Origin: Methylobacterium bullatum | GTDB lineage: Bacteria > Pseudomonadota > Alphaproteobacteria > Rhizobiales > Beijerinckiaceae | Assembly: GCA_902712845.1 (NCBI GenBank) | Contig: LR743504.1 | Location: 594,001-658,000 of the forward strand | DNA: 64,000 nucleotides | Direction: 5' to 3' | Shown here: positions 1-64,000 of the stretch, in pieces | How the letters are laid out: every line of letters starts with the position of its first letter | Position numbering within the stretch: the first letter of the stretch is position 1 | Notes under the pieces: generated by a model | What the model was told of the DNA's origin: nothing | Seen by the model: only the letters and a program-made list of their open reading frames with translations | Database searches by the model: none | Made by a program: the position numbers and the translations under genes

Positions 1-755
1 ATGTCGGTGGCGAACTTCACGACCTTGATCGGAACACCATCCCGATCACGGATCGGATTGTAGGTTGCCTGGATCCACACTTCGCGACCGCCCTTGGCGA
101 TCCGCTTGAACTCCCCTGAGCTGAACTCGCCTTTGCCCAGGACGGACCAGAACTCACGATAGGCCTCACCTTCGCGCTCGGCCGGTTCCACGAACATACT
201 GTGATGACGTCCTTGGACCTCGTCGAGCGCGTAGCCCACGGCCGAAAGGAAGTTGGCGTTGGCATTCAGGATCGTGCCATCGAGCGCGAACTCGATGACG
301 GCCTGTGAGCGCTGCAGAGCTCCGAGCTGACCGTCATGGTCGATGTTGCGTAATACTTGCTGAGTGACATCGGTTGCGAACTTGACCACTCGGATCACAC
401 GTCCGGCTCGATCAAGGACGGGATTATATGTGGCCTGGATCCAGACCTCGCGTCCATTCTTTGCGAAACGCTTGAACTCGCGCGTCTGCGGCTCGCCGTG
501 GCGCAGCGCCTCCCAGAACGCTCGATAAGCCTCGCTGCCTTGCTCCGCGGCAGAGACGAATCGAACGTGGTTCTGCCCCTTCAGGTCGGAAAGGGTATAG
601 CCCATCAGGTCGAGAAAGAGAGTGTTGGCAGTGAGCACCGTGCCGTCAGGAGCAAACTCGATCCGGGCCGTTGACTTGTCGACCGCGGTCATAAGCGCAC
701 GCAGATCAGTATCAAAAAACGGCACGTAGCTATCCCCACGATGCGCTGGTCGCAT
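1..755 (-). CDS. PAS-domain sensory protein, probably methyl-accepting chemotaxis protein (N-terminal part)
   Basis: The 3' end runs off the window, leaving about 251 residues. Two consecutive PAS/PAC modules are visible: each has a turn like GYTLSDLKGQ or GYALDEVQGR, an FWEALRHGE/FWSVLGKGE stretch, then REVWIQATYNP and KFATD. This repeated 'W-IQATYNP...VVKFATD' pattern is typical of PAS-containing chemotaxis receptors of alphaproteobacteria, which go on to a methyl-accepting signalling domain. That domain is outside the window, so a histidine kinase or diguanylate cyclase output is still possible. The ATG at 755 is preceded by a good Shine-Dalgarno (GAGAAGGGGA); a nearby upstream ATG is in another frame and hits a stop. 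No transmembrane segment is seen before the first PAS, so the sensor part is probably cytoplasmic. Confidence 0.75.
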   Translation of the reverse strand, partial: MRPAHRGDSYVPFFDTDLRALMTAVDKSTARIEFAPDGTVLTANTLFLDLMGYTLSDLKGQNHVRFVSAAEQGSEAYRAFWEALRHGEPQTREFKRFAKNGREVWIQATYNPVLDRAGRVIRVVKFATDVTQQVLRNIDHDGQLGALQRSQAVIEFALDGTILNANANFLSAVGYALDEVQGRHHSMFVEPAEREGEAYREFWSVLGKGEFSSGEFKRIAKGGREVWIQATYNPIRDRDGVPIKVVKFATD

Positions 756-1166
756 TCCCCTTCTCGTTGGCAGCCATAAGTTAAGCAAAACTGAAACAAC
801 CTTAAAGCGAGTTGCAGTTTTTAATTATCGGAAACAGATATTTTATAAGAAATTTCACTCAGACCGACAATAATTAGCTCCAATAGGAATATATTAGACG
901 CTACTAATATTATTATGTTTCAAATGAAGCGCTATATCGTAAACGTATTATAATAACTCACTGTATTAATAAAGATGTATCTGCAATATTTAGAAGAAGG
1001 TATTTTGTTGTTATTTTGAGGTATATTTAAATAAAATCCCTTCCCGCATTGGAGTAGCGCGTTGATTTGACTTGGTCGAAGCATGGACCGGTTCATGGGG
1101 CTTCGGTGCGTCCTTTTGCTCCACCTCACTATATGCTGATAAGCCGACCCTTAATCACCGGAACGA
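756..1166. other. AT-rich intergenic stretch without a gene
   Basis: About 410 bp between the PAS sensor and a decayed hydrolase. From about 780 to 1060 the sequence is strikingly A/T-rich (runs such as TTTTTAATTATC and AATATATTAGACG) in an otherwise very GC-rich window. Short reading frames exist but have no convincing start, ribosome site or protein-like composition. It probably holds the promoter of the PAS gene; the AT-richness may also mark foreign DNA. Confidence 0.6.
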
Positions 1167-1431
1167 CTAGTACTCACGATCGTGCAAGGTCCGGCTATAG
1201 AGCGCGCGCATTTCGCCCCAGCCGCGCACGGGGGCGGAGTGATCGTAGACGTGAAAGTCCGGCATCATCCAACCATGCGCGGCCGGATAGATCTGCGTCG
1301 TCTACCGCACGTTGGCCTGCATTCGGGCTGTCTCCCATCACATGGCCATTGCGGGCAGGTAGCTGCCGGCGTTCTCGGCCGCTGCGATGTTGATCTCGGC
1401 CGTCAACTTCGACGCGAACGGGTAAGGGCCC
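1167..1431 (-). pseudogene. dienelactone hydrolase C-terminal remnant
   Basis: One minus-strand frame keeps a recognisable C-terminal third of a dienelactone hydrolase (alpha/beta hydrolase, DLH family): EINIAAAENAGSYLPAMAM, a stop at 1338-1340, WETARMQANVR, a second stop at 1302-1304, then TTQIYPAAHGWMMPDF and GWGEMRALYSRTL before the natural end. The catalytic-His context (AAHGW) and the family ending are kept, and all pieces are in the same frame, so the two stops are substitutions rather than one indel. The nucleophile half is missing upstream. I see no ribosome site. This looks like a genuine decayed gene rather than a sequencing artefact. Confidence 0.7.
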
Positions 1432-1670
1432 GTGGACGCGACCGTCCCCCCTCCCTGGAAGGGAGGCGCCCGCCAGTTGGGTGAATGCCCGAGCCCTCCG
1501 GGAAGCGAGACCATGCCGGAACGGACGACGGAAGTCCGAGATCGACCTCCCCATCTCGGGGCGGCAGGAATGGTAGCGGTTCGCGGTGATCGCCCGGCGG
1601 CAAGGCGACCCGCCCTCGTCACGAGGGGGGCGCTCGTTCCAGGCGGAGCGGCGTCGCGCCGGACCCGGTC

Positions 1671-2372
1671 TCACTCGTCGGTGGAGAACATCTCGTCGAA
1701 GGAATAGCCGGAGCCGCGTACGGTGCGGATCGGGTCGCTCTGGCGCGGGCGGTTGATGGCCTTGCGCAGGCGGCCCACATGGACGTCCACCGTGCGCTCG
1801 TCGATATAGACGTCGTGGCCCCAGACCCCGTCGAGGAGCTGCTCCCGCGAGAATACCCGGCCGGGGCTCTGCATCAGGAATTCGAGGAGCTTGAACTCGG
1901 TGGGGCCGAGATGGATCTCGCGGCCCTGGCGGCGGATGCGGTGGCTGACCCGGTCGAGCTCGATATTGCCGGCGATGAGCAGGTCCGCCACGTGGCTGGG
2001 CTTGGCCCGGCGCAGGAGCGCGCGGACCCGGGCGAGCAGTTCCGGCACCGAGAACGGCTTGACGATGTAATCGTCGGCGCCGGTGCCGAGGCCGCGGATG
2101 CGGTCGCCCTCCTCGCCGCGCGCCGTCAGCATGATGACCGGCAGCCGCTCGGTCTCGCGCCGGGCGCGGATGCGGCGGCACAGCTCGATGCCGGAGAGAC
2201 CGGGCATCATCCAGTCGAGGAGGACGAGGTCGGGAACCTGCTCTTGAAGGCGCAGATCGGCCTCGTCGCCGCGCGCGGCGGTATCGACGACGAAGCCCTC
2301 CGCTTCGAGGTTGTAGCGGAGGAGAAGGGTCAGGGCCTCCTCGTCCTCGACGATCAGGATGCGCGTACTCAT
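1671..2372 (-). CDS. phoB: phosphate regulon response regulator PhoB
   Basis: A 233-residue OmpR/PhoB-family response regulator. The receiver domain (about 1-120) has the acidic pair E9-D10, the phospho-acceptor Asp at about 53 in LVLLDWMMPG, and the TARGEEGD and KPFSVPEL switch regions. The C-terminal winged helix (about 135-230) shows GPTEFKLLEFL and RTVDVHVGRLRKA, the PhoB-type DNA-recognition helix. It binds Pho boxes and activates phosphate-starvation genes; matching boxes lie ahead of pstS at 7302-7330. It is the last gene of the pst-phoU block, 90 bp after phoU. The partner kinase PhoR is not in the window, so phosphorylation must come from a gene elsewhere. Confidence 0.95.
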   Translation of the reverse strand: MSTRILIVEDEEALTLLLRYNLEAEGFVVDTAARGDEADLRLQEQVPDLVLLDWMMPGLSGIELCRRIRARRETERLPVIMLTARGEEGDRIRGLGTGADDYIVKPFSVPELLARVRALLRRAKPSHVADLLIAGNIELDRVSHRIRRQGREIHLGPTEFKLLEFLMQSPGRVFSREQLLDGVWGHDVYIDERTVDVHVGRLRKAINRPRQSDPIRTVRGSGYSFDEMFSTDE

Positions 2373-2462
2373 GCGGGTGTTTTCAGGGTGAGGGCGGCCG
2401 TCCCGTCACGCACAGGACGGCCGCGCGACGATCGTGCCGGAACGGCCCGACCGGAGGAACGG

Positions 2463-3188
2463 TCAGGCGCTGGCAGGCAACGACACGGTGGCGTAGTTCG
2501 ATGCGTCGTTCTTCGGGCGATCCTGTTCGGCCAGTTCGTTCGTGCCGGTGACGAGGTAGTGGATCGTCTCGGCGATGTTGGTGGTGTGGTCGCCGATCCG
2601 CTCGATGTTCTTGGCACAGAACAGCAGGTGCGTGCAGAACGAGATGTTGCGCGGATCTTCCATCATGTAGGTCAGCAATTCGCGGAAGAGCGAGTTGTAG
2701 AGCGCGTCGATGGCATCGTCACGCTCCCAGACGTCGAGGGCGGCCTTCACGTCCTGGCTCGCATAGGCGTCGAGGACGTCCTTCAGCTGCTCCTGCACCA
2801 GATCGCCCATGTGCTGGACGGCGATGACGATCTTCTGCGGCTGGATCTGCTCGGCGATGGCCACCACGCGCTTGGCGACGTTCTTCGACAGGTCGCCGAT
2901 GCGCTCCAGATCGTTCGAGACCCGGATGGCCGAGACCGTCTCTCGCAGGTCGATGGCGAGCGGCTGACGCTTGGCGATGAGCAGGATCGCCCGCTCCTCG
3001 ATCTCGTGCTGGAGGGCGTCGAGGCGCTTGTCGGCGCCGATCACCGCCTGGGCCAGGGGCACGTCCCGGCGCACCAGGGCGTTGCCGGAATCGGTCATCA
3101 TCTTCTCGGCGATCCCGCCCATCTCGGAAATCGAGCGGCGCAGGTTTTCCAGTTCCGTATCGTAGGAACTGACGATGTGGTTGGGCAT
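2463..3188 (-). CDS. phoU: phosphate signalling complex protein PhoU
   Basis: 241 residues, all-helical, the usual PhoU length, with two PhoU repeats. Typical signatures are ELENLRRSISEMGG near the N-terminus, RVSNDLERIGDLSKNVAKR in repeat one and AKNIERIGDHTTNIAE in repeat two; the acidic E/DxxxD motifs of these helices bind metal clusters in known structures. PhoU sits between the Pst transporter and PhoR and keeps the Pho regulon off when phosphate is plentiful. ATG at 3188 follows a GAGGAG ribosome site. It lies 85 bp after pstB and 90 bp before phoB, as in many alphaproteobacteria. Confidence 0.95.
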   Translation of the reverse strand: MPNHIVSSYDTELENLRRSISEMGGIAEKMMTDSGNALVRRDVPLAQAVIGADKRLDALQHEIEERAILLIAKRQPLAIDLRETVSAIRVSNDLERIGDLSKNVAKRVVAIAEQIQPQKIVIAVQHMGDLVQEQLKDVLDAYASQDVKAALDVWERDDAIDALYNSLFRELLTYMMEDPRNISFCTHLLFCAKNIERIGDHTTNIAETIHYLVTGTNELAEQDRPKNDASNYATVSLPASA

Positions 3189-3273
3189 GCTCGCACTCCT
3201 CGACCGAGGCCGCCCCGGGCGGCCTGCATCGCGTAGATCGGGACCGGTGCCGCGGAGCGCGGCCCCGGCGGGC

Positions 3274-4092
3274 TCAGCCGAAGCGGCCGGTGATGTAGTC
3301 CTGGGTCTGGCGCTTCTCGGGGTTCATGAAGATCCGCGTGGTGGGGCCGAACTCCACCAGTTCGCCGAGATACATGAACGCCGTGAACTGCGAGATGCGT
3401 GCCGCCTGCTGCATGTTGTGCGTGACGATGACGATCGTGAACTCGGAGCGCAGCTGCTCGATCAGTTCCTCGATGCGGCCCGTGGAGATCGGGTCGAGGG
3501 CCGAGGTCGGCTCGTCGAACAGGATCACCTCGGGACGCTGGGCCACGGTGCGGGCGATGCAGAGGCGCTGCTGCTGGCCGCCGGAGAGGCCCATGCCGGA
3601 CTGCTTGAGCTTGTCCTTCACCTCGTCCCACAGGGCGGCCTTGCGCAGGGATTCCTCGACGCGGATGTCGAGATCGGCCTTGGGCAGCTTCTCGTAGAGG
3701 CGCAGGCCGAAGGCGACGTTGTCGTAGATCGACATCGGGAACGGCGTCGGCTTCTGGAACACCATGCCGATGCGCGAGCGCAGCTCGTTGAGATCGACCT
3801 TGGCGTCGAGGACGTTCTGGCCGTCGAGGAGGATCTGCCCCTCGGCGCGCTGCTCGGGGTAGAGGCTGTAGATCCGGTTGAAGGTGCGCAGGAGGGTCGA
3901 CTTCCCGCAGCCGGACGGGCCGATCAGCGCGGTGACCTGCCGGTCGTGGAAGTTGAGGTTGACCGACTTCAGGCCGTGGAAGGAGCCGTAATAGAAGTTC
4001 AGGTCCTTCACGGCGATGCGCACGGGGGCCTGCTCGTCGGCCTTGTGGCGGCCGGTCAGCTGAGCTTGCGTGATCGCGGGAGCGGCGTTCAT
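3274..4092 (-). CDS. pstB: phosphate ABC transporter ATP-binding protein PstB
   Basis: 272 residues. ATPase of the high-affinity phosphate importer, acting at the inner face of the membrane as a dimer with PstA/PstC. The Walker A is GPSGCGKST at about 58-66, the signature LSGGQQQR at about 169-176, Walker B VILFDEP just after, then the D-loop SALDP and the switch His in IVTHNMQQA. The [17 protein letters not shown] stretch is characteristic of PstB rather than other importers. It is 46 bp downstream of pstA in the same operon and should be induced by PhoB under phosphate limitation. Confidence 0.96.
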
Positions 4093-4138
4093 CGGGTGCG
4101 TGTCCTTGTCGAGGGCTGGATGGGACGGGGGCGCGGGG

Positions 4139-5035
4139 TCAGCGCGCCCGCTCGCTCTTGATGACGAAGCGGGCCACGATCGAGAGGGCGAGGATCGTGG
4201 CGGTGATGAGGAGGGCGCCTGCCCAGGCGAGCTGCTGCCAGTTCGAGTAGGGCGAGAGGGCGAACTGGTAGATCATCACCGGAAGGTTCGGGATGCCGCC
4301 CATGAGGTTGGGCGAGAACCAGCTGTTGTTGTTGAGCGCGGTGAAGAGCAGCGGCGCGGTCTCGCCGGCGATGCGGGCGAGCGCCAGGATGATGCCGGTG
4401 ACGATACCGGCGCTGGCACCGCGCCAGGTGATGCTCTTGATGACGATGGAGGGCGGTGCGCCCAAAGCCGCGCCGGCCTCGCGCAGCGTCGAGGGCACGA
4501 GGCGGAGCATGTCCTCGGTGGTGCGCACGATCACCGGGGTGGCGATGATGGCCAGCGCCACGCCGCCGGCCCAGCCCGAATAGGTCCCCATCGGCCGCAC
4601 CATCAGGGTGTAGACGAACAGGCCGATGAGGATCGAGGGCGCCGAGAGCAGGATGTCGTTGAGGAAGCGGATCACGTCGGCGAGCTTCGAGTGGCGGCCG
4701 TACTCGGCGAGATAGGTGCCGGCCATGACGCCCACCGGCGTCGCGATGACGATGCCGATCAGGGTTAGGACCAGGCTGCCCAGGATGGCGTTGGCGATGC
4801 CGCCGCCTTCCGATCCGGGGCCGGGCGTCGGCTCGGTGAAGAGCAGCGGCGAGAAGCCCTTCACGCCCTCGACGATGAGCATGAGCAGGATCGAGCCCAG
4901 CACGACGATGCCGATGAGCGTCGCCACGGTGCTTCCGACGATGAGCAGCTTGTCCGCCACGCGGCGGCTCGACCGGACGCGGCTGGCCTTGAGCGGCGGC
5001 GCGTCGTTGGTGGTTAGGGTATTCACGGCGTCCAT
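4139..5035 (-). CDS. pstA: phosphate ABC transporter permease PstA
   Basis: 298 residues with about six membrane segments, beginning with a cytoplasmic tail and a first helix near 30-58. The permease coupling loop is seen in [23 protein letters not shown], and the periplasmic-side motif [14 protein letters not shown] and the [12 protein letters not shown] segment fit PstA. Together with PstC it forms the channel for phosphate delivered by PstS. The gene follows pstC by 19 bp and precedes pstB by 46 bp. Length and motif order are normal for the family. Confidence 0.94.
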
Positions 5036-5054
5036 GGTTCGGGCTCCAGGGGGC

Positions 5055-6029
5055 TCAGGCGACCTTCACGCGCCGGACGAGCAGGCGTGCGACGATCAGG
5101 ACGACGAAGGTGATGACGAAGAGGATGCAGCCGAGCGCCATCAGCGAGTTGAGCTGTAGGCCGTCGGCCTCGTTGAACTCGTTGGCGATGCGCGAAGCGA
5201 TGGTGGAGCCGGGATCGAAGATCGAGCCGGACAGGCGGTTGGCGTTGCCGATGACGAAGGTCACCGCCATGGTCTCGCCGAGCGCGCGACCGAGGCCGAG
5301 CATCACTGCGCCGATGATCGACACCGAGGCCTGCGGCACCAGGACGTGGCGGACCACCTCCCAGGTGGTGCAGCCGATGCCGTAGGCGCTCTCGCGCAGC
5401 ACGGTGGGGATCTGGTCGAGCATGTCGCGGGTGATCGAGGCGACGAAAGGCACGATCATGATGGCGAGGATGATGCCCGCCGTGAGGATGCCGACGCCGG
5501 AGGGAACCCGCGCGTAGAACAGCGTGCCGACGATGGGCAGGCCCTCGACGAGGCTCGACACCGGCATCTGCACGTAATGGGCGAAGAGCGGGGCGAAGAT
5601 GAACAGGCCCCACATGCCGTAGATGATGCTCGGCACCGAGGCGAGAAGCTCGATCGTCATCGAGACGGGCTTCCTCGCCCAGCCGGGGCAGAGCTGGGTC
5701 AGGTAGACGGCGATGCCGATGGAGATCGGCACGCCGATGACGAGGGCGAGAAGGGCCGAGACCAGGGTGCCGACGATGGCCACGAGGGCGCCGTACTGCT
5801 CCTGGCCGATGTTCCAGGCACTGGAGGTGACGAAGCCGAAGCCGAACTCCCTGAAGGCCGGCCAGCCGCCATAGGCGATCGAGGCGAGGATGCCCGCGAG
5901 GAAGAGGAGGACCAGCAGCGCCGACGCGTAGGAGGCGGCGCGGAAGAGCTGGTCGCCGAGGCCGCCCGGCTTCTTGCGAGCGGGGGAGCCCGTGCGGGCC
6001 AGCGAAATCTGTTCAGTCAAGGCGGCCAT
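5055..6029 (-). CDS. pstC: phosphate ABC transporter permease PstC
   Basis: 324 residues. The first membrane helix is at about 33-55; five more follow. [13 protein letters not shown] and [24 protein letters not shown] are the conserved PstC features, the latter being the EAA-type loop that contacts Pst[17 protein letters not shown] in the fifth helix region is also diagnostic. It partners PstA. It lies 141 bp after pstS, separated by a strong stem-loop, and 19 bp before pstA, so differential expression of pstS versus the membrane genes is likely. Confidence 0.95.
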
Positions 6030-6112
6030 CCGACGTCTGCTTCTTCACCTTGAGGGCTCGTATAGTGCGAGGTAGCGAGTGGCGAGGTGGAACACCGCGT
6101 CCTCTCGTGGCG

Positions 6113-6138
6113 CAGGCCCGGCGTTTTTGCCGGGCCTG
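6113..6138 (-). terminator. stem-loop between pstS and pstC (attenuator or mRNA-processing site)
   Basis: A perfect 10-bp stem (CAGGCCCGGC / GCCGGGCCTG) with a 6-base loop lies just after the pstS stop. In the direction of transcription it is not followed by a T-run, so it is not a full terminator. Such hairpins commonly protect the abundant binding-protein message and reduce read-through to the permease genes. Confidence 0.6.
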
Positions 6139-6170
6139 TGCGGTTTTAGGAGTTCGGCTGGAAGGCTGCC

Positions 6171-7205
6171 TCAGAAGACGGGCTTGCCGTCCTTGCCCTT
6201 GATTTCCTTCCACTCGGTGTGGACGAGGGAGACGACGTTGTCGGGCAGGGGCACGTAGTCGAGGTCGGTGGCGAGCTTGTCGCCGTTCTTGTAGGCCCAG
6301 TCGAAGAACTTCAGCACGTCGGCGGACTTGGCCGGATCGGCCGGGTCCTTGTAGACGAGGATGAAGGTGGCGGCGGTGATCGGCCAGGCATCGTCACCGG
6401 CCTGGTTGACGAGGGAGATGCCGAAGCCCGGGGCGGCCTTCCAGTCGGCGGAGGCGGCGGCGGCCTGAAACGCCTTGTCGTCGGGAGCCGGGAACTTGCC
6501 GGCCTTGTTCTGGATCAGCGAGTAGCTAAGCTTGTTCTGCTTGGCGTAGGCCGATTCCACGTAGCCGATGGAGTTCGGCACTTGCTTGACGGTGGCGGTG
6601 ACGCCCTCGTTGCCCTTGCCGCCCTGGCCGGCGGGCCAGCTGACCGTGGTGGCCGCACCGAATTCCTTCTTCCAGCTCTCGGAGACCGCGCTGAGATAGG
6701 TGGTGAAGATGCTGGTCGTGCCGGACGCGTCCGAACGGTAGACCGGGGTGATCGGCGCGTCGGGGAGCTTCAGCCCCTGGTTCACCGCGGCGATCTTGGC
6801 ATCGCTCCACTTGGTGATCTTGTTGGCGTAGATGTCGGCGATGAGCTCACCGGTGAGCTTGAGCTTGCCCGGCTCGACACCGGCGATGTTCACCACGGTG
6901 ACGACGCCGCCCATGACGGTGGGGAACTGGACGAGGCCGTCCTTCTCCAGGGCCGGGCCCTTGAGCGGCGCGTCGGTGGCGCCGAAATCGACGGTCTTGG
7001 CCTGGATCTGCTTGATGCCGCCGCCCGAGCCGATGGACTGGTAGTTGAGGCCCGTGCCGGTCTCCTTGCGGTAGGCTTCGGCCCATTTCGAATAGACCGG
7101 GAAGGGGAAGGTCGCACCGGCACCGGTGATGTCGGCGGCCTGGGCGACGGCGCCGAACTGCGCGGTGGCGAGCCCGATGGCGAGGGCGAAATGGAAGGGT
7201 TTCAC
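6171..7205 (-). CDS. pstS: phosphate ABC transporter substrate-binding protein PstS
   Basis: About 344 residues from a GTG at 7205, chosen because it has a GGAGAG ribosome site and directly precedes a normal Sec signal peptide (KPFHFALAIGLATAQ...AQAA). The longer upstream extension has no signal-like sequence. The mature protein begins DITGAGATFPFPVYSKWAE, the PstS hallmark; phosphate-contacting loops are visible in QSIGSGGGIKQI, FGATDAPLKG and YRSDASGTTSIF. It binds periplasmic phosphate and passes it to PstC/PstA. It is the first gene of the operon and carries the PhoB sites in its leader. Confidence 0.94.
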   Translation of the reverse strand: MKPFHFALAIGLATAQFGAVAQAADITGAGATFPFPVYSKWAEAYRKETGTGLNYQSIGSGGGIKQIQAKTVDFGATDAPLKGPALEKDGLVQFPTVMGGVVTVVNIAGVEPGKLKLTGELIADIYANKITKWSDAKIAAVNQGLKLPDAPITPVYRSDASGTTSIFTTYLSAVSESWKKEFGAATTVSWPAGQGGKGNEGVTATVKQVPNSIGYVESAYAKQNKLSYSLIQNKAGKFPAPDDKAFQAAAASADWKAAPGFGISLVNQAGDDAWPITAATFILVYKDPADPAKSADVLKFFDWAYKNGDKLATDLDYVPLPDNVVSLVHTEWKEIKGKDGKPVF

Positions 7206-7301
7206 GGTGGCTCTCCGTAATCTGTCCAGGCGCTGTACGTGCCGCGCTGCAAGAGCAATCCTGCTGCAGCGCACCGTTACCCGCCCGATCATGCTGGCTC
7301 T

Positions 7302-7330
7302 ATGACGGAGCCATGACAGATCGATGACAG
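7302..7330 (-). promoter_or_regulatory. Pho box (three PhoB half-sites) upstream of pstS
   Basis: Read on the minus strand the site is CTGTCAT, 4 bp, CTGTCAT, 4 bp, CCGTCAT: three 7-bp direct repeats at an exact 11-bp period. Two adjacent repeats with this spacing are the known PhoB-binding unit. It ends 97 bp upstream of the pstS start codon, a suitable distance for activation of the pst-phoU-phoB operon and positive feedback on phoB. Confidence 0.85.
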
Positions 7331-7494
7331 GGGCCGTCCGTTGACCGCATCAGCGGTGTGGGACAGGGAGAAAGCGGGGTGTGGACCGATGCCCGGACGA
7401 GGCGGCACGGTTTGGCGGCCTCGCGCGTTATACGATTCGGCGATGTCGACGACGGAGCAGCCCGTCTCGCCAGCCGTCCTGGAAGGTCAGCGAC

Positions 7495-7746
7495 TTGGAG
7501 AACGAATCGAGCGTGACACCCACCGGGGGTGATGGCGATGCCGATTTCCTCGCCCTGCATGCGCGCAGGGAGGATCTGGAGCTCGACCTCTCCCGCGCCC
7601 AGCAGCGCCGGCAGTTCGGGACCGATCCGGACGAGGTCGCGAAAGCCGGCGAGGACGAGCGCGCCCTGCTGGCGGAGCTCGACGCGGTGATGACCCTGAT
7701 CCGCGGCGCCGAGTACCAGCGCATGCCGGGGGCTCGCCGCTGGTAG
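7495..7746 (+). CDS. small hypothetical protein, helical
   Basis: About 83 residues from a TTG at 7495 that has GGAAGG eight bases upstream; a GTG at 7525 is an alternative with a poorer site. The sequence (DFLALHARREDLELDLSRAQ..., ERALLAELDAVMTLI) is strongly helical and rich in Glu, Arg and Leu in a heptad-like pattern, suggesting a short coiled coil. No cysteine, signal peptide or known motif is present, and I do not recognise a family. It is transcribed away from pstS; the Pho boxes upstream of pstS could in principle also act on it. The frame bias looks coding, but start and reality are uncertain. Confidence 0.45.
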   Translation: MENESSVTPTGGDGDADFLALHARREDLELDLSRAQQRRQFGTDPDEVAKAGEDERALLAELDAVMTLIRGAEYQRMPGARRW

Positions 7747-7785
7747 CGGCGACGGGCCGGCCGGGGTGAAGGAACCGGGACCGCC

Positions 7786-7995
7786 TCAGCCCACGCGGCG
7801 GCGGTCGCGTTCCTTGTGCCGGAGGCGCAGCAGAAGGTCGATCTGGCCGTCCGGAATCGGCTGCGTGTCGAACGTGTCTTCGTAGATCGCCCGGAGAGTG
7901 CCGCCGAGATGGTGGCGGGTCGGACTCGTCAGAATCGGCAGCCCGTCCGACTCGTTCACAGGCCGGGGATCGGTCTCACCGTCTCCCAGATCCAT
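7786..7995 (-). CDS. NepR-like anti-sigma factor
   Basis: 69 residues from the ATG at 7995, which has CGGGAGA upstream. The C-terminal half, HHLGGTLRAIYEDTFDTQPIPDGQIDLLLRL, matches the NepR pattern (LG..LR.IYDD....PIPD....LL..L) of two short helices joined by a Pro-containing linker. NepR proteins hold the ECF sigma factor EcfG inactive until phosphorylated PhyR takes them away, controlling the alphaproteobacterial general stress response. No phyR, ecfG or PhyK-type kinase lies nearby, so this is an orphan copy, perhaps one of several paralogues. A CtrA-type site lies 74 bp upstream. Confidence 0.65.
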   Translation of the reverse strand: MDLGDGETDPRPVNESDGLPILTSPTRHHLGGTLRAIYEDTFDTQPIPDGQIDLLLRLRHKERDRRRVG

Positions 7996-8068
7996 CACGC
8001 GATCTCCCGATGTGCCGACGCGTTTCCATAAGATTCCCTGCGTCGTACCCCTACCATCGCGCAAGATG

Positions 8069-8084
8069 GTTAACCGAAGGTTAA
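8069..8084 (-). promoter_or_regulatory. CtrA-type binding site
   Basis: On the minus strand the sequence reads TTAA, seven bases (CCTTCGG), TTAAC, an exact match to the full CtrA consensus TTAA-N7-TTAAC. It lies in the short gap between the recN stop and the NepR-like gene, where it could control the latter. The core is also a palindrome (TTAACC GAA GGTTAA). Functional use is inferred. Confidence 0.5.
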
Positions 8085-8093
8085 GATCGCGCG

Positions 8094-9767
8094 TCAGGCA
8101 TCCGTAGATTGAAGAAGGCGTGCGGCCGCCGCGCGGGCCTCGTCGGTCACGGTGGCGCCGGCGAGCATGCGGGCGATCTCCTCCCGGCGGGCGGGCGCTT
8201 CCAGGGCGGAGACGCGGGTGGCGACCCGGTCGCGGCCCTTCACCGGATCCTTGGCGATGAGGAAATGCGTCTCGGCCCGCGCGGCGACCTGGGGCGCATG
8301 GGTCACGGCCACGACCTGGACGCCGGCCGCGAGACGGGCGAGGCGGGCGCCGATGGCATCGGCCACGGCGCCGCCGACGCCGGTATCGATCTCGTCGAAG
8401 ATCAGGGTCGGGGCCGAGCCCTTGTCGGCCAGCACCACCTTGAGGGCGAGCATGAAGCGGGAGAGCTCGCCGCCCGACGCCACCTTCATCATCGGGCCGG
8501 GCCGCGTTCCGGGGTTGGTCTGCGCCCAGAACTCGACGCGCTCGTAGCCCGCCGGGTCGCGCGATTCGGGGTCGGTGACGATCTCGGTGATGAAGCGGGC
8601 GCGCTCGAGCTTCAGCGGCGGCAACTCGGCCTTCACGGCGAGGTCGAGGGCCTTGGCGGCCTTGCGGCGGCCCTCGCCGAGCTTGGTCGCGGCCTTGGCA
8701 TAGGCCGCCTCCGCCTGGGCGAGCGTCGCCTCCAGACCGCCGAGGGCCTCCTCGCCGGCATCGATGGCGGCCACATCCGCCTCGTAGCGCTGGCGCAGGG
8801 CGGCGAGGTCGTCCACCGGCACCTGATACTTGCGGGAGGCCGCGCGGAGGGCGAACAGCCGCTCCTCCACCTGCTCCAGCTCGCGCGGATCGAACTCGGA
8901 TTCGCGCAGGGCCGTGTCGAGGACGGAATGGGCCTCGTCGAGGGCGGAGAGCGCGGCGTCGAGGGCGGCGATGCAGGGCTCGACCAAAGCCGGGATCTGG
9001 CTCGCCCGCCGCTCCAGCTTGCGCATGGCCGAGGACAGATGGGACACGGCCGAATTTGGGCCGCCCGCCGCCTCAATGGCCTCGGAGAGCTCACGGGCCA
9101 CCTTCTCGCTCTGCTGCATGACCATGCGGCGCTCGGCCAGCGAGGTTTCCTCCCCGGCCTGGGGATCGAGCGTCTCCAGCTCCGAGGCCGCATGGCGCAG
9201 GAAATCGACCTCCTTGCGGGCGGCCTCCACCCTGGCGCGGTGCTCGGCGAGAGCCGAGCGGGCGGCGCGCACGCGCTTGGCCGCCTCCCCCACCGCCGCG
9301 AGGGGGGCCTGCAACCCGCCGAAAGCATCGAGGATGGCGCGATGGGTACCGGGATCGGCCAGCGCCCGGTCGTCGTGCTGGCCGTGGATCTCCACCAGGG
9401 TGGCGCCGATGGCCCGCAGGACCTGCACGCCCACGGCCTGGTCGTTGACGAAGGCGCGGGTGCGGCCGTCGGCCATCTGCACGCGGCGTAGGATCAGGTC
9501 GCCCTCGGTGTCGATATCGGCCTCGGCTGCGAGGCGGCGGGCGGGATGGTCGAGGGGTACGTCGAACACGGCGGTGACACCGCCCTGCCCTTCGCCGTGG
9601 CGCACGAGGCCACCATCGCCGCGCCCGCCGAGAGCCAGGGCGAAGGCGTCGAGCAGGATCGACTTGCCCGCACCCGTCTCACCGGTCAGGACGCTGAGGC
9701 CTTCGCGGAAGTTCAGGGCGAGCTTATCGATGAGAACGATGTCGCGGATCGCGAGCTGGCTCAGCAT
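8094..9767 (-). CDS. recN: DNA repair protein RecN
   Basis: 557 residues, an SMC-like ATPase for double-strand break repair. The N-terminal half-domain has LAIRDIVLIDKLALNF and the Walker A GETGAGKS at about 29-36; IHGQHDDRAL is the Q-loop region. The middle (about 160-370) is a shorter antiparallel coiled coil rich in Ala, Glu and Arg. The C-terminal half has the signature VASGGELSRFMLALK and Walker B TLIFDEIDTGVGG, followed by VVAVTHAPQVAA. Length is normal. It follows bamD, from which it is separated by a terminator-like hairpin, the usual gene order after the dcw cluster in Rhizobiales-type genomes. Confidence 0.95.
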   Translation of the reverse strand: MLSQLAIRDIVLIDKLALNFREGLSVLTGETGAGKSILLDAFALALGGRGDGGLVRHGEGQGGVTAVFDVPLDHPARRLAAEADIDTEGDLILRRVQMADGRTRAFVNDQAVGVQVLRAIGATLVEIHGQHDDRALADPGTHRAILDAFGGLQAPLAAVGEAAKRVRAARSALAEHRARVEAARKEVDFLRHAASELETLDPQAGEETSLAERRMVMQQSEKVARELSEAIEAAGGPNSAVSHLSSAMRKLERRASQIPALVEPCIAALDAALSALDEAHSVLDTALRESEFDPRELEQVEERLFALRAASRKYQVPVDDLAALRQRYEADVAAIDAGEEALGGLEATLAQAEAAYAKAATKLGEGRRKAAKALDLAVKAELPPLKLERARFITEIVTDPESRDPAGYERVEFWAQTNPGTRPGPMMKVASGGELSRFMLALKVVLADKGSAPTLIFDEIDTGVGGAVADAIGARLARLAAGVQVVAVTHAPQVAARAETHFLIAKDPVKGRDRVATRVSALEAPARREEIARMLAGATVTDEARAAAARLLQSTDA

Positions 9768-9834
9768 GCCGCGGGGTGGGCCTCGTTGGATACGGTGGCC
9801 ACGTCTTACGGCGAAGCGGCGGCCGCTTCACCCG

Positions 9835-9873
9835 AAAAATGGCCCGCTGACGATAAGCGTGTCGTCGCGGGCC
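9835..9873 (-). terminator. Rho-independent terminator after bamD
   Basis: On the minus strand a stem of about 12 bp with one bulge (GGCCCGC-GACGA pairing with TCGTC-A-GCGGGCC) is followed at once by ATTTTT. It begins 15 bp after the bamD stop, so transcription of the lpxC-bamD unit probably ends here and recN needs its own promoter. Confidence 0.7.
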
Positions 9874-9887
9874 GGGACGATGCGCTG

Positions 9888-10766
9888 TTAGCGCGCGTCG
9901 GCGGTGCGGCCGATGACGCCGCGATAGACCTTGCTGAGCCAGGAGGATTTCTCCTCGCGGGGCTCCAGGCCGCCGTTCTGGAGGAGCGCGAACGCATCCT
10001 TGTACCAGGGGCTGTCGGGGAAGTTGTGGCCGAGCACGGCGGCGGCGGTCTGCGCCTCGGCGGTGATGCCGAGCGCCATGTAGGCCTCGACCAGGCGCTC
10101 CAGCGCTTCTTCCGCGTGGCGGGTCGTCTGGTACTTGCTCACCACATCGCGGAACCGGTTGATCGCAGCGGGGAAGTTGCGGCGCTCCAGATAGAAGCGG
10201 CCGACTTCCATCTCCTTGCCGGCGAGCTGGTCGCGGGTGATCTGGATCTTGGCCTTGGCGTCCGCCGCGTATTCCGAGGTCGGGTATTTCTGGACGAGCT
10301 CCTGCAGACCGGCCAGCGCCTTCTCGGAGCGGTCCTGGTCGCGGGTGACGTCGGGGATCTGCTTATAATGCGACATCGCCATCAGGTACTGGGCGTAGGC
10401 CGCGTCCTTGCTCGCCGGGTGGCGCTGCAGGTAGCGCTTCGAGGCGTTGATGGCGTCGTCGTACTTGGCGCCCTCGTAATTCGAGTAGGCGGTCATCAGC
10501 AGCGCTTTGCGCGACCAGTCGGAATAGGCATAGGCCTTGTCGAGTTCGCCGAACTTCTTCGACGCGCCCTCGAAGTCCTTGTCTTCCATCTTGGCCAGGC
10601 CCTCGCTGTAGAGCTTGTCGGCCGGGACGTCGGGAATGACCTCGGGCTTGTACTTCTCGGCGAAGGGATTGATCGAGTCGAGGGCGTCGCAGCCGCCGAG
10701 GCCGAAGCCACACAGCGTCAGGAGCACGGCTGCCGTCGCCCCGCGGTTACGATCGTTGAGACGCAT
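9888..10766 (-). CDS. bamD: outer membrane assembly lipoprotein BamD
   Basis: 292 residues from the ATG at 10766 with GGGGGAACC upstream. The start has a lipoprotein signal: basic N-terminus, hydrophobic ATAAVLLTLCGFGLGG and the lipobox LGGC. The mature part is built of TPR-like helices (YSEGLAKMEDKDFEGASKKF, KALLMTAYSNYEGAKYDDA, YPTSEYAADAKAKI, RRNFPAAINRFRDVV) as in BamD/ComL. It belongs to the BAM complex that folds outer-membrane beta-barrels, consistent with the several TonB receptors in the window. It lies 222 bp downstream of lpxC. Confidence 0.93.
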   Translation of the reverse strand: MRLNDRNRGATAAVLLTLCGFGLGGCDALDSINPFAEKYKPEVIPDVPADKLYSEGLAKMEDKDFEGASKKFGELDKAYAYSDWSRKALLMTAYSNYEGAKYDDAINASKRYLQRHPASKDAAYAQYLMAMSHYKQIPDVTRDQDRSEKALAGLQELVQKYPTSEYAADAKAKIQITRDQLAGKEMEVGRFYLERRNFPAAINRFRDVVSKYQTTRHAEEALERLVEAYMALGITAEAQTAAAVLGHNFPDSPWYKDAFALLQNGGLEPREEKSSWLSKVYRGVIGRTADAR

Positions 10767-10988
10767 TCCGGTTCCCCCAACAGATGCGCCCTGCAAGGGG
10801 GCCGCATCGTCAAGCCATCACAAATGTCGGTCGAGCGGCTGACGGCACGGTGCCACGGCCCATGTGCCTCGATGGGGCACACGCGACCTCGCCTCTTGTC
10901 ACGGACGATTCACCAGTGGCGTCCGATTTGGGCGTGAAAGCGGCGGCCGAGCGGCGGACGCATTCGAAGCGAGGATGTTGCTTGTCGG

Positions 10989-11936
10989 TTACAGGTCGCT
11001 GGCGAAGGCGGCGAGACTGAGACCGACGCCGAATTCCGGCCGGGTGGTCTCGCGGCGGGCGCCGGGCGCTTCGACGATCGTGTAGTTGGCGCGGTCGGCG
11101 AACAGCGCGTCGAGGACGCCGACATTCATCCGGTGGCCGCCGCAATAGGAGCGGTAAGCGCCCTGGATCGGCAGGCCGGCCAGCGCCAGGTCGCCGACGG
11201 CATCGAGATACTTGTGGCGCACGAACTCGTCGGCGTAGCGCAGGCCCTCGGGGTTGACGACGGCGTTGTCGCCGACGGCCACGGTGTTCTCGAGGGAGGC
11301 GCCGAGGGCGAAGCCGGCTTTCCAGTAGCGCTCCACGTCCTTCATCATGCCGAAGGTGCGGGCATTGGCGATTTCGCGGCGGTAGGAGGCGGGGTTCAGG
11401 TCCATCGCCTTGCGGCTGCGGCCGATCACCGGGTTGTCGAAGTCGATCTCCACGTCGAGGCGGAAGCCCCGGTCGATGGGGCGGAGTTCGGCGAAGGCGC
11501 GTCCTACCTCGATGCGGACGGTGCGAAGCACCTTGATCCAGCGGCGGGGAGCTCCGCATGCGGCGATGCCGACGGCGTCGATGGCTTCGACGTAGAGGCG
11601 GGCGCTGCCGTCCAGGATCGGCATTTCCGGCCCGTCGATCTCGACGAGGACGTTGTCGATGCCGAGCCCGAACAGGGCGGACATCAGGTGCTCGATGGTG
11701 GCGACCGCGCCGCTCTCCACGTCACCGATGACGGTGCACAACTCGGTGGCGGAGACGCAGGCGTGGTGGGCCTTGATGAGCCGATCGTGGCCCGTGGGCA
11801 TTCCGGTACGGAGGAAGCAGATACCGTGATTGGCCGCAGCGGGGTGGAGAGTGATCTCCACCGGCTTCCCGGAATGGACACCGATGCCACGCAGCGTGGC
11901 CGGGCCCTTGAGAGTGATCTGTTGGTTCGTCCGCAT
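10989..11936 (-). CDS. lpxC: UDP-3-O-acyl-N-acetylglucosamine deacetylase LpxC
   Basis: 315 residues. It catalyses the committed step of lipid A synthesis, a zinc-dependent deacetylation in the cytoplasm. Visible motifs: GIGVHSGKPVEITLHPA near the start, the zinc His in ATIEHLMSALFGLGID (about position 83), the second zinc motif in EFVRHKYLDAVGDLAL, and the catalytic region YRSYCGGHRMN. The order of these elements and the length match the family. Placement after ftsZ and before bamD is usual in this group. Confidence 0.96.
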   Translation of the reverse strand: MRTNQQITLKGPATLRGIGVHSGKPVEITLHPAAANHGICFLRTGMPTGHDRLIKAHHACVSATELCTVIGDVESGAVATIEHLMSALFGLGIDNVLVEIDGPEMPILDGSARLYVEAIDAVGIAACGAPRRWIKVLRTVRIEVGRAFAELRPIDRGFRLDVEIDFDNPVIGRSRKAMDLNPASYRREIANARTFGMMKDVERYWKAGFALGASLENTVAVGDNAVVNPEGLRYADEFVRHKYLDAVGDLALAGLPIQGAYRSYCGGHRMNVGVLDALFADRANYTIVEAPGARRETTRPEFGVGLSLAAFASDL

Positions 11937-12252
11937 TCCCTAGCCCTCGGCCGTGATCAGGCTCGCTCTCCCTGGATTACGGGATTGCGCCGCCTCTTTG
12001 ACCCGTCCGCTGCTTGAAGCCCCTGCGAGCGCTGACGGCGAAACCGCCGCGCCTTTTTCGTTCCAAAAATCGTATACGCGGCGGCCGAAGCGTTAGCCAA
12101 ATCACGCTTTCTTACGCTCTGTTACAGACACGCTTTCCGGACACGTTCCGGATAACCGTTTCCGGACAAGGACTTAAAACAAGGTTAAGCCCGGAGTCCT
12201 GAGACCCCGGGCTTGTTGCATAAAAACCGCTTCAGCCGCCTAGAATAGCGTT
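11937..12252. other. intergenic region between ftsZ end and lpxC
   Basis: About 316 bp with no gene. It holds the ftsZ-side hairpin at 12187-12214 and a near-match to a CtrA site at 12174-12189 (TTAA-N7-TTAAG on either strand; the last base deviates from consensus), which could act on lpxC. A lower-GC segment around 12060-12180 is a plausible promoter area for lpxC. Confidence 0.5.
12187..12214 (-). terminator. hairpin downstream of ftsZ
   Basis: An 8-bp stem AAGCCCGG / CCGGGCTT with a 12-base loop lies about 40 bp after the stop of the ftsZ C-terminal frame. On the minus strand the following sequence (AACCTTGTTTTAAG) is T-containing but interrupted, so termination efficiency is uncertain. 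Confidence 0.4.
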
Positions 12253-12519
12253 TCAGTTCGCCTGACGACGCAGGAAGGCTGGGATTTCGAGCTGGTCGTC
12301 ATCCATCAGACGGGGCTGGGGCGCCACACGTCCCTGTGCATCGAGGTTGCCCTGGGCCGGACGATAGGCCGGGGGAGCCGCCACGGGTGCCCGCTTGGCG
12401 TATTCCGGCTGGGGCGCCGGCTGCGGGGCGGGAGCGCGCATGGGCGGCAGCGGGGCGGCCTCGGCCTCCTCGCGGCGTCCGCCGAAGCCGACGGTGGCCA
12501 GGCGGCGCAGCAGGGTCAT
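12253..12519 (-). CDS. ftsZ: FtsZ C-terminal segment in a shifted frame
   Basis: An 88-residue frame starts with ATG overlapping the stop of the main ftsZ frame (ATGA). It begins [18 protein letters not shown] and, after a Pro/Ala-rich linker, ends [16 protein letters not shown], which is the conserved C-terminal peptide of alphaproteobacterial FtsZ that docks FtsA and other partners. It is therefore the end of FtsZ, not an independent gene. Restoring one base near 12526 (so that GAT-CC-AAG reads GAT-CCC-AAG) joins the two frames as ...DPKRMTLL.... Either the sequence has lost a base or the strain makes the tail by reinitiation or frameshifting. Confidence 0.85.
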
Positions 12520-14000
12520 CCGCTTGGATCCCCGGCCGGCTCGGCCGGCTCCTCACCGCGCTGGGCGCGGAGCTGGGCCTGGCCGGGCATCGGCAGGTCT
12601 TGGATCTGCGGCATGCGCGGGGCGCGGGCCACCGCCACGGCGGGGCGCGGCGGCACGAACGGGCCGGCGGCCTGCTGCACGGGGGCCGGAGCCTGGACCG
12701 GAGCCGGAGCGGGCTCGTAGGCCACGGCCGTCCGCGACGGTACCTGGGTCAGGACGACCTCGTCGCGAGCCATCGGGGCGGCGGGGGCTTCCATGCGCAG
12801 GGGCTCGGGGGCCATGGCCACCGGCTCCGAGGCCGCCGGGCGCGGAGCCTGCGGCTGGATCTGCGTCTGGGGTGCCGGGGCCGGAGCGGTCAGCGGCTGC
12901 TCGGGGGCACGAAAGGTGGGGGCGGGCTGTGCCGCCCTGGCCCTCGCTTCCGCACGCAGGCGCTCGGCCACCTCAGCGATCCGCTGCTCGGTCTGGACGA
13001 TCTCGGGGTTGTTCTGCGAATGCGCGGTGATCAGCGCCGGCTCGATGCCGGTGGCCACCACGGAGACGCGGATGATGCCGTCGAGGCTCTCGTCGAAGGT
13101 GGCGCCGAGGATGATGTTGGCGTCCGAATCCACCTCTTCGCGAATCCGCGTCGCGGCTTCGTCCAGCTCGTACAGGGTGAGGTCGTTGCCGCCGGTGATG
13201 GAGATCAAGAGGCCGCGCGCGCCCTTCATCGACACGTCGTCGAGGAGCGGGTTGGCGATGGCGGCTTCGGCGGCGCGGTTGGCGCGCTTCTCGCCGGAGG
13301 CCTCGCCGGTGCCCATCATCGCCTTGCCCATGCCGCGCATGATCGCGCGGACGTCGGCGAAGTCGAGGTTGATGAGGCCTTCCTTGACCATCAGGTCGGT
13401 GATGCAGGCGACGCCCGAATAGAGCACCTGGTCGGCCATGGCGAAGGCGTCGGCGAAGGTGGTCTTCTCGTTGGCGACCCGGAACAGGTTCTGGTTCGGG
13501 ATCACGATGAGGGTGTCGACGGCGGCCTGGAGCTCCTGGATGCCGGCCTCGGCGGTGCGCATGCGGCGCACGCCCTCGAACTGGAAGGGCTTGGTGACGA
13601 CGCCGACGGTGAGGATGCCCATGTCGCGGGCGGCGCGGGCGATGACGGGGGCCGCACCGGTGCCGGTGCCGCCGCCCATGCCGGCGGTGATGAAGCACAT
13701 GTGAGCGCCCGAGAGCTGGTCACGGATCTCGTCGATGACCTCGTCGGCGGCGGCCGAGCCGACCTCGGGGTGCGAGCCGGCGCCGAGTCCCTGCGTCACG
13801 CCAAGGCCCATCTGGATCACGCGCTCGGCCTTGGAGGAGGTGAGCGCCTGGGCGTCCGTGTTCGCCACGACGAACTCGCAGCCCAGCAGGCCGGATTCGA
13901 TCATGTTGTTGACGGCGTTGCCGCCGGCGCCGCCGACACCGAAGACGGTGATGCGGGGCTTGAGTTCGCGGATGTCAGGCGCCTGGAGAGAGATGGCCAT
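12516..14000 (-). CDS. ftsZ: cell division protein FtsZ (main frame, apparent frameshift near the 3' end)
   Basis: 494 residues from the ATG at 14000 ([20 protein letters not shown]); the longer upstream extension is not FtsZ-like. The GTPase core shows [14 protein letters not shown] at about 21-34, NTDAQAL at 48-54, the tubulin signature GGGTGTG at about 109-115 and the catalytic T7 loop in [12 protein letters not shown] long Pro/Ala/Glu linker follows from about 320. The frame stops at 12516 without the C-terminal peptide, which is found in the -1 relative frame at 12253-12519. With one base restored the protein would be about 582 residues, the long-linker type usual in this group. It polymerises into the Z ring; ftsA is immediately upstream. 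Confidence 0.93.
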
Positions 14001-14102
14001 GGTGTCGAGCCCTTCGTGCCGTTTTCGCGTTGCCGATGAGCGCCTCCGCAAAGGCGCCGATTGTGTCGTCGCCCCACCCCCTTCCGGGGGCGGGCCTCGT
14101 CC

Positions 14103-15425
14103 CTAGAAACTCTCCCGCAACCAGCGGTACACGCGGGGGATGTAGCCGTCGGTTCCGGTGCCCGCGAAGGCGCCCTGCCCCCGCGGCTCGAAATGCTCCG
14201 CATGCGCCACCTGCGGGTAGACCAGCAGGCCTACCGCGGCGGAGAAGGCGGGTCCCTTGGCGGCCTCCGGCAGGCCGCGGATGCCCAGCGGCCGGCCGAT
14301 CCGCACCTGGCCCTGCATCACCCGGCGGGCGACCTCGGGCAGACCGACGAGCTGGCTCGCGCCCCCCGTCAGCACCACCCGGCGGCCGGCCTGGGCGGCG
14401 AAGCCCGCGTTGCGGAGACGATCGCGAACGAGTTCGACGATCTCCTCCACCCGCGGCTTGATGATCCGCACGAGCTGCGAGCGCGGCACGTGGGTGGGGG
14501 CGTCGCCCTCGTCCTCGCCGACCCCGTGGACCGCGATCATGTCGCGCTCGTCGGAGGCGGTGGAGATCGCCGAGCCGTACAGGGTCTTGAGCCGCTCGGC
14601 CGCCACCACCCGGGTGGAGAGGCCGCGGGCGATGTCCATGGTGACGTGGTGGCCACCCACCGCCAGGGCGTCCACGTGGACGAGGTGCCCGCCCTCGAAC
14701 ACGCCGAAGCTGGTGGTGCCGCCGCCCATGTCGACGACGCAGACGCCCATCTCGGCCTCGTCGTCGACGAGGGCGGAGAGCCCGGCGGCATAGGGGGTGG
14801 CGATCACCGCCTCGACACCGAGATGGCAATGTTCCACCGCCAGCATCAGGTTGCGGGCGGCGGCGGCCTCCGCCGTGACCACGTGGAGATCGACGCCGAG
14901 GGACTCGCCGATCATCCCGGTGGGGTCGATGACCGCGCCCTGCCCGTCGATGGCGTAGCCGGTGGGAAGGGCGTGGAGCACGGTGCGGCCGGGGCTGACG
15001 CCATGGGCGCTCGCCGTCTCCAGGGCGCGCTCCACGTCGGCGCCCATGACGGTGCCGCTGCGGACGCCGACATGCGCCTCGAAATGCTGCGAGCCGAGGC
15101 GGCCGCCGGAGATGTTGACGATGACCGACTGGACCTCGACCTTGGCCATCCGCTCGGCGGCGTGGACCGCCTGGCGGATCGCCCCTTCGGCGGCCTCGAG
15201 ATCGACGATGGCACCGCCCTTGAGGCCGTGCGAGCGCTGATGCCCGATGCCGATGATGCGGGCGAAATGGGTCCGTCCGCGCAGGGTGGTGAGGGCCTCG
15301 GCCGGCTGGAGCTCGGCGATGAGGCAGACCACCTTGCTCGTGCCGATGTCGAGCACCGAGAGGATGGTGCTCCGGCGCGCGGAGAGCGGTTTCATACGCG
15401 GCGTGAGGCCGTGTTGCGCGTGCAT
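14103..15425 (-). CDS. ftsA: cell division protein FtsA
   Basis: 440 residues, actin-fold membrane tether of the Z ring. Motifs: phosphate-1 loop SVLDIGTSKVVCLIAE near residue 25, the 1C subdomain region with VNISGGRLGSQHFE, phosphate-2 CVVDMGGGTTSFGVF, and adenosine loop RVVLTGGASQLVGLPEVA. The C-terminal amphipathic membrane helix is seen as RVYRWLRESF. The start at 15425 gives a short N-terminal extension; an ATG ten codons later is an alternative. It lies between ftsQ (72 bp) and ftsZ (102 bp). Confidence 0.95.
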   Translation of the reverse strand: MHAQHGLTPRMKPLSARRSTILSVLDIGTSKVVCLIAELQPAEALTTLRGRTHFARIIGIGHQRSHGLKGGAIVDLEAAEGAIRQAVHAAERMAKVEVQSVIVNISGGRLGSQHFEAHVGVRSGTVMGADVERALETASAHGVSPGRTVLHALPTGYAIDGQGAVIDPTGMIGESLGVDLHVVTAEAAAARNLMLAVEHCHLGVEAVIATPYAAGLSALVDDEAEMGVCVVDMGGGTTSFGVFEGGHLVHVDALAVGGHHVTMDIARGLSTRVVAAERLKTLYGSAISTASDERDMIAVHGVGEDEGDAPTHVPRSQLVRIIKPRVEEIVELVRDRLRNAGFAAQAGRRVVLTGGASQLVGLPEVARRVMQGQVRIGRPLGIRGLPEAAKGPAFSAAVGLLVYPQVAHAEHFEPRGQGAFAGTGTDGYIPRVYRWLRESF

Positions 15426-15497
15426 CGGATTACCGGGCGAAGGAGGCGGGAAGGGCGGGCTGACGGGACGCGAGAGGCGCCGGACGGATCGTACGGC

Positions 15498-16472
15498 TCA
15501 TGTCTCGGTCCCCTTGCCCTTCGGCTTCTTCTTCTGGGATTCGGCGCGCGTGGCGGCCGCCTCCTCCGTGAGCCGCACCACCACCCGGTCGGGCAGCCGC
15601 AGGTCCACGGCGATGATGTCCTTCTCGAGGATGCGGCTGTCGCGCTCGAGCTTGACGAGGCGGGCCAGGGCCTCGGCGGCCCCGGTCTCCGGCAGGCGGA
15701 TGTCGACGCCGTCGAGCTTCAGGGTCCAGCGCCGGCCGGACACGTAGGTGCCGGCCTTGACCCGCTCGCCGAGCTCACCCGCCGCCTCGATGAGGGCGAG
15801 GTAATCCTTGAGGCGCTCGTTGGCCTCTTCGCCCACCACGAGGGGAAGCGCGGCGTAGCGGTCGTCGCGCATCTCGTCGATGACGGTGCCGTCGGCGGCG
15901 ATGACCGAGATCTCGCCGTTGCGCTGCCACAGGGCGGCGGGCTCGCGCTCGACCTGGTTGATGACGATCTCGTTCGGATAGACCTTGCGCACCGAGACGC
16001 TGGAAATCAGCGGCACATCGAGAAGGCGCTGGCGCGCTTCGGCGACGTCGAGGAAGACCACGGAAGAGTGGCCGTCGATGCCGGCCGCCTGCAGCACTTC
16101 CCGCTCATAGAGACGGGAGATGCCCGAAATGGTGACGCGCTCGACGCCGAAACCGGCCAGCCGCGCCAGGACGTCCGAGACGTGGCCGTTCTCCAGCACG
16201 AAGCGGTCGTAGCGGCCGCTGGCGACGAAACCGGTCACCGACAGGGCGGCGAAGGTGACCGCGAGGGTCAGCGTGCCCGCATGCCGGGGGATGCGGCGCT
16301 CGATCGGCTGCCCGGGCCGCGAACGGCGCGAGCGCAGCATGGGTCGCACCAGGCGCGGCAGGCGCGCCGCCAGACCGGCGACGAGCGAGCCCGATCCGGG
16401 CGCGGGGGGTCCGTCGACGCCAGCCTGACCGGCTGCGTTCAACGACCCAGAGTAGCGTCCTCCACCATCCAT
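15498..16472 (-). CDS. ftsQ: cell division protein FtsQ
   Basis: 324 residues, bitopic. A Pro/Ala-rich cytoplasmic tail with basic residues precedes one membrane helix (TLTLAVTFAALSVTGFVAS). The POTRA domain follows: GFGVERVTISGISRLYEREVLQAAG, then LLDVPLISSVSVRKVYPNEIVINQVERE, the FtsQ signature. The tail after about 300 is Lys-rich. FtsQ recruits FtsB/FtsL and later divisome parts. It overlaps the end of ddl by 34 bp, so the two genes are translationally coupled. Confidence 0.93.
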   Translation of the reverse strand: MDGGGRYSGSLNAAGQAGVDGPPAPGSGSLVAGLAARLPRLVRPMLRSRRSRPGQPIERRIPRHAGTLTLAVTFAALSVTGFVASGRYDRFVLENGHVSDVLARLAGFGVERVTISGISRLYEREVLQAAGIDGHSSVVFLDVAEARQRLLDVPLISSVSVRKVYPNEIVINQVEREPAALWQRNGEISVIAADGTVIDEMRDDRYAALPLVVGEEANERLKDYLALIEAAGELGERVKAGTYVSGRRWTLKLDGVDIRLPETGAAEALARLVKLERDSRILEKDIIAVDLRLPDRVVVRLTEEAAATRAESQKKKPKGKGTET

Positions 16473-17362
16473 CGGACGAGCTCACCGAAACTCAAGCCAG
16501 CGTAGGCTGCGATCTCCGGCACAAGGCTCGTCTTGGTCATCCCGGGCTGCGTGTTGACCTCCAGGACGACGAGGGCACCGGTTCCACCCGGTGTGTCGTC
16601 GTATCGAAGGTCCGCACGGCTGATGCCCCGGCATCCAAGTGCTTGATGCGCCGTTAACGACAACTCTTGGACACGCTGGTAAATTTTTGGTTTAATTTCT
16701 GCCGGGAGGACGTGGATCGACCCCCCCTCGGCGTACTTCGCATCGAAGTCGTACCACTCCCCCGAGGCGGGCTTGATCTCGATGACGCCAAGGGCCTTGT
16801 CCCCCATCACCGCGCAGGTGAGCTCGCGGCCCGCAACGTAAGTCTCTGCAAGGACTTGCTCCCCATAGACCCACTCGTCCGAGGCGAGAATCTGGGGCGG
16901 ATGGGAGCGCCCGTCCTGGACGATGATCACGCCCATGGAGGAGCCTTCGGCGATGGGTTTGATCACATAAGGCGGAGTTAACGGGTGTGCCTTCGCGGCA
17001 TCATGACGGTTAACGACACACCCCTCCGGAACGCTCACCCCGGCGGCCTTCATGATCGTTTTGGCACGTTCCTTATGCATCGCCAGGGCCGAGGCGAGGA
17101 CGCCCGAATGGGTGTAGGGTATGCGCAGGATCTCCAGGAGCCCCTGGATCGTGCCGTCCTCGCCGGCCGGGCCGTGCAGGGCGTTGAGGGCGACGTCAGG
17201 CCGCAGCTCCGTGAGCACGGTGGCGATGTCCGGCCCGACATCCACCTGGGTGACGCGAAACCCCTCCCCTTCGAGGGCGTCCGCGCAGGCGCGGCCCGAA
17301 TTCAGGGAGACCTGTCGCTCGGAGGACCATCCGCCCATGAGGACGGCGACGTGCTGGGACAT
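16439..17362 (-). CDS. ddl: D-alanine--D-alanine ligase
   Basis: 307 residues, an ATP-grasp enzyme that makes the D-Ala-D-Ala dipeptide for peptidoglycan. Motifs: VAVLMGGWSSERQVSLNSG at the start, LHGPAGEDGTIQGLLE, the PYVIKPIAEGSSMGV lysine loop, ELTCAVMGDKALGVIEI, and the metal-binding VLEVNTQPGMTKTSLVPE near the end. Length is typical of DdlB. It is placed between murB (128 bp upstream) and ftsQ (overlap). Several GTTAAC hexamers and a short AT-richer patch in the middle of the gene are unusual for this genome but the protein is intact. Confidence 0.95.
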   Translation of the reverse strand: MSQHVAVLMGGWSSERQVSLNSGRACADALEGEGFRVTQVDVGPDIATVLTELRPDVALNALHGPAGEDGTIQGLLEILRIPYTHSGVLASALAMHKERAKTIMKAAGVSVPEGCVVNRHDAAKAHPLTPPYVIKPIAEGSSMGVIIVQDGRSHPPQILASDEWVYGEQVLAETYVAGRELTCAVMGDKALGVIEIKPASGEWYDFDAKYAEGGSIHVLPAEIKPKIYQRVQELSLTAHQALGCRGISRADLRYDDTPGGTGALVVLEVNTQPGMTKTSLVPEIAAYAGLSFGELVRWMVEDATLGR

Positions 17363-17490
17363 TTCCGGTTCCTTCCGATGGCGCGCCGCCGGCCTGGCCG
17401 CGACGCGCTCGCCCTTGGTTCTGCTCGGCAGACGGTCTCGGGGTTCCGAGAATCGTTATGCCGAGAATCGTCGTGCGATTCGGGCCGCCT

Positions 17491-18426
17491 CTAGCCGGGT
17501 GTCGAGGCCGGGACGCCGATCCGCTTGATCTCCCAATGCAGCTCGACGCCCGACGTCTCCCGCACCCGGCGGCGGACCTCCTCGCCGAGACCCTCGATAT
17601 CGGCGGCGGTGGCGCCGTCGCGGTTGATCAGGAAGTTGCAGTGCATCTCCGAGACCTGGGCCCCACCCATGGTGAGCCCCCGGCAGCCGGCGGCGTCGAC
17701 GAGCTGCCACGCCTTGCCGCCCGGAGGGTTCTTGAAGGTCGACCCGCCGGTGCGCTCGCGGATCGGCTGGGCCGCCTCGCGCGCGGCGGTGACGCGGTCC
17801 ATCTCGGCCTCGATGGCGTGGCGGTCGCCGGGACGGCCCCGGAACAGCGCGCTGGTGAAGATCACGTCTTCGGGCGAGGCGCTGTGGCGGTAGGTGAAGC
17901 CCATCTCCGCATGGGTGAAGCGGCGCAGCTTGCCCGTGCGGTCGATGCCGCGCGCCTCCACCAGCACGTCGGTGGTCTCCCCGCCATGGGCACCGGCATT
18001 CATGCGCAGCGCTCCGCCGATGCAGCCGGGAATGCCCCGGAAGAAGGCCAACCCGTCGAGGGAGGCTTCGGCCGCGGCCTTGGCGAGGCGCATGTCCGGC
18101 ACGGCGGTCCCGGCGCGCAGGGTCTCGCCGTCGATCTCCACCGTACCGAAGGCCTTGCCGCCGAGCCGGATGGTGATTCCGGGAATGCCGCCGTCGCGAA
18201 CGATCAGGTTCGAGCCCAGGCCGATCACGGTCACCGGAAGCTCGGGGTCGAGGGCCTCGAGGAGGTGCGCGAGGTCCTCCTCATCGGCCGGCGTGAACAG
18301 CATCTGCGCCGCCCCGCCGACGCGGAACCAGGTGAGGTCGGACAGCGACGGGTTGGCCAGGAGCCGCCCGCGCAGGGCGGGAGCGGCGGCGCGGATCTCG
18401 GGAGTAATGTCAGGAAAGGCGGTCAT
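17491..18426 (-). CDS. murB: UDP-N-acetylenolpyruvoylglucosamine reductase MurB
   Basis: 311 residues, a FAD enzyme that forms UDP-MurNAc using [24 protein letters not shown] and [19 protein letters not shown] form the FAD domain; [18 protein letters not shown] carries the catalytic arginine region; FTYRHS, then [21 protein letters not shown] supplies the catalytic serine. The short form lacking the extra loop is a type II MurB. The ATG overlaps the stop of the preceding DUF559 gene by four bases (ATGA), so its translation is coupled to that accessory gene. Confidence 0.95.
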
Positions 18427-18962
18427 GGGGATTCTCCTCCTCTCCCCGCACGCGGGGAGAGGGCTGTGCCGACCTCGTCGTCGGCACAGCGAGGCGGCAG
18501 CCGAGGGTGAGGGGGCGTCACCGGAGGAGACTCGCCGGGAATCGCCCCCTCACCCTCGCCCTGCGGGCTCGTCGCGCCGACGACGAGGTCGTCGCGACCC
18601 TCTCCCCGCAAGCGGGGAGAGGGGGGTAATGCGGCTCGGATCGTGTCCATGACGCCAACGATGTTGTTCATGATCTCAGCATTCCAAAAGCGCAGGACGC
18701 GATAGCCCCGCGCAGACAACCAAGCATCCCTCACGCGATCCGGCAGACTATCCGCATGTTGGCCGCCATCGGCCTCGACGATGAGCCTCGCCTCGCGACA
18801 GGCGAGATCGGCGATGTAAGGGCCAATGCTCTCCTGGCGCGTGAACTTGAAGCCTGCGAGGCGTCGATCGCGAAGGTGATTCCAGAGACGGCGTTCCGCA
18901 TCGGTCTGCTCCCGTCTCAGATGCCGGCGAAATCCCGTTCGTCTCGGATCTCCGGCACGCAT
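18423..18962 (-). CDS. DUF559-type endonuclease-like protein with a C-terminus encoded by REP DNA
   Basis: 179 residues. The first ~115 form a DUF559 domain (Vsr/very-short-patch-repair-like fold): [52 protein letters not shown] with the acidic residues expected of a nuclease, and [16 protein letters not shown]. From about 116 on, the sequence is Pro/Arg/Gly-rich and coincides with an intergenic palindrome (18434-18628), so a REP element has run into the gene and supplies the tail and stop. It begins 7 bp after murC and overlaps murB by 4 bp, an accessory gene wedged into the dcw cluster. Activity is unknown. Confidence 0.8.
18434..18628. repeat. REP-like palindromic element, family C
   Basis: A complex inverted repeat with arms such as CTCTCCCCGCACGCGGGGAGAG and CCTCTCCCCGCAAGCGGGGAGA, and inner CGACCTCGTCGTCGGC / CGACGACGAGGTCGTCG blocks, plus GAGGGTGAGGGGGCG / CCCCCTCACCCTC. 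It is of the kind dispersed between genes in Rhizobiales-type genomes, but here it lies inside the 3' part of a coding region. Confidence 0.75.
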
Positions 18963-18969
18963 CCCACCC

Positions 18970-20376
18970 TCACCCCTGCAACGCCGCCAATTCGCCCGGC
19001 AGGGCGTAGGCCCATTGCGTGATGTTGCCGGCGCCGAGGCACACGACGTAGTCGCCGGGCTTGGCGCGGGTCGCCACGAGACCGGCGAGATCTTCGGAGC
19101 GCTGCAGCGCGATGGCGTCTCGGTGGCCGCGCGACTTCAGGCCCGAGACGAGGCCGTCGCGGTCCATGCCCTCGATCGGCGCTTCGCCCGCCGCGTAGAC
19201 GGGGGCGACGATGACCGTGTCGGCATCGTTGAAGCAGGTGCAGAAATCGTCGAACAGCGAAGCGAGCCGGGTATAGCGGTGCGGCTGGACGATGGCGACG
19301 ACGTTGCCCTCGGTGGAGGCGCGGGCGGCCTTCAGCACCGCCTTGATCTCCACCGGATGGTGTCCGTAATCGTCGAAGATCAGCGCGCCGTTCCACTCGC
19401 CGGTCTTGGTGAAGCGGCGCTTGACGCCGCCGAACCCGGCCAGCGCCTTGCGGATCGCCTCCGGCTCGACGCCGAGTTCGTGCGCAACGGCCAGGGCCGC
19501 CGTGGCGTTCAGGGCGTTGTGCTTGCCGGGCATCGGCAGGACCAGATCCTCCATCTCCAGGCGGAAACCGGGACGACGGTCGCGGATCATGACGCGGAAA
19601 CGGCTCTGGCCGCCGCGCAGGTCCACGTCGATGAGGCGGACATCGGCCTGCGGGTTCTCGCCATAGGTGATGATGCGGCGATCCTCGATATGCCCGACGA
19701 GGTCCTGCACCACCGGATGGTCGATGCACATCACGGCGAAGCCATAGAAGGGGATGTTGTCGATGAAGCGCCGAAACGCGTCCTTGACCGCCTCGAACGA
19801 TCCGAAATGGTCGAGATGCTCGGGGTCGATATTGGTGACGATGGCCACGTCGGCGGGCAGCTTCAGGAAGGTGCCGTCGGATTCGTCGGCCTCCACCACC
19901 ATCCACTCGCCCTCGCCCATGCGGGCGTTGGTGCCGTAGGCGTTGATGATGCCGCCGTTGATGACGGTGGGATCCATGTTGCCGGCGTCGAGCAGCGTCG
20001 CCACCAGTGACGTCGTGGTGGTCTTGCCATGCGTGCCCGCGATGGCGACGCAGGACTTGAAGCGCATCAGCTCGGCCAGCATCTCGGCCCGGCGCACCAC
20101 CGGCAGGCGGCGCTCGCGGGCGGCGATGAGCTCGGGGTTGTCGCGCCGGATCGCGGTTGAGACCACCACGAGGGCGGCCTCCTCGACGTTCTGCGCGGCG
20201 TGGCCGATGAAGGTCTTCATGCCCTTCTCGGCCAAGCGCCGGACGTTGGCGTTGTCGTTGGCGTCCGACCCCTGGACGGTATAGCCGAGGTTCGACATGA
20301 CTTCGGCGATGCCGGACATGCCGATGCCGCCGATGCCGATGAAATGGATGGGGCCGAGCTTGTCGGGCAGCTTCAT
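18970..20376 (-). CDS. murC: UDP-N-acetylmuramate--L-alanine ligase MurC
   Basis: 468 residues from the ATG at 20376 ([20 protein letters not shown]); the longer frame upstream is not conserved in type. The UDP-binding [14 protein letters not shown] loop, ATP loop [27 protein letters not shown] and [14 protein letters not shown] match MurC, as do [14 protein letters not shown] and VQPHRYTRL in the C-terminal domain. It adds L-Ala to UDP-MurNAc in the cytoplasm. It lies 55 bp after murG and 7 bp before the DUF559 gene. Confidence 0.96.
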
Positions 20377-20431
20377 GGTGTGACTCAGTCTCGTCGTGTC
20401 GCGGAGCGCGTGAGGGCGCCCCGGCTCGGAA

Positions 20432-21541
20432 TCAGGTGCGGGCCGCCGTCTCGAGGACGACATCGGCCAACCGCTCGGCGGCATCGTGGATGCCCGCGCT
20501 TTTGGCGGCTGCGGCCGCCGCGGTCAATTTTGCCGGATGGGTGAACAGGTCGAGAAGCTCGGCCGTGAGGCGGTCGGGGGTGAAGGCGCTCTGCTGGATG
20601 GCGAGCGCGGCGCCGATGCCGGCGAGGGTCGCAGCATTGGCGGCCTGGTCCTGATCGAGGGCGCCGGGCAACGGCACCAGGATCGACGGCCGGCCCATGG
20701 CGGCGAGTTCCGACACGGTGGAGGCGCCCGAGCGTCCGATCACGAGGTGGCTGCGGGCCATGCGGGCCGGCAGGTCCTTGAAGAACGGCGCCGTCTCGAG
20801 GCCGGCGAGGCCGAGGGAGAGGTAGAGATTCTGGACCTCGGTGAGGTCTTCCGCCCGCACCTGCTGCACCAGGGTCAGCCGGGCGCGGAGGTCGGCGGGC
20901 AGCTGGGCGATGGCTTTGGGCACCACCTGCCCCATCACCGCCGCGCCCTGGCTGCCGCCGAAGACGAGGAGATGCAGGCCGTCGGCCTCGCTCAAGGAGG
21001 GGTAGGGACTCTCGGCCGCGGCCAGTACGGCAGGCCGCAGCGGGTTGCCGGTATGAGTGCGTGGGGCGGTGGCCTTCAGGGGGATGCCGCGCACTTGCTT
21101 GAAACCGGTGGCGATGGCGCGCGCACCCCGCGCGAGGAAGGCGTTGGCGCGCCCCATCACGGCGTTCTGTTCGTGCAGGATGGTCGGCACCCGCAGGATC
21201 TGCCCGGCGAGAACCGGGGGCACGGTGGGATAGCCACCGAAACCCACGATGGCGGCCGGGTCGATGCGCCGGATCTCCCGCGCGGCGACGCCGAAGCCGC
21301 GCCCCAGGGTGAGGAGCGCGCCCGCCCGCTTGACGATGGAGCGGCCGGAGGGGGTCGCCGAGGCGATGGTGACGATCTCGGAGGCCGGAAATTCGCCCGC
21401 GATGGAATCGACGCGGGCATCGGTGGCCAGCACCACGCGGACACCCCGCGCGCGCAGGGCATGGGCGAGGCTCTCGGCCGGGAAGAGGTGGCCGCCCGTG
21501 CCGCCGGCACAGAGCAGGATGGTGGCTGTCCGCACGGTCAC
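20432..21541 (-). CDS. murG: UDP-GlcNAc--lipid I GlcNAc transferase MurG
   Basis: 369 residues from a GTG that overlaps the ftsW stop (GTGA). GT-B fold: [22 protein letters not shown] is the first G-loop, [17 protein letters not shown] and [12 protein letters not shown] follow; in the C-terminal half [10 protein letters not shown] and [37 protein letters not shown] form the UDP-GlcNAc site. It completes lipid II on the inner face of the membrane. Confidence 0.95.
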
Positions 21542-22704
21542 CGCATCACTCCGGCGACCGTGGCGGGCGCGGTGCCCGGGGGCTTCTGGCTCAGGGTCGA
21601 CATGCGCGGCCGCTTGCGGGTGAGCGCCACGAGGAAGCCCATGCCCAATGCCAGCGAGATCAGCGACGAGCCGCCATAGGAGACGAAGGGCAGGGTCATG
21701 CCCTTGGCCGGCATCAGCCGCACGTTCACCGCCATGTTGATGCAGGCCTGCAGGCCGAACAGGGTGGTCAGCCCGGTGATCGCGAGGCGCGAGAAGGTGT
21801 CGTCGGTGCGTCGCGCCAGCTTCAGCCCGCGCATGACGATATAGGCGAAGAGGCAGACGAGGCCGAGGCAGACGAGGACGCCGAACTCCTCGCCGGTCAC
21901 GGAGAAGATGAAGTCGGTATGGGCGTCGGGCAGGTGGCGCTTAGCGACGCCCTCCCCCGGGCCGGTGCCGAACCAGCCGCCGGAATTGAAGGATTCCCGC
22001 GCCCAGTATTCCTGGAAGCTGTCGCCGGAATCCTTGTCGAGGAAGCGGGTGATGCGCTCGCGCACGTGATGCAGGAACTGGTAGGCGACGCCGACGCCGA
22101 CGAGGCCGGCGACACCGAGGCCCGCGACCCAGAACCAGTGCAGGCCGGCCACGAAGAACAGCGAGCACCAGACGATGGTGATCAGCATGGTCTGGCCGAA
22201 ATCCGGCTGGAGGATCAGCGGCACGATGGTGACGGGCAGGAGCAGGATCGCCAGCAGGCCGCCGGGCATGTCGCGGCGCTGCGCCCCCTCTGAGAACGCC
22301 CAGGCGGCGACGACCACGAAGGCGGGCTTGACGAATTCGGAGGGCTGCAGGCCGAAGGGGCCGAACTGGATCCAGCGATGCGCGCCCTTGATCTCGGGTC
22401 CGAACTTGCCGGCGAGGATGCAGAGGGTGACGCCGACGATCCAGGTGGCCAGCGCCACGCGCCGGATGTGGCGCAGGGACAGGAACGACACCGCGACGAT
22501 GATGAGGATCGTCGGGGCGAGGTACATCGCCTGCCGGTTGAGGAAGTGGAAGGTCGGCAGGCCGATCTTCTCGGCCACCGGCGGTCCGCCGCCCATGAGG
22601 AAGACGAGGCCGGCCACCATCAGGGCGGTGAGGCCGGCCAGCAGGCCGCGATCGACGGTCCACCACCAGTCGGTCAGGGGCGTGCGTTCCGCGCGGGACA
22701 TCAT
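21538..22704 (-). CDS. ftsW: lipid II polymerase / division SEDS protein FtsW
   Basis: 388 residues from the ATG at 22704 (GGAGAG ribosome site 8 bases upstream); the frame runs further back but without membrane-protein character. About ten transmembrane helices. SEDS signatures: HRWIQFGPFGLQPSEFVKPAFVV, LILQPDFGQTMLI, GWFGTGPGEGVAKRHLPDAHTDFIFSVTGEEFG split over the large loop, and MTLPFVSYGGSSLISLALGMG. It polymerises septal peptidoglycan with FtsI. murD, which normally precedes it in this cluster, is not present; the next gene upstream is a divergently oriented chemotaxis receptor. Confidence 0.94.
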   Translation of the reverse strand: MMSRAERTPLTDWWWTVDRGLLAGLTALMVAGLVFLMGGGPPVAEKIGLPTFHFLNRQAMYLAPTILIIVAVSFLSLRHIRRVALATWIVGVTLCILAGKFGPEIKGAHRWIQFGPFGLQPSEFVKPAFVVVAAWAFSEGAQRRDMPGGLLAILLLPVTIVPLILQPDFGQTMLITIVWCSLFFVAGLHWFWVAGLGVAGLVGVGVAYQFLHHVRERITRFLDKDSGDSFQEYWARESFNSGGWFGTGPGEGVAKRHLPDAHTDFIFSVTGEEFGVLVCLGLVCLFAYIVMRGLKLARRTDDTFSRLAITGLTTLFGLQACINMAVNVRLMPAKGMTLPFVSYGGSSLISLALGMGFLVALTRKRPRMSTLSQKPPGTAPATVAGVMR

Positions 22705-23195
22705 GGGGCGTCGCTCTCCGTGATCCGGCGAGCGCCCGGGTGGGCAGCCGCCGGTTGCCGGCAGCGAAGAGCCGGCACGGGCGCGATCCTGTGCCGGAAT
22801 GGTAAACCAATCCTTGCGTTCGCCTCGTTCCTTCAGCGGGCATGGCCGGCCGAGCCGGTCTAGCACGGCCGAGATCATCGACATCGAAGGCCATCGTCCT
22901 CGAAACATTGCGGCAGGTCACGAGGACCGAATGCCTCGGCGCGCCCAGCGGATCATCGGTGGTTGCTCGGGATTGCACTTGAGTCCAGCGCCCGGATGCG
23001 ATCCAACGCCGCTCATTTTATTAGCATCTGTCGTAATATACGGTAAAACATATGATTAATACGATGTATTACGGAATACCATCGATGGGATGCATCAAAT
23101 ATAATACATATTAATCCTATTAATACTCTCTTATGACATTCCCTCGCAAGATGCCAGCATCCGTTCATACCACCCCCCATTTGGGTATCGGTTCG
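22705..23195. other. intergenic region between ftsW and the chemotaxis receptor
   Basis: About 490 bp. The ftsW-proximal 300 bp are GC-rich with no convincing gene. From about 23005 to 23135 the sequence turns AT-rich (TTTTATTAGCATCTG, ATAATACATATTAATCC), which probably contains promoter elements of the receptor. The spot may mark where the usual dcw gene order was broken. Confidence 0.5.
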
Positions 23196-24887
23196 ATGAA
23201 GTCGTTCAACAACCTCAGCCTTCTGGTCAAGATCATCATCCCGTTGGTCCTGACGGCTGCGATCTCTGCGGGGCTCGTGGCCTACGCGCGCTATTCCATG
23301 GGCCGGATCGCTGAACAGACGCAGGAGATCGTGAAGATCCAGTCCGCCCGACAGAACCATGCTCTCACCCTGCAGATCGGCGTCACCGAAGCGACGGTTC
23401 AGAACCGCAACATCCTGCTAGAACTGGATGCCAAGAAAATGGAGGGCTACAAGGTCAGGCAGGATGCGGCCATCAAATCGGCACGGGACGCCCAGGCCAG
23501 CCTCGCGAAATTGGCCGACACGCCGGAACGCGCGGCGCGGAACGCGACAATGCGGGACGCCATTGACGCCTACTTCGCCATCCTGGCCCGCTCGACGGAA
23601 GCCGGACTGAAGAACGACCTGCAGAGGGGAACAGACATCGCCCAGAAGGAAGCCTCGCCGCTCCGTGCGAAGTTGCGCGAACTTATCTCGGAGCGAATCG
23701 CGGTGATCGACAAGGAGCTGAAGGAGGGCGCCGACCACGCGGATCAGATCGCCGCGTCGGCGTCGCTTCTGCTGATCACATCCGCCACGAGCGGTCTCCT
23801 GTCGGCCATGGCGATCGCCGCCGCCATCGTCGTGCTGGGGGTTTCCCGCCCGGTGAAGGGCATGACGGCCTCCATGAGCCGGCTCGCCTCGGGTGATCTC
23901 GACGTGACCGTCGAGGGCACCGAGCGCAAGGACGAGATCGGCCTGCTCGCACGCGCCCTGGAGGTGTTCAAACGCAATGCCATCGACGCGCGCCGGATGG
24001 CGGGGGAGCAGGCGGCGGAGAACCAGGCCAAGATGCGCCGGGCCGATGCCCTCAGCGACCTGACCGCCCGGTTCGAGGCCAATGTCTCGGCCCTGACCCA
24101 GGGGCTGGCGGGCGCCGCCACGGAAATGGAGGCCACCGCCCAGTCGCTGTCGGCGACCGCCGACCAGTCGATCCAGCAAGCCTCCACGGTGGCGAGCGCG
24201 GCGGAGGAGACCTCCGCCAACGTTCATACGGTCGCCGCCGCCAGCGAGGAGATGTCCGCGTCGATCCAGGAAATCGTGACCCAGGCGACCCAATCCTCCG
24301 ACATGGCCCAACAGGCCGTGGCGGATACACGCCGGACCGAGGCCAACGTGAAAAAGCTGACCGAGGTCGCCGACAGCATCACCGATGTCGTGGCCATGAT
24401 CTCGACCATCGCCGGCCAGACCAACCTGCTCGCCCTGAACGCGACCATCGAGGCGGCGCGCGCCGGCGAAGCGGGGCGCGGCTTCGCGGTGGTGGCCACG
24501 GAGGTGAAGGAACTCGCCGGGCAGACGGCCAGGGCCACCGAGGACATCCGGACCAAGATCGGCGAGATCCAGGGCGCGACCGGCGAGGTCGTGTCCGACA
24601 TCACCCGCATCGGCAAGTCCATCACCGACATGTCGGCCTATTCCAACGGCATCGCCGCCGCGATGGAGCAACAAGGCGCCGCCACCCGGGAGATCGCCCG
24701 CAACGTGCAGGAAGCCGCTCAAGGCACCCAGGAGGTGACGAGCAACATCTCGAACGTCCGTATCGGAGCGAGTTCGACAGGGGCCGCCGCGACCCAGGTG
24801 CTCGGCGCGGCCAGGGAGTTGTCGCGCTACTCCGAGAACCTCGGCCACGAAGTGTCGGCGTTCCTGGCCGGGGTGAAGGCTGCCTGA
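23196..24887 (+). CDS. methyl-accepting chemotaxis protein
   Basis: 563 residues from the ATG at 23196; an upstream ATG at 23133 would add 21 residues that do not look like the usual receptor start. The first helix ([21 protein letters not shown]), a periplasmic four-helix-bundle-like domain with [20 protein letters not shown], and a second helix ([20 protein letters not shown]) are followed by HAMP ([21 protein letters not shown]) and a long coiled-coil signalling domain. The hairpin tip [20 protein letters not shown] and [18 protein letters not shown] are diagnostic. It signals through CheA/CheW; the ligand is unknown. No other che gene is near. Confidence 0.93.
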
Positions 24888-24943
24888 CCACCTTCGACCT
24901 CAGGCCTCTGACATATTGCAGGCTTCAGGAAGCAGAACCGGTG

Positions 24944-24962
24944 GAGGGTTCTGCGAACCCTC
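24944..24962. terminator. possible bidirectional stem-loop between convergent genes
   Basis: A perfect 7-bp stem GAGGGTT / AACCCTC with a 5-base loop lies between the receptor stop and the end of the convergent small gene. Neither side has a clear T-run. Confidence 0.3.
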
Positions 24963-25184
24963 TCACCGCCTCATTGATTTGAACCCGCAGGTGGGGCCGT
25001 TGTCGCGGTAGCCGGCGGGGCAGCGGCGAACGCAGGCGCCGGCCGCGAATTTCAGCGGCGGGCGGCAGGCGTTGCGGACGCTCCGCGGCCGGAACTCGTA
25101 ATCCTGCGCCGGACCGGCGGTCGCGGCATGGGGCAGGAACACCGCGAACAGGAGAGCGGTGGAGCAGGCGAGGCGCAGGATCAT
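24963..25184 (-). CDS. small secreted four-cysteine protein (paralogue 1)
   Basis: 73 residues with a Sec signal (MILRLACSTALLFAVFLPHAATA). The mature peptide of about 50 residues contains the block CRPPLKFAAGACVRRCPAGYRD and ends CGFKSMRR, giving four cysteines. A close paralogue with the same block sits at 25513-25749. I do not recognise a named family; the C..PLKFAAGACV.RCPAGYRD.G..C pattern looks like a compact disulphide-stabilised fold exported to the periplasm or medium. It may be in oxidative-folding balance with the nearby thioredoxin-like/CcdA genes, but that is speculation. Confidence 0.7.
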   Translation of the reverse strand: MILRLACSTALLFAVFLPHAATAGPAQDYEFRPRSVRNACRPPLKFAAGACVRRCPAGYRDNGPTCGFKSMRR

Positions 25185-25342
25185 CGCTGTTTCCGATCGA
25201 GATGGGTGCGGCTACTCGCCGATACCTCGGCGATTGGGTCAAGACGATCCGGATGAGATGGCTGGGAATGACCCGGCGCGGAGAAACACCCTCGTCCTGG
25301 CGATCGAAAAGACCGTGTTTAAAGTGATTGTCCCAGGCTGTC

Positions 25343-25449
25343 CCTCATCCTGAGGTGCCGCGTAGCGGCCTCGAAGGAGGCGTCCAGGGATCGCGCGCCA
25401 TCTGAAGGGCTCCTTCGAGGCCCGCTGACGCGGGCACCTCAGGATGAGG
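25343..25449. repeat. REP-like palindromic element, family B
   Basis: Imperfect palindrome of about 107 bp: CCTCATCCTGAGGTGC at one end and GCACCTCAGGATGAGG at the other, with inner GCCTCGAAGGAGGC / GGGCTCCTTCGAGGCC arms. A second copy is at 32848-32955. It separates the two paralogous small secreted genes. Confidence 0.8.
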
Positions 25450-25512
25450 TGGTCTGATGGGATGATTGGCTTTGAGGGATCGTCCGGGGAGACATCCCAT
25501 CAAAGTGGGATC

Positions 25513-25749
25513 TCAGCGGTTCATGTTCTTGAAACGGCAATAGCCCCGGCCGGTATCGCGATAGCCAGCGGGGCACCGCTTGACGCAGGCCCCGGCCGCG
25601 AATTTCAGCGGCGGCTTGCAGAGGCCGCCGAAGCGCTTTTCGCGATCCATCGAATACTTCGCCTGCGCCGGCGTGGAGAGCGCGACACTCCCGAGGGGTG
25701 CCGCCATCGTCAGCGCGAGGAGGGAGGCGAAGACGAAGCGCAGGTTCAT
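25513..25749 (-). CDS. small secreted four-cysteine protein (paralogue 2)
   Basis: 78 residues from the ATG at 25749. A signal peptide (NLRFVFASLLALTMAAPLG...STPAQA) precedes a mature part with CKPPLKFAAGACVKRCPAGY and an ending CRFKNMNR. Identity with the neighbour at 24963-25184 is concentrated in the Cys block and the FK.M.R tail, so the pair arose by duplication, after which the REP element inserted or was retained between them. The function is unknown. It is 74 bp downstream of the COG0523 GTPase gene and could be co-transcribed with it. Confidence 0.7.
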   Translation of the reverse strand: MNLRFVFASLLALTMAAPLGSVALSTPAQAKYSMDREKRFGGLCKPPLKFAAGACVKRCPAGYRDTGRGYCRFKNMNR

Positions 25750-25823
25750 GGGGATATCCGGACGAAAGGGGACGAGCGGACAATGCGCCCGCACCCGATC
25801 GGTTCGATTCCGGACGAAGCCCG

Positions 25824-26810
25824 TCAGGCCACCTTGCAGTCGTAGAATCCTTCGCGGATCGCCTGCGGATCGAGCTTGCGGCCGATGAAGACTACGCGGG
25901 AGACACGGGCCTCGCCGTCCTTCCACGGCCCCTGGAGGTCGCCGTCGAGGATCTGGTGGACGCCCTGGAAGACGAAGCGCTGGGGCTCGTCGGGGAAGGC
26001 CACGATGCCCTTGCAGCGCAGGATGTCCGGCCCCTGCACCTGGGTCAGGGTCGAGATCCACGGCATGAACTTCTCCGGGTCCACCGGGCCGTCGATCCTG
26101 GCCGAGACCGACTGCATGTCGTCGTCGTGGTGGTGATGGTGGCCCTCCTCGAGGAAGTCGGGCTCGATATCGAGGATGCGCGAGAGGTCGAAGGCGTTGC
26201 GGTCGAGAACCTGGTCGAGGGGAACGTCGCAGCGGCTGGTGCGGTGGACCTTGGCATAGGGGTTGATCGACCGGATCAGGCCCTCGACGCGGTCGAGATC
26301 GGCGGGCTCCACGAGGTCGGCCTTGTTGAGCAGGATCACGTCCGCAAAGGCGATCTGGTTCTTGGCCTCCGGCGCGTCCTTGAGGCGGTCGGCCAGCCAC
26401 TTGGCGTCCGCCACCGTCACCACCGCGTCGAGGCGGGCGGCCCCGCCGACATCCTCGTCGATGAAGAAGGTCTGGGCCACGGGGGCCGGGTCGGCGAGGC
26501 CGGTGGTCTCCACGATGATCGCGTCGAATTTGCCGCGCCGCTTCACCAGCCCGTCCATGATGCGGATGAGGTCGCCGCGCACGGTGCAGCAGACGCAGCC
26601 GTTGTTCATCTCGAACACTTCCTCGTCGGCGCCGATGACGAGGTCGTTGTCGATGCCGATCTCGCCGAACTCGTTGACGATGACGGCGTAGCGCTTGCCG
26701 TGGTTCTCGGTGAGGATGCGGTTGAGGAGCGTGGTCTTGCCGGCTCCGAGATAACCGGTGAGCACGGTCACGGGAATTTTTTGGGATACGGTGTTCAGGC
26801 TGTCGGACAT
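25824..26810 (-). CDS. COG0523 (CobW/ZNG1-type) metal-handling GTPase
   Basis: 328 residues. The P-loop GYLGAGKTT is at about 19-27, the metal-binding CVCC motif at about 72-75 in [12 protein letters not shown], switch region [11 protein letters not shown], and the guanine-specificity motif [10 protein letters not shown] histidine/aspartate run (HHHHHDDD near 225) follows, typical of metal storage loops. The C-terminal CobW_C domain ends with FYDCKVA. Such proteins act as metallochaperones for Zn(II) or cobalt; a palindrome resembling a Zur box lies 53 bp upstream, favouring zinc. It is downstream of the tetR gene on the same strand. Confidence 0.88.
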
Positions 26811-26862
26811 GCGGGGCTCTTCGGGTTCGCGGGGGGGGGCCCCGCGTCAGCTCTATGGTGGC

Positions 26863-26877
26863 TGTTATATTGTATCA
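26863..26877 (-). promoter_or_regulatory. Zur-box-like palindrome upstream of the COG0523 gene
   Basis: TGTTATA-TTG-TATCA(C) reads on the plus strand; the half-sites TGTTATA and TGATACA agree at five of seven positions. AT-rich palindromes of this form are typical of Zur operators. It lies 53 bp before the GTPase start and includes the stop codon of the upstream tetR gene. Identification as a Zur site is an inference. Confidence 0.4.
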
Positions 26878-27479
26878 CCCCACCCCGATGAAAGGGCGTT
26901 CCCTGATCCCGTCCCAGGGGGCCTGAGGCTGTCGCACAGGGAAGCGAGGGTGGAGCGGAATCCGGTCGATCCGGCCAGCAGCCGTTCGAGCAGGAGCGCG
27001 CCCTCCAGGGTCGCCACCACCATCCGGGCCGTGGCGACGGGGTCGAGGCCGGGGCGCAGGCTCCCGTCGGCGCAGCCCTCGGTGAGCACGAGCTCCAGCC
27101 AGGCGATGTGCTTGTCGAAGAAGCGGGCGATGTCGGCGCGCAGGGTGTCCGGCAGCGTGTCCCTCTCGATGGCGAGGACGGCGCAGAGGCAGCCGAGCCC
27201 GTCCTCGACCCCGGTGAGATAGAGCCGGCCATAAGCCTCGATCCGCGCGATCGCGTTCGACTCGGCAGCCACGATGGCGGCGAGCGCCGCATCGTAGCGG
27301 GCGTCGTAGGCCTCCACCAGAGCGAGGGCGAGGTCGGTCTTCGTGCGGAAATGGTGATGGATACTCGCCTTGCGGATGCTCACCGCCTCGGCGAGGTCGC
27401 CATAGCTGAAACCGGAATAGCCCCGGCCCCGTACCAGGATCTCGGCCTGGGCCAGCAGCTCCGCTCTGGTGTCTCTCAT
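26865..27479 (-). CDS. TetR-family transcriptional regulator
   Basis: 204 residues from the ATG at 27479 (MRDTRAELLAQAEILVR). The N-terminal helix-turn-helix is clear: GYSGFSYGDLAEAVSIRKASIHHHFRTKTDLALALVE. The C-terminal domain (about 65-195) is helical with a Cys pair (GLGCLCAVLA) and resembles the YxaF/AcrR-like ligand domain, as in regulators responding to small electrophiles or aldehydes; the ligand is not known. It is transcribed away from the periplasmic quinoprotein-relay genes, and an 18-bp palindrome lies over that promoter, so it probably represses them. Confidence 0.9.
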   Translation of the reverse strand: MRDTRAELLAQAEILVRGRGYSGFSYGDLAEAVSIRKASIHHHFRTKTDLALALVEAYDARYDAALAAIVAAESNAIARIEAYGRLYLTGVEDGLGCLCAVLAIERDTLPDTLRADIARFFDKHIAWLELVLTEGCADGSLRPGLDPVATARMVVATLEGALLLERLLAGSTGFRSTLASLCDSLRPPGTGSGNALSSGWGDTI

Positions 27480-27587
27480 GGTCGGTCGATCATGGTCGGG
27501 GGCTTCGCGAAACCGGAGAGGGAGGCACGAAGGCGTGATGCGCACATTTCGCGCGTCAGCACTTATGCCGTTGACGGCGGCAAAAAT

Positions 27588-27605
27588 CTACCTACTAGAT
27601 GGTAG
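27588..27605 (+). promoter_or_regulatory. putative TetR operator over the relay-operon promoter
   Basis: CTACCTACTAGATGGTAG matches its reverse complement at 14 of 18 positions (CTACC..CTAG..GGTAG). A TTGACG box at 27571-27576 and a TACTAG box at 27593-27598, 16 bp apart, form a plausible sigma-70 promoter whose -10 lies inside the palindrome. Binding here would block transcription of the metallohydrolase gene. Confidence 0.55.
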
Positions 27606-27628
27606 CCATAAAAATGGGAGGATAATTC

Positions 27629-27673
27629 ATGAAAGGTCGCTTCGCCGGGCGATCCTCGCAGGATATGCCATGA
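27629..27673 (+). CDS. possible 14-codon leader peptide
   Basis: A 14-residue frame (MKGRFAGRSSQDMP) begins 7 bases after a strong GGGAGG site and stops with the TGA that overlaps the ATG of the metallohydrolase (ATGA). This arrangement would couple translation of the operon to the leader. It may be only a chance frame, but the ribosome site belongs to this ATG better than to any other. Confidence 0.35.
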   Translation: MKGRFAGRSSQDMP

Positions 27674-28617
27674 ACCCGCAGCCTCAGCGGAGCTTGGCCA
27701 CGCGCCGCGGCGCCCTGTTCGGAGGGCTGTGCCTGTGCTGCCTGCCGAGCCTCGGCCGGGCGGCTGAATCCTTCACCATGGATGAGGTCGGTCCGGGCAT
27801 CTTCATGCGGCGCGGCCTCGATGCCGAGGCGACACCCGAGAACGGCGACGCCATCGCCAATATCGGCTTCGTCGTCGGCGAGACATCCGTGCTCGTGACC
27901 GAGTCGGGCGGCAGCCTCGCCGATGGGGAATGGCTTCGCGCCGAGATCGGGAAACGCACGTCCAAACCCGTCAGCCACGTGGTGCTGACCCATGTCCATC
28001 CCGACCATTGCTTCGGCGCGCAGGCCTTCGCGCAGGACAAGCCGGTCTTCGTCGGTCACCACGCCCTGCGGTCGGCCCTCGATTCGCGCGGCGACTTCTA
28101 CAGGACGCGCCTCGTGGAGATCCTCGGGGCCGACAAGGCCGGATCGGTGGTCTACCCGACCATGGAGGTGGCCGACACGGCCGAGATCGACCTCGGCGGA
28201 CGGAGCTTGCGCTTCACCGCCCATGGCACCGCCCATACCAATTGCGACCTCTCCATGGTCGATACGGGCACGGGCATCCTGTTCCCGGCCGACCTCCTGT
28301 TCGTCGGCCGGGTCCCCTCCCTCGACGGCAGCCTGCTCGGCTGGCTCAAGGAGGTCGAGACACTGACCGGACTGGGCGCGACGAAGGCCGTGCCCGGCCA
28401 TGGCCCGACCCTGGTCGACGCCGCCCCCGCCTTCGCCGACCTGACGCGTTACCTCACGGTGCTCCGCGACGAGACCCGCAAGGCCATCGCCGCCGATCAA
28501 CCCATCGACAAGGCGATCGACAGTATCGGCCAGTCGGAGCGCGAGAAATGGGTCCTGTTCGACACCTATAACGGCCGCAACGTCACTCAGGCCTACAAGG
28601 AGCTTGAGTGGGAATGA
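27670..28617 (+). CDS. quinoprotein relay system zinc metallohydrolase (MBL fold)
   Basis: 315 residues. The N-terminus has an RR motif (TRRGALFGGLCLCCLPSLGRAA) suggesting Tat export. The metallo-beta-lactamase core shows THVHPDHCFGA (HxHxDH zinc ligands), a third His in FTAHGTAHTNCDLS, the Asp in LLFPADLLFVGR and the last His in AVPGHGPTL. Periplasmic MBL proteins of this type occur with PQQ-dependent alcohol dehydrogenase systems; the reaction is not established. It is the first gene of a set followed by SoxYZ-like and CXXCW proteins and is divergent from tetR. No dehydrogenase or PQQ gene is in the window. Confidence 0.8.
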   Translation: MNPQPQRSLATRRGALFGGLCLCCLPSLGRAAESFTMDEVGPGIFMRRGLDAEATPENGDAIANIGFVVGETSVLVTESGGSLADGEWLRAEIGKRTSKPVSHVVLTHVHPDHCFGAQAFAQDKPVFVGHHALRSALDSRGDFYRTRLVEILGADKAGSVVYPTMEVADTAEIDLGGRSLRFTAHGTAHTNCDLSMVDTGTGILFPADLLFVGRVPSLDGSLLGWLKEVETLTGLGATKAVPGHGPTLVDAAPAFADLTRYLTVLRDETRKAIAADQPIDKAIDSIGQSEREKWVLFDTYNGRNVTQAYKELEWE

Positions 28618-28652
28618 GCCAGCGCCACATCATCACGACGAGGAGAGACGCC

Positions 28653-29498
28653 ATGACCACCGATGCGCCGACACCGATCTCCGCGACCAAACGGTCCTTC
28701 ACCGCCGCCCTGTGCCTGTCCGCAGCCCTGCTGATGGGCGGCTCCGCCCTCGCCGCCGGCTCCAGCGACACCGATGCGGAGCGGCTGGAGCGCTGGCGGG
28801 ACATCTCGAAATCCATCTTCGGCGACCGCACGATCGAGCCGACCGACGCGCTCATCAAGGTCGATGCCCCGCCGCGCGCCCTCGACGCCTCCCTGGTGCC
28901 GATCACCCTGATGATGCCGGAGAAGGACAGGATCGCCGCCGTTCACCTCATCATCGACGACAATCCCTCGCCCTATGCCGCCCACATCACCTTCGGCCCC
29001 GCCGCGGACCCGAGCGAGGTGAAGCTCCGGGTGCGGATCAACAACTACACCAACGTCCATGCCGTGGCCGAGACCAAGGACGGCAAGCTCTACGAGGCCG
29101 TGAAATTCGTCAAAGCCTCGGGCGGATGCTCCGCACCCATGGGGATGAGCGACGAGGAGGCCCTGAAGGGGGCCGGCGACATGAAGATGAAGTTCACTGA
29201 CGGCGGCCAGGGCAAGCCGACGGAGGCGACGCTGATGGTCCGTCACCCGAATTTCAGCGGGATGCAGATGAACCAGATCACCCGCGACTACACGCCGGCC
29301 CGCTACATCAACAAGCTCGACGTCTCCTCGAACGGCACGCTCGTCTTCTCCATGAACGGCGACATCTCCATCGCGTCGAACCCGGTGATCAATTTTGCCC
29401 TCGCCCCCGACGCCAAGGGTCCGATCAGGGTGGTGGCCACGGACAACCAGCAGAGCCGCTGGGAACACAGCTTCAACACGCCGACCCCGAGCAACTGA
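28653..29498 (+). CDS. quinoprotein dehydrogenase-associated SoxYZ-like carrier
   Basis: 281 residues from the ATG at 28653, chosen for its GAGGAGAG site and because a Sec signal (KRSFTAALCLSAALLMGGSALA) follows. Residues about 50-160 are SoxY-like and include the cysteine in SGGCSAPMG, equivalent to the swinging-arm GGCG cysteine that carries sulfur intermediates; here it is internal, not C-terminal. Residues about 175-275 are SoxZ-like (EATLMVRHPNFSGMQMN). Fused SoxYZ proteins of this kind are found beside PQQ dehydrogenases, not classical Sox operons. Probably a covalent carrier in the periplasm; the cargo is unknown. Confidence 0.85.
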   Translation: MTTDAPTPISATKRSFTAALCLSAALLMGGSALAAGSSDTDAERLERWRDISKSIFGDRTIEPTDALIKVDAPPRALDASLVPITLMMPEKDRIAAVHLIIDDNPSPYAAHITFGPAADPSEVKLRVRINNYTNVHAVAETKDGKLYEAVKFVKASGGCSAPMGMSDEEALKGAGDMKMKFTDGGQGKPTEATLMVRHPNFSGMQMNQITRDYTPARYINKLDVSSNGTLVFSMNGDISIASNPVINFALAPDAKGPIRVVATDNQQSRWEHSFNTPTPSN

Positions 29499-29500
29499 CG

Positions 29501-30112
29501 ATGAGGATGCCGCGCATGATCCGACTGTTCGGAGCCGCAGCCCTCGCCCTCGCCGCCCTGTCGGGAGCACCGGCCTGGGCGGCGAGCCCCGCCGATTCGC
29601 CCGTGAACGTGCCCGAGCCCGAAGGCTTCTGGACCGGGCCGCCGAAGGGCTACACCCCCAAGACCCTGACGGGGGCGACGGTGGTCGATATCGACGCCCT
29701 GGACCGGCTGGTCGCCGCCGAGAAACCGGTGATGATCGACGTGGCCCTGGCCGACCGGAAGCCGGCGGGCTTTCCGGAGGACCGGCCCTGGCTCCCGGCC
29801 CACCGCTCGATTCCCGGCAGCGTCTGGATGCCCGGCGCGGGCGCGGCACCGATGGCCCCGGAGCGCGAGGCGCAGTTCCTCGCGCGCGTCGCCGACCTCA
29901 CCGGCGGCGACAAGACGAAACCGGTGGTCACCTTCTGCCATCCCGAATGCTGGGGCAGCTGGAATGCCGGCAAGCGCCTGATCCAGAACGGCTATACCCG
30001 CGTCTACTGGTTCGCCGACGGGGTCGAGGGCTGGCAGGACAGGCACGACACCACGATCCTGAAGGTCGACGCCGCCTGGGCCGCCAAGCCCGCCGGCGAG
30101 GCACAAAGATGA
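29501..30112 (+). CDS. PQQ-dependent catabolism-associated CXXCW motif protein (rhodanese-like)
   Basis: 203 residues with a signal peptide (LFGAAALALAALSGAPAWAA) and a single rhodanese-like domain. The hallmark VVTFCHPECWGSWNAGKRL contains the CxxCW motif that names the family and replaces the usual rhodanese active-site loop; IPGSVWMPGAG and YTRVYWFADGVEGWQ are the flanking rhodanese elements. It begins two bases after the SoxYZ stop and is clearly co-translated. A periplasmic sulfur- or thiol-transfer role is inferred; the vicinal cysteines would need reduction, which the downstream thioredoxin-like/CcdA pair could supply. Confidence 0.85.
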   Translation: MRMPRMIRLFGAAALALAALSGAPAWAASPADSPVNVPEPEGFWTGPPKGYTPKTLTGATVVDIDALDRLVAAEKPVMIDVALADRKPAGFPEDRPWLPAHRSIPGSVWMPGAGAAPMAPEREAQFLARVADLTGGDKTKPVVTFCHPECWGSWNAGKRLIQNGYTRVYWFADGVEGWQDRHDTTILKVDAAWAAKPAGEAQR

Positions 30113-30180
30113 CGCCCGCCGGCGAGGCAGCGCCCGAACTCGGGTCAAGGGGTTCGGCATGACGATGGACAGGGCACACC

Positions 30181-30292
30181 GTCATTCCGGGGCGCCGAAG
30201 GCGAGCCCGGAATCCAGATCCGCCAGGCGCGCCATGTCGAGGCCCCGTCGCGGCTCTGGATTCCGGGCTCCGCGATGCGGACCCGGAATGAC
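30181..30292. repeat. REP-like palindromic element, family D
   Basis: Inverted repeat with outer arms GTCATTCCGG / CCGGAATGAC and inner GAGCCCGGAATCCAGA / TCTGGATTCCGGGCTC arms. It lies in the 341-bp gap between the CXXCW gene and the thioredoxin-like gene, where it could reduce co-expression. The rest of that gap (30297-30453) shows no gene. Confidence 0.8.
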
Positions 30293-30453
30293 GACTTGGG
30301 TATCAAAGCCAGTTTGTACGTTTCCATGGGTCAGGTGACATGACCCCCAATTCGGGTCTCGGCCCAGCGATAGAGCAGCAGTTACCGACGTAACCAGCCT
30401 CGGTAACGCGGCCGGCTGCAAGCCGCATACACCTCACTGTCGAGACATTCCCG

Positions 30454-30834
30454 ATGATCAGCCGTCGCGCCCTCCTCCTCACGACGGCCCTTCTCGCCAT
30501 CACCGGCGAGACCCTCGCCGCCGAACCGTTCGACGAGGCGGCCTTCGCCGCCGCTCAAGGTGCCGGCCGGCCGATCATCGTGGAGGTGACGGCCCCCTGG
30601 TGCCCGATCTGCAAGGCGCAGAAGCCGCTCCTGAAGGCCCTCTCCGAACAGCCGCGTTTCAAGGATCTGGCGATCTACGAAATCGACTTCGACACGCAGA
30701 AGGCGCTGATGCGCCGGTTCGATGCGCGTATGCAGAGCACGCTCATCGTCTTCAAGGGACGCGAGGAGGTCGGCCGTTCCGTGGGCGAGACGCAGGGCGA
30801 ATGGATCGAGGCCCTGGTGGAGAAGGCGCTGTAG
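30454..30834 (+). CDS. periplasmic thioredoxin-family protein
   Basis: 126 residues with an export signal (RRALLLTTALLAITGETLAA) and a thioredoxin fold. The redox site is APWCPICKAQKPLL (WCPIC), reminiscent of the C-terminal domain of DsbD, and the cis-Pro loop is replaced by MQSTLIVFKGREEVGR, where a Ser-Thr precedes the strand. DsbD-like thioredoxins paired with CcdA carry electrons from the cytoplasm to periplasmic thiols. ccdA starts 50 bp downstream. It may reduce the CXXCW and SoxYZ cysteines of the preceding genes. Confidence 0.85.
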   Translation: MISRRALLLTTALLAITGETLAAEPFDEAAFAAAQGAGRPIIVEVTAPWCPICKAQKPLLKALSEQPRFKDLAIYEIDFDTQKALMRRFDARMQSTLIVFKGREEVGRSVGETQGEWIEALVEKAL

Positions 30835-30884
30835 AGCGGCGCCGGGAATCCAGCGGGCATCCCTGTCATGACTACGTCCCTTCC

Positions 30885-31604
30885 ATGAATGCCTCGCTCG
30901 GCCTCGCTTTCCTCGCCGGCCTTCTCACCATCCTGTCTCCCTGCGTGCTGCCGCTGCTTCCCATCGTTTTGGGGGCCGCGGCTTCCGAGCATCGTTTGGG
31001 GCCGGCGGCCCTGGCGGCTGGGCTCGCTCTGTCCTTCGTGACGCTCGGCCTGTTCGTGGCGACCGTTGGGTTCGGCCTCGGTATCGACGGCGACGTGCTC
31101 CGCCCGGTGGCGGCGCTCCTGCTCGTTCTCGTCGGAATCGTCCTCATCGTGCCGGCCTTGCAGGTCCGCCTCGCCGCCGCGGGCGGGCCTCTCAGCGACC
31201 GGCTGGAGCGACGCTTCGGGGGCATCGCGACCACCGGCCTCGCGGGCCAGTTCACCGTCGGCCTCCTGCTCGGGGCGGTGTGGAGCCCCTGCGTCGGGCC
31301 GACCCTCGGCGCCGCCTCCCTCCTCGCCGCCCAGGGCAGGGACCTCGCGCAGGTCGCCCTCACCATGCTGGTCTTCGGCCTCGGCGCCGCCCTGCCGTTG
31401 CTCGGCCTCGGCCTGCTGTCGCGACGGGTGCTGATGGCGTGGCGGGCGCGGATGATACAGGCGGGCAAGGGCCTCAAGGCCGTTCTGGGACTCGTCCTCG
31501 TCCTGACCGGGCTCGCGATTTTGACGGGGCTCGACAAGCGTCTCGAGACGGCCCTCGTGGCGGCCTCGCCGGCCTGGCTGACAGCTGTGACCACCCGTTT
31601 CTAA
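30885..31604 (+). CDS. ccdA: cytochrome c biogenesis / thiol-electron transporter CcdA
   Basis: 239 residues, six predicted membrane helices. The two redox-active cysteines lie in the paired Pro-rich motifs LSPCVLPLLPIVLG (first helix) and WSPCVGPTLGAASLLA (fourth helix), the inverted-repeat signature of CcdA/DsbD transmembrane domains. It moves reducing equivalents from cytoplasmic thioredoxin to the periplasm, here most likely to the thioredoxin-like protein encoded just upstream. Start ATG 30885 was chosen because the membrane domain begins at once. Confidence 0.88.
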   Translation: MNASLGLAFLAGLLTILSPCVLPLLPIVLGAAASEHRLGPAALAAGLALSFVTLGLFVATVGFGLGIDGDVLRPVAALLLVLVGIVLIVPALQVRLAAAGGPLSDRLERRFGGIATTGLAGQFTVGLLLGAVWSPCVGPTLGAASLLAAQGRDLAQVALTMLVFGLGAALPLLGLGLLSRRVLMAWRARMIQAGKGLKAVLGLVLVLTGLAILTGLDKRLETALVAASPAWLTAVTTRF

Positions 31605-31943
31605 GGTATACCAGGCGACACGGGCCGGGAGAGGAAGAATGCCGACGAATTCAGCACCATCAGGGGCTTATGGACCGGCGTCACCCGTTGACACGGCTCC
31701 GGTTGTGGCAGAATAAAGCCATCGGAGACGGCCCGACGTCTAGGGAGGAAACGCCCGGCAAGGGTTGCGACGACAGGCGACGCCATCGCCACATCGTCAG
31801 CATAAGATCCGTCAGCCTCTCCGATTCCTTGCATACAGTCGCCCGCGTCCGTCATCACGGCGCGTGATTTCGGCATTCCGAGCGTATAGACATCGCCGAC
31901 ATGCCTCCGGCCTTCGCGCCGCCGGCGAACCGGGTTGAGATCG
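31605..31943. other. intergenic region between ccdA and panB
   Basis: About 340 bp without a supported gene. A minus-strand frame here has no ribosome site or family resemblance. The panB promoter should lie within it; no confident -35/-10 pair was picked out. Confidence 0.4.
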
Positions 31944-32768
31944 ATGTCGCAAGTCGTTCAGTCACGCCGCATCCGTGCCGTGGACCTCGCCAAGCGCAAG
32001 GCCGAAGGCGCCAAGATCATCGCGCTGACGGCCTACCACGCCCACACCGCCAGCATCCTCGATCCCCATTGCGACTTCATCTTGGTGGGCGACTCCCTCG
32101 GCATGGTCATGCACGGGATGGAGACGACCCTGCCGGTGACCCTGGAGATGATGATCGTCCAGGCGCAGGCCGTGATCCGCGGCACATCGAAGGCCCTCAT
32201 CGTGGTGGACATGCCGTTCGGCTCCTACGAGGCGAGCCCGCAGCAGGCCTTCATGAGCGCCGCCCGCGTGCTGAAGGAGACCGGCGCCGGCGCGATCAAG
32301 ATGGAGGGCGGCGCGCGTTTCGCCGAGACGGTCAGCTTCCTGGTGGAGCGGGGCATCCCGGTGATGGGCCATATCGGCCTCACCCCCCAATCCGTGAACA
32401 CGATGGGCGGGTTCCGCGTGCAGGGACGCGGCGCGGACGGCGAGCGCAAGCTGATGCAGGACGCCCAGGCGATCAGCGACGCGGGGGCCTTCGCCATCGT
32501 GCTCGAAGGCATCGTCGAGCCGGTGGCCCGCGCCATCGCCACGACCCCCTCCATCACAACGGTGACCATCGGCATCGGCGCCTCCACCGCCTGCGACGGC
32601 CAGATCCTCGTCCTCGAGGACATGCTGGGCCTGAGCGACCGGGTGCCGAAATTCGTGAAGCGCTTCGGCTTCCTGCGCGGGCAGATCGAGGGCGCCGTGG
32701 AGGCCTATGCGGAAGAGGTCCGCGCCGGCCGCTTCCCGGCGGACGAGCATACCTACGACCCCCTCTGA
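31944..32768 (+). CDS. panB: 3-methyl-2-oxobutanoate hydroxymethyltransferase PanB
   Basis: 274 residues from ATG 31944. It transfers a hydroxymethyl group from 5,10-methylene-tetrahydrofolate to ketoisovalerate, giving ketopantoate for pantothenate and CoA. The TIM-barrel motifs are intact: [37 protein letters not shown] (metal-binding Asp), [46 protein letters not shown] and [21 protein letters not shown]. No panC or panE is nearby. It is followed by a family B REP element. Confidence 0.95.
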
Positions 32769-32847
32769 GAGCAGTTCGATCGGATGGCTCGGCGGATGCT
32801 TTTTTCGAAGCCGATCATCGGCCAAACTCGCTCTTCCGAACAAACCA

Positions 32848-32955
32848 CTTCATCCTGAGGTGCCCGCGTCAGCGGGCCTCGAAGGAGCCCTCCAGTAGAC
32901 TCGCGATCCCTGGAAGCCTCCTTCGAGGCCGCTCCGCGGCACCTCAGGATGAGGT
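32848..32955. repeat. REP-like palindromic element, family B (second copy)
   Basis: About 108 bp with TTCATCCTGAGGTGCCCGC at one end and GCACCTCAGGATGAGG at the other, and inner GGGCCTCGAAGGAG / CTCCTTCGAGGCC arms. It closely matches the element at 25343-25449 in inverted orientation and follows the panB gene. Confidence 0.8.
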
Positions 32956-33011
32956 AAGGCCCTGGACAGACACCTGAAACAGGCTCCGAGTGACGCTGAC
33001 GATCCTCGACG

Positions 33012-33197
33012 TCACCGCACTCCACCCCCGAAAACCGAGGCGATGTCGAACGTGCCGCCGAGGAGGGTGTCCAGGGTCACGATGAGCCCGAGGGCCGCGA
33101 TGTAGAGGACCATGAACAGGTCCCTGTCCTCGCCCCCGGCCAGCACCAGGCCGGCGAAGGGAACGGACTGAAGCGCCAGGATGGCGGCAGCGTGCAT
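33012..33197 (-). CDS. small hypothetical membrane protein
   Basis: 61 residues from the ATG at 33197, with GACGAGG upstream. Two hydrophobic stretches (AAAILALQSVPFAGLVLAGG and LFMVLYIAALGLIVTLDTLLGG) predict a two-helix or hairpin membrane protein with a short charged GEDRD turn. It follows the MFS carrier gene on the same strand by 94 bp and could be an accessory subunit. I do not recognise a family; composition and frame look coding. Confidence 0.5.
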   Translation of the reverse strand: MHAAAILALQSVPFAGLVLAGGEDRDLFMVLYIAALGLIVTLDTLLGGTFDIASVFGGGVR

Positions 33198-33291
33198 GTG
33201 ACGGACCTCGTCGGGTCGGGGACATCCCCGGCCCCCTCGGGCGAGGAGGCGGGGTCTTCGGGAGCCGGGCCGATGACGCGGCCCGGACGGG

Positions 33292-34611
33292 TCAGCCCGG
33301 TGACCGTGCCAGCGCGGATTCCGGCGCGGGTACCGGAGCAAGAGCCGGGCCTTGCGCGAGGTAGCGCGCCCGCATCGGCCGGAGCACGAACATGGCCAGC
33401 GCCGCCGCCGCCACGTTCAGCCCGATGATGATCGAGAACACCGCCGACCAGCCGTAGGTTGCCGAGATGACGCTCGCCACCGGCACGAGGAACGAGGCCG
33501 TCCCCTTGGCGGTGTAGAGCAGGCCGGCATTGGTGGTGGCGAAGGTGGAGCCGAACGTGTCGCCGCAGGTGGCCGGGAACAGCGAGTAGATCTCGCCGAA
33601 GACCCCAAAATAGATCGCCGTCGAGAACACGAAGACCAGCGGGTTGGTGCCGTAGCTCAGGAGCAGGACGATCGCGGCCGCCGCCGTCGCGAAGGCGATG
33701 AACATCGTGTTCTCGCGCCCGATCGTATCCGAGACGAAACCGAAGAACGGACGCCCGAACCCGTCGAAGATCCGGTCCAGCGAGATCGCGAAGGTCAGCG
33801 CCGCCATCTGCAGGCCGAACAGGCTGACGGGCACGTCGGCGACCCTGAAGTCATGGGCGATGGGCGCGATCTGCGCCGCCGCCATCAGGCCGCCCGAGGC
33901 CACCATCACGAAGATCGCGTACATGACCCAGAAGACCGGGGTGCGCACCACCTCGCGCGGCGTGCGGTCGACCTTGGTCTGGGGCAGACGCAGGCTCTTG
34001 CGTTGGATCGGCACGGCGACGGACGGCTTGCGCAACAGGAACGACAGCAGGACCACGATGGCGCCCTGGCCGAGGCCGAAATACAGGAAGGCGTCCTGGT
34101 AGCCGCTGCTGGCGATCATCTTGGCGATCGGCACCACCGTCACCGCGGCGCCCGCGCCGAAACCGGCCGCCGTGGCACCGGCCGCGAGGCCGCGCCGATG
34201 TGGAAACCATTTCAGGGCGTTGCCGACGCAGGTGCCGTAGACCGACCCGGCCCCGATGCCGCCGAGCACCGCCGCGCCGTACAGCATCCACAGCGACGAG
34301 GCCTGGGAGTTGATGAGCCAGGCCAGCGCGATCATCACCCCACCGAAACAGACCACGATGCGCGGGCCGTAGCGATCGACGAACCAGGCTTCCACCGGCA
34401 CCAGCCAGGTCTCGGTGGCGACGAAGATCGTGAAGGCGAACTGGATCGCCGCGCGGCCCCAGTGGAACTTGGCGTCGATGGGATCGACGAAGAGCGTCCA
34501 GCCATATTGCAGGTTGGCGATCATCGCCATGCAGAGAACGCCGAAGGCGAGTTGCCGCCATTTGGCGGAAGGTGGGTCCTGGCGTTCCGTCCCGGTATCC
34601 GTTGTTGCCAT
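33292..34611 (-). CDS. MFS transporter of the oxalate/formate antiporter type
   Basis: 439 residues from the ATG at 34611 (an ATG four codons upstream is possible). About twelve membrane helices. Early in the protein ANLQYGWTLFVDPID and FTIFVATETWLVPVEAWFVDRYGPR match OxlT-type carriers; the MFS loop-2 motif follows, and GGIGAGSVYGTCVGNALKWFPHRRGLAAG in helix 4-5 is characteristic. The second half starts with TPVFWVMYAIFVMV and FDGFGRPFFGFVSDTIGREN. It probably exchanges oxalate for formate at the inner membrane, a known C2 route in methylotrophs, but the substrate cannot be proved from sequence. No oxalyl-CoA genes are adjacent. Confidence 0.8.
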   Translation of the reverse strand: MATTDTGTERQDPPSAKWRQLAFGVLCMAMIANLQYGWTLFVDPIDAKFHWGRAAIQFAFTIFVATETWLVPVEAWFVDRYGPRIVVCFGGVMIALAWLINSQASSLWMLYGAAVLGGIGAGSVYGTCVGNALKWFPHRRGLAAGATAAGFGAGAAVTVVPIAKMIASSGYQDAFLYFGLGQGAIVVLLSFLLRKPSVAVPIQRKSLRLPQTKVDRTPREVVRTPVFWVMYAIFVMVASGGLMAAAQIAPIAHDFRVADVPVSLFGLQMAALTFAISLDRIFDGFGRPFFGFVSDTIGRENTMFIAFATAAAAIVLLLSYGTNPLVFVFSTAIYFGVFGEIYSLFPATCGDTFGSTFATTNAGLLYTAKGTASFLVPVASVISATYGWSAVFSIIIGLNVAAAALAMFVLRPMRARYLAQGPALAPVPAPESALARSPG

Positions 34612-35087
34612 CCCTGAATCCATTCTTGCTTGGTGATGCGTGGCGTCCCCGGACCGCATCATGCATCAAAATTCAAGGCATACAATATACCACGGATTAA
34701 AATTCAGTCTCGTGCGTGTCGATGCAAACGCGGCCCGGTCTGCGATGCGGGAATGTTGCGCGACGATCACGCTCCACACCAAAACGGCGATCCCGCTTCA
34801 ACGCGATCTCGGGGACAATCTCCCGGACAAGCGACCCTCGGTTGCCCCCGCTCTTGAGACGAAGCCCACCGGGAGCCTCGATCGGGTTTGGAAACCGCCT
34901 CAATGAGGCCAACAACGGAGTGCCACTGAAAGTATAAAACCGCACTTTAGATCTATACCAATTCTAGAAGATAGCACTTGCATGCATATTACCTTCTTTG
35001 CCAGATGAATGCAGAACACGAGTTCGAGAGCAGTCGTTCTTTACAACGTTTCTGATCTTATCAAATTCTGGCAAATCGGGTCCCGCT
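34612..35087. other. intergenic region upstream of the first TonB receptor
   Basis: About 475 bp between divergent genes with no supported coding frame. The part from about 34920 to 35000 is AT-rich and contains TTTAGATC, the palindrome TTCTAGAA and, at 34952-34968, a weak match (10 of 14) to the iron control element TTTAGAA-N3-TTCTAAA. This is a plausible promoter and iron-regulation area for the receptor gene. Confidence 0.45.
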
Positions 35088-37436
35088 GTGCATCAGCTTT
35101 CGCTCAATCATCGCGGCCAAGCCGCGGTATCGTCCGTTCGCGGGCATGTCATCCTTGCTATGCTGTCGAGCGTCGCCGTCCTGGCCGTTCTGTCGAAACC
35201 AGTCATGGCGCAGGTCTCGGCGCAGGGCGCGGACCACGCGGTGACCCTCGATACCTTGTCGGTCGATGGTGTCGGTGGACGTCCCAGCGCATCGGGGGCG
35301 GATGCCGGCGGACCGGTGGGTCCAGTGCGCGGCTATACTGCCACGCGAAGCGTCGTCGGCACCAAGACCGACACGCCTATTCTCGAAACCGCTCAGTCGA
35401 TTTCCGTCATTTCCCGCAAGCAGATCGAAGATCAGAACGCCCTCACCGTCAACCAGGCCCTGCGCTACACGCCGAGCGTGACCACCGAGCAGCGCGGCGG
35501 CTCCGGCTCGACCCGCCTGGAGCAGTTCCTCATCCGCGGCTTCCAGGCCCCGCTCTTCCTCGACGGCATGCGGCTGCCCGGCAACCGTGACGCCGGCCCC
35601 TCCGTCGATCCGTTCCGGCTGGAGCGCGTCGACATCATCAAGGGGCCGGCCTCGGTCCTCTACGGACAGGCGGGGCCGGGCGGCATCGTCAACCTCGTGA
35701 GCAAGGTTCCGTCCTTCGTCCGCCACGGCGAAATCTTCATCCAGGGCGGCGATTACAACACTGTGCGCGGCGGCGTGGATGTCGGCGGTCCCATCGAGGG
35801 CCACAGCATCCTCGCGGACCAGTTCGCCTACCGCATCATCGCCGCGGGCTGGAACGCCGACGGCCCGGCCAAGACCACCTCCATCGAGCGCAGCTTCATC
35901 AACCCAAGCGTGACGTGGCGCCCGTCCGCCGACACGTCGCTGACGGTCATCGGCCTGTACCAGCGCGACCCTTATTCTGGCTATTACGGTGCCCTGCCCG
36001 CCAAGGGCACGCTGTTCCCCTCGAATTTCGGCGTCGCCCACGGACCGCTCGGCCGCCTGCCGCGCAACTTCTATGACGGCGACCCGAACATCGAGCGCTC
36101 GGATCGGACGCAGGCCTCGGCGACCTATATCTTCGATCACCGGTTCGACGAGGGAATCCGCGTCCACTCGTCGGGACGCTTCCTGCGCACCCTCGGCGAT
36201 TACCGCAGCCTCTACGACTCAACCAAAAACAATCTCGGCTGGGGCGGCCGGTTCCTGAACCGTTCCATGGGCGGCACGAACGTGGCGATCGATGCCTTCA
36301 CCAACGATAATAATCTCGTGGCCAATTTCGACACCGGCCCGATCGCCCATACCGTCCTCGTCGGCCTCGATCACCAGACGCTCTATACGAAGACCTACGG
36401 CACGCCGTTCGTAGACGCTCCCTCGCTCGACCTTCTCAATCCGGTCTACGGTGTTGAGGCTTCCTTCCCGGCTTTCTCGGGCCACACCGACATCACGTCA
36501 CAGCAGACCGGGATCTATTTCCAGGACCAACTCAAGATCGACCGGCTGACGCTTACCCTCGGCGGACGTTACGACTGGGCGAGCCAGACCGGTCCCACCC
36601 GTGACCTGGCAGGCAAGGTCGTCAGCAGCCAGGACGCGCCGAGTGAAGCCTTCACGGGTCGGGCGAGCCTGCTATACCTCTTCGATAGCGGCATCGCCCC
36701 CTATGTGAGCTATTCGGAGGCTTTCGAGCCACTGGTATCGGGACAGATCTATAACGGCAATCCGACCTTCGGCCGCCTGCCCGACCCGATCACGAGTCGG
36801 CAGTTCGAGGCCGGGGTGAAGTATCAGCCCCCAGGAACCGACATCCTGCTCACGGCGGCTGCCTTCGACATCAAGCGCCAGAACTCCCTCTCACCCGACC
36901 CCGTGCCAGGCAGACAGACCTTCTCGGTACAGACCGGCGAAGTGAGCGTTCAGGGCGTCGAGTTCGAGGCGCGGGCCAACGTCACCGAGAACCTCACCGT
37001 CATCGGCGGCTTCTCCCTGATTGATGCCATCAATTCGGCCGGGACCAGCAAGACGCTGAATGAAACCACCGGGCAAAATGTGGAGCTTCTCGGCCTGCGC
37101 CCGATCCAGGTACCGGACACCACGATCTCGCTCTTCGGCAACTATCAGGTCCGCACGGGACTGTTCGCCGGGCTCGGCTTCGGTGGCGGCTTCCGCTATC
37201 TCGGGGGCTCACAGGGCGACGCCGCCAACAGCTTCAAGGTGCCGGCGAACCTCGTCGTCGACGCCGTCGCCTCCTACGACTTCAGCTACCTGTCGCCGAC
37301 CCTGAAGGGTGTGCAGTTGCAGGTCAACGCCCAGAACCTGCTCGACGAGACCTACGTGCAATCCTGCGCCTTCCAGGCCTGGTGCTGGTACGGCGCACCG
37401 CGCACCGTGCTCGCGACGCTCCGGTATCGCTGGTAG
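35088..37436 (+). CDS. TonB-dependent siderophore receptor (1)
   Basis: About 782 residues from a GTG at 35088; the exact start is uncertain (ATG 35160 would leave a minimal signal sequence). A hydrophobic export segment (MLSSVAVLAVLSKPVMAQ) precedes the plug domain, with the TonB-box-like region DHAVTLDTLSVDG, then TDTPILETAQSISVISRKQI, RLEQFLIRGFQAPLFLDGM and GPASVLYGQAGPGGIVN. The 22-strand barrel follows and ends in aromatic YRW. This is the TonB-siderophore-receptor subfamily. It is followed 125 bp later by a PepSY membrane protein, a common siderophore-reductase partner, supporting iron uptake. Confidence 0.88.
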   Translation: MHQLSLNHRGQAAVSSVRGHVILAMLSSVAVLAVLSKPVMAQVSAQGADHAVTLDTLSVDGVGGRPSASGADAGGPVGPVRGYTATRSVVGTKTDTPILETAQSISVISRKQIEDQNALTVNQALRYTPSVTTEQRGGSGSTRLEQFLIRGFQAPLFLDGMRLPGNRDAGPSVDPFRLERVDIIKGPASVLYGQAGPGGIVNLVSKVPSFVRHGEIFIQGGDYNTVRGGVDVGGPIEGHSILADQFAYRIIAAGWNADGPAKTTSIERSFINPSVTWRPSADTSLTVIGLYQRDPYSGYYGALPAKGTLFPSNFGVAHGPLGRLPRNFYDGDPNIERSDRTQASATYIFDHRFDEGIRVHSSGRFLRTLGDYRSLYDSTKNNLGWGGRFLNRSMGGTNVAIDAFTNDNNLVANFDTGPIAHTVLVGLDHQTLYTKTYGTPFVDAPSLDLLNPVYGVEASFPAFSGHTDITSQQTGIYFQDQLKIDRLTLTLGGRYDWASQTGPTRDLAGKVVSSQDAPSEAFTGRASLLYLFDSGIAPYVSYSEAFEPLVSGQIYNGNPTFGRLPDPITSRQFEAGVKYQPPGTDILLTAAAFDIKRQNSLSPDPVPGRQTFSVQTGEVSVQGVEFEARANVTENLTVIGGFSLIDAINSAGTSKTLNETTGQNVELLGLRPIQVPDTTISLFGNYQVRTGLFAGLGFGGGFRYLGGSQGDAANSFKVPANLVVDAVASYDFSYLSPTLKGVQLQVNAQNLLDETYVQSCAFQAWCWYGAPRTVLATLRYRW

Positions 37437-37561
37437 ATCATGGCCTCGCGACGGGCCGCATCCGGAGGGCGGGACGTGCGCGCGGCACGCCCTTCGGCCT
37501 TGCACCCGGCCGCGCCTCGGCCGAGACCGCTGGACAACGACATGCCTGGAGGATGTGCGGC

Positions 37562-39121
37562 ATGAAGAACGGCCTTCGCCAATCCATGGCCTGGCTGCAC
37601 GCTTGGTCCGGCCTCGTGGTCGGCTGGGTGCTGTTCGCCGTCTTCGTCACCGGGACGGCGAGTTACTACCGCGCCAACATCACGGCCTGGATGCAGCCGG
37701 AACTGCGCCGGGAAGCGGCGGGGAGCGCCCTCGACCTGCCCCGCGCGGCCGAGATCGGGATCGCCCATCTCCAGGCGCACGCCATGGGCGCGCGGTCCTG
37801 GTCCATCGGCCTGCCGCAGCCGGACCGGCCAATCATCGACCTGTTCTGGCGGACGAAGCCGGGAGCGCCACCCAACATCGTCCAACTCGACGGGCACACG
37901 GGCGAGCCGGCCTCCTTCCGGAAGACCAAGGGCGGCGACTTCCTCTATCGCTTCCATTTCGAGCTGCACATGCCGCCGCTCTGGGGGCGCTGGATCGTCG
38001 GCATCTGCGCGATGATCATGCTGGTGGCGCTCATCAGCGGCATCGTCACCCATCGCCGGATCTTCGCCGATTTCTTCACCCTGCGCCGGGACAAGTCGGC
38101 CCAGCGCGGCTGGCTCGACGCGCACAACGTCACCGGCGTGCTGGCGCTGCCCTACCATCTGATGATCACCTATACGGGCATCGTCACCCTGGCGATGATG
38201 TACATGCCCTGGGGCGTCACCGCCGCGTATAAGGGCGATGCGCCGCGCTTCTACGCCGAGACCGCTCAGATCACGACGCAGCGCCCGCCTCTGGGCCAAC
38301 CCGGTACCCTGGCACCCATTGCCCCGATGGTTGCCCGCGCCGTGGCGACGATCCACGAGCCGCTGGAGCGCCTGTCCATCGTCAATCCGGGCGATGCCGG
38401 GGCCACCGTGATCGCCATTTTCGAGGAGCCGCACGGGCTCGCCCACCAGCATCCGCAGATCGCCTTCGACGGCACCACCGGCGAGATCGTCGAGATCCTG
38501 CAGGGCGGGCTGAAACCGGCGGCCAAGACCTTCACCACCATGGTCGGCCTGCACGAGGCCCATTTCGCCGGGCCGGCCCTGCGCGTCCTGTTCTTCCTCT
38601 GCGGCCTGATGGGATGCGTCATGGTGGCGAGTGGGCTGATCCTGTGGTCCGTCGCCCGGCTGCCGAAACCCGGCGAGACCGCGTTCCTAGGCCTTCGCGT
38701 GGTGCAGGCCCTCAACATCGGCACCGTCATCGGCCTGCCGGCCGGGATCGCGGTGTATTTCCTCGCCAACCGGATCCTCCCTCCGGGCCTCACCGGCCGC
38801 CTCGACTGGGAGGTCCGGGCCTTCTTCGCGGCCTGGATCGTGATGAGCGTGGTTCCGCTGTTCCGGCCTCACCGGGCCGCATGGCGGGAGATGGCCCTCG
38901 TCACCGCTGCCCTTTTCCTCGCCGTGGCTTTGGCGGATCTCGCCGCCGCCGCCGCGCCCGGCCCAAGCGCCCTGCTGCGGCACGACCCGCGCTTCCTCTG
39001 GTTCGACGCCGCCATGATCGCCCTGGCGGGGTTGTTCGCCCTCGTTGCCCGCAAGGTGGCGCGGTTCCAGACCCGCACGCGCGCGAAATCCGCCCCCGTC
39101 GGCGCGCCGAGGACCGCCTGA
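37562..39121 (+). CDS. PepSY-associated TM protein (putative siderophore-iron reductase)
   Basis: 519 residues from ATG 37562 with GGAGG nine bases upstream. The N-terminus (LRQSMAWLHAWSGLVVGWVLFAVFVTGTASYY) is the classic PepSY_TM start with conserved His and Trp. A PepSY-containing periplasmic region and further membrane helices follow: WIVGICAMIMLVALISGIVTHRR, LRVLFFLCGLMGCVMVASG and several C-terminal helices. Conserved His residues in the helices could bind haem. Relatives beside siderophore receptors reduce imported ferric siderophores at the inner membrane. A role with the upstream TonB receptor is inferred from adjacency. Confidence 0.85.
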   Translation: MKNGLRQSMAWLHAWSGLVVGWVLFAVFVTGTASYYRANITAWMQPELRREAAGSALDLPRAAEIGIAHLQAHAMGARSWSIGLPQPDRPIIDLFWRTKPGAPPNIVQLDGHTGEPASFRKTKGGDFLYRFHFELHMPPLWGRWIVGICAMIMLVALISGIVTHRRIFADFFTLRRDKSAQRGWLDAHNVTGVLALPYHLMITYTGIVTLAMMYMPWGVTAAYKGDAPRFYAETAQITTQRPPLGQPGTLAPIAPMVARAVATIHEPLERLSIVNPGDAGATVIAIFEEPHGLAHQHPQIAFDGTTGEIVEILQGGLKPAAKTFTTMVGLHEAHFAGPALRVLFFLCGLMGCVMVASGLILWSVARLPKPGETAFLGLRVVQALNIGTVIGLPAGIAVYFLANRILPPGLTGRLDWEVRAFFAAWIVMSVVPLFRPHRAAWREMALVTAALFLAVALADLAAAAAPGPSALLRHDPRFLWFDAAMIALAGLFALVARKVARFQTRTRAKSAPVGAPRTA

Positions 39122-39236
39122 AACCGGATAAGCAAAAGCGGGAGCAAGAACCGGGATGCGATCCCCGTCCCTGCGGGCTACGGGATTCGCACACCTGTTC
39201 GGCAGGTGTTCGATTTATCCAAGAGGGATCGGCATG

Positions 39237-39281
39237 AGGCGCGACGGACTCCCTCTCCTGGAAGGAGAGGGCTGGGGTGAG
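39237..39281. repeat. REP family A half-element abutting the IS110 element
   Basis: 45 bp starting AGGCGCGACGG and containing CTCTCCTGGAAGGAGAG, ending GGGGTGAG. It is identical over 45 bp to 40435-40479. The other half of the palindrome is missing here; the IS sequence begins directly after GGTGAG. Confidence 0.8.
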
Positions 39282-39296
39282 CGACTGTCTGTCAGG

Positions 39297-40235
39297 TCAA
39301 GAGGCCAGAGCGAGGTCCTTGCGGATATCGCGGGCTTTGGCGTTGAGGCGCACGAGGAGCTTGTGGGCGAGGGCGACGCGGACGAGCTTTTTGGGCTTTC
39401 CGGCTTGGCTCAACCGCTGGCGGAACGCGGCGAAGTCGGGATCGTATCGGCGCACGATCTCGGCGACGACGAACAGGACGGCCCGAACCCCGGCGCGTCC
39501 GCCGCGCACGGGGCGCTTGCCGGCGCGGCGTCCGCTGTCGTGGGCGATGGGCGCCAGGCCGGCGAGCTTGGCGACAGCCTTGTTGGACAGGGTTCCGATC
39601 TCGGGCATCTCGGCCATCAGATGGGCGACCGTACGGTCGGCCACGCCCTTGATCGTGCGGAAGCATCGGTCGAGGGCCGTCCAGACGGGATCCCGCGCGA
39701 TGGCCTGGGCGATGTGGGCTTCCAGCGCCCGGATCTGCGCCGTGATGGCCGCCAGGACGGGGGTGAAGGAGGCGAGCACCTCCGGCTCGGTGACGAGGCG
39801 GGCCTGGTTGGCCTGCCCGACCTTCAGCGCCGTGAGTTGGCGCAGGCGCACCACCAGGGCGGTGAGCCGGACCTGGGTCGCCGTGGCCGGCGGGGTCGGA
39901 CGCAGGCCTTTGGTCGCGGCGTACCAGGCGATCATCCCGCAATCGATCCGGTCGGTCTTCTCCAGCACACCCATGCCGTCGGCGAAACGGCGCACGGCGC
40001 GCGGGTTGACGACCGTGGCCGGGACGCCTTCGGCCCAGAGCGCGCCGAAGACCGCGCGTTCGTACCCGCCGGTGGCCTCCATGGCCACCAGATCGACCCG
40101 GTGCTCCCGACAGAACGCCGCCAGATCGGCGCGGCCCTCCGGGGTGTTGGCCATCTGCCGCCAGGCGCCATCGCGGCCGATGCGGACATCCAGCGTGTCG
40201 GCGCCGATATCCACTCCACAGACGATGTGTGTCAC
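39297..40235 (-). CDS. IS110 family transposase (DEDD recombinase)
   Basis: 312 residues from a GTG at 40235 with AAGGCAGG upstream. The N-terminal RuvC-like DEDD domain has CGVDIGADTLDV (first Asp about residue 9), LVAMEATGGYERAV (Glu) and KTDRIDCGMIAWYA (the last Asp pair). The C-terminal Tnp_20 domain shows IKGVADRTVAHLMAEMPEIG, KLAGLAPIAHDSGR and KRPVRGGRAGVRAVLFVVA with the serine-bearing region expected of the family. The gene looks intact and is probably active. Its recombination specificity would be set by a bridge RNA from the flanking noncoding end. Confidence 0.93.
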   Translation of the reverse strand: MTHIVCGVDIGADTLDVRIGRDGAWRQMANTPEGRADLAAFCREHRVDLVAMEATGGYERAVFGALWAEGVPATVVNPRAVRRFADGMGVLEKTDRIDCGMIAWYAATKGLRPTPPATATQVRLTALVVRLRQLTALKVGQANQARLVTEPEVLASFTPVLAAITAQIRALEAHIAQAIARDPVWTALDRCFRTIKGVADRTVAHLMAEMPEIGTLSNKAVAKLAGLAPIAHDSGRRAGKRPVRGGRAGVRAVLFVVAEIVRRYDPDFAAFRQRLSQAGKPKKLVRVALAHKLLVRLNAKARDIRKDLALAS

Positions 40236-40434
40236 GGTAACCTGCCTTGTCCATGCGACGGGCCGTCGAGCGACTGTCCGGTCGTGCGTGACGAAGCGGC
40301 CCAAGGTCCCAAAGCTCACCCACGGTTGTGGCCAGAGGTGTGGCGGGCGCCGCGGACCGCGCGCCGGGTGGGGCGGCCACCTCACTCGGCGCACCCTCGA
40401 ATGGACACCACCCGGGGACGCCTTTCCAGATACA
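40236..40434 (-). ncRNA. candidate IS110 bridge-RNA region
   Basis: The 199-bp noncoding segment upstream of the transposase gene is where IS110-group elements encode the structured bridge RNA with target- and donor-binding loops. It has strong local pairing potential (for example TGGGGCGGCCACC and GCGGACCGCGCGCC). I infer the RNA from element architecture; loops were not resolved by hand. Confidence 0.4.
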
Positions 40435-40541
40435 AGGCGCGACGGACTCCCTCTCCTGGAAGGAGAGGGCTGGGGTGAGGTGTTGTCCATCTCCGGAAAG
40501 CTCACGCACCTCACCCTGTCCCTCTCCTTCAAGGAGAGGGG
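40435..40541. repeat. REP-like palindromic element, family A (complete copy)
   Basis: About 107 bp: CCCTCTCCTGGAAGGAGAG...GGGGTGAGGTG at one end and CACCTCACCCTGTCCCTCTCC...GGAGAGGG at the other. The first 45 bp duplicate 39237-39281 across the IS element. A third copy lies at 50733-50838. Confidence 0.85.
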
Positions 40542-40650
40542 ACCCGCGGTGCCTGCGAGATGTATGAACATCGTAGCCCTGCGGGCCAGGATGGGGACGG
40601 GAGACGGCGCCCGATCCGCGCCGGCTTCGCCCGATCAGGAGGTCGCCCCC

Positions 40651-41745
40651 GTGTCCGTCTGTGAATCCACGTCCTCCCCGGAGGCCCTGTCCGTGTCCGA
40701 GGCCGGCGATGCGGGGAGATGGGCCGCCCTCGCCTCCCGCGACGAAGCCGCCGATGGACGCTTCGTCTATGCGGTGCGCACCACGGAAATCTATTGCCGG
40801 CCGAGTTGCGCGGCCCGCCCGGCGCGGCGCGAGAATGTGAGCTTCCATGCCACCTGCGCCGAGGCGGAGGCGGCCGGCTTTCGCGCTTGCCGGCGCTGCC
40901 GGCCCAACGAGCCGAGCCTCGCCGCGCGCCGGAAGGAGGCCGTCGCTCGCGCCTGCCGCCTCATCGACGAATCCGAGACGGCGCCGGACCTCGGCGCCCT
41001 GGCGGAGGCGGCCGGTCTCAGCCCGTTCCATTTCCACCGGGTGTTCAAGGCGGTCACCGGCGTGACGCCGAAGGCCTATGCGGCGGCGCGGCGCGCGGAT
41101 TCCCTCGCCTCGGGCTTGAGCCAGGCCGGATCGGTGACGCAGGCGATCTACGAGGCCGGTTACGCCTCGCCGAGCCGCTTCTATGCGGACGCGGCGGACC
41201 GCCTCGGCATGGCTCCGAACGTCTACCGCCGGGGCGGCGACGGCGTCGCGATCCGGTTCGGCATCGGCCAATGCGCCCTCGGCGCCATCCTGGTCGCGGC
41301 AACAGCCAAGGGACTCTGCGCCATCCTGCTCGGAGACGATCCCGACATCCTCGTCCGCGACCTCCAGGACCGTTTCCCGAAGGCCGAACTCTCTGGCGGC
41401 GACCCGGCCTTCGAGGCGTGGATGGCGCAGGTGGTGGGGTTCGTGGCCTGCCCCTCAGGCAGTCTCGACCTGCCGCTCGATATCGGCGGCACCGTCTTCC
41501 AGCAGCGGGTCTGGGACGCCCTGCGCAAGATCCCCATCGGCACCACCGCGACCTATGCGGAGATCGCCCGCGCCATCGGCGCGCCGGCGGCGACCCGTGC
41601 CGTGGCGCGGGCCTGCGGCGCCAATCCCATCGCCGTGGCGATACCCTGCCACCGGGTGGTCCGTTCGGACGGGTCGCTCTCCGGCTACCGCTGGGGCATC
41701 GCGCGCAAGCGCGACCTCCTCACCCGCGAGGGCGCCGCCCCCTGA
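40651..41745 (+). CDS. ada: bifunctional DNA alkylation regulator / methyltransferase Ada
   Basis: 364 residues from a GTG at 40651, selected for its AGGAGG site eight bases upstream. The N-terminal Ada_Zn domain has the four zinc cysteines in TTEIYCRPSCAARP and FRACRRCRPNEPS; the first accepts methyl groups from phosphotriesters. An AraC-type HTH follows (LAEAAGLSPFHFHRVFKAVTG), then the O6-alkylguanine methyltransferase domain with the active-site IPCHRVVRSDGSLSGYRWG. It both repairs DNA and activates the adaptive response, relevant to one-carbon metabolism. Length matches E. coli Ada. It lies just beyond the IS110 and REP. Confidence 0.94.
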   Translation: MSVCESTSSPEALSVSEAGDAGRWAALASRDEAADGRFVYAVRTTEIYCRPSCAARPARRENVSFHATCAEAEAAGFRACRRCRPNEPSLAARRKEAVARACRLIDESETAPDLGALAEAAGLSPFHFHRVFKAVTGVTPKAYAAARRADSLASGLSQAGSVTQAIYEAGYASPSRFYADAADRLGMAPNVYRRGGDGVAIRFGIGQCALGAILVAATAKGLCAILLGDDPDILVRDLQDRFPKAELSGGDPAFEAWMAQVVGFVACPSGSLDLPLDIGGTVFQQRVWDALRKIPIGTTATYAEIARAIGAPAATRAVARACGANPIAVAIPCHRVVRSDGSLSGYRWGIARKRDLLTREGAAP

Positions 41746-41847
41746 CCGCGACATTCGCGCACCGATACCGATGACCGCGCTACCCCATCCGGAGGATGTG
41801 GCGCGGACCGTCCCGTGGCATGACCGCTTCCGGAGAGGGAGAATGCC

Positions 41848-42123
41848 GTGACCACCGCCGCGATGCCGGATTTCTACTGGCTGGGTTTCGAAGCCTACGG
41901 GCGTGGCGAGACCATCGACCGCGCCCCGGGCGGCGAGGACTCCGCCGAGCGGCTGGATTGGATCGACGGTTGGGAGTTCGGCAAGTTCGCCTCCGCCGCC
42001 AGCCCCGATCCCGACGATCTCGACGCCGCCGAGCCGCCGCCGCTTGCCGCAGCGCATCCGTCCGCGCCGCAGGACCGTATGTTTTGTCGAACGATCCCGT
42101 CGGAACGAGCGCGGAGCAGATGA
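41848..42123 (+). CDS. small hypothetical protein, weakly RMF-like
   Basis: 91 residues from GTG 41848, with GAGGGAGA upstream. The centre, FYWLGFEAYGRGETIDRAPGG followed by RLDWIDGWEFGKF, has the spacing of aromatic/Gly residues seen in ribosome-modulation-factor-like proteins (G..AY..G...W..GW), but the resemblance is weak. The acidic, Pro-rich tail may be partly spurious. It is 102 bp downstream of ada. Confidence 0.5.
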   Translation: MTTAAMPDFYWLGFEAYGRGETIDRAPGGEDSAERLDWIDGWEFGKFASAASPDPDDLDAAEPPPLAAAHPSAPQDRMFCRTIPSERARSR

Positions 42124-42227
42124 CGGCCGGCGGGGGGCAGCACAGCCTTTTCCCTTAGCCCCGGCGGCATGAGGAAACGACTTTCGGCCCGGGGAGGGGC
42201 GGCAGCAAGAGCGTTCTCCAATCTCTC

Positions 42228-42243
42228 GTTCTTAAAAAAGAAC
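42228..42243. promoter_or_regulatory. palindromic candidate operator before the organosulfur genes
   Basis: GTTCTT-AAAA-AAGAAC is a perfect 6-bp inverted repeat, flanked by further GTTCTC repeats and followed by TTGACA at 42251-42256. It lies about 120 bp before the first gene of the sulfur cluster. The regulator is unknown. Confidence 0.35.
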
Positions 42244-42359
42244 GTTCTCGTTGACAGGACAGGCTTTCGGCGGGACCATCCCGGCACTCGGCCAGGGCCA
42301 TCGAGCGGGTCTTCCCGTGCGCCCGGCCCTCCGATCCGTCCGAAGAATCCCGCCTCCCC

Positions 42360-43502
42360 ATGATCCTTTCCCCGCCTCTGCGCGACACCGCCGAAGGGCT
42401 CGCCCGGCTTTTCGCCGAACGGGCCGAGGGGCATGACCGCGCCGGCCGATTCGCGCACGACAACATCGCCGACCTCCGGAATGCCGGCCTGCCGGGATTG
42501 ATCGTGCCGCGCCGGCTCGGCGGCGGCGGCGCGGGGCTCGGGGCGGCCGCGATGGTGGTCGGCACTCTGGCGCGGGGCGAGCCGTCCACCGCCCTGGTGG
42601 TCACCATGCACTTCCTCCAGCACGGGCTGATCCATGCGCGGGAACACTGGCCGCGGGCGATCGCCGACCGGCTCGGCCGCGCGGCGGTGGAGGACGGCGC
42701 GCTCATCAACGCCCTGCGGGTGGAGCCCGGGCTCGGGACCCCCGCCAGGGGCGGCCTGCCGGAGACGGTGGCGCGGGCGACGGCCACGGGATGGCGGATC
42801 AGCGGCCGGAAGATCTATTCCACCGGCAGCCCGGCCCTCACCCACGGCCTCGTCTTCGTCCGGACCGACGAGGCGGAGCCGCGCATCGGCAACATCCTCG
42901 TGCCCATGGCCTCGCCGGGGGTGCGGATCGAGGAGACCTGGGACCATCTCGGCCTGCGTGCCAGCGGCAGCCACGATGTGATCTTCGAGGATGTGGAGGT
43001 GCCGGCCGACCATGCGGTGGACCTTCGCCCGCCCGAAGGTTGGCGCAAAGCCGACGCCGACCAGCAGGCCTGGAGCACCACGATGCTGTCGGCCCTCTAT
43101 GACGGCGTCGCCCGCTCTGCGCAGGCCTGGTTCATCGCCTTCGCCAGGGACCGCAAGCCCGGAAGCCTCGGCCAGAGCCTCGCCACCCTGCCGCGTTTCC
43201 AGGATGCCATCGGCGAGAACGAGCGGCTGCTCAGCCTCAATGCCCGCCTGATCCGGAGCGTCGCCGCAGAGGCGGACGGGGGCGCCTGCCCCTCCATCGC
43301 CGAATCCGGGTTCCTCAAGGCCACCGTCACCGAGAACGCGATCCAGGTGGTGCAGCGGGCCGTGGAGCTGGCCGGCAATCCCGGCCTGTCGCGGGCGAAC
43401 CCGCTGGAGCGGCACCTGCGCGACGTCCTGTGCGGGCGCATCCACTGGCCGCAGGCCGATGCGGTCCGCGTCTCCGCCGGGCGCGCCGCCCTCGGGCTTT
43501 GA
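42360..43502 (+). CDS. acyl-CoA-dehydrogenase-like flavin oxidoreductase (SfnB/DszC-type)
   Basis: 380 residues. The acyl-CoA dehydrogenase fold is visible: N-terminal helices (LRDTAEGLARLFAERAEGHD), the loop LRNAGLPGLIVPRRLGGGGAG, a middle beta domain with WRISGRKIYSTGSPALTHGLVFV and DHLGLRASGSHDVIFEDVEVP, and C-terminal helices. Members in sulfur-scavenging clusters are FMNH2-dependent monooxygenases rather than CoA enzymes, attacking dimethylsulfone or aromatic sulfur compounds. Its place before an SsuD-like monooxygenase and sulfonate-binding proteins supports such a role; the substrate is unknown. Confidence 0.8.
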   Translation: MILSPPLRDTAEGLARLFAERAEGHDRAGRFAHDNIADLRNAGLPGLIVPRRLGGGGAGLGAAAMVVGTLARGEPSTALVVTMHFLQHGLIHAREHWPRAIADRLGRAAVEDGALINALRVEPGLGTPARGGLPETVARATATGWRISGRKIYSTGSPALTHGLVFVRTDEAEPRIGNILVPMASPGVRIEETWDHLGLRASGSHDVIFEDVEVPADHAVDLRPPEGWRKADADQQAWSTTMLSALYDGVARSAQAWFIAFARDRKPGSLGQSLATLPRFQDAIGENERLLSLNARLIRSVAAEADGGACPSIAESGFLKATVTENAIQVVQRAVELAGNPGLSRANPLERHLRDVLCGRIHWPQADAVRVSAGRAALGL

Positions 43503-43539
43503 CATCACCGCCCCTTCCGACACGGACAAGGAGATCGCC

Positions 43540-44643
43540 ATGAGCTTCCTTCCAGCCGACGCCGTCGAGTTCATCGGCTTCGCCGCCCCGCGCTACACCT
43601 CCGAGACCCATGCGGCCACGGGACCGGCCATCGACCGCGACTACCTGCGCCTGCTCGCCCAGGCACACGAATGGGGCGGGTTCGACCGCATCCTGGTGGC
43701 CTTCTACGCCACCCAGCCCGACGCGCTGCTGCTCTCCGCCCAGATCGCGGCGGTGACCGACCGCATCGGCCTCATGATCGCCCATCGCACCGGCTTCACC
43801 GCGCCAACGGTGGCTGCGCGCCAATTCGCGACCCTCGACCAGCTGACGGGCGGGCGCGTCGCCATCCACGCCATCAGCGGCGGCGACGACAGGGAACTGG
43901 CGCAGGACGGCGACCACCTGACCAAGGACGAGCGCTACGCCCGCACCGACGAATTCCTCACCATTGCCCGGCAGGTCTGGACCGCCGAGGCGCCGTTCGA
44001 TTTCGCGGGTGCGCATTACCGGATCGACCGGGGCTTCTCCGAGGTGAAGCCGGTAGACCCGCGCGGCATCCCGGTCTTCTTCGGCGGGGCCTCCCCGGCC
44101 GCCATCGCTGTCGCCGGACGGCACGCCGACACCTACGCCCTGTGGGGCGAGAGCCTCGATCAGGTCCGGGAGGCGATCTCCAGGGTGCGGGCGGCCGCCG
44201 CCCCCCATGGCCGCGACCCGCGCTTCAGCCTGTCGTTCCGGCCGATCCTGGCCGCGACGGAGGAGGAAGCCTGGGCGAGAGCCGAGGACATCCTGGCGCG
44301 CACCCGCGCCACCCGCGCCGCCAGAGGTCTCGGACCGGCGCCGGCGCCGGAAAACGAAGGTTCGCGCCGCCTGCTCGCGGCGGCGTCCCAGGGCCCGCGC
44401 CTCGACAAGCGGCTCTATACCGCCATCGCTCGTGAGACGGGCGCCTCGGGCAATTCCACCGCCCTCGTCGGCACGCCGGAGCAGGTGGCCGACGCCCTTC
44501 TCGATTACCACGACCTCGGGGTGCGGACCTTCCTGATCCGCGGGTTCGACCCGCTGGAAGACGCCATCGCGTATGGCCGGGACCTGATCCCCGCCTTCAA
44601 CGGGCTCCTCGCCCGGCGTGGGACACGGGCGGAGGCAGCCTGA
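43540..44643 (+). CDS. LLM-class alkanesulfonate monooxygenase (SsuD-like)
   Basis: 367 residues from ATG 43540 (AAGGAG upstream). The bacterial-luciferase-like TIM barrel shows VEFIGFAAPRYTSE, AQAHEWGGFDRILVAFYATQPD, TDRIGLMIAHRTGFTAPTVAARQFATLDQL, RVAIHAISGGDDRELAQDGD and KDERYARTDEFL, closely resembling SsuD, including the loop that closes over FMNH2. It should cleave alkanesulfonates to sulfite and aldehyde using reduced flavin. No flavin reductase (ssuE) lies nearby. Its stop overlaps the next start (TGATG). Confidence 0.88.
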   Translation: MSFLPADAVEFIGFAAPRYTSETHAATGPAIDRDYLRLLAQAHEWGGFDRILVAFYATQPDALLLSAQIAAVTDRIGLMIAHRTGFTAPTVAARQFATLDQLTGGRVAIHAISGGDDRELAQDGDHLTKDERYARTDEFLTIARQVWTAEAPFDFAGAHYRIDRGFSEVKPVDPRGIPVFFGGASPAAIAVAGRHADTYALWGESLDQVREAISRVRAAAAPHGRDPRFSLSFRPILAATEEEAWARAEDILARTRATRAARGLGPAPAPENEGSRRLLAAASQGPRLDKRLYTAIARETGASGNSTALVGTPEQVADALLDYHDLGVRTFLIRGFDPLEDAIAYGRDLIPAFNGLLARRGTRAEAA

Positions 44644-45584
44644 TGCGTGCCCTCATCACTCTCCTCGCCTTGCTGGCGTTCACCGGCATCGCCCGCGCCG
44701 ACGAAACCGTGCTGCGTGTCGGCGACCAGCGCGGCAATGCCCGTGCTCTGATGGAGGCGGCCGGCGTCCTCGCCGACCTGCCCTACAAGCTCGAATGGAG
44801 CGAGTTTCCCGCCGCCGCCCCGCTGCTCGAAGCCCTCAATGCCGGGGCGATCGATGCCGGCGGGGTCGGTGACGCGCCCTTCACCTTCGCGGCCGCCGCC
44901 GGCGTGCCGGTGAAGGCTTTCGTCGCCTTCCGCAACAAGCAGGACGGCCTGGCGATCCTCGTCGCCAAGGATTCGCCGTTCAAGACGGTGGCCGACCTGA
45001 AGGGCCGGAGCATCGCCACCAATCGCGGCTCCATCGGCCATCAGGTGGTGCTGGCCGCCCTGGAAGAGGCGGGTCTTCCGGCCAATGCCGTGACCCTGCG
45101 CTTCCTGCCCCCGGCGGATGCCAAGATCGCGCTTGCCAGCGGCAGCGTCGATGCCTGGGCGACCTGGGAGCCCTACACCTCCACCGCCGAGCTCGCCGGC
45201 CTCGCCCGAGTCGTGCGCGACGGCAACGGCATCACGCCGGGCCTGAGCTTCGCGGTGGCGTCTGACGCCGCGCTGAAGGCCAAGCGCGCGCAACTCGCCG
45301 ATTTCGGCCGTCGCCTCGTGAGCGCGCGCGAATGGGCGCTCAAGGACCCCGCGCCCTACGCGGCGGTGTGGTCGAAGCTCATCGGCCTGCCGGAGACCGT
45401 GCCTTTGCGCTGGTTCTCGCGGGCGGAGTATCGGGCGGTGCCCATCGACGACGCGGTGATCGCCGACGAGCAACGCAACATCGACCTCTATGTCCGTTCC
45501 GGGCTGATCCCCGCCGCGCGGGCGCCGCGCGCCGACCTCATCCTCGATCGGAGCTTCGAACCGGCCGCCGCTGCGGTACGTTGA
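44643..45584 (+). CDS. ABC transporter substrate-binding protein, sulfonate/taurine type (1)
   Basis: 313 residues with a signal peptide (ALITLLALLAFTGIARA). SsuA/TauA-like fold: VLRVGDQRGNARALMEAAG, EWSEFPAAAPLLEALNAGAIDAGGVGDAPFTFA, LKGRSIATNRGSIGHQVVLAALEE and VDAWATWEPYTSTAE. It delivers an aliphatic organosulfur compound to an inner-membrane importer. It is translationally coupled to the monooxygenase. No permease or ATPase gene is in the cluster, so the rest of the transporter must be encoded elsewhere. Confidence 0.87.
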   Translation: MRALITLLALLAFTGIARADETVLRVGDQRGNARALMEAAGVLADLPYKLEWSEFPAAAPLLEALNAGAIDAGGVGDAPFTFAAAAGVPVKAFVAFRNKQDGLAILVAKDSPFKTVADLKGRSIATNRGSIGHQVVLAALEEAGLPANAVTLRFLPPADAKIALASGSVDAWATWEPYTSTAELAGLARVVRDGNGITPGLSFAVASDAALKAKRAQLADFGRRLVSAREWALKDPAPYAAVWSKLIGLPETVPLRWFSRAEYRAVPIDDAVIADEQRNIDLYVRSGLIPAARAPRADLILDRSFEPAAAAVR

Positions 45585-45610
45585 ACCGATCGCCGCCGAG
45601 GACCTGACCC

Positions 45611-46150
45611 ATGCACGACCCTTCCGACCACAGCCACGACCACGTCCATTCCGACCACGACCACGCGCATGACCACGAGGCGGCGCCCGCCACCGAGCGC
45701 TGGAAGCACGACGGCGTGCGGGTGATCCCCGGCGACAAGCTCGATTCCAACACCGCCCAGACGCCGGGCATGTTCCGGCAGGCGGCGATCAACCATGCCC
45801 GCGTCGGCGCGCAGAAGATCTGGGCCGGCACGGTGGCGATCGCCCCCGACGCCAAGACCGGCGTGCACCATCACGGGGCGCTGGAGAGCGTGATCTACGT
45901 GGTCTCCGGCCGCGCCCGCATGCGCTGGGGCGACAAGCTGGAATTCGTGGCCGAGGCGGGCCCCGGCGACTTCATCTTCGTGCCGCCCTACGTGCCGCAC
46001 CAGGAGATCAACGCCGATCCTGACCAGCCGCTGAACTGCGTCCTGGTGCGCTCCGACAACGAGGCGGTGGTGGTCAACATCACCGATGTGGAACCCGTCG
46101 AGCGTCCCGAGACGGTCCACTGGGTCGACCCCATCCACAAGCATCCCTGA
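45611..46150 (+). CDS. cupin-domain protein with His-rich N-terminus
   Basis: 179 residues. A histidine/aspartate-rich leader (HSHDHVHSDHDHAHDHE) precedes one cupin barrel: motif 1 TGVHHHGALESVIYVVSGRA and motif 2 GDFIFVPPYVPHQEINADP, providing the 3-His-1-Glu metal site. No signal peptide. The leader could bind Ni, Zn or Co. Cupins recur in sulfur-starvation clusters, possibly as dioxygenases or sensors. It sits between two binding-protein genes, so is likely part of the same operon; the reaction is unknown. Confidence 0.82.
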   Translation: MHDPSDHSHDHVHSDHDHAHDHEAAPATERWKHDGVRVIPGDKLDSNTAQTPGMFRQAAINHARVGAQKIWAGTVAIAPDAKTGVHHHGALESVIYVVSGRARMRWGDKLEFVAEAGPGDFIFVPPYVPHQEINADPDQPLNCVLVRSDNEAVVVNITDVEPVERPETVHWVDPIHKHP

Positions 46151-46179
46151 TTCCGCGCCATACCGAGAGACGCCGCTCC

Positions 46180-47142
46180 ATGATCCATCGTCGCCAGGCG
46201 CTGCGGGCCGCCGCCGCGCTGAGTCTTCTCGCCCTCGCTCCGGGACGCGCGCTCGCCGCCGAGCCGAGGACGCTGCGCATCGGCTACCAGAAATCCTCGA
46301 CCCTGATCGCCCTGCTCAAGCAGGACGGCAGCCTGGAAAAGGCGCTGGAGCCCCTCAAGGTCGGCCTCACCTGGCACGAATTCACCAGCGGCCTGCCGGT
46401 GATGGAGGCGCTCAATGCAGGCCAGATCGACCTCTCGGCGGATGTGGCCGACACGGTGCCGATCTTCGCCCAGGCCGCCAATGCGCGGATCACCTACGTG
46501 GCGCAGGAGGCCGCCTCGCCGGCCGCACAGGCCATCGTCGTGGGGGGCGATTCCCCCATCAAGTCGGTGGCCGACCTCAAGGGCCGCAAGGTCGCGGTGA
46601 CGAAGGGCGCCGGCAGCCATTACCTGCTCCTCGCCGCCCTGAAGGCGGAGGGGATTCCGTTCAAGGCGATCACGCCCGCCTATCTCACACCCGCGGACGG
46701 ACGCACGGCGCTGGCCAGCGGCGGGGTCGAGGCCTGGGTCGCCTGGGACCCGTTCCTGTCGGCAGCCGAACTGCAATCGGGCGCCCGCATCCTGAAGGAC
46801 GGTAGCGGCCTGTCGCTCTACAAGCGGTACTACCTCGCCTCCGACGAGTACGCGGCCAAGCACGGCGACATCCTCGACATCGTCTTCGCCAAGCTGCGCG
46901 ACACCGGCACATGGGTGAAGGCCAATCCCGACGAGGCCGCCACCCGCCTCGGCGCCCTGTGGAAGCTCGACCCGGCCATCGTCGCCAAGGCCAATGCCCG
47001 CCGCACCTACGTCGTCGAGCCGGTGACCCGCGAGGGGCTGACCGAGCAGCAGACCATCGCGGACGCGTTCCGCGCCGAGGGCCTGCTGCCTCGCGCCGTC
47101 GATGCCTCGGCGCTCGGCGTCTGGGCGCCGACCAAGTCCTGA
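46180..47142 (+). CDS. aliphatic sulfonate ABC transporter substrate-binding protein (2)
   Basis: 320 residues with a Tat/Sec-like leader (HRRQALRAAAALSLLALAPGRALA). SsuA signatures: LRIGYQKSSTLIALLKQDGSLE, EFTSGLPVMEALNAGQIDLSADVADTVPIFA, LKGRKVAVTKGAGSHYLLLAAL and EAWVAWDPFLSAAE. It is more typical of SsuA than the copy at 44643. Having two binding proteins but no SsuB/SsuC in the cluster suggests that they share a remote transporter core. Its end converges on the second TonB receptor. Confidence 0.9.
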   Translation: MIHRRQALRAAAALSLLALAPGRALAAEPRTLRIGYQKSSTLIALLKQDGSLEKALEPLKVGLTWHEFTSGLPVMEALNAGQIDLSADVADTVPIFAQAANARITYVAQEAASPAAQAIVVGGDSPIKSVADLKGRKVAVTKGAGSHYLLLAALKAEGIPFKAITPAYLTPADGRTALASGGVEAWVAWDPFLSAAELQSGARILKDGSGLSLYKRYYLASDEYAAKHGDILDIVFAKLRDTGTWVKANPDEAATRLGALWKLDPAIVAKANARRTYVVEPVTREGLTEQQTIADAFRAEGLLPRAVDASALGVWAPTKS

Positions 47143-47150
47143 CCGACGAA

Positions 47151-47183
47151 CAAAAAATCCCGATGAGCCAGGCTCATCGGGAT
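47151..47183 (-). terminator. Rho-independent terminator of the second TonB receptor gene
   Basis: A stem of about 13 bp (ATCCCGATGAGCC / GGCTCATCGGGAT) with almost no loop, followed on the minus strand by TTTTTTG. On the plus strand the A-run precedes the stem, so it is primarily a minus-strand terminator, though the hairpin could also block the convergent transcript. Confidence 0.85.
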
Positions 47184-47214
47184 CGAAGCGTTCCTCAATG
47201 CAGGAGGGACGAAC

Positions 47215-49401
47215 TCACCACTTGTACGAGACGCTCGCGACGATCTTGCGCTGCGTGCCGTAGAAGCAGGAAAAATCGGTCGAGCAGGACGAGACATAGC
47301 GGCGGTCGCCGACGTTAAGGATGTTCACGGCAGCGCGCCAACCGACATAATCGTAATGGACCGATGCATCGAAAGTGACATACTCGGACACTTTCAAGGT
47401 GTTCGCCACGTCGGCGAAGGATCGCCCGACATAGTTCACGCCGCCCCCGAAACCGAAACCTTTCCAATCGCCAACGGGGATCGTGTAATCGGCCCAGAGC
47501 GAGGCCAGCGTCTCGGGGATGCCCACGGGGACCTTTCCGAGTTCTAGGGCGCTATCGGTCTTGACGTTCTTGAGATCGTAGATCGTGTAGGATGCAACGA
47601 GGTCCAGCCCCTCGGCGAGATTGGCGGTCGCCGAAGCCTCGAACCCGCGCGACCGCACCGCCCCGATCTGACGACCGGTGAGAGCCGTCGCCGGTGTCGG
47701 AACGTTCGACCGCTCAAGGTCGAAGGCCGCGACGGTGAAGAAGCTGTTCCAGCCGACGGGCTGGAACTTGGCGCCCACCTCGACCTGCTCACCGCTCTCC
47801 GACTTGAACGGCCTCTGCGCCGCATCGAATCCCGGCGTCGGATTGAACGAGGTACCGTAGGTGACATAGGGCGCGAACCCGTTGTCGAAATTGTAGATCA
47901 GGCCGAGCCGTCCCGTGAACGCGCTCTCGTTCAGGCTCGGCGTGGAAGCGCCGAAGAGCTTATCCTGGACGTCGGACCTGACGAAATCCTGCCGACCGCC
48001 GATGAGGAAGGTCAGCCGTTCCGTGAGCGCGACTTGGTCTTGCGCATAAAGGCCCGTCTGCTGGAGCTGCTGATCCATCACGAGATAAGGCGTCGGCCTC
48101 GCGCTCGACTGATAATAGCGCGGAGACAGGACGTTGAGTGAGGAGACCGGGAAGGTTGTCGCCTGATTGTCCGAAAGGCTGTAGCGCTTGTAATCGACGC
48201 CCATGAGTAGCGTATGGCCGAAATACCCGTCGTTGAACCGGGCTTGAGCTTGGTTGTCGACTGTGAAGAGGCCGGCGCGCGGCGTGGTCAGGAAGCCGTA
48301 CCGAGAAAGGGTCGTCTGAGCCGCGTTGGCATAGGCGAAGGGAATGTAGCGCTGGTCTGTCACTTCCAAGAAAGAGAAGCGCAGATTCTGGCGCACGGTC
48401 CACACATCGTCGACATGATGCTCGAACTCGTAGCCGAGATTGGCCTGGTTGCGGGTGTAGCGGTCGATGAGCGGATCGCTGGCGTTGAGCTTGCGGTCGA
48501 TGCGAAAGCCCGAGGCGTTGTTGCGCACAGTGCCGGCATAGGGAAGGAACTGGCCGGCGCCGCCGGTCTCGTCGCGCTGGAAGCTCGTGAGCACCGTGAA
48601 GGTGGTGGCACCGTCGGGCTTATAGGTGAAGCTCGGGGCGATGTAGTAGCGGTCCTCCGGCGCGAAATTCACCTGGGCGTTCCCGTTCTGAAAACGGCCA
48701 GTCAGGCGGTAGAACCAGTGGCCGGAATCATCGACCGGGCCGCCGAGATCGAAGGCGGCATAGCGCTGGTCGAACGAACCGCCGCCGAGTTCGAGATAGC
48801 GCAGGGGCTCGAGGGTCGGACGCTTGGTGACGATGTTGATGAGACCGCCCACGGGGCTTCCGCCGAACAAGGTGGCGGCGGGGCCGCGCAGCAACTCGAT
48901 GCGCTCGGCGCCGAACGGGTCGATGCGGAAGTTGGCGAACGACGTCTGGAACAGCTGGAGCCCGTCCCGGAACAGGCCCGTTCCGGTGGCTGAGAAGCCG
49001 CGGATCAGGAACCAGTCGAGGCGCGTGTCGGGGCCGAACTGGTTGGCGTAGATGCCCGGCGTATAGCGCACGGCCTCGGACAGGGTCTGGGAGCCCTGTG
49101 CCTTGATCTGCTCGGCACCGACGACGCTGATCGATTGCGGCGTGCGGATGATCGGCGTGTCGGTCTTGGTGGCCGTGGCGCTGCGGGTGGCGACGTAGCC
49201 GTCCACCGGGCCACGGGCGGTCTCGGGTGCGCGCCGCCCATTGCCCGCTCCCGCGCCGTTCCCCCCGCCCGAGCCTTCGACGCTCAGTGTGTCGAGGGTC
49301 ACGGCCCGTTCCTGCGCCGAACCGGCTCCCGTCAGGGCGAGGACCGTGATCGACACCCCGGCCGCAAGGACGGCGTAACGGGCGAATGGGGACGACGACA
49401 T
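47215..49401 (-). CDS. TonB-dependent siderophore receptor (2)
   Basis: 728 residues from ATG 49401; the upstream extension of the frame is not signal-like. Signal peptide ARYAVLAAGVSITVLALTGAGSAQ, then AVTLDTLSVEG. Plug: TDTPIIRTPQSISVVGAEQI, FLIRGFSATGTGLFRDGLQL, GPAATLFGGSPVGGLINIVT. The barrel ends YKW. It contains the paired cysteine loop CSTDFSC near the end. It is convergent with the sulfonate genes, which might suggest an organosulfur ligand, but an iron-control-like box upstream (49474-49490) favours a ferric siderophore. Confidence 0.9.
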   Translation of the reverse strand: MSSSPFARYAVLAAGVSITVLALTGAGSAQERAVTLDTLSVEGSGGGNGAGAGNGRRAPETARGPVDGYVATRSATATKTDTPIIRTPQSISVVGAEQIKAQGSQTLSEAVRYTPGIYANQFGPDTRLDWFLIRGFSATGTGLFRDGLQLFQTSFANFRIDPFGAERIELLRGPAATLFGGSPVGGLINIVTKRPTLEPLRYLELGGGSFDQRYAAFDLGGPVDDSGHWFYRLTGRFQNGNAQVNFAPEDRYYIAPSFTYKPDGATTFTVLTSFQRDETGGAGQFLPYAGTVRNNASGFRIDRKLNASDPLIDRYTRNQANLGYEFEHHVDDVWTVRQNLRFSFLEVTDQRYIPFAYANAAQTTLSRYGFLTTPRAGLFTVDNQAQARFNDGYFGHTLLMGVDYKRYSLSDNQATTFPVSSLNVLSPRYYQSSARPTPYLVMDQQLQQTGLYAQDQVALTERLTFLIGGRQDFVRSDVQDKLFGASTPSLNESAFTGRLGLIYNFDNGFAPYVTYGTSFNPTPGFDAAQRPFKSESGEQVEVGAKFQPVGWNSFFTVAAFDLERSNVPTPATALTGRQIGAVRSRGFEASATANLAEGLDLVASYTIYDLKNVKTDSALELGKVPVGIPETLASLWADYTIPVGDWKGFGFGGGVNYVGRSFADVANTLKVSEYVTFDASVHYDYVGWRAAVNILNVGDRRYVSSCSTDFSCFYGTQRKIVASVSYKW

Positions 49402-49473
49402 GGACGGCCTGGCTCCGGATGACGGGCAGCAGAACAGGCTCGCGCAAGTGGCGAGACGTGGCCTGCATTCCTC

Positions 49474-49490
49474 TTTAGAATTATGATAAA
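49474..49490 (-). promoter_or_regulatory. ICE-like (Irr) box upstream of TonB receptor 2
   Basis: TTTAGAA-TTA-TGATAAA matches the Rhizobiales iron control element TTTAGAA-N3-TTCTAAA at 12 of 14 positions. It is 73 bp before the receptor start codon, within an AT-rich promoter area. Binding by Irr is inferred. Confidence 0.5.
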
Positions 49491-49825
49491 CTACTGTAAT
49501 ACAACATGTATTCGCTCTCCCGCCGTAGCTTTCGGCTCGGCCGGTGGCAAGATACCGAACACCCTTCGTCACTCGCCGTTGCTGCTTCGACACAGGCCGC
49601 GCAGGTTGTAATGCTTGTGCGCACTCAGCCTGCCGGAGGTGTCGGCGGCGACAACGATGCGGGATCGGGGCGTGAGCCAGCGGATCGAAGGGGTGTAACC
49701 GGATGAGGGCCGGGGCCCGTTCTCGACGCGACGCTTGGCGTGGCGGAGTGCGGCCTGTCTCGGACGACGGCCGATGAACCCACCCCCGGCGCGACAGGCC
49801 GGGGATGGAGTGCGTTGTGGATGCC
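49491..49825. other. intergenic region upstream of TonB receptor 2 and downstream of fghA
   Basis: About 335 bp with no supported gene. A short minus-strand frame ending near 49569 has protein-like composition but no start or family resemblance. A GC hairpin (CCCCGG/CCGGGG at 49784-49804) lies just after the fghA stop and may help termination. Confidence 0.4.
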
Positions 49826-50659
49826 TTACTTCAGACGCGCGGCGGCCCAGGCGATGTGGTCGGCCATGAAGGTCGAGATGAAGTAGTACGAGTGGTCGTA
49901 GCCCTCGCGCATGTTGAGGGTCAGCGGGATGCCGGCTGTCTTGCAAGCCTCTTCGAGCAGCCAGGGCCGCAGGCCGTCATCGAGGAAGCTGTCGGCGGTG
50001 CCCTGATCCACGAGGAACTCCGAAAAGCGCTTGCCGTCCTCGATGAGCGCGGTGGCGTCATGCGCGCGCCAGGCCGCCTCGTTGGTCCCGAGATACTTCT
50101 CGAAGGCGGGCTTCGACCATCCGGCCGTGGAGGGCTGGGCGATGGGGGCGAAGGCCGAGCAGGACTTGAAACGGTCGGGATAGGTGAGCGCGATGGTCAG
50201 CGCGCCGTGGCCGCCCATGGAATGGCCGAAGATGCCCTGGCGGGACATGTCGGCGGGGAAGTTCTCGGCGATGAGGGCGGGAAGCTCCTCGGTGACGTAG
50301 CTCCACATCCGGTAATTGGCGGCGTAGGGCGCCTCCGTCGCGTCGACATAGAAGCCGGCGCCCGAGCCGAACTGCCAGTTGCCGGCCTCGTCGGGAATAT
50401 CGGCGCCGCGCGGGCTGGTATCCGGCGCCACGACGATCACGCCGTGCTCGGCGGCGGCGCGGCGGTACTCGCCCTTGTCCATGACGTTGGCATGGGTGCA
50501 GGTGAGGCCGGACAGGTACCAGAGCACCGGCACCGGGCCGTTCTCGGCCTGCGGCGGCACGAACACAGCGAAGGTCATGGGACAGCCGGTGGTCTTGGCA
50601 TCGTGCTTGTAGACGCCCTGCGTGCCGCCATGGGCGCGGGCCTTCGAGATGGTTTCCAT
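49826..50659 (-). CDS. fghA: S-formylglutathione hydrolase
   Basis: 277 residues from ATG 50659 with AAGGAAAG upstream. Esterase D family, alpha/beta hydrolase: VPVLWYLSGLTCTHANVMDKG, VIVVAPDTSPRG, the nucleophile Ser in IFGHSMGGHGALTIAL, the Asp in LVDQGTADSFLD and the His in EGYDHSYYFISTFMADHI. It splits S-formylglutathione to formate and glutathione, the second step of glutathione-linked formaldehyde oxidation. The first-step enzyme is encoded 220 bp upstream on the same strand, with a REP element between them. Confidence 0.95.
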   Translation of the reverse strand: METISKARAHGGTQGVYKHDAKTTGCPMTFAVFVPPQAENGPVPVLWYLSGLTCTHANVMDKGEYRRAAAEHGVIVVAPDTSPRGADIPDEAGNWQFGSGAGFYVDATEAPYAANYRMWSYVTEELPALIAENFPADMSRQGIFGHSMGGHGALTIALTYPDRFKSCSAFAPIAQPSTAGWSKPAFEKYLGTNEAAWRAHDATALIEDGKRFSEFLVDQGTADSFLDDGLRPWLLEEACKTAGIPLTLNMREGYDHSYYFISTFMADHIAWAAARLK

Positions 50660-50732
50660 GGTGCTGAGCTTTCCTTCTGGGAGCGGAGCGTTCGTGGCGG
50701 CGGGAGGATTCTCTAGAGCGATCGGATCGATG

Positions 50733-50838
50733 AGGCGCGACGCGCTCCCTCTCCTGGAAGGAGAGGGCTGGGGTGAGGTGTAGTTCATCTCCGGAAAGGT
50801 CACACACCTCACCCTGTCCCTCTCCTTCCAGGAGAGGG
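50733..50838. repeat. REP-like palindromic element, family A (third copy)
   Basis: About 106 bp with CTCTCCTGGAAGGAGAGG and GGGGTGAGGTG on one side and CACCTCACCCTGTCCCTCTCC and GGAGAGGG on the other, near-identical to 40435-40541. It lies between the two formaldehyde-oxidation genes. Confidence 0.85.
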
Positions 50839-50879
50839 TACCCGCGCTTCGTCCGTCGGTCGTTCCGAGATCGCTGGTC

Positions 50880-52016
50880 CTAGTAAACCACCACCGAGCG
50901 GATCGACTTGCCCTCGTGCATCAGGTCGAAACCGTGGTTGATGTCTTCGAGCGGCATGGTGTGGGTGATCAGGTCGTCGATGTTGATCTTGCCCTCCATG
51001 TACCAGTCGACGATTTTCGGCACGTCGGTGCGGCCGCGGGCGCCGCCGAAGGCCGAGCCCTTCCAGACGCGGCCGGTGACGAGCTGGAACGGACGGGTGG
51101 AGATCTCCTTGCCGGCCTCGGCCACGCCGATGACGATCGATTCGCCCCAGCCGCGATGGCAGCATTCCAGCGCCTGGCGCATGACGTGGACGTTGCCGGT
51201 GCAGTCGAAGGAGAAGTCCGCGCCGCCGCCGGTGACGTCGAGGATCGCTGAGACCACGTGATCGTTGCCGACTTCCTTCGGGTTGATGAAGTGGGTCATG
51301 CCGAACTTGCGGGCCATCTCCTGCTTGTCCGGGTTGATGTCGACGCCGATGATCTTGTCGGCACCGACCATCCGGGCGGCCTGGAGCACGTTGAGGCCGA
51401 TGCCGCCCAGACCGAACACCACGACGTTGGCGCCGGGCCAGACCTTGGCGGTGTAGATCACCGCGCCGATGCCGGTGGTGACGCCGCAGCCGATGTAGCA
51501 GATCTTGTCGAAGGGAGCGTCTTCGCGGATCTTGGCGAGCGCGATGGCCGGCAGGACCGTGAAGTTCGAGAAGGTCGAGCAGCCCATGTAGTGGAACAGG
51601 GTGTTCGCGCCGTTCGGGCTGCCGCCGGTGGAGACACAGGAGAAGCGCGAGGTGCCGTCCGGCATCACGCCCTGGCCCTGCGTGGAACGGATCGCGGTGC
51701 AGAGGTTGGTGCGCTGCGACAGGCAGGACTTACAGCTGCGGCATTCCGGGGTGTAGAGCGGGATGACGTGGTCGCCGACCTTCAGGTCCGTGACCCCGGC
51801 GCCGAGTTCGCGGACGATGCCCGCGCCTTCGTGGCCGAGGATCGCCGGGAACTTGCCCTCGGAATCGAGGCCCGACAGGGTATAGGCATCGGTGTGGCAG
51901 ATGCCGGTGGCCATCAACTCGATGAGGACTTCGCCGGCCTTGGGGCCTTCGATGTCGATGGTCTCGATGGTGAGGGGCTTCTTGGCCTCCCACGCGACCG
52001 CAGCGCGCGTCTTCAT
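50880..52016 (-). CDS. S-(hydroxymethyl)glutathione dehydrogenase / class III alcohol dehydrogenase
   Basis: 378 residues. MDR superfamily: catalytic zinc ligands in [12 protein letters not shown] (Cys) and [10 protein letters not shown] (His), structural-zinc cysteines in [15 protein letters not shown], then [10 protein letters not shown] and the Rossmann loop [18 protein letters not shown]. The class III features [15 protein letters not shown] and [14 protein letters not shown] are present. It oxidises the spontaneous adduct of formaldehyde and glutathione to S-formylglutathione with NAD+. In methylotrophs it complements pterin-linked routes. The gene is known as adhC, flhA or frmA in different species. 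Confidence 0.95.
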
Positions 52017-52219
52017 GTCATTATTCTCATGTCTGGACGATCACGGACGGTGTCGAACTGCCGACTCTTCGGCTTCGCCTCATCCAGGGGAGGGCAAGCC
52101 GAACGGCCCGAAAATCTGTTTCGTGCAATGATGGTTCTGGAGACGAGATGCAACGCCCTCGGGCCGCGCGGGAGGTCGCGTCGCCCCTGTGTTGTCGCGG
52201 AAGCATACCCACCGGCGCT

Positions 52220-54085
52220 TCAGCGGTAGCCGGCGGCCTGCAGTTCGAACAATTCGGCGTAGCGCCCGCCCCTCGCCTGGAGTTCCTCGTGCGTTCCGGC
52301 CTCGATGACCTTGCCCCCGTCGAGGACGAGGATGCGGTCGGCCATGCGCACGGTGGAGAAGCGGTGCGAGATCAGCACGCAGCTGCGCCCCCGGCTGAGA
52401 TCGCGAAAACGCTGGAACACCTCGAACTCGGCGCGGGCGTCGAGGGCGGCCGTGGGCTCGTCGAGGATCAGGATCTCGGCCTCGCGCATATAAGCCCGGC
52501 TGAGCGCGATCTTCTGCCATTGGCCGCCGGAGAGGTCGACGCCGTCGGCGAAGCGCTTGCCGAGCGGCTGGTCGTAGCCCAGCGGCAGGCGCTCGATGAC
52601 GCCGTCGGCGAGGCTGCGCCCGGCGGCACGGGCGATGCGGGCGGCGTCCTCGCGCTCCTCGATGCGCCCGACGGCGACGTTCTCGGCGGCGGTGAAATCG
52701 AAGCGCACGAAATCCTGGAAGATCACGCCGATCCGGGCGCGCAGGTCGTCGAGGTCGTAATCGGAGAGCGGCCGGCCATCGAGCAGTACACGGCCCTCGG
52801 TGGGGTCGTAGAGCCGGGTCAGGAGCTTGACGATGGTGGTCTTGCCGGCCCCGTTCTCACCCACCAGGGCCAGCACTTCCCCGGCGGCGAGGCGGAAGCT
52901 CAAGGACCGCACCGCCCAGGTCTCGGTGCCGGGATAGCGGAACCCGACCTCCTCGAAGACGATGCCCTCGGTGATCGGCTGCGGGAATGGAACCGGGCGG
53001 TCGGGCGAGCGGATCAGCGGCACCACCTCGAAGAAGGAGAACAGGTCTTCGAGATACTGCGCCTGCGAGGAGATCTGCGAGAAGCCAAGAAGCAGGCCCT
53101 CGATCAGGCCGCGCAGGCGCTGGAACGAACCGGCGAGGAAGGCGAGATCGCCGATGGAGAAGGCGCCCGCCACCGTGCGCCAGACGATGGTGGCATAGGC
53201 CGCGTAATAGGCGAGCGTGCCCATGGCCGCGAAGAGGCCGCCCCAGCCGGCCCGGCGGATGGCCAGGGAGCGGTTGTCGGCCAGGAGCTTGGCGGCCACG
53301 ATCCGGTAGCGTTCGGCGATATAGGCGTTGAGGCCGAAGAGCTTGACCTCCTTGGCCGATTCCACGCTGGCCCCGAGATAACGCAGATAGTCGATCTGGC
53401 GCCGCTCCGGGGTGCGGGTCCAGGCGAGGCGATAGCCCTGCCGGTTGAAGTAGAGTTCGTTCAGGAAGGCCGGGACGAGGGAGCCGGCGAGCAGCAGGAT
53501 CAGCCAGGGAGCGTAGGCGGCAAGCCCGATGCCGAAGGCGACGAGCGTGATGAGATCCTGCCCCTGCCCGAAGAGCTGGAACAGCAGGTTGGAGCGCCCG
53601 GTGACCTGCCGGCGGGCGCGTTCGAGCCGATCCTGCTGGGCGCTGTCCTCGAATTGCTCGAGGTCGAGGGCGGCGGCGTGGCGCATCAGCCGCAGGGTGG
53701 CGGCATTGGCGTAGCGGTCCGCTACCAGCCCATCGGTGAGGGTGCTCAGCCGCCCGAGCAGATCGGACAGGATGGCGAGGCCGAGCTCCACCGCGACGAG
53801 AGCGGCGAGGCGCGCGAGGTCCGGGTCCGCCATCCAGCCGGAGACGCCGGTTCCGGCGGGGTGCGGCCGGGCATGTTCGGCGACGATGGCGTCGAGGATG
53901 AGCTTGCCGAGATAGAGCATCAGCACCGGCAGGCTCGCCCGCGCCAGACGCAGGGCGACGCTCGCCATCAGCAGGCGCGGGCTCGCGGCATGGACGAGGC
54001 GAAACAGCGCCGGCAGGTAGCGCAGGGCGCCCACGCGCTCGACGACGAACCGGTTCAGCAGGGGGGCGAGGGAGGCGGCGGACAT
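52220..54085 (-). CDS. ABC exporter (fused permease-ATPase)
   Basis: 621 residues from ATG 54085. An ABC transmembrane domain of about six helices (about 15-340) is followed by the ATPase: Walker A LVGENGAGKTTIVKLL, Q-loop VIFQDFVRFDFTAAENV, signature DLSGGQWQKIALSRA, Walker B ILILDEPTAALD and VLISHRFSTVRMADRILVL. The half-transporter would work as a homodimer. The class (lipid A, peptide or drug exporter) cannot be fixed; motif wording resembles exporters adjacent to small secreted peptides or nonribosomal products, but none is evident here. Confidence 0.88.
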   Translation of the reverse strand: MSAASLAPLLNRFVVERVGALRYLPALFRLVHAASPRLLMASVALRLARASLPVLMLYLGKLILDAIVAEHARPHPAGTGVSGWMADPDLARLAALVAVELGLAILSDLLGRLSTLTDGLVADRYANAATLRLMRHAAALDLEQFEDSAQQDRLERARRQVTGRSNLLFQLFGQGQDLITLVAFGIGLAAYAPWLILLLAGSLVPAFLNELYFNRQGYRLAWTRTPERRQIDYLRYLGASVESAKEVKLFGLNAYIAERYRIVAAKLLADNRSLAIRRAGWGGLFAAMGTLAYYAAYATIVWRTVAGAFSIGDLAFLAGSFQRLRGLIEGLLLGFSQISSQAQYLEDLFSFFEVVPLIRSPDRPVPFPQPITEGIVFEEVGFRYPGTETWAVRSLSFRLAAGEVLALVGENGAGKTTIVKLLTRLYDPTEGRVLLDGRPLSDYDLDDLRARIGVIFQDFVRFDFTAAENVAVGRIEEREDAARIARAAGRSLADGVIERLPLGYDQPLGKRFADGVDLSGGQWQKIALSRAYMREAEILILDEPTAALDARAEFEVFQRFRDLSRGRSCVLISHRFSTVRMADRILVLDGGKVIEAGTHEELQARGGRYAELFELQAAGYR

Positions 54086-54304
54086 CGCGGCGGACCATGA
54101 CGGGCGCGACCCCGCCCGTCGATGCGTCGTAGGGTGCACGATGCGCTTCCCAGGCGGTGTTGGCGCGTCAGCCCGAGGCGACCGGCGGTTTCAATCGATC
54201 CGCTTCATTGTGCAGACGCCTGAGGACATCGGACATGACGGCAAGACTTTGCTTTGTGTCCCATGTTAGAATCTCACCTGCATTGTGCGCGTGAGGCGGG
54301 TTGG

Positions 54305-54913
54305 ATGCTCAGCGGTTCGACTCTTCTACGGGTGGTGGTGCTCTTCGTCGCGGCGGCGGCGCTGGCGGGTCTGGTCCAGGCCTTCTGGCCGCAGGGTGCC
54401 GACGCTCCGCCCCCCGCGCCGACGGTGCAGCGCACCGAGCCGATCAAGGCCAGCCCGCCGAGAACCATCGCGACCGCGCCGCAACCTCGTGCGGAACCGG
54501 CGCCCGCCGCCCCGCAGGAAGCCCCACCGGCCTCCGTCCTGCCGCCCTCGCCGATCCGGCCGCTGCCCCGGCAGTCAGCACCGGCCGGATCGCCGGAAGG
54601 GACGGAGAATTCCGCACCGAACCCGCCCCTCCCTTATGGCGGCCCCGTGGCGCCCCTGGCCGAGAGCCCTCCGCTGAACGCGACACCGTCCGAAACGCAG
54701 CAGGCCATCGACAATGCGGGTCCGGCGGCGGTCTCAGTGGTGGATCTCAACACCGCCTCGGTGGCGGAACTCAACGGCCTCAAGGGTGGCGGCATGATCG
54801 GCCGCGCCATCGCCCAGCGCCGGCCCTATGCCTCGGTGGATCAGCTTCTCTCGAAACGCGTCCTCAGCCGGTCGACCTATGAGCGGATCAAGAACCAGGT
54901 GACAGTGCGTTGA
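54305..54913 (+). CDS. membrane-anchored helix-hairpin-helix protein
   Basis: 202 residues from ATG 54305 with GAGGCGGG upstream (an ATG at 54263 is possible). One N-terminal membrane helix (STLLRVVVLFVAAAALAGLVQAFW), a Pro/Ala-rich spacer of about 100 residues, and a C-terminal HhH/ComEA-like domain: VDLNTASVAELNGLKGGGMIGRAIAQ, then PYASVDQLLSKRVLSRSTYERI. In ComEA this domain binds DNA outside the inner membrane. No other competence gene is near. A structural or DNA-tethering role is possible. Confidence 0.75.
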   Translation: MLSGSTLLRVVVLFVAAAALAGLVQAFWPQGADAPPPAPTVQRTEPIKASPPRTIATAPQPRAEPAPAAPQEAPPASVLPPSPIRPLPRQSAPAGSPEGTENSAPNPPLPYGGPVAPLAESPPLNATPSETQQAIDNAGPAAVSVVDLNTASVAELNGLKGGGMIGRAIAQRRPYASVDQLLSKRVLSRSTYERIKNQVTVR

Positions 54914-55181
54914 GCGATGGAGGCCGGCTTCGCGCTGGCATCGGACGCCGCCGCTTCGTAAGATCGGCGAGAGGGTCGTGGGCGCCAGCCATGCGATCGA
55001 CCGAAGAGACAACGAGGCGCCGGGGCCGGATGGGTGAGATGCGTGCCACCACGGCTCGGCGAGGAACGGCCCGGTTCGCCGGCATCGCACGGACCGTTTT
55101 CGCAAAGCCCGCTCCGCCAGCCACGGGACAAAGCCGCATCCCACGCGCCCGATGCACCGGAAACGCTTGAAAGGACCCGAT

Positions 55182-55397
55182 ATGTTGACACAGCCCAGCA
55201 ACATCACCCTGCGCGACGATCTCGGGGTGACGGAGACCTCCGAGACCGACAACGTGGTGCGGTGGGACGGCGAACGGCTCTATGTGGAGCACGACATCTA
55301 TCACAACGGCCAGCTCGTCCATAAAAAGTACCGCAAGAACGTCACCGAACCCGTGGCGAAAGCACTCCAGGCGCTGATCAATCGCGCCAAGCAATAG
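55182..55397 (+). CDS. small protein, paralogue A of a duplicated pair
   Basis: 71 residues from ATG 55182, with AAAGGA upstream. The sequence (ITLRDDLGVTETSETDNVVRW, then DGERLYVEHDIYHNGQLVHKKY and a helical end VAKALQALINRAK) looks like a short beta-hairpin plus helix. No known family recognised; no signal peptide. A close paralogue lies at 57902-58252, on the far side of TonB receptor 3. Confidence 0.65.
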   Translation: MLTQPSNITLRDDLGVTETSETDNVVRWDGERLYVEHDIYHNGQLVHKKYRKNVTEPVAKALQALINRAKQ

Positions 55398-55566
55398 GCA
55401 TGGGCGGCGTCCGTCAGGCCCCACTGCCACAGGAGACCGGCGCGTCACAGACGGGATCGGCCCTGCCGGGTCCGGTAATGGGGCCCCGAACCAGTCGCCG
55501 GTGCGCGTCGCATCCCGCAACCGGCCGGGCGCGAGGTGGGACTAGCGGCAGGCCGCGAGCCTCGCC

Positions 55567-57741
55567 TCAGTAGCGGGCCGTCACACTGGCCAGGACAGTG
55601 AGCGGTGCGCCGGGGAGATTGTTGAACTGATTGAAGGGCTGCTCGATGTAGCGGCGATCCGTGAGGTTGCGGCCGTTCACGGCGAAACGCCATGTCGGGT
55701 CGATCTCGTAGAACAAGGTCGCGTCGAGGCGCGCATAGGCGCCGACCTTGTAGCTGTTGGCGATGTCGCCGAAGCGCTCGCCCACATAAGTGACTCCGCC
55801 GCCGAAGCCCCAGCCTCGCATCGGGCCGCTCTGGAACTGGTAGGTGGACCACAGGCTGGTGCTGAAGGTCGGGGCCGCCGGGAGCCGGTTGCCGATGGCG
55901 ACCGTCCTATCCTGCGTCACCCGCGCATCGAGATAGCCGATACCGCCGATGATCCTCCATCCGGGCAGGATCTCGCCCGCAATGTCGGCCTCGACGCCCT
56001 GCGAACGCTGCTCGCCGGTGATGATGGAGAAGCGGCTGTCGGAGGGGTCGGTCGCGGCGACGTTCGCCCGAACGATCCGGAAGGCGGCGGCGCTCAGGGT
56101 GAGGCGATCGGGGATCAGGTCGACACGCGTACCGATCTCGACCTGCTCGCCGGTCTCCGGCGCCGGCGTCAGGCCACTGCTCACATTGGCGGTCTGGGGT
56201 GTGAAGGAGGTCGTGAAGCTTCCGTAGACGGTGAGCCGCTCGATCGGCCGCCAGACCAGGCCGACGCGCGGCGAGGTTCCGGTGACGTCCCGCGTGGGTG
56301 GGACGGTGTTGTTGGTGGCGGTGCGCTGGAAATAGAACTGGTTGGCCGTATCCACGCGGACGCCGAGGACGAGTTGCAGTCCCTGGGCCAGCTCGATCTG
56401 GTCCTGCAGGTAGGTGCCGACCATGAACAGCTTCTGCCGCAGGTCGCTCTGCAGGGCGAGCGTTCCGATCTGCGGTATCGAACCCCGGATCGGATTGAGG
56501 AAGGAGACCGGGCTGGCCGTGCCCTGCTGCGCATAGGGATGCCGGTACCCATCGACGATTTCGACGCCCAACAGGGCCGTGTGGCGGAAGCCGAACAGAT
56601 CGAAGCGGGCGACGGCTTCCGTCTGGCTGTCGATCGAGTTGTAGATGGACTCGATCTCGGACAGACGCCGCGTCAACGACGCCCCGTTCGCGCTCACCCC
56701 GGTAGCGCGGGTGGCGAACACGTCGAACTGGCCCCATTGACCGTTGATCACCTGCCGCAGGGTCAGGCTTTCGTTGACGTCATGCTCGGCCCGCAGGGTG
56801 ATGGAGTTCGACTCGCCGTAATACCGGGACCAGGACTCGCCGTAGTAACGGCGGATGTTGTCCAGGGGCACCCGACCCTGGAAAGCCGTGAGACCTTCGT
56901 CATACTGGCTGTGCTGGCGCGAGAACTCGGCATTGAGGGAGATCCGCGTCGAAGCATCGGGCGTCCACAACAAGGACGGCGCGAAGAAATGGCGCGAATT
57001 GGAAGGGCCGCCGAAATCCCGAAAGGTGGGGTCCTCCTGCGTGGCGAAGCTGAAGCGGGCGGCGAGCCCTTCCGTCCCCGGGACCGCTCCCGTCACCGAA
57101 CCCTGAAGACGCCGGAAGGCGTAAGACCCGCCCTGTAGGGTGAGGTCCGCGGAGGGCGTGAGCATGGGCTGGCGCGTGACGATATTGATCAGGCCGCCGG
57201 GATCGCCCCTGCCATAGAGCACGGAGGTGGGACCCTTGAGCACTTCCACGCGCTCGACATTGGCGAGGTCGCGCTGTGTCGGCTGGAAGGTGTTGGCCGG
57301 GTTCAGCAGCACGCCGTCGATCGCGTAGGTCTGCGTGTTGAAGCCACGCAGCACATAGGTGTCGGACCGGCCCTGGATGGTGCCGGCGGGCTGGACATTG
57401 CTCACGTTGGTGAGCGCATCGGTCAGGCGGACGTCCTGCTGGTCGACGAGCACGTCACGGGGAACGACCTGGACCGATTGCGGAGAGTCGCGCAGGGCGG
57501 TGTCCGTCCGGGTCGAGGTCGCGGAACGGCCCGCCCGGTAGCCGGTGACGGGGCCGTTCGCCCGCTCGCCACTGCCGATCACCGACAGCTCCGACAGAAC
57601 CACCGCGCTCTCGGACGGAAGCGTCTGGGCCTTCGCGGCAGAGAACGGGCCGACACCGACCGCCAGAAGGGCGGCTATATTCAGGACGACGAGCGGGCGC
57701 AGCAATGTGCTGCAACATAACTCAACTGTTAGTTTGCTCAT
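55567..57741 (-). CDS. TonB-dependent siderophore receptor (3)
   Basis: 724 residues. Signal peptide (LVVLNIAALLAVGVGPFSAAKAQ), plug with TDTALRDSPQSVQVVPRDVL, TYVLRGFNTQTYAIDGVLL and GPTSVLYGRGDPGGLINIVT, then a barrel ending in TARY. TonB-siderophore-receptor subfamily with FhuA-like wording (GYRHPYAQQG; FSTSLWSTYQF; WGFGGGVTYVGERFGD). It sits between two paralogous small genes on the opposite strand; an ICE-like iron box lies 142 bp upstream. No cognate transporter or reductase is adjacent. Confidence 0.92.
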   Translation of the reverse strand: MSKLTVELCCSTLLRPLVVLNIAALLAVGVGPFSAAKAQTLPSESAVVLSELSVIGSGERANGPVTGYRAGRSATSTRTDTALRDSPQSVQVVPRDVLVDQQDVRLTDALTNVSNVQPAGTIQGRSDTYVLRGFNTQTYAIDGVLLNPANTFQPTQRDLANVERVEVLKGPTSVLYGRGDPGGLINIVTRQPMLTPSADLTLQGGSYAFRRLQGSVTGAVPGTEGLAARFSFATQEDPTFRDFGGPSNSRHFFAPSLLWTPDASTRISLNAEFSRQHSQYDEGLTAFQGRVPLDNIRRYYGESWSRYYGESNSITLRAEHDVNESLTLRQVINGQWGQFDVFATRATGVSANGASLTRRLSEIESIYNSIDSQTEAVARFDLFGFRHTALLGVEIVDGYRHPYAQQGTASPVSFLNPIRGSIPQIGTLALQSDLRQKLFMVGTYLQDQIELAQGLQLVLGVRVDTANQFYFQRTATNNTVPPTRDVTGTSPRVGLVWRPIERLTVYGSFTTSFTPQTANVSSGLTPAPETGEQVEIGTRVDLIPDRLTLSAAAFRIVRANVAATDPSDSRFSIITGEQRSQGVEADIAGEILPGWRIIGGIGYLDARVTQDRTVAIGNRLPAAPTFSTSLWSTYQFQSGPMRGWGFGGGVTYVGERFGDIANSYKVGAYARLDATLFYEIDPTWRFAVNGRNLTDRRYIEQPFNQFNNLPGAPLTVLASVTARY

Positions 57742-57882
57742 TGTCTCGTCGTCTCAAGTCTCGGCACGTCATTGCCGCCGTCGAGATCCGTTGAAGGACA
57801 AATCTCCCCGCAACAAGCACGCTTCACTCGAAACGGGCGGACGCAACTCCGTTCATACAGCCCTGTTGCAATTCGATGACGC

Positions 57883-57899
57883 TCTAGAAATGCTCTAAA
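57883..57899. promoter_or_regulatory. ICE-like (Irr) box between TonB receptor 3 and the small paralogue B
   Basis: TCTAGAA-ATG-CTCTAAA matches TTTAGAA-N3-TTCTAAA at 12 of 14 positions. It lies 142 bp upstream of the receptor and only 2 bp before the start codon of the divergent small gene, so it could repress both, or the small gene may start later. Confidence 0.5.
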
Positions 57900-57901
57900 C
57901 T

Positions 57902-58252
57902 ATGTACGATCAAGAAATAGCCGAGGAAATCCATAGTAGAGCAGTTCGTTTCTTGTCGAACGCCATCACCCTGCGGGACGATCTCGGGGTGACGGGGACC
58001 TCCGAGACCGACAATGTGGTGCGGTGGGACGATGAGCGGCTCTATGGGGAGCACAACATCTATTACGACGGCCGGCTCGTTTCCGAGGAGGACCGCGGGA
58101 ACGTGACCGAGACCGCGGCGAAAGCGCTCCGCGAGCGGATCAATCGCGCCAAGCCATGGGGAACACGAAACGCGCCTCCTCGGTCACCGGCCCGGCGGAC
58201 AGGCGCATGCATGCGCCGGGATCGGGGCCGCCCCGAGCGAGGATTAGGTTAA
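57902..58252 (+). CDS. small protein, paralogue B with a run-on C-terminus
   Basis: 116 residues from ATG 57902. Residues about 20-83 repeat paralogue A (AITLRDDLGVTGTSETDNVV, DDERLYGEHNIYYDGRLV, AKALRERINRAK). Where paralogue A stops after INRAKQ, this copy has lost the stop and reads on for about 32 Arg/Pro-rich residues that look noncoding. The N-terminal 19 residues also differ from A. It may therefore be a degrading duplicate. Confidence 0.5.
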   Translation: MYDQEIAEEIHSRAVRFLSNAITLRDDLGVTGTSETDNVVRWDDERLYGEHNIYYDGRLVSEEDRGNVTETAAKALRERINRAKPWGTRNAPPRSPARRTGACMRRDRGRPERGLG

Positions 58253-58357
58253 GCCCGATTCCGGGCATCCCTGGACGCGTGCTTATTTCTGCACGATTGT
58301 GCGACCGCTCGCGCTCAAATCGTCCGCGATGCTCCGTATGATGTCGCTCGCAGCGTG

Positions 58358-60907
58358 ATGCGGCGACGGAGGTTCCCGGCGATGGTCCTGTCCCGATGTG
58401 TCGCCGTCTTCGCGGCCCTGTTGGCCGCCCTGCTGATATCCGTTCCGGGACATGCGCAGCAGGCCGAGAAGCGCATCGCCCTCGTGGTCGGAAACGGCGC
58501 CTATGAGGGGGCGCCCATCGCCACCGCCGCCAACGATGCCGGCCTCATCGCGCAGACGCTGCAGGCGGCGGGCTTCGACGTGGTGGGCGCGCGCGACCTC
58601 GACGAGGATGCCCTGCGCAAGGCCCTGCGCGACTTCCTCGACAAGGCGGCGGCCTCCGGGCCGGACACGGTGGCCTTCGTCTATCTCGCCGGGTACGGGC
58701 TTCAGCTCGAGGGCGACACCTTCTTCGCCCCGGTGGATGCCCGCATCGCCACCGCCGTCGACGTTCCCGTCGCGGCCCTGCGCGTGTCGGACTACATCAA
58801 GCGCCTCTCCACCGTCCCCTTGAAGGCCCGGTTCGTGGTGCTCGACGCGGCCCGCGCCAACCCGTTCGTGAAGACCGGGGAGCCGCTCGCCGGCGGCCTC
58901 GCCCTGGTGGAGGCCGAGCCCGGCAGCCTTATCGCCTACAACGCGGCGCCCGGCACCGTGGCGCCGCCCGAGACGGGTGCTTATGGCGCCTACGCGCAGG
59001 CCCTGGTGGAGATGATCCGCGAGGGCGGTCTCCAGCCGGCGCCGCTCTTCGACCGGGTGCGCCTGCGGGTGAACGAGACCACCAAGGGCGCGGCCATGCC
59101 CTGGGACGATGCCAGGATCGAGGTGCCGTTCGTTTTCTTCGAGCGCAACGCCGACGCGCCCGCCCCGGCACAGCCCGAGCCGATCACGGCGCTGCGCGAC
59201 CGGCCTTTAGGCGACATCGGCGCGCGGGACGCCTATTCGGTGGCCGTCGAGCGCGACACGTTGCAGGGGTACCAGGATTTCCTCGGGGCCTATCCCGACG
59301 ACCCGATGACCAAGCGCGTGCGGGCCATCGTCGCCGCGCGGCGCGAGGCGACGACCTGGCGCCGCGCCCTGTCGTCCGGCACGCAGGACGCCTACTGGTC
59401 CTACCTCTCGCGCTACCCGCGTGGACCGCACGCGGCGGATGCGCGCCGTCGCCTCGCCCGCCTCTCCGCCCCGCCGCGACCGCCCGAGGCCTTCACCGCG
59501 CTGTCCTTCGACCTGCCCCCGCCGCCACCGGACGAAGAGAGCTACTTCGACAGGCAGGTCGTCGCCTTCGACGACCCGGCCTATGCCCTGCCCCCGCCGC
59601 CCCCGGCGTGCTGGCACCCCGCCCGGCCTATCTCGTGGACATCGCGGCGCCGCCGCCCGAGGACGAGCTGTTCGCCCTCCCCGTCCCCCTCTTCGAGCCG
59701 GTTCCGGCCTATGTCAGCGCGCCCGCCTATATCGTCGCGCCGCCGGACAACGTCATCTACCAGAACATCCACAACAGGGTGGTGATCAACGAGATCAACC
59801 GGCGCGTCATCGAGCGGCCGCGCGGACCTTCGGCCGCGGCCCTCATGGGCGGTGCCGCCGGTCTCGGAGCGGCAGCCGCCGTCCGGGTGGCGCTACCGCC
59901 CTCCCTGTCGCACCGCACCGGCCGTCACGACGCCGGTCACAACGCCGACGGCCCTCGCCGCGACCTCCCCGGCCTGCCGCCGGGTGCCCGCGACGAACGG
60001 CCGAACGCTCCCCATCGGCCGCCCGCTCCCCGCGGTGAGCGCCCCAGACCCGCGCGCCGCACGGCCGGACCCGAAGGCTTTGCCAGAGCCGAAGCCGGTC
60101 GCGAACACGCGCCCGTCGGGTGACGTCGGCGGACCGCCGGACCGTGTGCGCCCTGGGAACGGCAAGACCGGGCCCGACCGGAAAGCCGCCATCGACCGAC
60201 GCAATCCGGCCGACGCGGCGAATCCCGCCGGACCGGGAGCGGGGCGCGGCAACGCCGATCCCGCCGACCGGACGGCCTTGCGCCGGGAACGGATCGAGCG
60301 TCGAGACGCTGCCCGCGCCGCCGCCAAAGCCGAACGGCCGCAGCTGCGTCCCGCCCTCGATCAGCCGCTCAGCGACCGCGCCCGCGAGGGGCGTCCGGGC
60401 CATGATCGGGTGGCCCGTCCGGGCTTCGAGCCGAACGGCCCCGAGCGCGCCAGACGAGAGCCGGCCAACCCCAATCGCGAGGCCCTCGGCCAGCCGCCGC
60501 GACGCGGCCCGGATTCCGATGCCCTGCAACGCCAGCAGCAGAGGCTTCAGGTCCAGGAGGCCCGCCAGCACCAGCGCATGCAGATGGAGCAGCAGCAGGC
60601 CGCCCAGCGCCAGCAGGGCCAGGCCCAGCAGCAGATGATGCAGCGCCAGCAGATCCAGGAGAACCGCCAGCAGCAGCGCATGCAGATGGAGCAGCAGCAA
60701 CAGGCCCAGCGCCAGCAGATGCAGGCGCAACAACAGATGCAGCAGCGTCAGCAGATGCAGGCCCAGCAACAGCAGCAACAGGCCGCCCAACGCCAACAGA
60801 TGATGCAACAGCAACAGCAACAGCAGCAGGCGGCTCAGCGCCAGCAGAGGCAGCCCCCGCCATCGGGAGGGAACCCGCACTGCCATCCGGGCAAGCCCTG
60901 CCGCTGA
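58358..60907 (+). CDS. caspase-fold (C14-like) secreted protein, catalytically inactive, with two apparent frameshifts
   Basis: The start has a signal peptide (VFAALLAALLISVPGHAQ). A caspase-like domain follows (EKRIALVVGNGAY, AANDAGLIAQTLQAAGFDV), but the catalytic His position reads LAGYGLQ (Tyr at about 113) and the Cys position reads LDAARANPF (Ala at about 165). A linker with Pro-rich DLPPPPPDEES leads to a shift near 59600 into the frame VLAPRPAYLVDIAAPPPEDE, and a second shift near 59910 into a frame that ends with a long Gln-rich tail (QQQRLQVQEARQHQRMQM) and HCHPGKPCR. All three frames together give about 850 residues. The reading is broken as given; indel errors in GC runs are likely. 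Confidence 0.7.
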
Positions 60908-60994
60908 TGCGACTTATCCGAGCAGCGGGAGCATAGAGACCGGCGTTCGAGGCGACAGCGTCTCTCCACGCGCGGGACATCTTCGCGCGGGACG

Positions 60995-61273
60995 TCAGTC
61001 GAGGTCTTTCGAGAATGCGCGCGCGAGCCGCTCGACCGTCGCATCGTCGACGCCGTCGGCGACGAAGTCGGCACGCCAGGAGCGCATGCGGATGGCGAGG
61101 GTGGCGACGATGTCTCGGGACTCGTCCCGCGAGAGGTCGAAATCCTCGACCCGTGTCAGGCAGTTGCCGGTCGTCGGGTAACTCCCGGCCGCGGGCATGA
61201 CGAGCCGGTAGCGGCCGACGAGATCCATGGCGCCGTCCTCGCGGCGAACATGGACATAGACGTCAGAGGTCAT
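60995..61273 (-). CDS. shortened HipA-like protein (kinase core missing)
   Basis: 92 residues. The start MTSDVYVHVRREDGAMDLVGRY resembles the first strand of HipA toxins, and the end DFDLSRDESRDIVATLAIRM followed by SWRADFVADGVDDATVERLA resembles the HipA C-terminus. The roughly 300 residues of kinase domain between them are absent, as if by an internal in-frame deletion. It overlaps the upstream HipB-like gene by 11 bp, the usual hipBA arrangement. It cannot be an active toxin; it might still bind the antitoxin. Confidence 0.55.
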   Translation of the reverse strand: MTSDVYVHVRREDGAMDLVGRYRLVMPAAGSYPTTGNCLTRVEDFDLSRDESRDIVATLAIRMRSWRADFVADGVDDATVERLARAFSKDLD

Positions 61274-61601
61274 CGAGGTTCACGTCGCGCGGGCGGCGCG
61301 CACGGCTGGGAAGGCGGGTGGTCTCGATGGAAGCGGCCAGGTGGTCGTTCTCGGGGCTGACCGCGCGCCGGACGGCCGGGAACAGGCCGAGGGTCCAGAC
61401 GGCCCTGGCGAAGACGCCGAGCGACACCGAAGGATCGCCTTTCTCGAGCTTGCGCAAGGTCGGGAGGGAGACCCCCACGCGGGACGCGAGGTCGGATGCA
61501 GGCTGACGTCGGCGCAATCGCGCGGCCCTGATGGCCTGCCCGATCTCGCGAAGCCCCTCCGAAACCTCGAAGGGCGCATGGGCCGAGCGTTCGTTCGTCA
61601 T
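61263..61601 (-). CDS. XRE-family regulator, HipB-like antitoxin
   Basis: 112 residues. The helix-turn-helix lies at about 15-70: LREIGQAIRAARLRRRQPAS, DLASRVGVSLPTLRKLEKGD, SVSLGVFARAVWTLG. The tail is basic and disordered with a final DVNLDDL, as in HipB antitoxins. ATG 61601 lies within a palindrome (61601-61616) that could be its own operator. Its partner is the shortened HipA-like gene downstream. Confidence 0.8.
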   Translation of the reverse strand: MTNERSAHAPFEVSEGLREIGQAIRAARLRRRQPASDLASRVGVSLPTLRKLEKGDPSVSLGVFARAVWTLGLFPAVRRAVSPENDHLAASIETTRLPSRARRPRDVNLDDL

Positions 61602-61616
61602 GCAATCATTCTTGCA
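61601..61616 (-). promoter_or_regulatory. palindrome at the start of the HipB-like gene
   Basis: TGCAA-N6-TTGCA, a perfect 5-bp inverted repeat spaced like a HipB/XRE operator, overlaps the first base of the start codon. Autoregulation is inferred. Confidence 0.35.
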
Positions 61617-61708
61617 CCTGAAGCGACTTAGATGAAAGCATGTTTTCTATATCGGAGGATTTCTCGCGTCGACGATGAGGTGCGGCGTCTCCAGAACGGC
61701 ATCCGCGT

Positions 61709-63092
<1,384 letters not shown>

Positions 63093-63461
63093 GAAACCGT
63101 CTTTCGTAACCCTGGGACGCGACGGCTCCGCCACCTGCGGATGCCGCCCGTCCCCATGCCCTAAATCCCGAGAACCGATCAACTTTTACGAGTCGCGGGG
63201 CATGCGCCCCGCAACCGCGACGACCGGATCGGCCGGACGCCAAGCACCATGCGTGTTGCACGGAGGCGACGGACCCTGCCGACCAACTGCGCTACCCCAA
63301 AACGGTGATGAATTCGAGAACGACGCCGGGAGAGGTTCGGTCGAGGTCGCGACGATCCGGAAAGGATTTGTTTACCGACGAGGCCGAGATTTTCCCAAAC
63401 GCGAATCCTCCCATCCGGTGAATCCAGCCTTTCGCGGATCCCGTCATCAAGGTCACTGCCC
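63093..63461. other. intergenic region upstream of cysS
   Basis: About 370 bp between divergent genes with no supported coding frame. On the minus strand near 63278-63298 it holds GGGGTAGCGCAGTTGGT, which looks like the 5' part of a tRNA, but no matching acceptor, anticodon or T-arm follows. Promoters for both neighbouring genes should lie here. Confidence 0.4.
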
Positions 63462-63803
63462 ATGCGACGCTCGGCTGCCGGTCTCGGCGCTTTCTGCGCC
63501 CTCGCGCTCATTTCCTCCGCCGCCCTGGCCGTCGATGACGGCGAGAAGCCCGCCCGCGCGCCGGCACAGGTGGAGAAGACGTTCCTGATCCCCGCCGGCG
63601 AGGGCTACGGCGTCGGCGAATGCCTGGTGGCGGGCAGCGGCTCCTGCGGGCAGGTGGTGGCCGATGCCTGGTGCGAGGCGCAAGGATTCGCCGTGGCCGG
63701 CTCCTTCGGCCTGGCCGCGCCGGAAGACTATACCGGCACCATCGACCAGCCGGCCGTGCCGAAGCCCGTCGAACCGCCGATCCGCATCACCTGCAAGGAC
63801 TGA
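63462..63803 (+). CDS. small secreted protein with four cysteines
   Basis: 113 residues with a clear Sec signal (AAGLGAFCALALISSAALA). The mature part has EKTFLIPAGEGYGVGECLVAG, SGSCGQVVADAWCEAQGF and a terminal ITCKD, with four cysteines that could form two disulphides. The GYGVGECL...CGQVVADAWCE pattern recurs in hypothetical periplasmic proteins of this group as I recall it, but no function is known. Confidence 0.75.
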   Translation: MRRSAAGLGAFCALALISSAALAVDDGEKPARAPAQVEKTFLIPAGEGYGVGECLVAGSGSCGQVVADAWCEAQGFAVAGSFGLAAPEDYTGTIDQPAVPKPVEPPIRITCKD

Positions 63804-63855
63804 CAGCGGTGGTTCGAGGCGGCCTTGCTCGGCCGCCTCGGGGACGGGACGACAA

Positions 63856-64000
63856 TCAGCCCTTGAAGAAATCGCCACAGCGGGGTGGCGCCTCGGAGGT
63901 GCCCCACGGCATCAGCGGCACCGCCGTGGTGGAGTTCTTGGGCGAGCCCTGGATCACCTTGTCGGAATAGACCATGTAGATCAGCGTGTTGCGCTTGGCG
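63856..64000 (-). CDS. creA: CreA family protein (C-terminal part)
   Basis: Only the last 47 residues are in the window. The sequence [20 protein letters not shown], then [12 protein letters not shown], is the conserved end of CreA, a secreted protein of unknown function found widely in Proteobacteria. The tail [15 protein letters not shown] is longer than in E. coli. The gene converges on the secreted-protein gene upstream. Confidence 0.85.

Follow-up and report, generated by a model that had tools for sequence, protein, structure and literature searches.

A SoxYZ-type periplasmic gene set tied to PQQ alcohol dehydrogenases, with its own TetR and a neighboring thioredoxin-CcdA pair, in Methylobacterium bullatum

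We found that a set of three genes, encoding a SoxH-like metallo-beta-lactamase (MBL) hydrolase, a fused SoxYZ carrier and an exported CXXCW protein, is strongly tied to PQQ alcohol dehydrogenases. The gene set is already known; what distinguishes the locus of Methylobacterium bullatum is its joining to a thioredoxin-CcdA pair and to a TetR switch of its own. We think it possible, if somewhat short of probable, that the operon is a thiol-regulated periplasmic sulfur relay which serves these dehydrogenases, with the removal of sulfur nucleophiles as its likeliest role.

Results

Using open reading frame and profile checks of the sequence, we found that the operon and the tetR gene are all present on the expected strands of the M. 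bullatum window (the whole stretch of DNA analyzed, 64,000 nucleotides). This agrees with the positions given for the five operon genes in a preliminary description. The features are as follows.

26865..27545, minus strand: TetR-family regulator (PF00440/PF16925 over cut-off), divergent from the operon, with a CxC pair in the ligand domain
27588..27605, no strand: proposed operator, a palindrome (CTACCTACTAGATGGTAG) between the tetR and MBL genes
27670..28617, plus strand: SoxH-like MBL hydrolase (TIGR04559, 363.2 bits, cut-off 280) that has dinuclear zinc-site ligands and a twin-arginine-like leader
28653..29498, plus strand: fused SoxY-SoxZ carrier (TIGR04557, 261.9 bits, cut-off 140; PF13501 and PF08770)
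29501..30112, plus strand: CXXCW protein (TIGR03865, 135.7 bits, cut-off 128.05), predicted to be exported and of rhodanese fold
30180..30293, no strand: inverted repeat with 44-nt arms, 80% complementary, in the widened CXXCW-thioredoxin gap
30454..30834, plus strand: exported thioredoxin, WCPIC (PF00085 over cut-off; both cysteines in 39/39)
30885..31604, plus strand: CcdA/DsbD-TM-type membrane electron transporter (PF13386 and PF02683 over cut-off; two cysteines in 19/19)

The first three genes are tightly packed, as had been described: 35 nt lie between the MBL stop and the SoxYZ start, and 2 nt between SoxYZ and CXXCW. The MBL reading frame opens at 27469 and its likely start is the ATG at 27670. 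The thioredoxin gene follows CXXCW after 341 nt, a gap that contains the inverted repeat, and the ccdA gene follows after another 50 nt. Measured from CXXCW stop to thioredoxin stop the distance is 722 here, compared with a median of 427 and a largest value of 647 in 33 loci of an 80-locus set (the best 80 of 99 found; L049 comes from the same genome as L137 of this set, and L053 from that of L175). No sigma-70 promoters were found in 27450-32000.

The gene set was said to be associated with PQQ dehydrogenases although none is adjacent, and both statements are borne out. In the order sample a PQQ alcohol dehydrogenase was present in 43/43 genomes with fused SoxYZ versus 9/107 others, and in the phylum sample of 299 genomes it was present in 33/33; 6/49 and 21/54 over-cut-off SoxYZ genomes, respectively, had been dropped because stops inside the match indicated separate soxY and soxZ genes. 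In the family sample (80 genomes of the taxonomic family) the counts were 24/26 versus 7/54. In G480 there is a carrier but no dehydrogenase over the cut-off, and the carrier is missing from 9/52 dehydrogenase genomes of the order sample and 34/67 of the phylum sample. The CXXCW protein is found in 39/43 fused-SoxYZ genomes versus 1/107 others (order sample). Among 70 further SoxYZ loci outside the 80-locus set, 28 have a PQQ dehydrogenase within the fetched flanks. In M. bullatum the set lies at 0.62 Mb and the nearest over-cut-off gene is about 1.5 Mb away; such genes are at 2.12, 2.79 and 3.84 Mb of C1, with a weaker one at 4.77 Mb. Two of the host dehydrogenases carry the DYD metal motif (L102, L103) and one has DYA (L104). 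A link to lanthanide enzymes only found no support: among the enzymes sampled a DYD enzyme occurs in 39/43 carrier genomes, yet also in 6/9 carrier-less ones. Four carrier genomes have no sampled DYD enzyme; the sole over-cut-off enzyme of G030 is not DYD, while G031, G074 and G124 have further enzymes outside the sample. Throughout the phylum, and in lanthanide-type methanol oxidizers too, the SoxYZ/SoxH/CXXCW set goes together with PQQ alcohol dehydrogenases.

The catalytic residues of all three proteins are conserved. In the SoxYZ fusion the arm cysteine lies in GGCSAP between the two domains and is invariant (151/151). The fusion scores under the NCBIfam cut-offs of true SoxY (70.5 versus 125) and true SoxZ (54.2 versus 76), and no other SoxY match was found in the whole host genome, so the canonical thiosulfate pathway is not its partner here. 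The seven metal-ligand residues of the hydrolase, 5 His and 2 Asp, are kept in 113/113 rows, and the two arginines of its leader in 103/113 and 104/113. Its structure model (pLDDT 92.3) would place it nearest to the chlorothalonil dehalogenase 8d2z, then to alkylsulfatases and class B beta-lactamases. We rejected a resistance enzyme (subclass B metallo-beta-lactamase), for which the NCBIfam scores are 28.3 under 100 and 23 under 200. The CXXCW protein has a rhodanese/sulfurtransferase fold, and its loop cysteines C146 and C150 and the tryptophan are invariant (114/114). The two cysteines of the described CxxCW pair are therefore present but their spacing differs, as the motif reads C-x-x-x-C-W; this loop, CHPECW, is that of a rhodanese-type active site.

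The tetR gene, with its likely start at the ATG at 27479, lies mostly outside the span 27480-31604 first described. Two cysteines, C119 and C121, are both invariant in 65/65 aligned TetRs, and four TetRs from other families retain one cysteine. The structure of NemR (4yze, E 2.1e-13) is among the PDB matches; NemR is an electrophile sensor, and its cysteine is Cys106. The palindrome was present in the TetR-MBL gap of all 64 TetR-bearing loci of the 80-locus set (best 80 of 99; 63 detected by script and L128 by inspection) and in 0/7 loci of that set without TetR. Mismatches numbered 0 in 5 loci, 1 in 21, 2 in 32 and 3 in 6. With a reversed-pattern control the best match in these 64 loci had 2 mismatches in 2, 3 in 35 and 4 in 27, so the weaker sites are marked by their unchanging position. 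L149 contains a second, equally good site. Two other families likewise have a perfect CTACCTAnnnnTAGGTAG, in 4 of their loci. The host genome has 1 perfect copy, and over its whole length every other site has at least 2 mismatches. A wider TetR regulon was rejected: there are just 3 sites with 2 mismatches, which look like chance since the reversed-pattern control gives 25 per strand. On the minus strand, that of tetR, the palindrome is also flagged as a terminator-like hairpin, but an operator fits better because the palindrome precedes the MBL gene on the operon strand in 3/4 of the other-family loci. Judged by this conserved site, the TetR control of the operon proposed in the preliminary description is supported. 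What appears to be new at this locus is a TetR with a conserved palindromic site and two invariant cysteines.

It had been suggested that thioredoxin and CcdA supply the reductant for the set, with co-occurrence of all five genes as a check. We rejected the five-gene co-inheritance as stated, because thioredoxin does not clearly track SoxYZ: it is present in 12/26 fused-SoxYZ genomes versus 14/54 without (p=0.08, 80 family genomes; the Fisher test assumes independent genomes, which sampled genomes are not). CcdA is present in 25/26 thioredoxin genomes of the family sample, making the two a pair of their own. The preliminary description had also counted trx/ccdA beside unrelated genes in relatives against its proposal, and this is in part what we found: 20/20 wider family loci, selected for standing apart from the set, have the pair without SoxYZ, CXXCW, MBL or PQQ dehydrogenase nearby. 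The position before panB is conserved in 63/64 loci, and the inverted repeat lies between CXXCW and thioredoxin. These observations favor two modules, with TetR-MBL-SoxYZ-CXXCW as one unit and the Trx-CcdA pair as a general periplasmic reductant that is a neighbor by chance before panB. We consider this unlikely. In a tree of thioredoxins, all 41 SoxYZ-linked rows group in a single clade, which contains 1 unlinked row as well (support 98/90; some branches are long). CXXCW and thioredoxin also occur together without CcdA in 5/30 thioredoxin loci, and among the 20 stand-alone pairs, two lie by genes that belong to a second locus type: L317 by a SoxC-like gene and L324 by the Crp-type regulator.

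The proposal of a reductant for the set thus stands in part, supported by the single lineage of linked thioredoxins and by a thioredoxin adjoining 34/80 loci (best 80 of 99), and weakened by the poor co-occurrence and the 20 loci where the pair stands apart. Thioredoxin is absent beside 46/80 loci, in two of which the contig ends within 500 nt, and CcdA beside 65/80 (best 80 of 99 in each case). The linked CcdAs were unplaced in their tree, on which the label takes 5 changes (4-6 across bootstraps).

The second locus type consists of SoxYZ loci without the hydrolase. In the 80-locus set (best 80 of 99) thioredoxin and CcdA accompany 8/8 of these paralogous loci, which also argues against two modules. 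A SoxC-like molybdopterin gene lies within 10 kb in 5/8 and separate soxY/soxZ genes within 10 kb in 3/8, whereas a SoxC-like gene was found near 0/72 MBL-bearing loci of the same set; two MBL-bearing loci of another genus (L090, L092) do have one. Since one type carries the hydrolase and the other is mostly found close to SoxC-like genes, the pair of types makes it possible to distinguish a sulfur reading from a carbon one.

Discussion

In the sulfur relay that we tentatively favor, sulfur nucleophiles such as sulfite, thiosulfate or persulfide would be removed before they form adducts with PQQ or inhibit the enzyme. The sulfur group would be taken up by the carrier's arm cysteine, the two-cysteine rhodanese-fold protein would move sulfane sulfur to or from the carrier, and the SoxH-like zinc hydrolase would release the oxidized group. 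By analogy with SoxW/SoxV in canonical Sox, the cysteines may be returned to thiols by the thioredoxin, fed by CcdA where present. The CxC-bearing TetR would repress the operon at the promoter-region palindrome and probably leaves it once its thiols react. Sulfur chemistry is supported by the SoxY/SoxZ and rhodanese families and by the alkylsulfatases among the hydrolase's nearest folds. In extracts of PMC11237559, thiosulfate inhibits methanol use in Hyphomicrobium and SoxH is able to replace SoxB in sulfate release. We found no experiment in the literature consulted that demonstrates sulfur on the fused carrier.

A fuller version, which we hold to be rather doubtful, is an inducible defense of PQQ enzymes: the CxC TetR would sense reactive sulfur or an electrophile, leave its operator and induce carrier, sulfurtransferase and zinc hydrolase, and a thioredoxin whose lineage arose in a single recruitment from a free-standing Trx-CcdA pair would reset the system. 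Two features of this locus, the adjoining thiol-reducing pair and a dedicated regulator with a recognizable DNA switch, make the function of the set testable. A TetR with a sharp conserved site is a handle, as whatever releases it should reveal the compound handled.

Extracts of PMC12997753 raise the possibility that the set is a redox or maturation factor, which would make or repair the vicinal Cys-Cys disulfide of XoxF-type dehydrogenases or guard their PQQ insertion. This seems to us quite unlikely. The CC pair is common to 82/86 sampled dehydrogenase ORFs and an XoxF-like score of at least 900 is reached in 36/43 carrier genomes versus 1/9 carrier-less dehydrogenase genomes, but the CC pair is also present in carrier-less genomes, including G138 with its XoxF-like enzyme. 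A zinc hydrolase has no obvious role in disulfide formation, and the Trx-CcdA families supply reductant rather than oxidant.

We find it very improbable that the carrier thiol instead binds a dehydrogenase-made aldehyde as a thiohemiacetal, whose oxidation gives a thioester that the hydrolase then releases: the tie to alcohol dehydrogenases, the thioesterases among MBL hydrolases, a weak glyoxalase II match (20.9, cut-off 200.8) and NemR among the TetR matches speak for it, while the rhodanese-fold partner and the SoxC-like neighbors of the second locus type suggest sulfur. Such a relay would be a periplasmic version of glutathione-linked formaldehyde oxidation. The extracts of PMC11237559 favor a carbon role: a direct part for fused SoxYZ in sulfur metabolism is judged unlikely there, and one in carbon metabolism possible.

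Comparison with known systems

The substrate and chemistry had been called undescribed, which does not hold for the set. MBL, SoxYZ and CXXCW each score over the cut-off of an NCBIfam quinoprotein-associated family (relay metallohydrolase 2, SoxYZ-like carrier and CXXCW, respectively), and the trio was discussed in print in 2024 and 2026, with hypotheses only for its function in the extracts of PMC11237559 and PMC12997753. The latter extracts treat it alongside a thioredoxin-like gene of M. extorquens AM1 and give minimal RB-TnSeq phenotypes in P. putida with rare earths absent. The terms Sox, rhodanese and thioredoxin do not occur in the text of PMC7356819, which deals with methanol oxidation with lanthanides in M. 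aquaticum. A literature search on NemR yielded no paper.

Unlike the NCBIfam set that it matches, the locus here has its own TetR and palindrome, with thioredoxin and CcdA behind. It shares the tie to PQQ dehydrogenases with the ped cluster (PP_2666/2677/2678) and the SoxYZ-S2/S4 loci; in contrast to ped and many xoxF loci, where an adjacent dehydrogenase gene is common though not universal, none is adjacent here. With SoxYZ-SoxV/SoxW/SoxS of Paracoccus and Rhodovulum it has in common the arm-cysteine carrier, a periplasmic thioredoxin and a CcdA-type transporter, so that an arrangement of the SoxV/SoxW type is present beside the SoxYZ gene, but SoxY and SoxZ are fused here and fall under the true SoxY/SoxZ cut-offs. 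SoxV reportedly reduces SoxW (title of Appia-Ayme and Berks 2002). The rhodanese/DsbD fusion TsoB (NF045694) has parts that match CXXCW, CcdA and thioredoxin, weakly and in that order (19.7, 25.6 and 18.8 under 805); unlike the separate proteins here, it is one fused selenoprotein. Finally, NemR and other cysteine-bearing TetRs share with our regulator the family and a ligand-domain cysteine, whereas the TetR here has a CxC pair and its own palindrome.

Gene set and its co-occurrence with PQQ dehydrogenases

The genes and sites concerned are as follows.

594001-658000 of G000:C1: the window, within the 4.84-Mb genome of M. bullatum
26865-27545, minus: TetR regulator
27588-27605: palindrome CTACCTACTAGATGGTAG in the gap between TetR and MBL, the proposed operator
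27670-28617, plus: MBL metallohydrolase
28653-29498, plus: fused SoxYZ carrier
29501-30112, plus: CXXCW protein
30454-30834, plus: Trx
30885-31604, plus: CcdA
31935-32768: panB (ketopantoate hydroxymethyltransferase), downstream of the set

MBL, SoxYZ and CXXCW all scored above the curated cut-offs of NCBIfam families named for quinoprotein or PQQ, while Trx and CcdA passed a cut-off in Pfam only. SoxYZ shares 96% identity with its counterparts in Methylobacterium bullatum and Methylobacterium sp. Leaf91. MBL and SoxYZ are separated by 35 nt and SoxYZ and CXXCW by 2 nt. The 341 nt between CXXCW and Trx (30113-30453), longer than this gap in every one of 33 loci compared, contain a REP-like inverted repeat with 44-nt arms.

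We examined whether carrier genes and PQQ alcohol dehydrogenases occur in the same genomes. In the order sample, 43 of 150 genomes carried a fused SoxYZ above cut-off and free of internal stops. A dehydrogenase above cut-off was found in 43/43 of these versus 9/107 others (Fisher 4.8e-29). In the phylum sample of 299 genomes it was present in 33/33 carrier genomes, and a further 34 genomes had a dehydrogenase but no carrier (p 1.6e-25). Because related genomes are not independent, the association is weaker than these p-values suggest. The family sample of 80 genomes gave 24/26 carrier genomes versus 7/54 others. One exception, G472, fell just short of the cut-off of 480.05 bits with a best dehydrogenase match of 478.5; the best match in the other, G480, had an E-value of only 3.3e-12. 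G480 has a fused SoxYZ at C61:3642-4310 and no PQQ alcohol dehydrogenase above cut-off; an assembly gap is possible.

CXXCW followed the same pattern in the order sample (above cut-off in 39/43 carrier genomes versus 1/107). XoxF-like enzymes, defined as scoring 900 or more with a profile seeded with this genome's XoxF-like protein, were present in 36/43 carrier genomes, several of the remaining 7 having been sampled partly, versus 1/9 carrier-less ones. This genome also has a fourth quinoprotein-like ORF (L105, G000:C1:4773815-4775443), in which GYD replaces the catalytic DYD. Within the fetched stretch (up to 20 kb), a dehydrogenase was seen in 28/70 loci of the second SoxYZ collection and, at the extreme edge, in only 1/80 of the best 80 of 99 SoxYZ loci found, of which 75 come from Methylobacterium or Methylorubrum.

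Residue counts were made on aligned rows above a score threshold from the collected loci. The SoxYZ arm Cys was invariant (151/151), as were both Cys of CXXCW (114/114), the Trx Cys pair (39/39), two Cys of CcdA (19/19) and the seven metal-ligand positions of MBL, 5 His and 2 Asp (113/113). The CXXCW model (pLDDT 87.6) was predicted to adopt a rhodanese fold. For the MBL model (pLDDT 92.3) the closest folds were an uncharacterised Burkholderia protein and chlorothalonil dehalogenase, followed by alkylsulfatases and class B beta-lactamases.

A palindrome in the TetR-MBL gap

TetR is divergent from MBL in 64 of the 80 loci. In 63 of these 64 the top match anywhere in the locus was the palindrome within the gap (tied once, in L149). 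In the last, L128, the site is at the same place, and an over-long TetR ORF call was the only reason for flagging it. Mismatches to the pattern ranged from 0 to 3 across TetR loci. The seven MBL loci without TetR held no site under 3 mismatches, their single 3-mismatch site (L136) being distant from MBL; L115 has the site on a contig that stops before TetR would be reached. In the second collection 5/5 loci with this TetR had the site, among them L049, from the same genome as L137. The remaining 69 scanned loci gave 2 matches, and the reversed pattern 1 match in 1.4 Mb. This genome holds 1 perfect copy and 3 sites with 2 mismatches, the reversed-pattern control giving 25 per strand. panB holds the same position after the set in 63/64 TetR-bearing loci, and therefore the entire neighbourhood is conserved in Methylobacterium. 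Directly past TetR lies a CobW-type GTPase (25824-26810), with 40 ORF matches across the 80 loci.

Read on the TetR strand, the palindrome and its T-run also score as a terminator-like hairpin, which could explain the palindrome instead of an operator. However, a perfect CTACCTAnnnnTAGGTAG stands directly before MBL or TetR in 4 loci of two other families, and in 3 of these 4 it precedes MBL on the operon strand with TetR downstream; therefore an operator fits better. We infer that TetR represses the operon. It may also sense through its CxC thiols: the pair was present in 65/65 rows, TetRs of the other families retain one Cys (by eye the second), and the NemR structure 4yze was among the PDB matches (E 2.1e-13). 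Among the literature matches listed, with most subscription journals outside scope, we found no description of this TetR or its site. In a Methylobacterium locus (L055:10606-10623) an operator-like site with 2 mismatches precedes an additional SoxYZ-MBL pair that adjoins a PQQ dehydrogenase, possibly reflecting cross-regulation, or chance.

Trx and CcdA in two locus types

The 80 loci fall into type I, with MBL (72), and type II, without it (8). Trx lies downstream in 26 type I loci and CcdA in 7, and both are downstream in 8/8 type II loci, 7 of which have CXXCW. Type II neighbours were a Crp-type regulator (7/8), a SoxC-like molybdopterin gene (5/8) and separate soxY and soxZ (3/8); the regulator and the SoxC-like gene occurred in 0/72 type I loci. 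The type II loci near SoxC-like genes are listed here.

L173, L174, L175, L177, L178: SoxYZ-CXXCW-Trx-CcdA without the set's MBL, with a Crp-type regulator

In the second collection L044, L053, L064, L090 and L092 have a SoxC-like gene, in L090 and L092 together with MBL and a PQQ dehydrogenase. The reductant is therefore tied most firmly to the set in its sulfur-linked form.

Trx and CcdA might merely neighbour the set without function in it, which we consider somewhat unlikely. In the family sample the two occurred together in 25/26 Trx genomes, with no clear co-occurrence of Trx and fused SoxYZ (12/26 versus 14/54, p=0.08), and SoxYZ adjoins Trx in 7/30 Trx loci. The preliminary description had this pair reduce the set, and took trx/ccdA beside unrelated genes in relatives as telling against it. 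Such loci exist, which tells in part against it: among 20 wider Trx loci chosen for a missing SoxYZ neighbour, none (0/20) had SoxYZ, CXXCW, MBL or dehydrogenase within the stretch. However, all 41 SoxYZ-linked Trx rows and 1 unlinked row form one clade (support 98/90, some long branches). Two of the 20 stand-alone pairs without SoxYZ lie beside a SoxC-like gene (L317, 1451-2545) and beside a type II Crp-type regulator (L324, 11746-12420), respectively.

Comparison with known systems

Our best reading, held tentatively, is that the set protects PQQ enzymes from sulfur. PMC12997753 discusses the trio in Pseudomonas putida, notes that in M. extorquens AM1 its homologues share an operon with a thioredoxin-like gene, and offers disulfide formation, cofactor stabilisation or shielding of PQQ from sulfur as possible functions. 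That the set acts in maturation seems to us unlikely. A carbon relay is improbable. PMC11237559 finds fused SoxYZ close to soxH and to a PQQ dehydrogenase or xoxF, and suggests that it either guards against thiosulfate or has a part in carbon metabolism. In Hyphomicrobium, a SoxYZ fusion and SoxH lie near a PQQ enzyme (PMC11582611), and loss of sulfane-sulfur repressors is reported to lower transcription of a second PQQ gene set (PMC12423496). The gene set is of a known kind and is well confirmed, the regulatory feature is new, and the view of the Trx-CcdA part is corrected.
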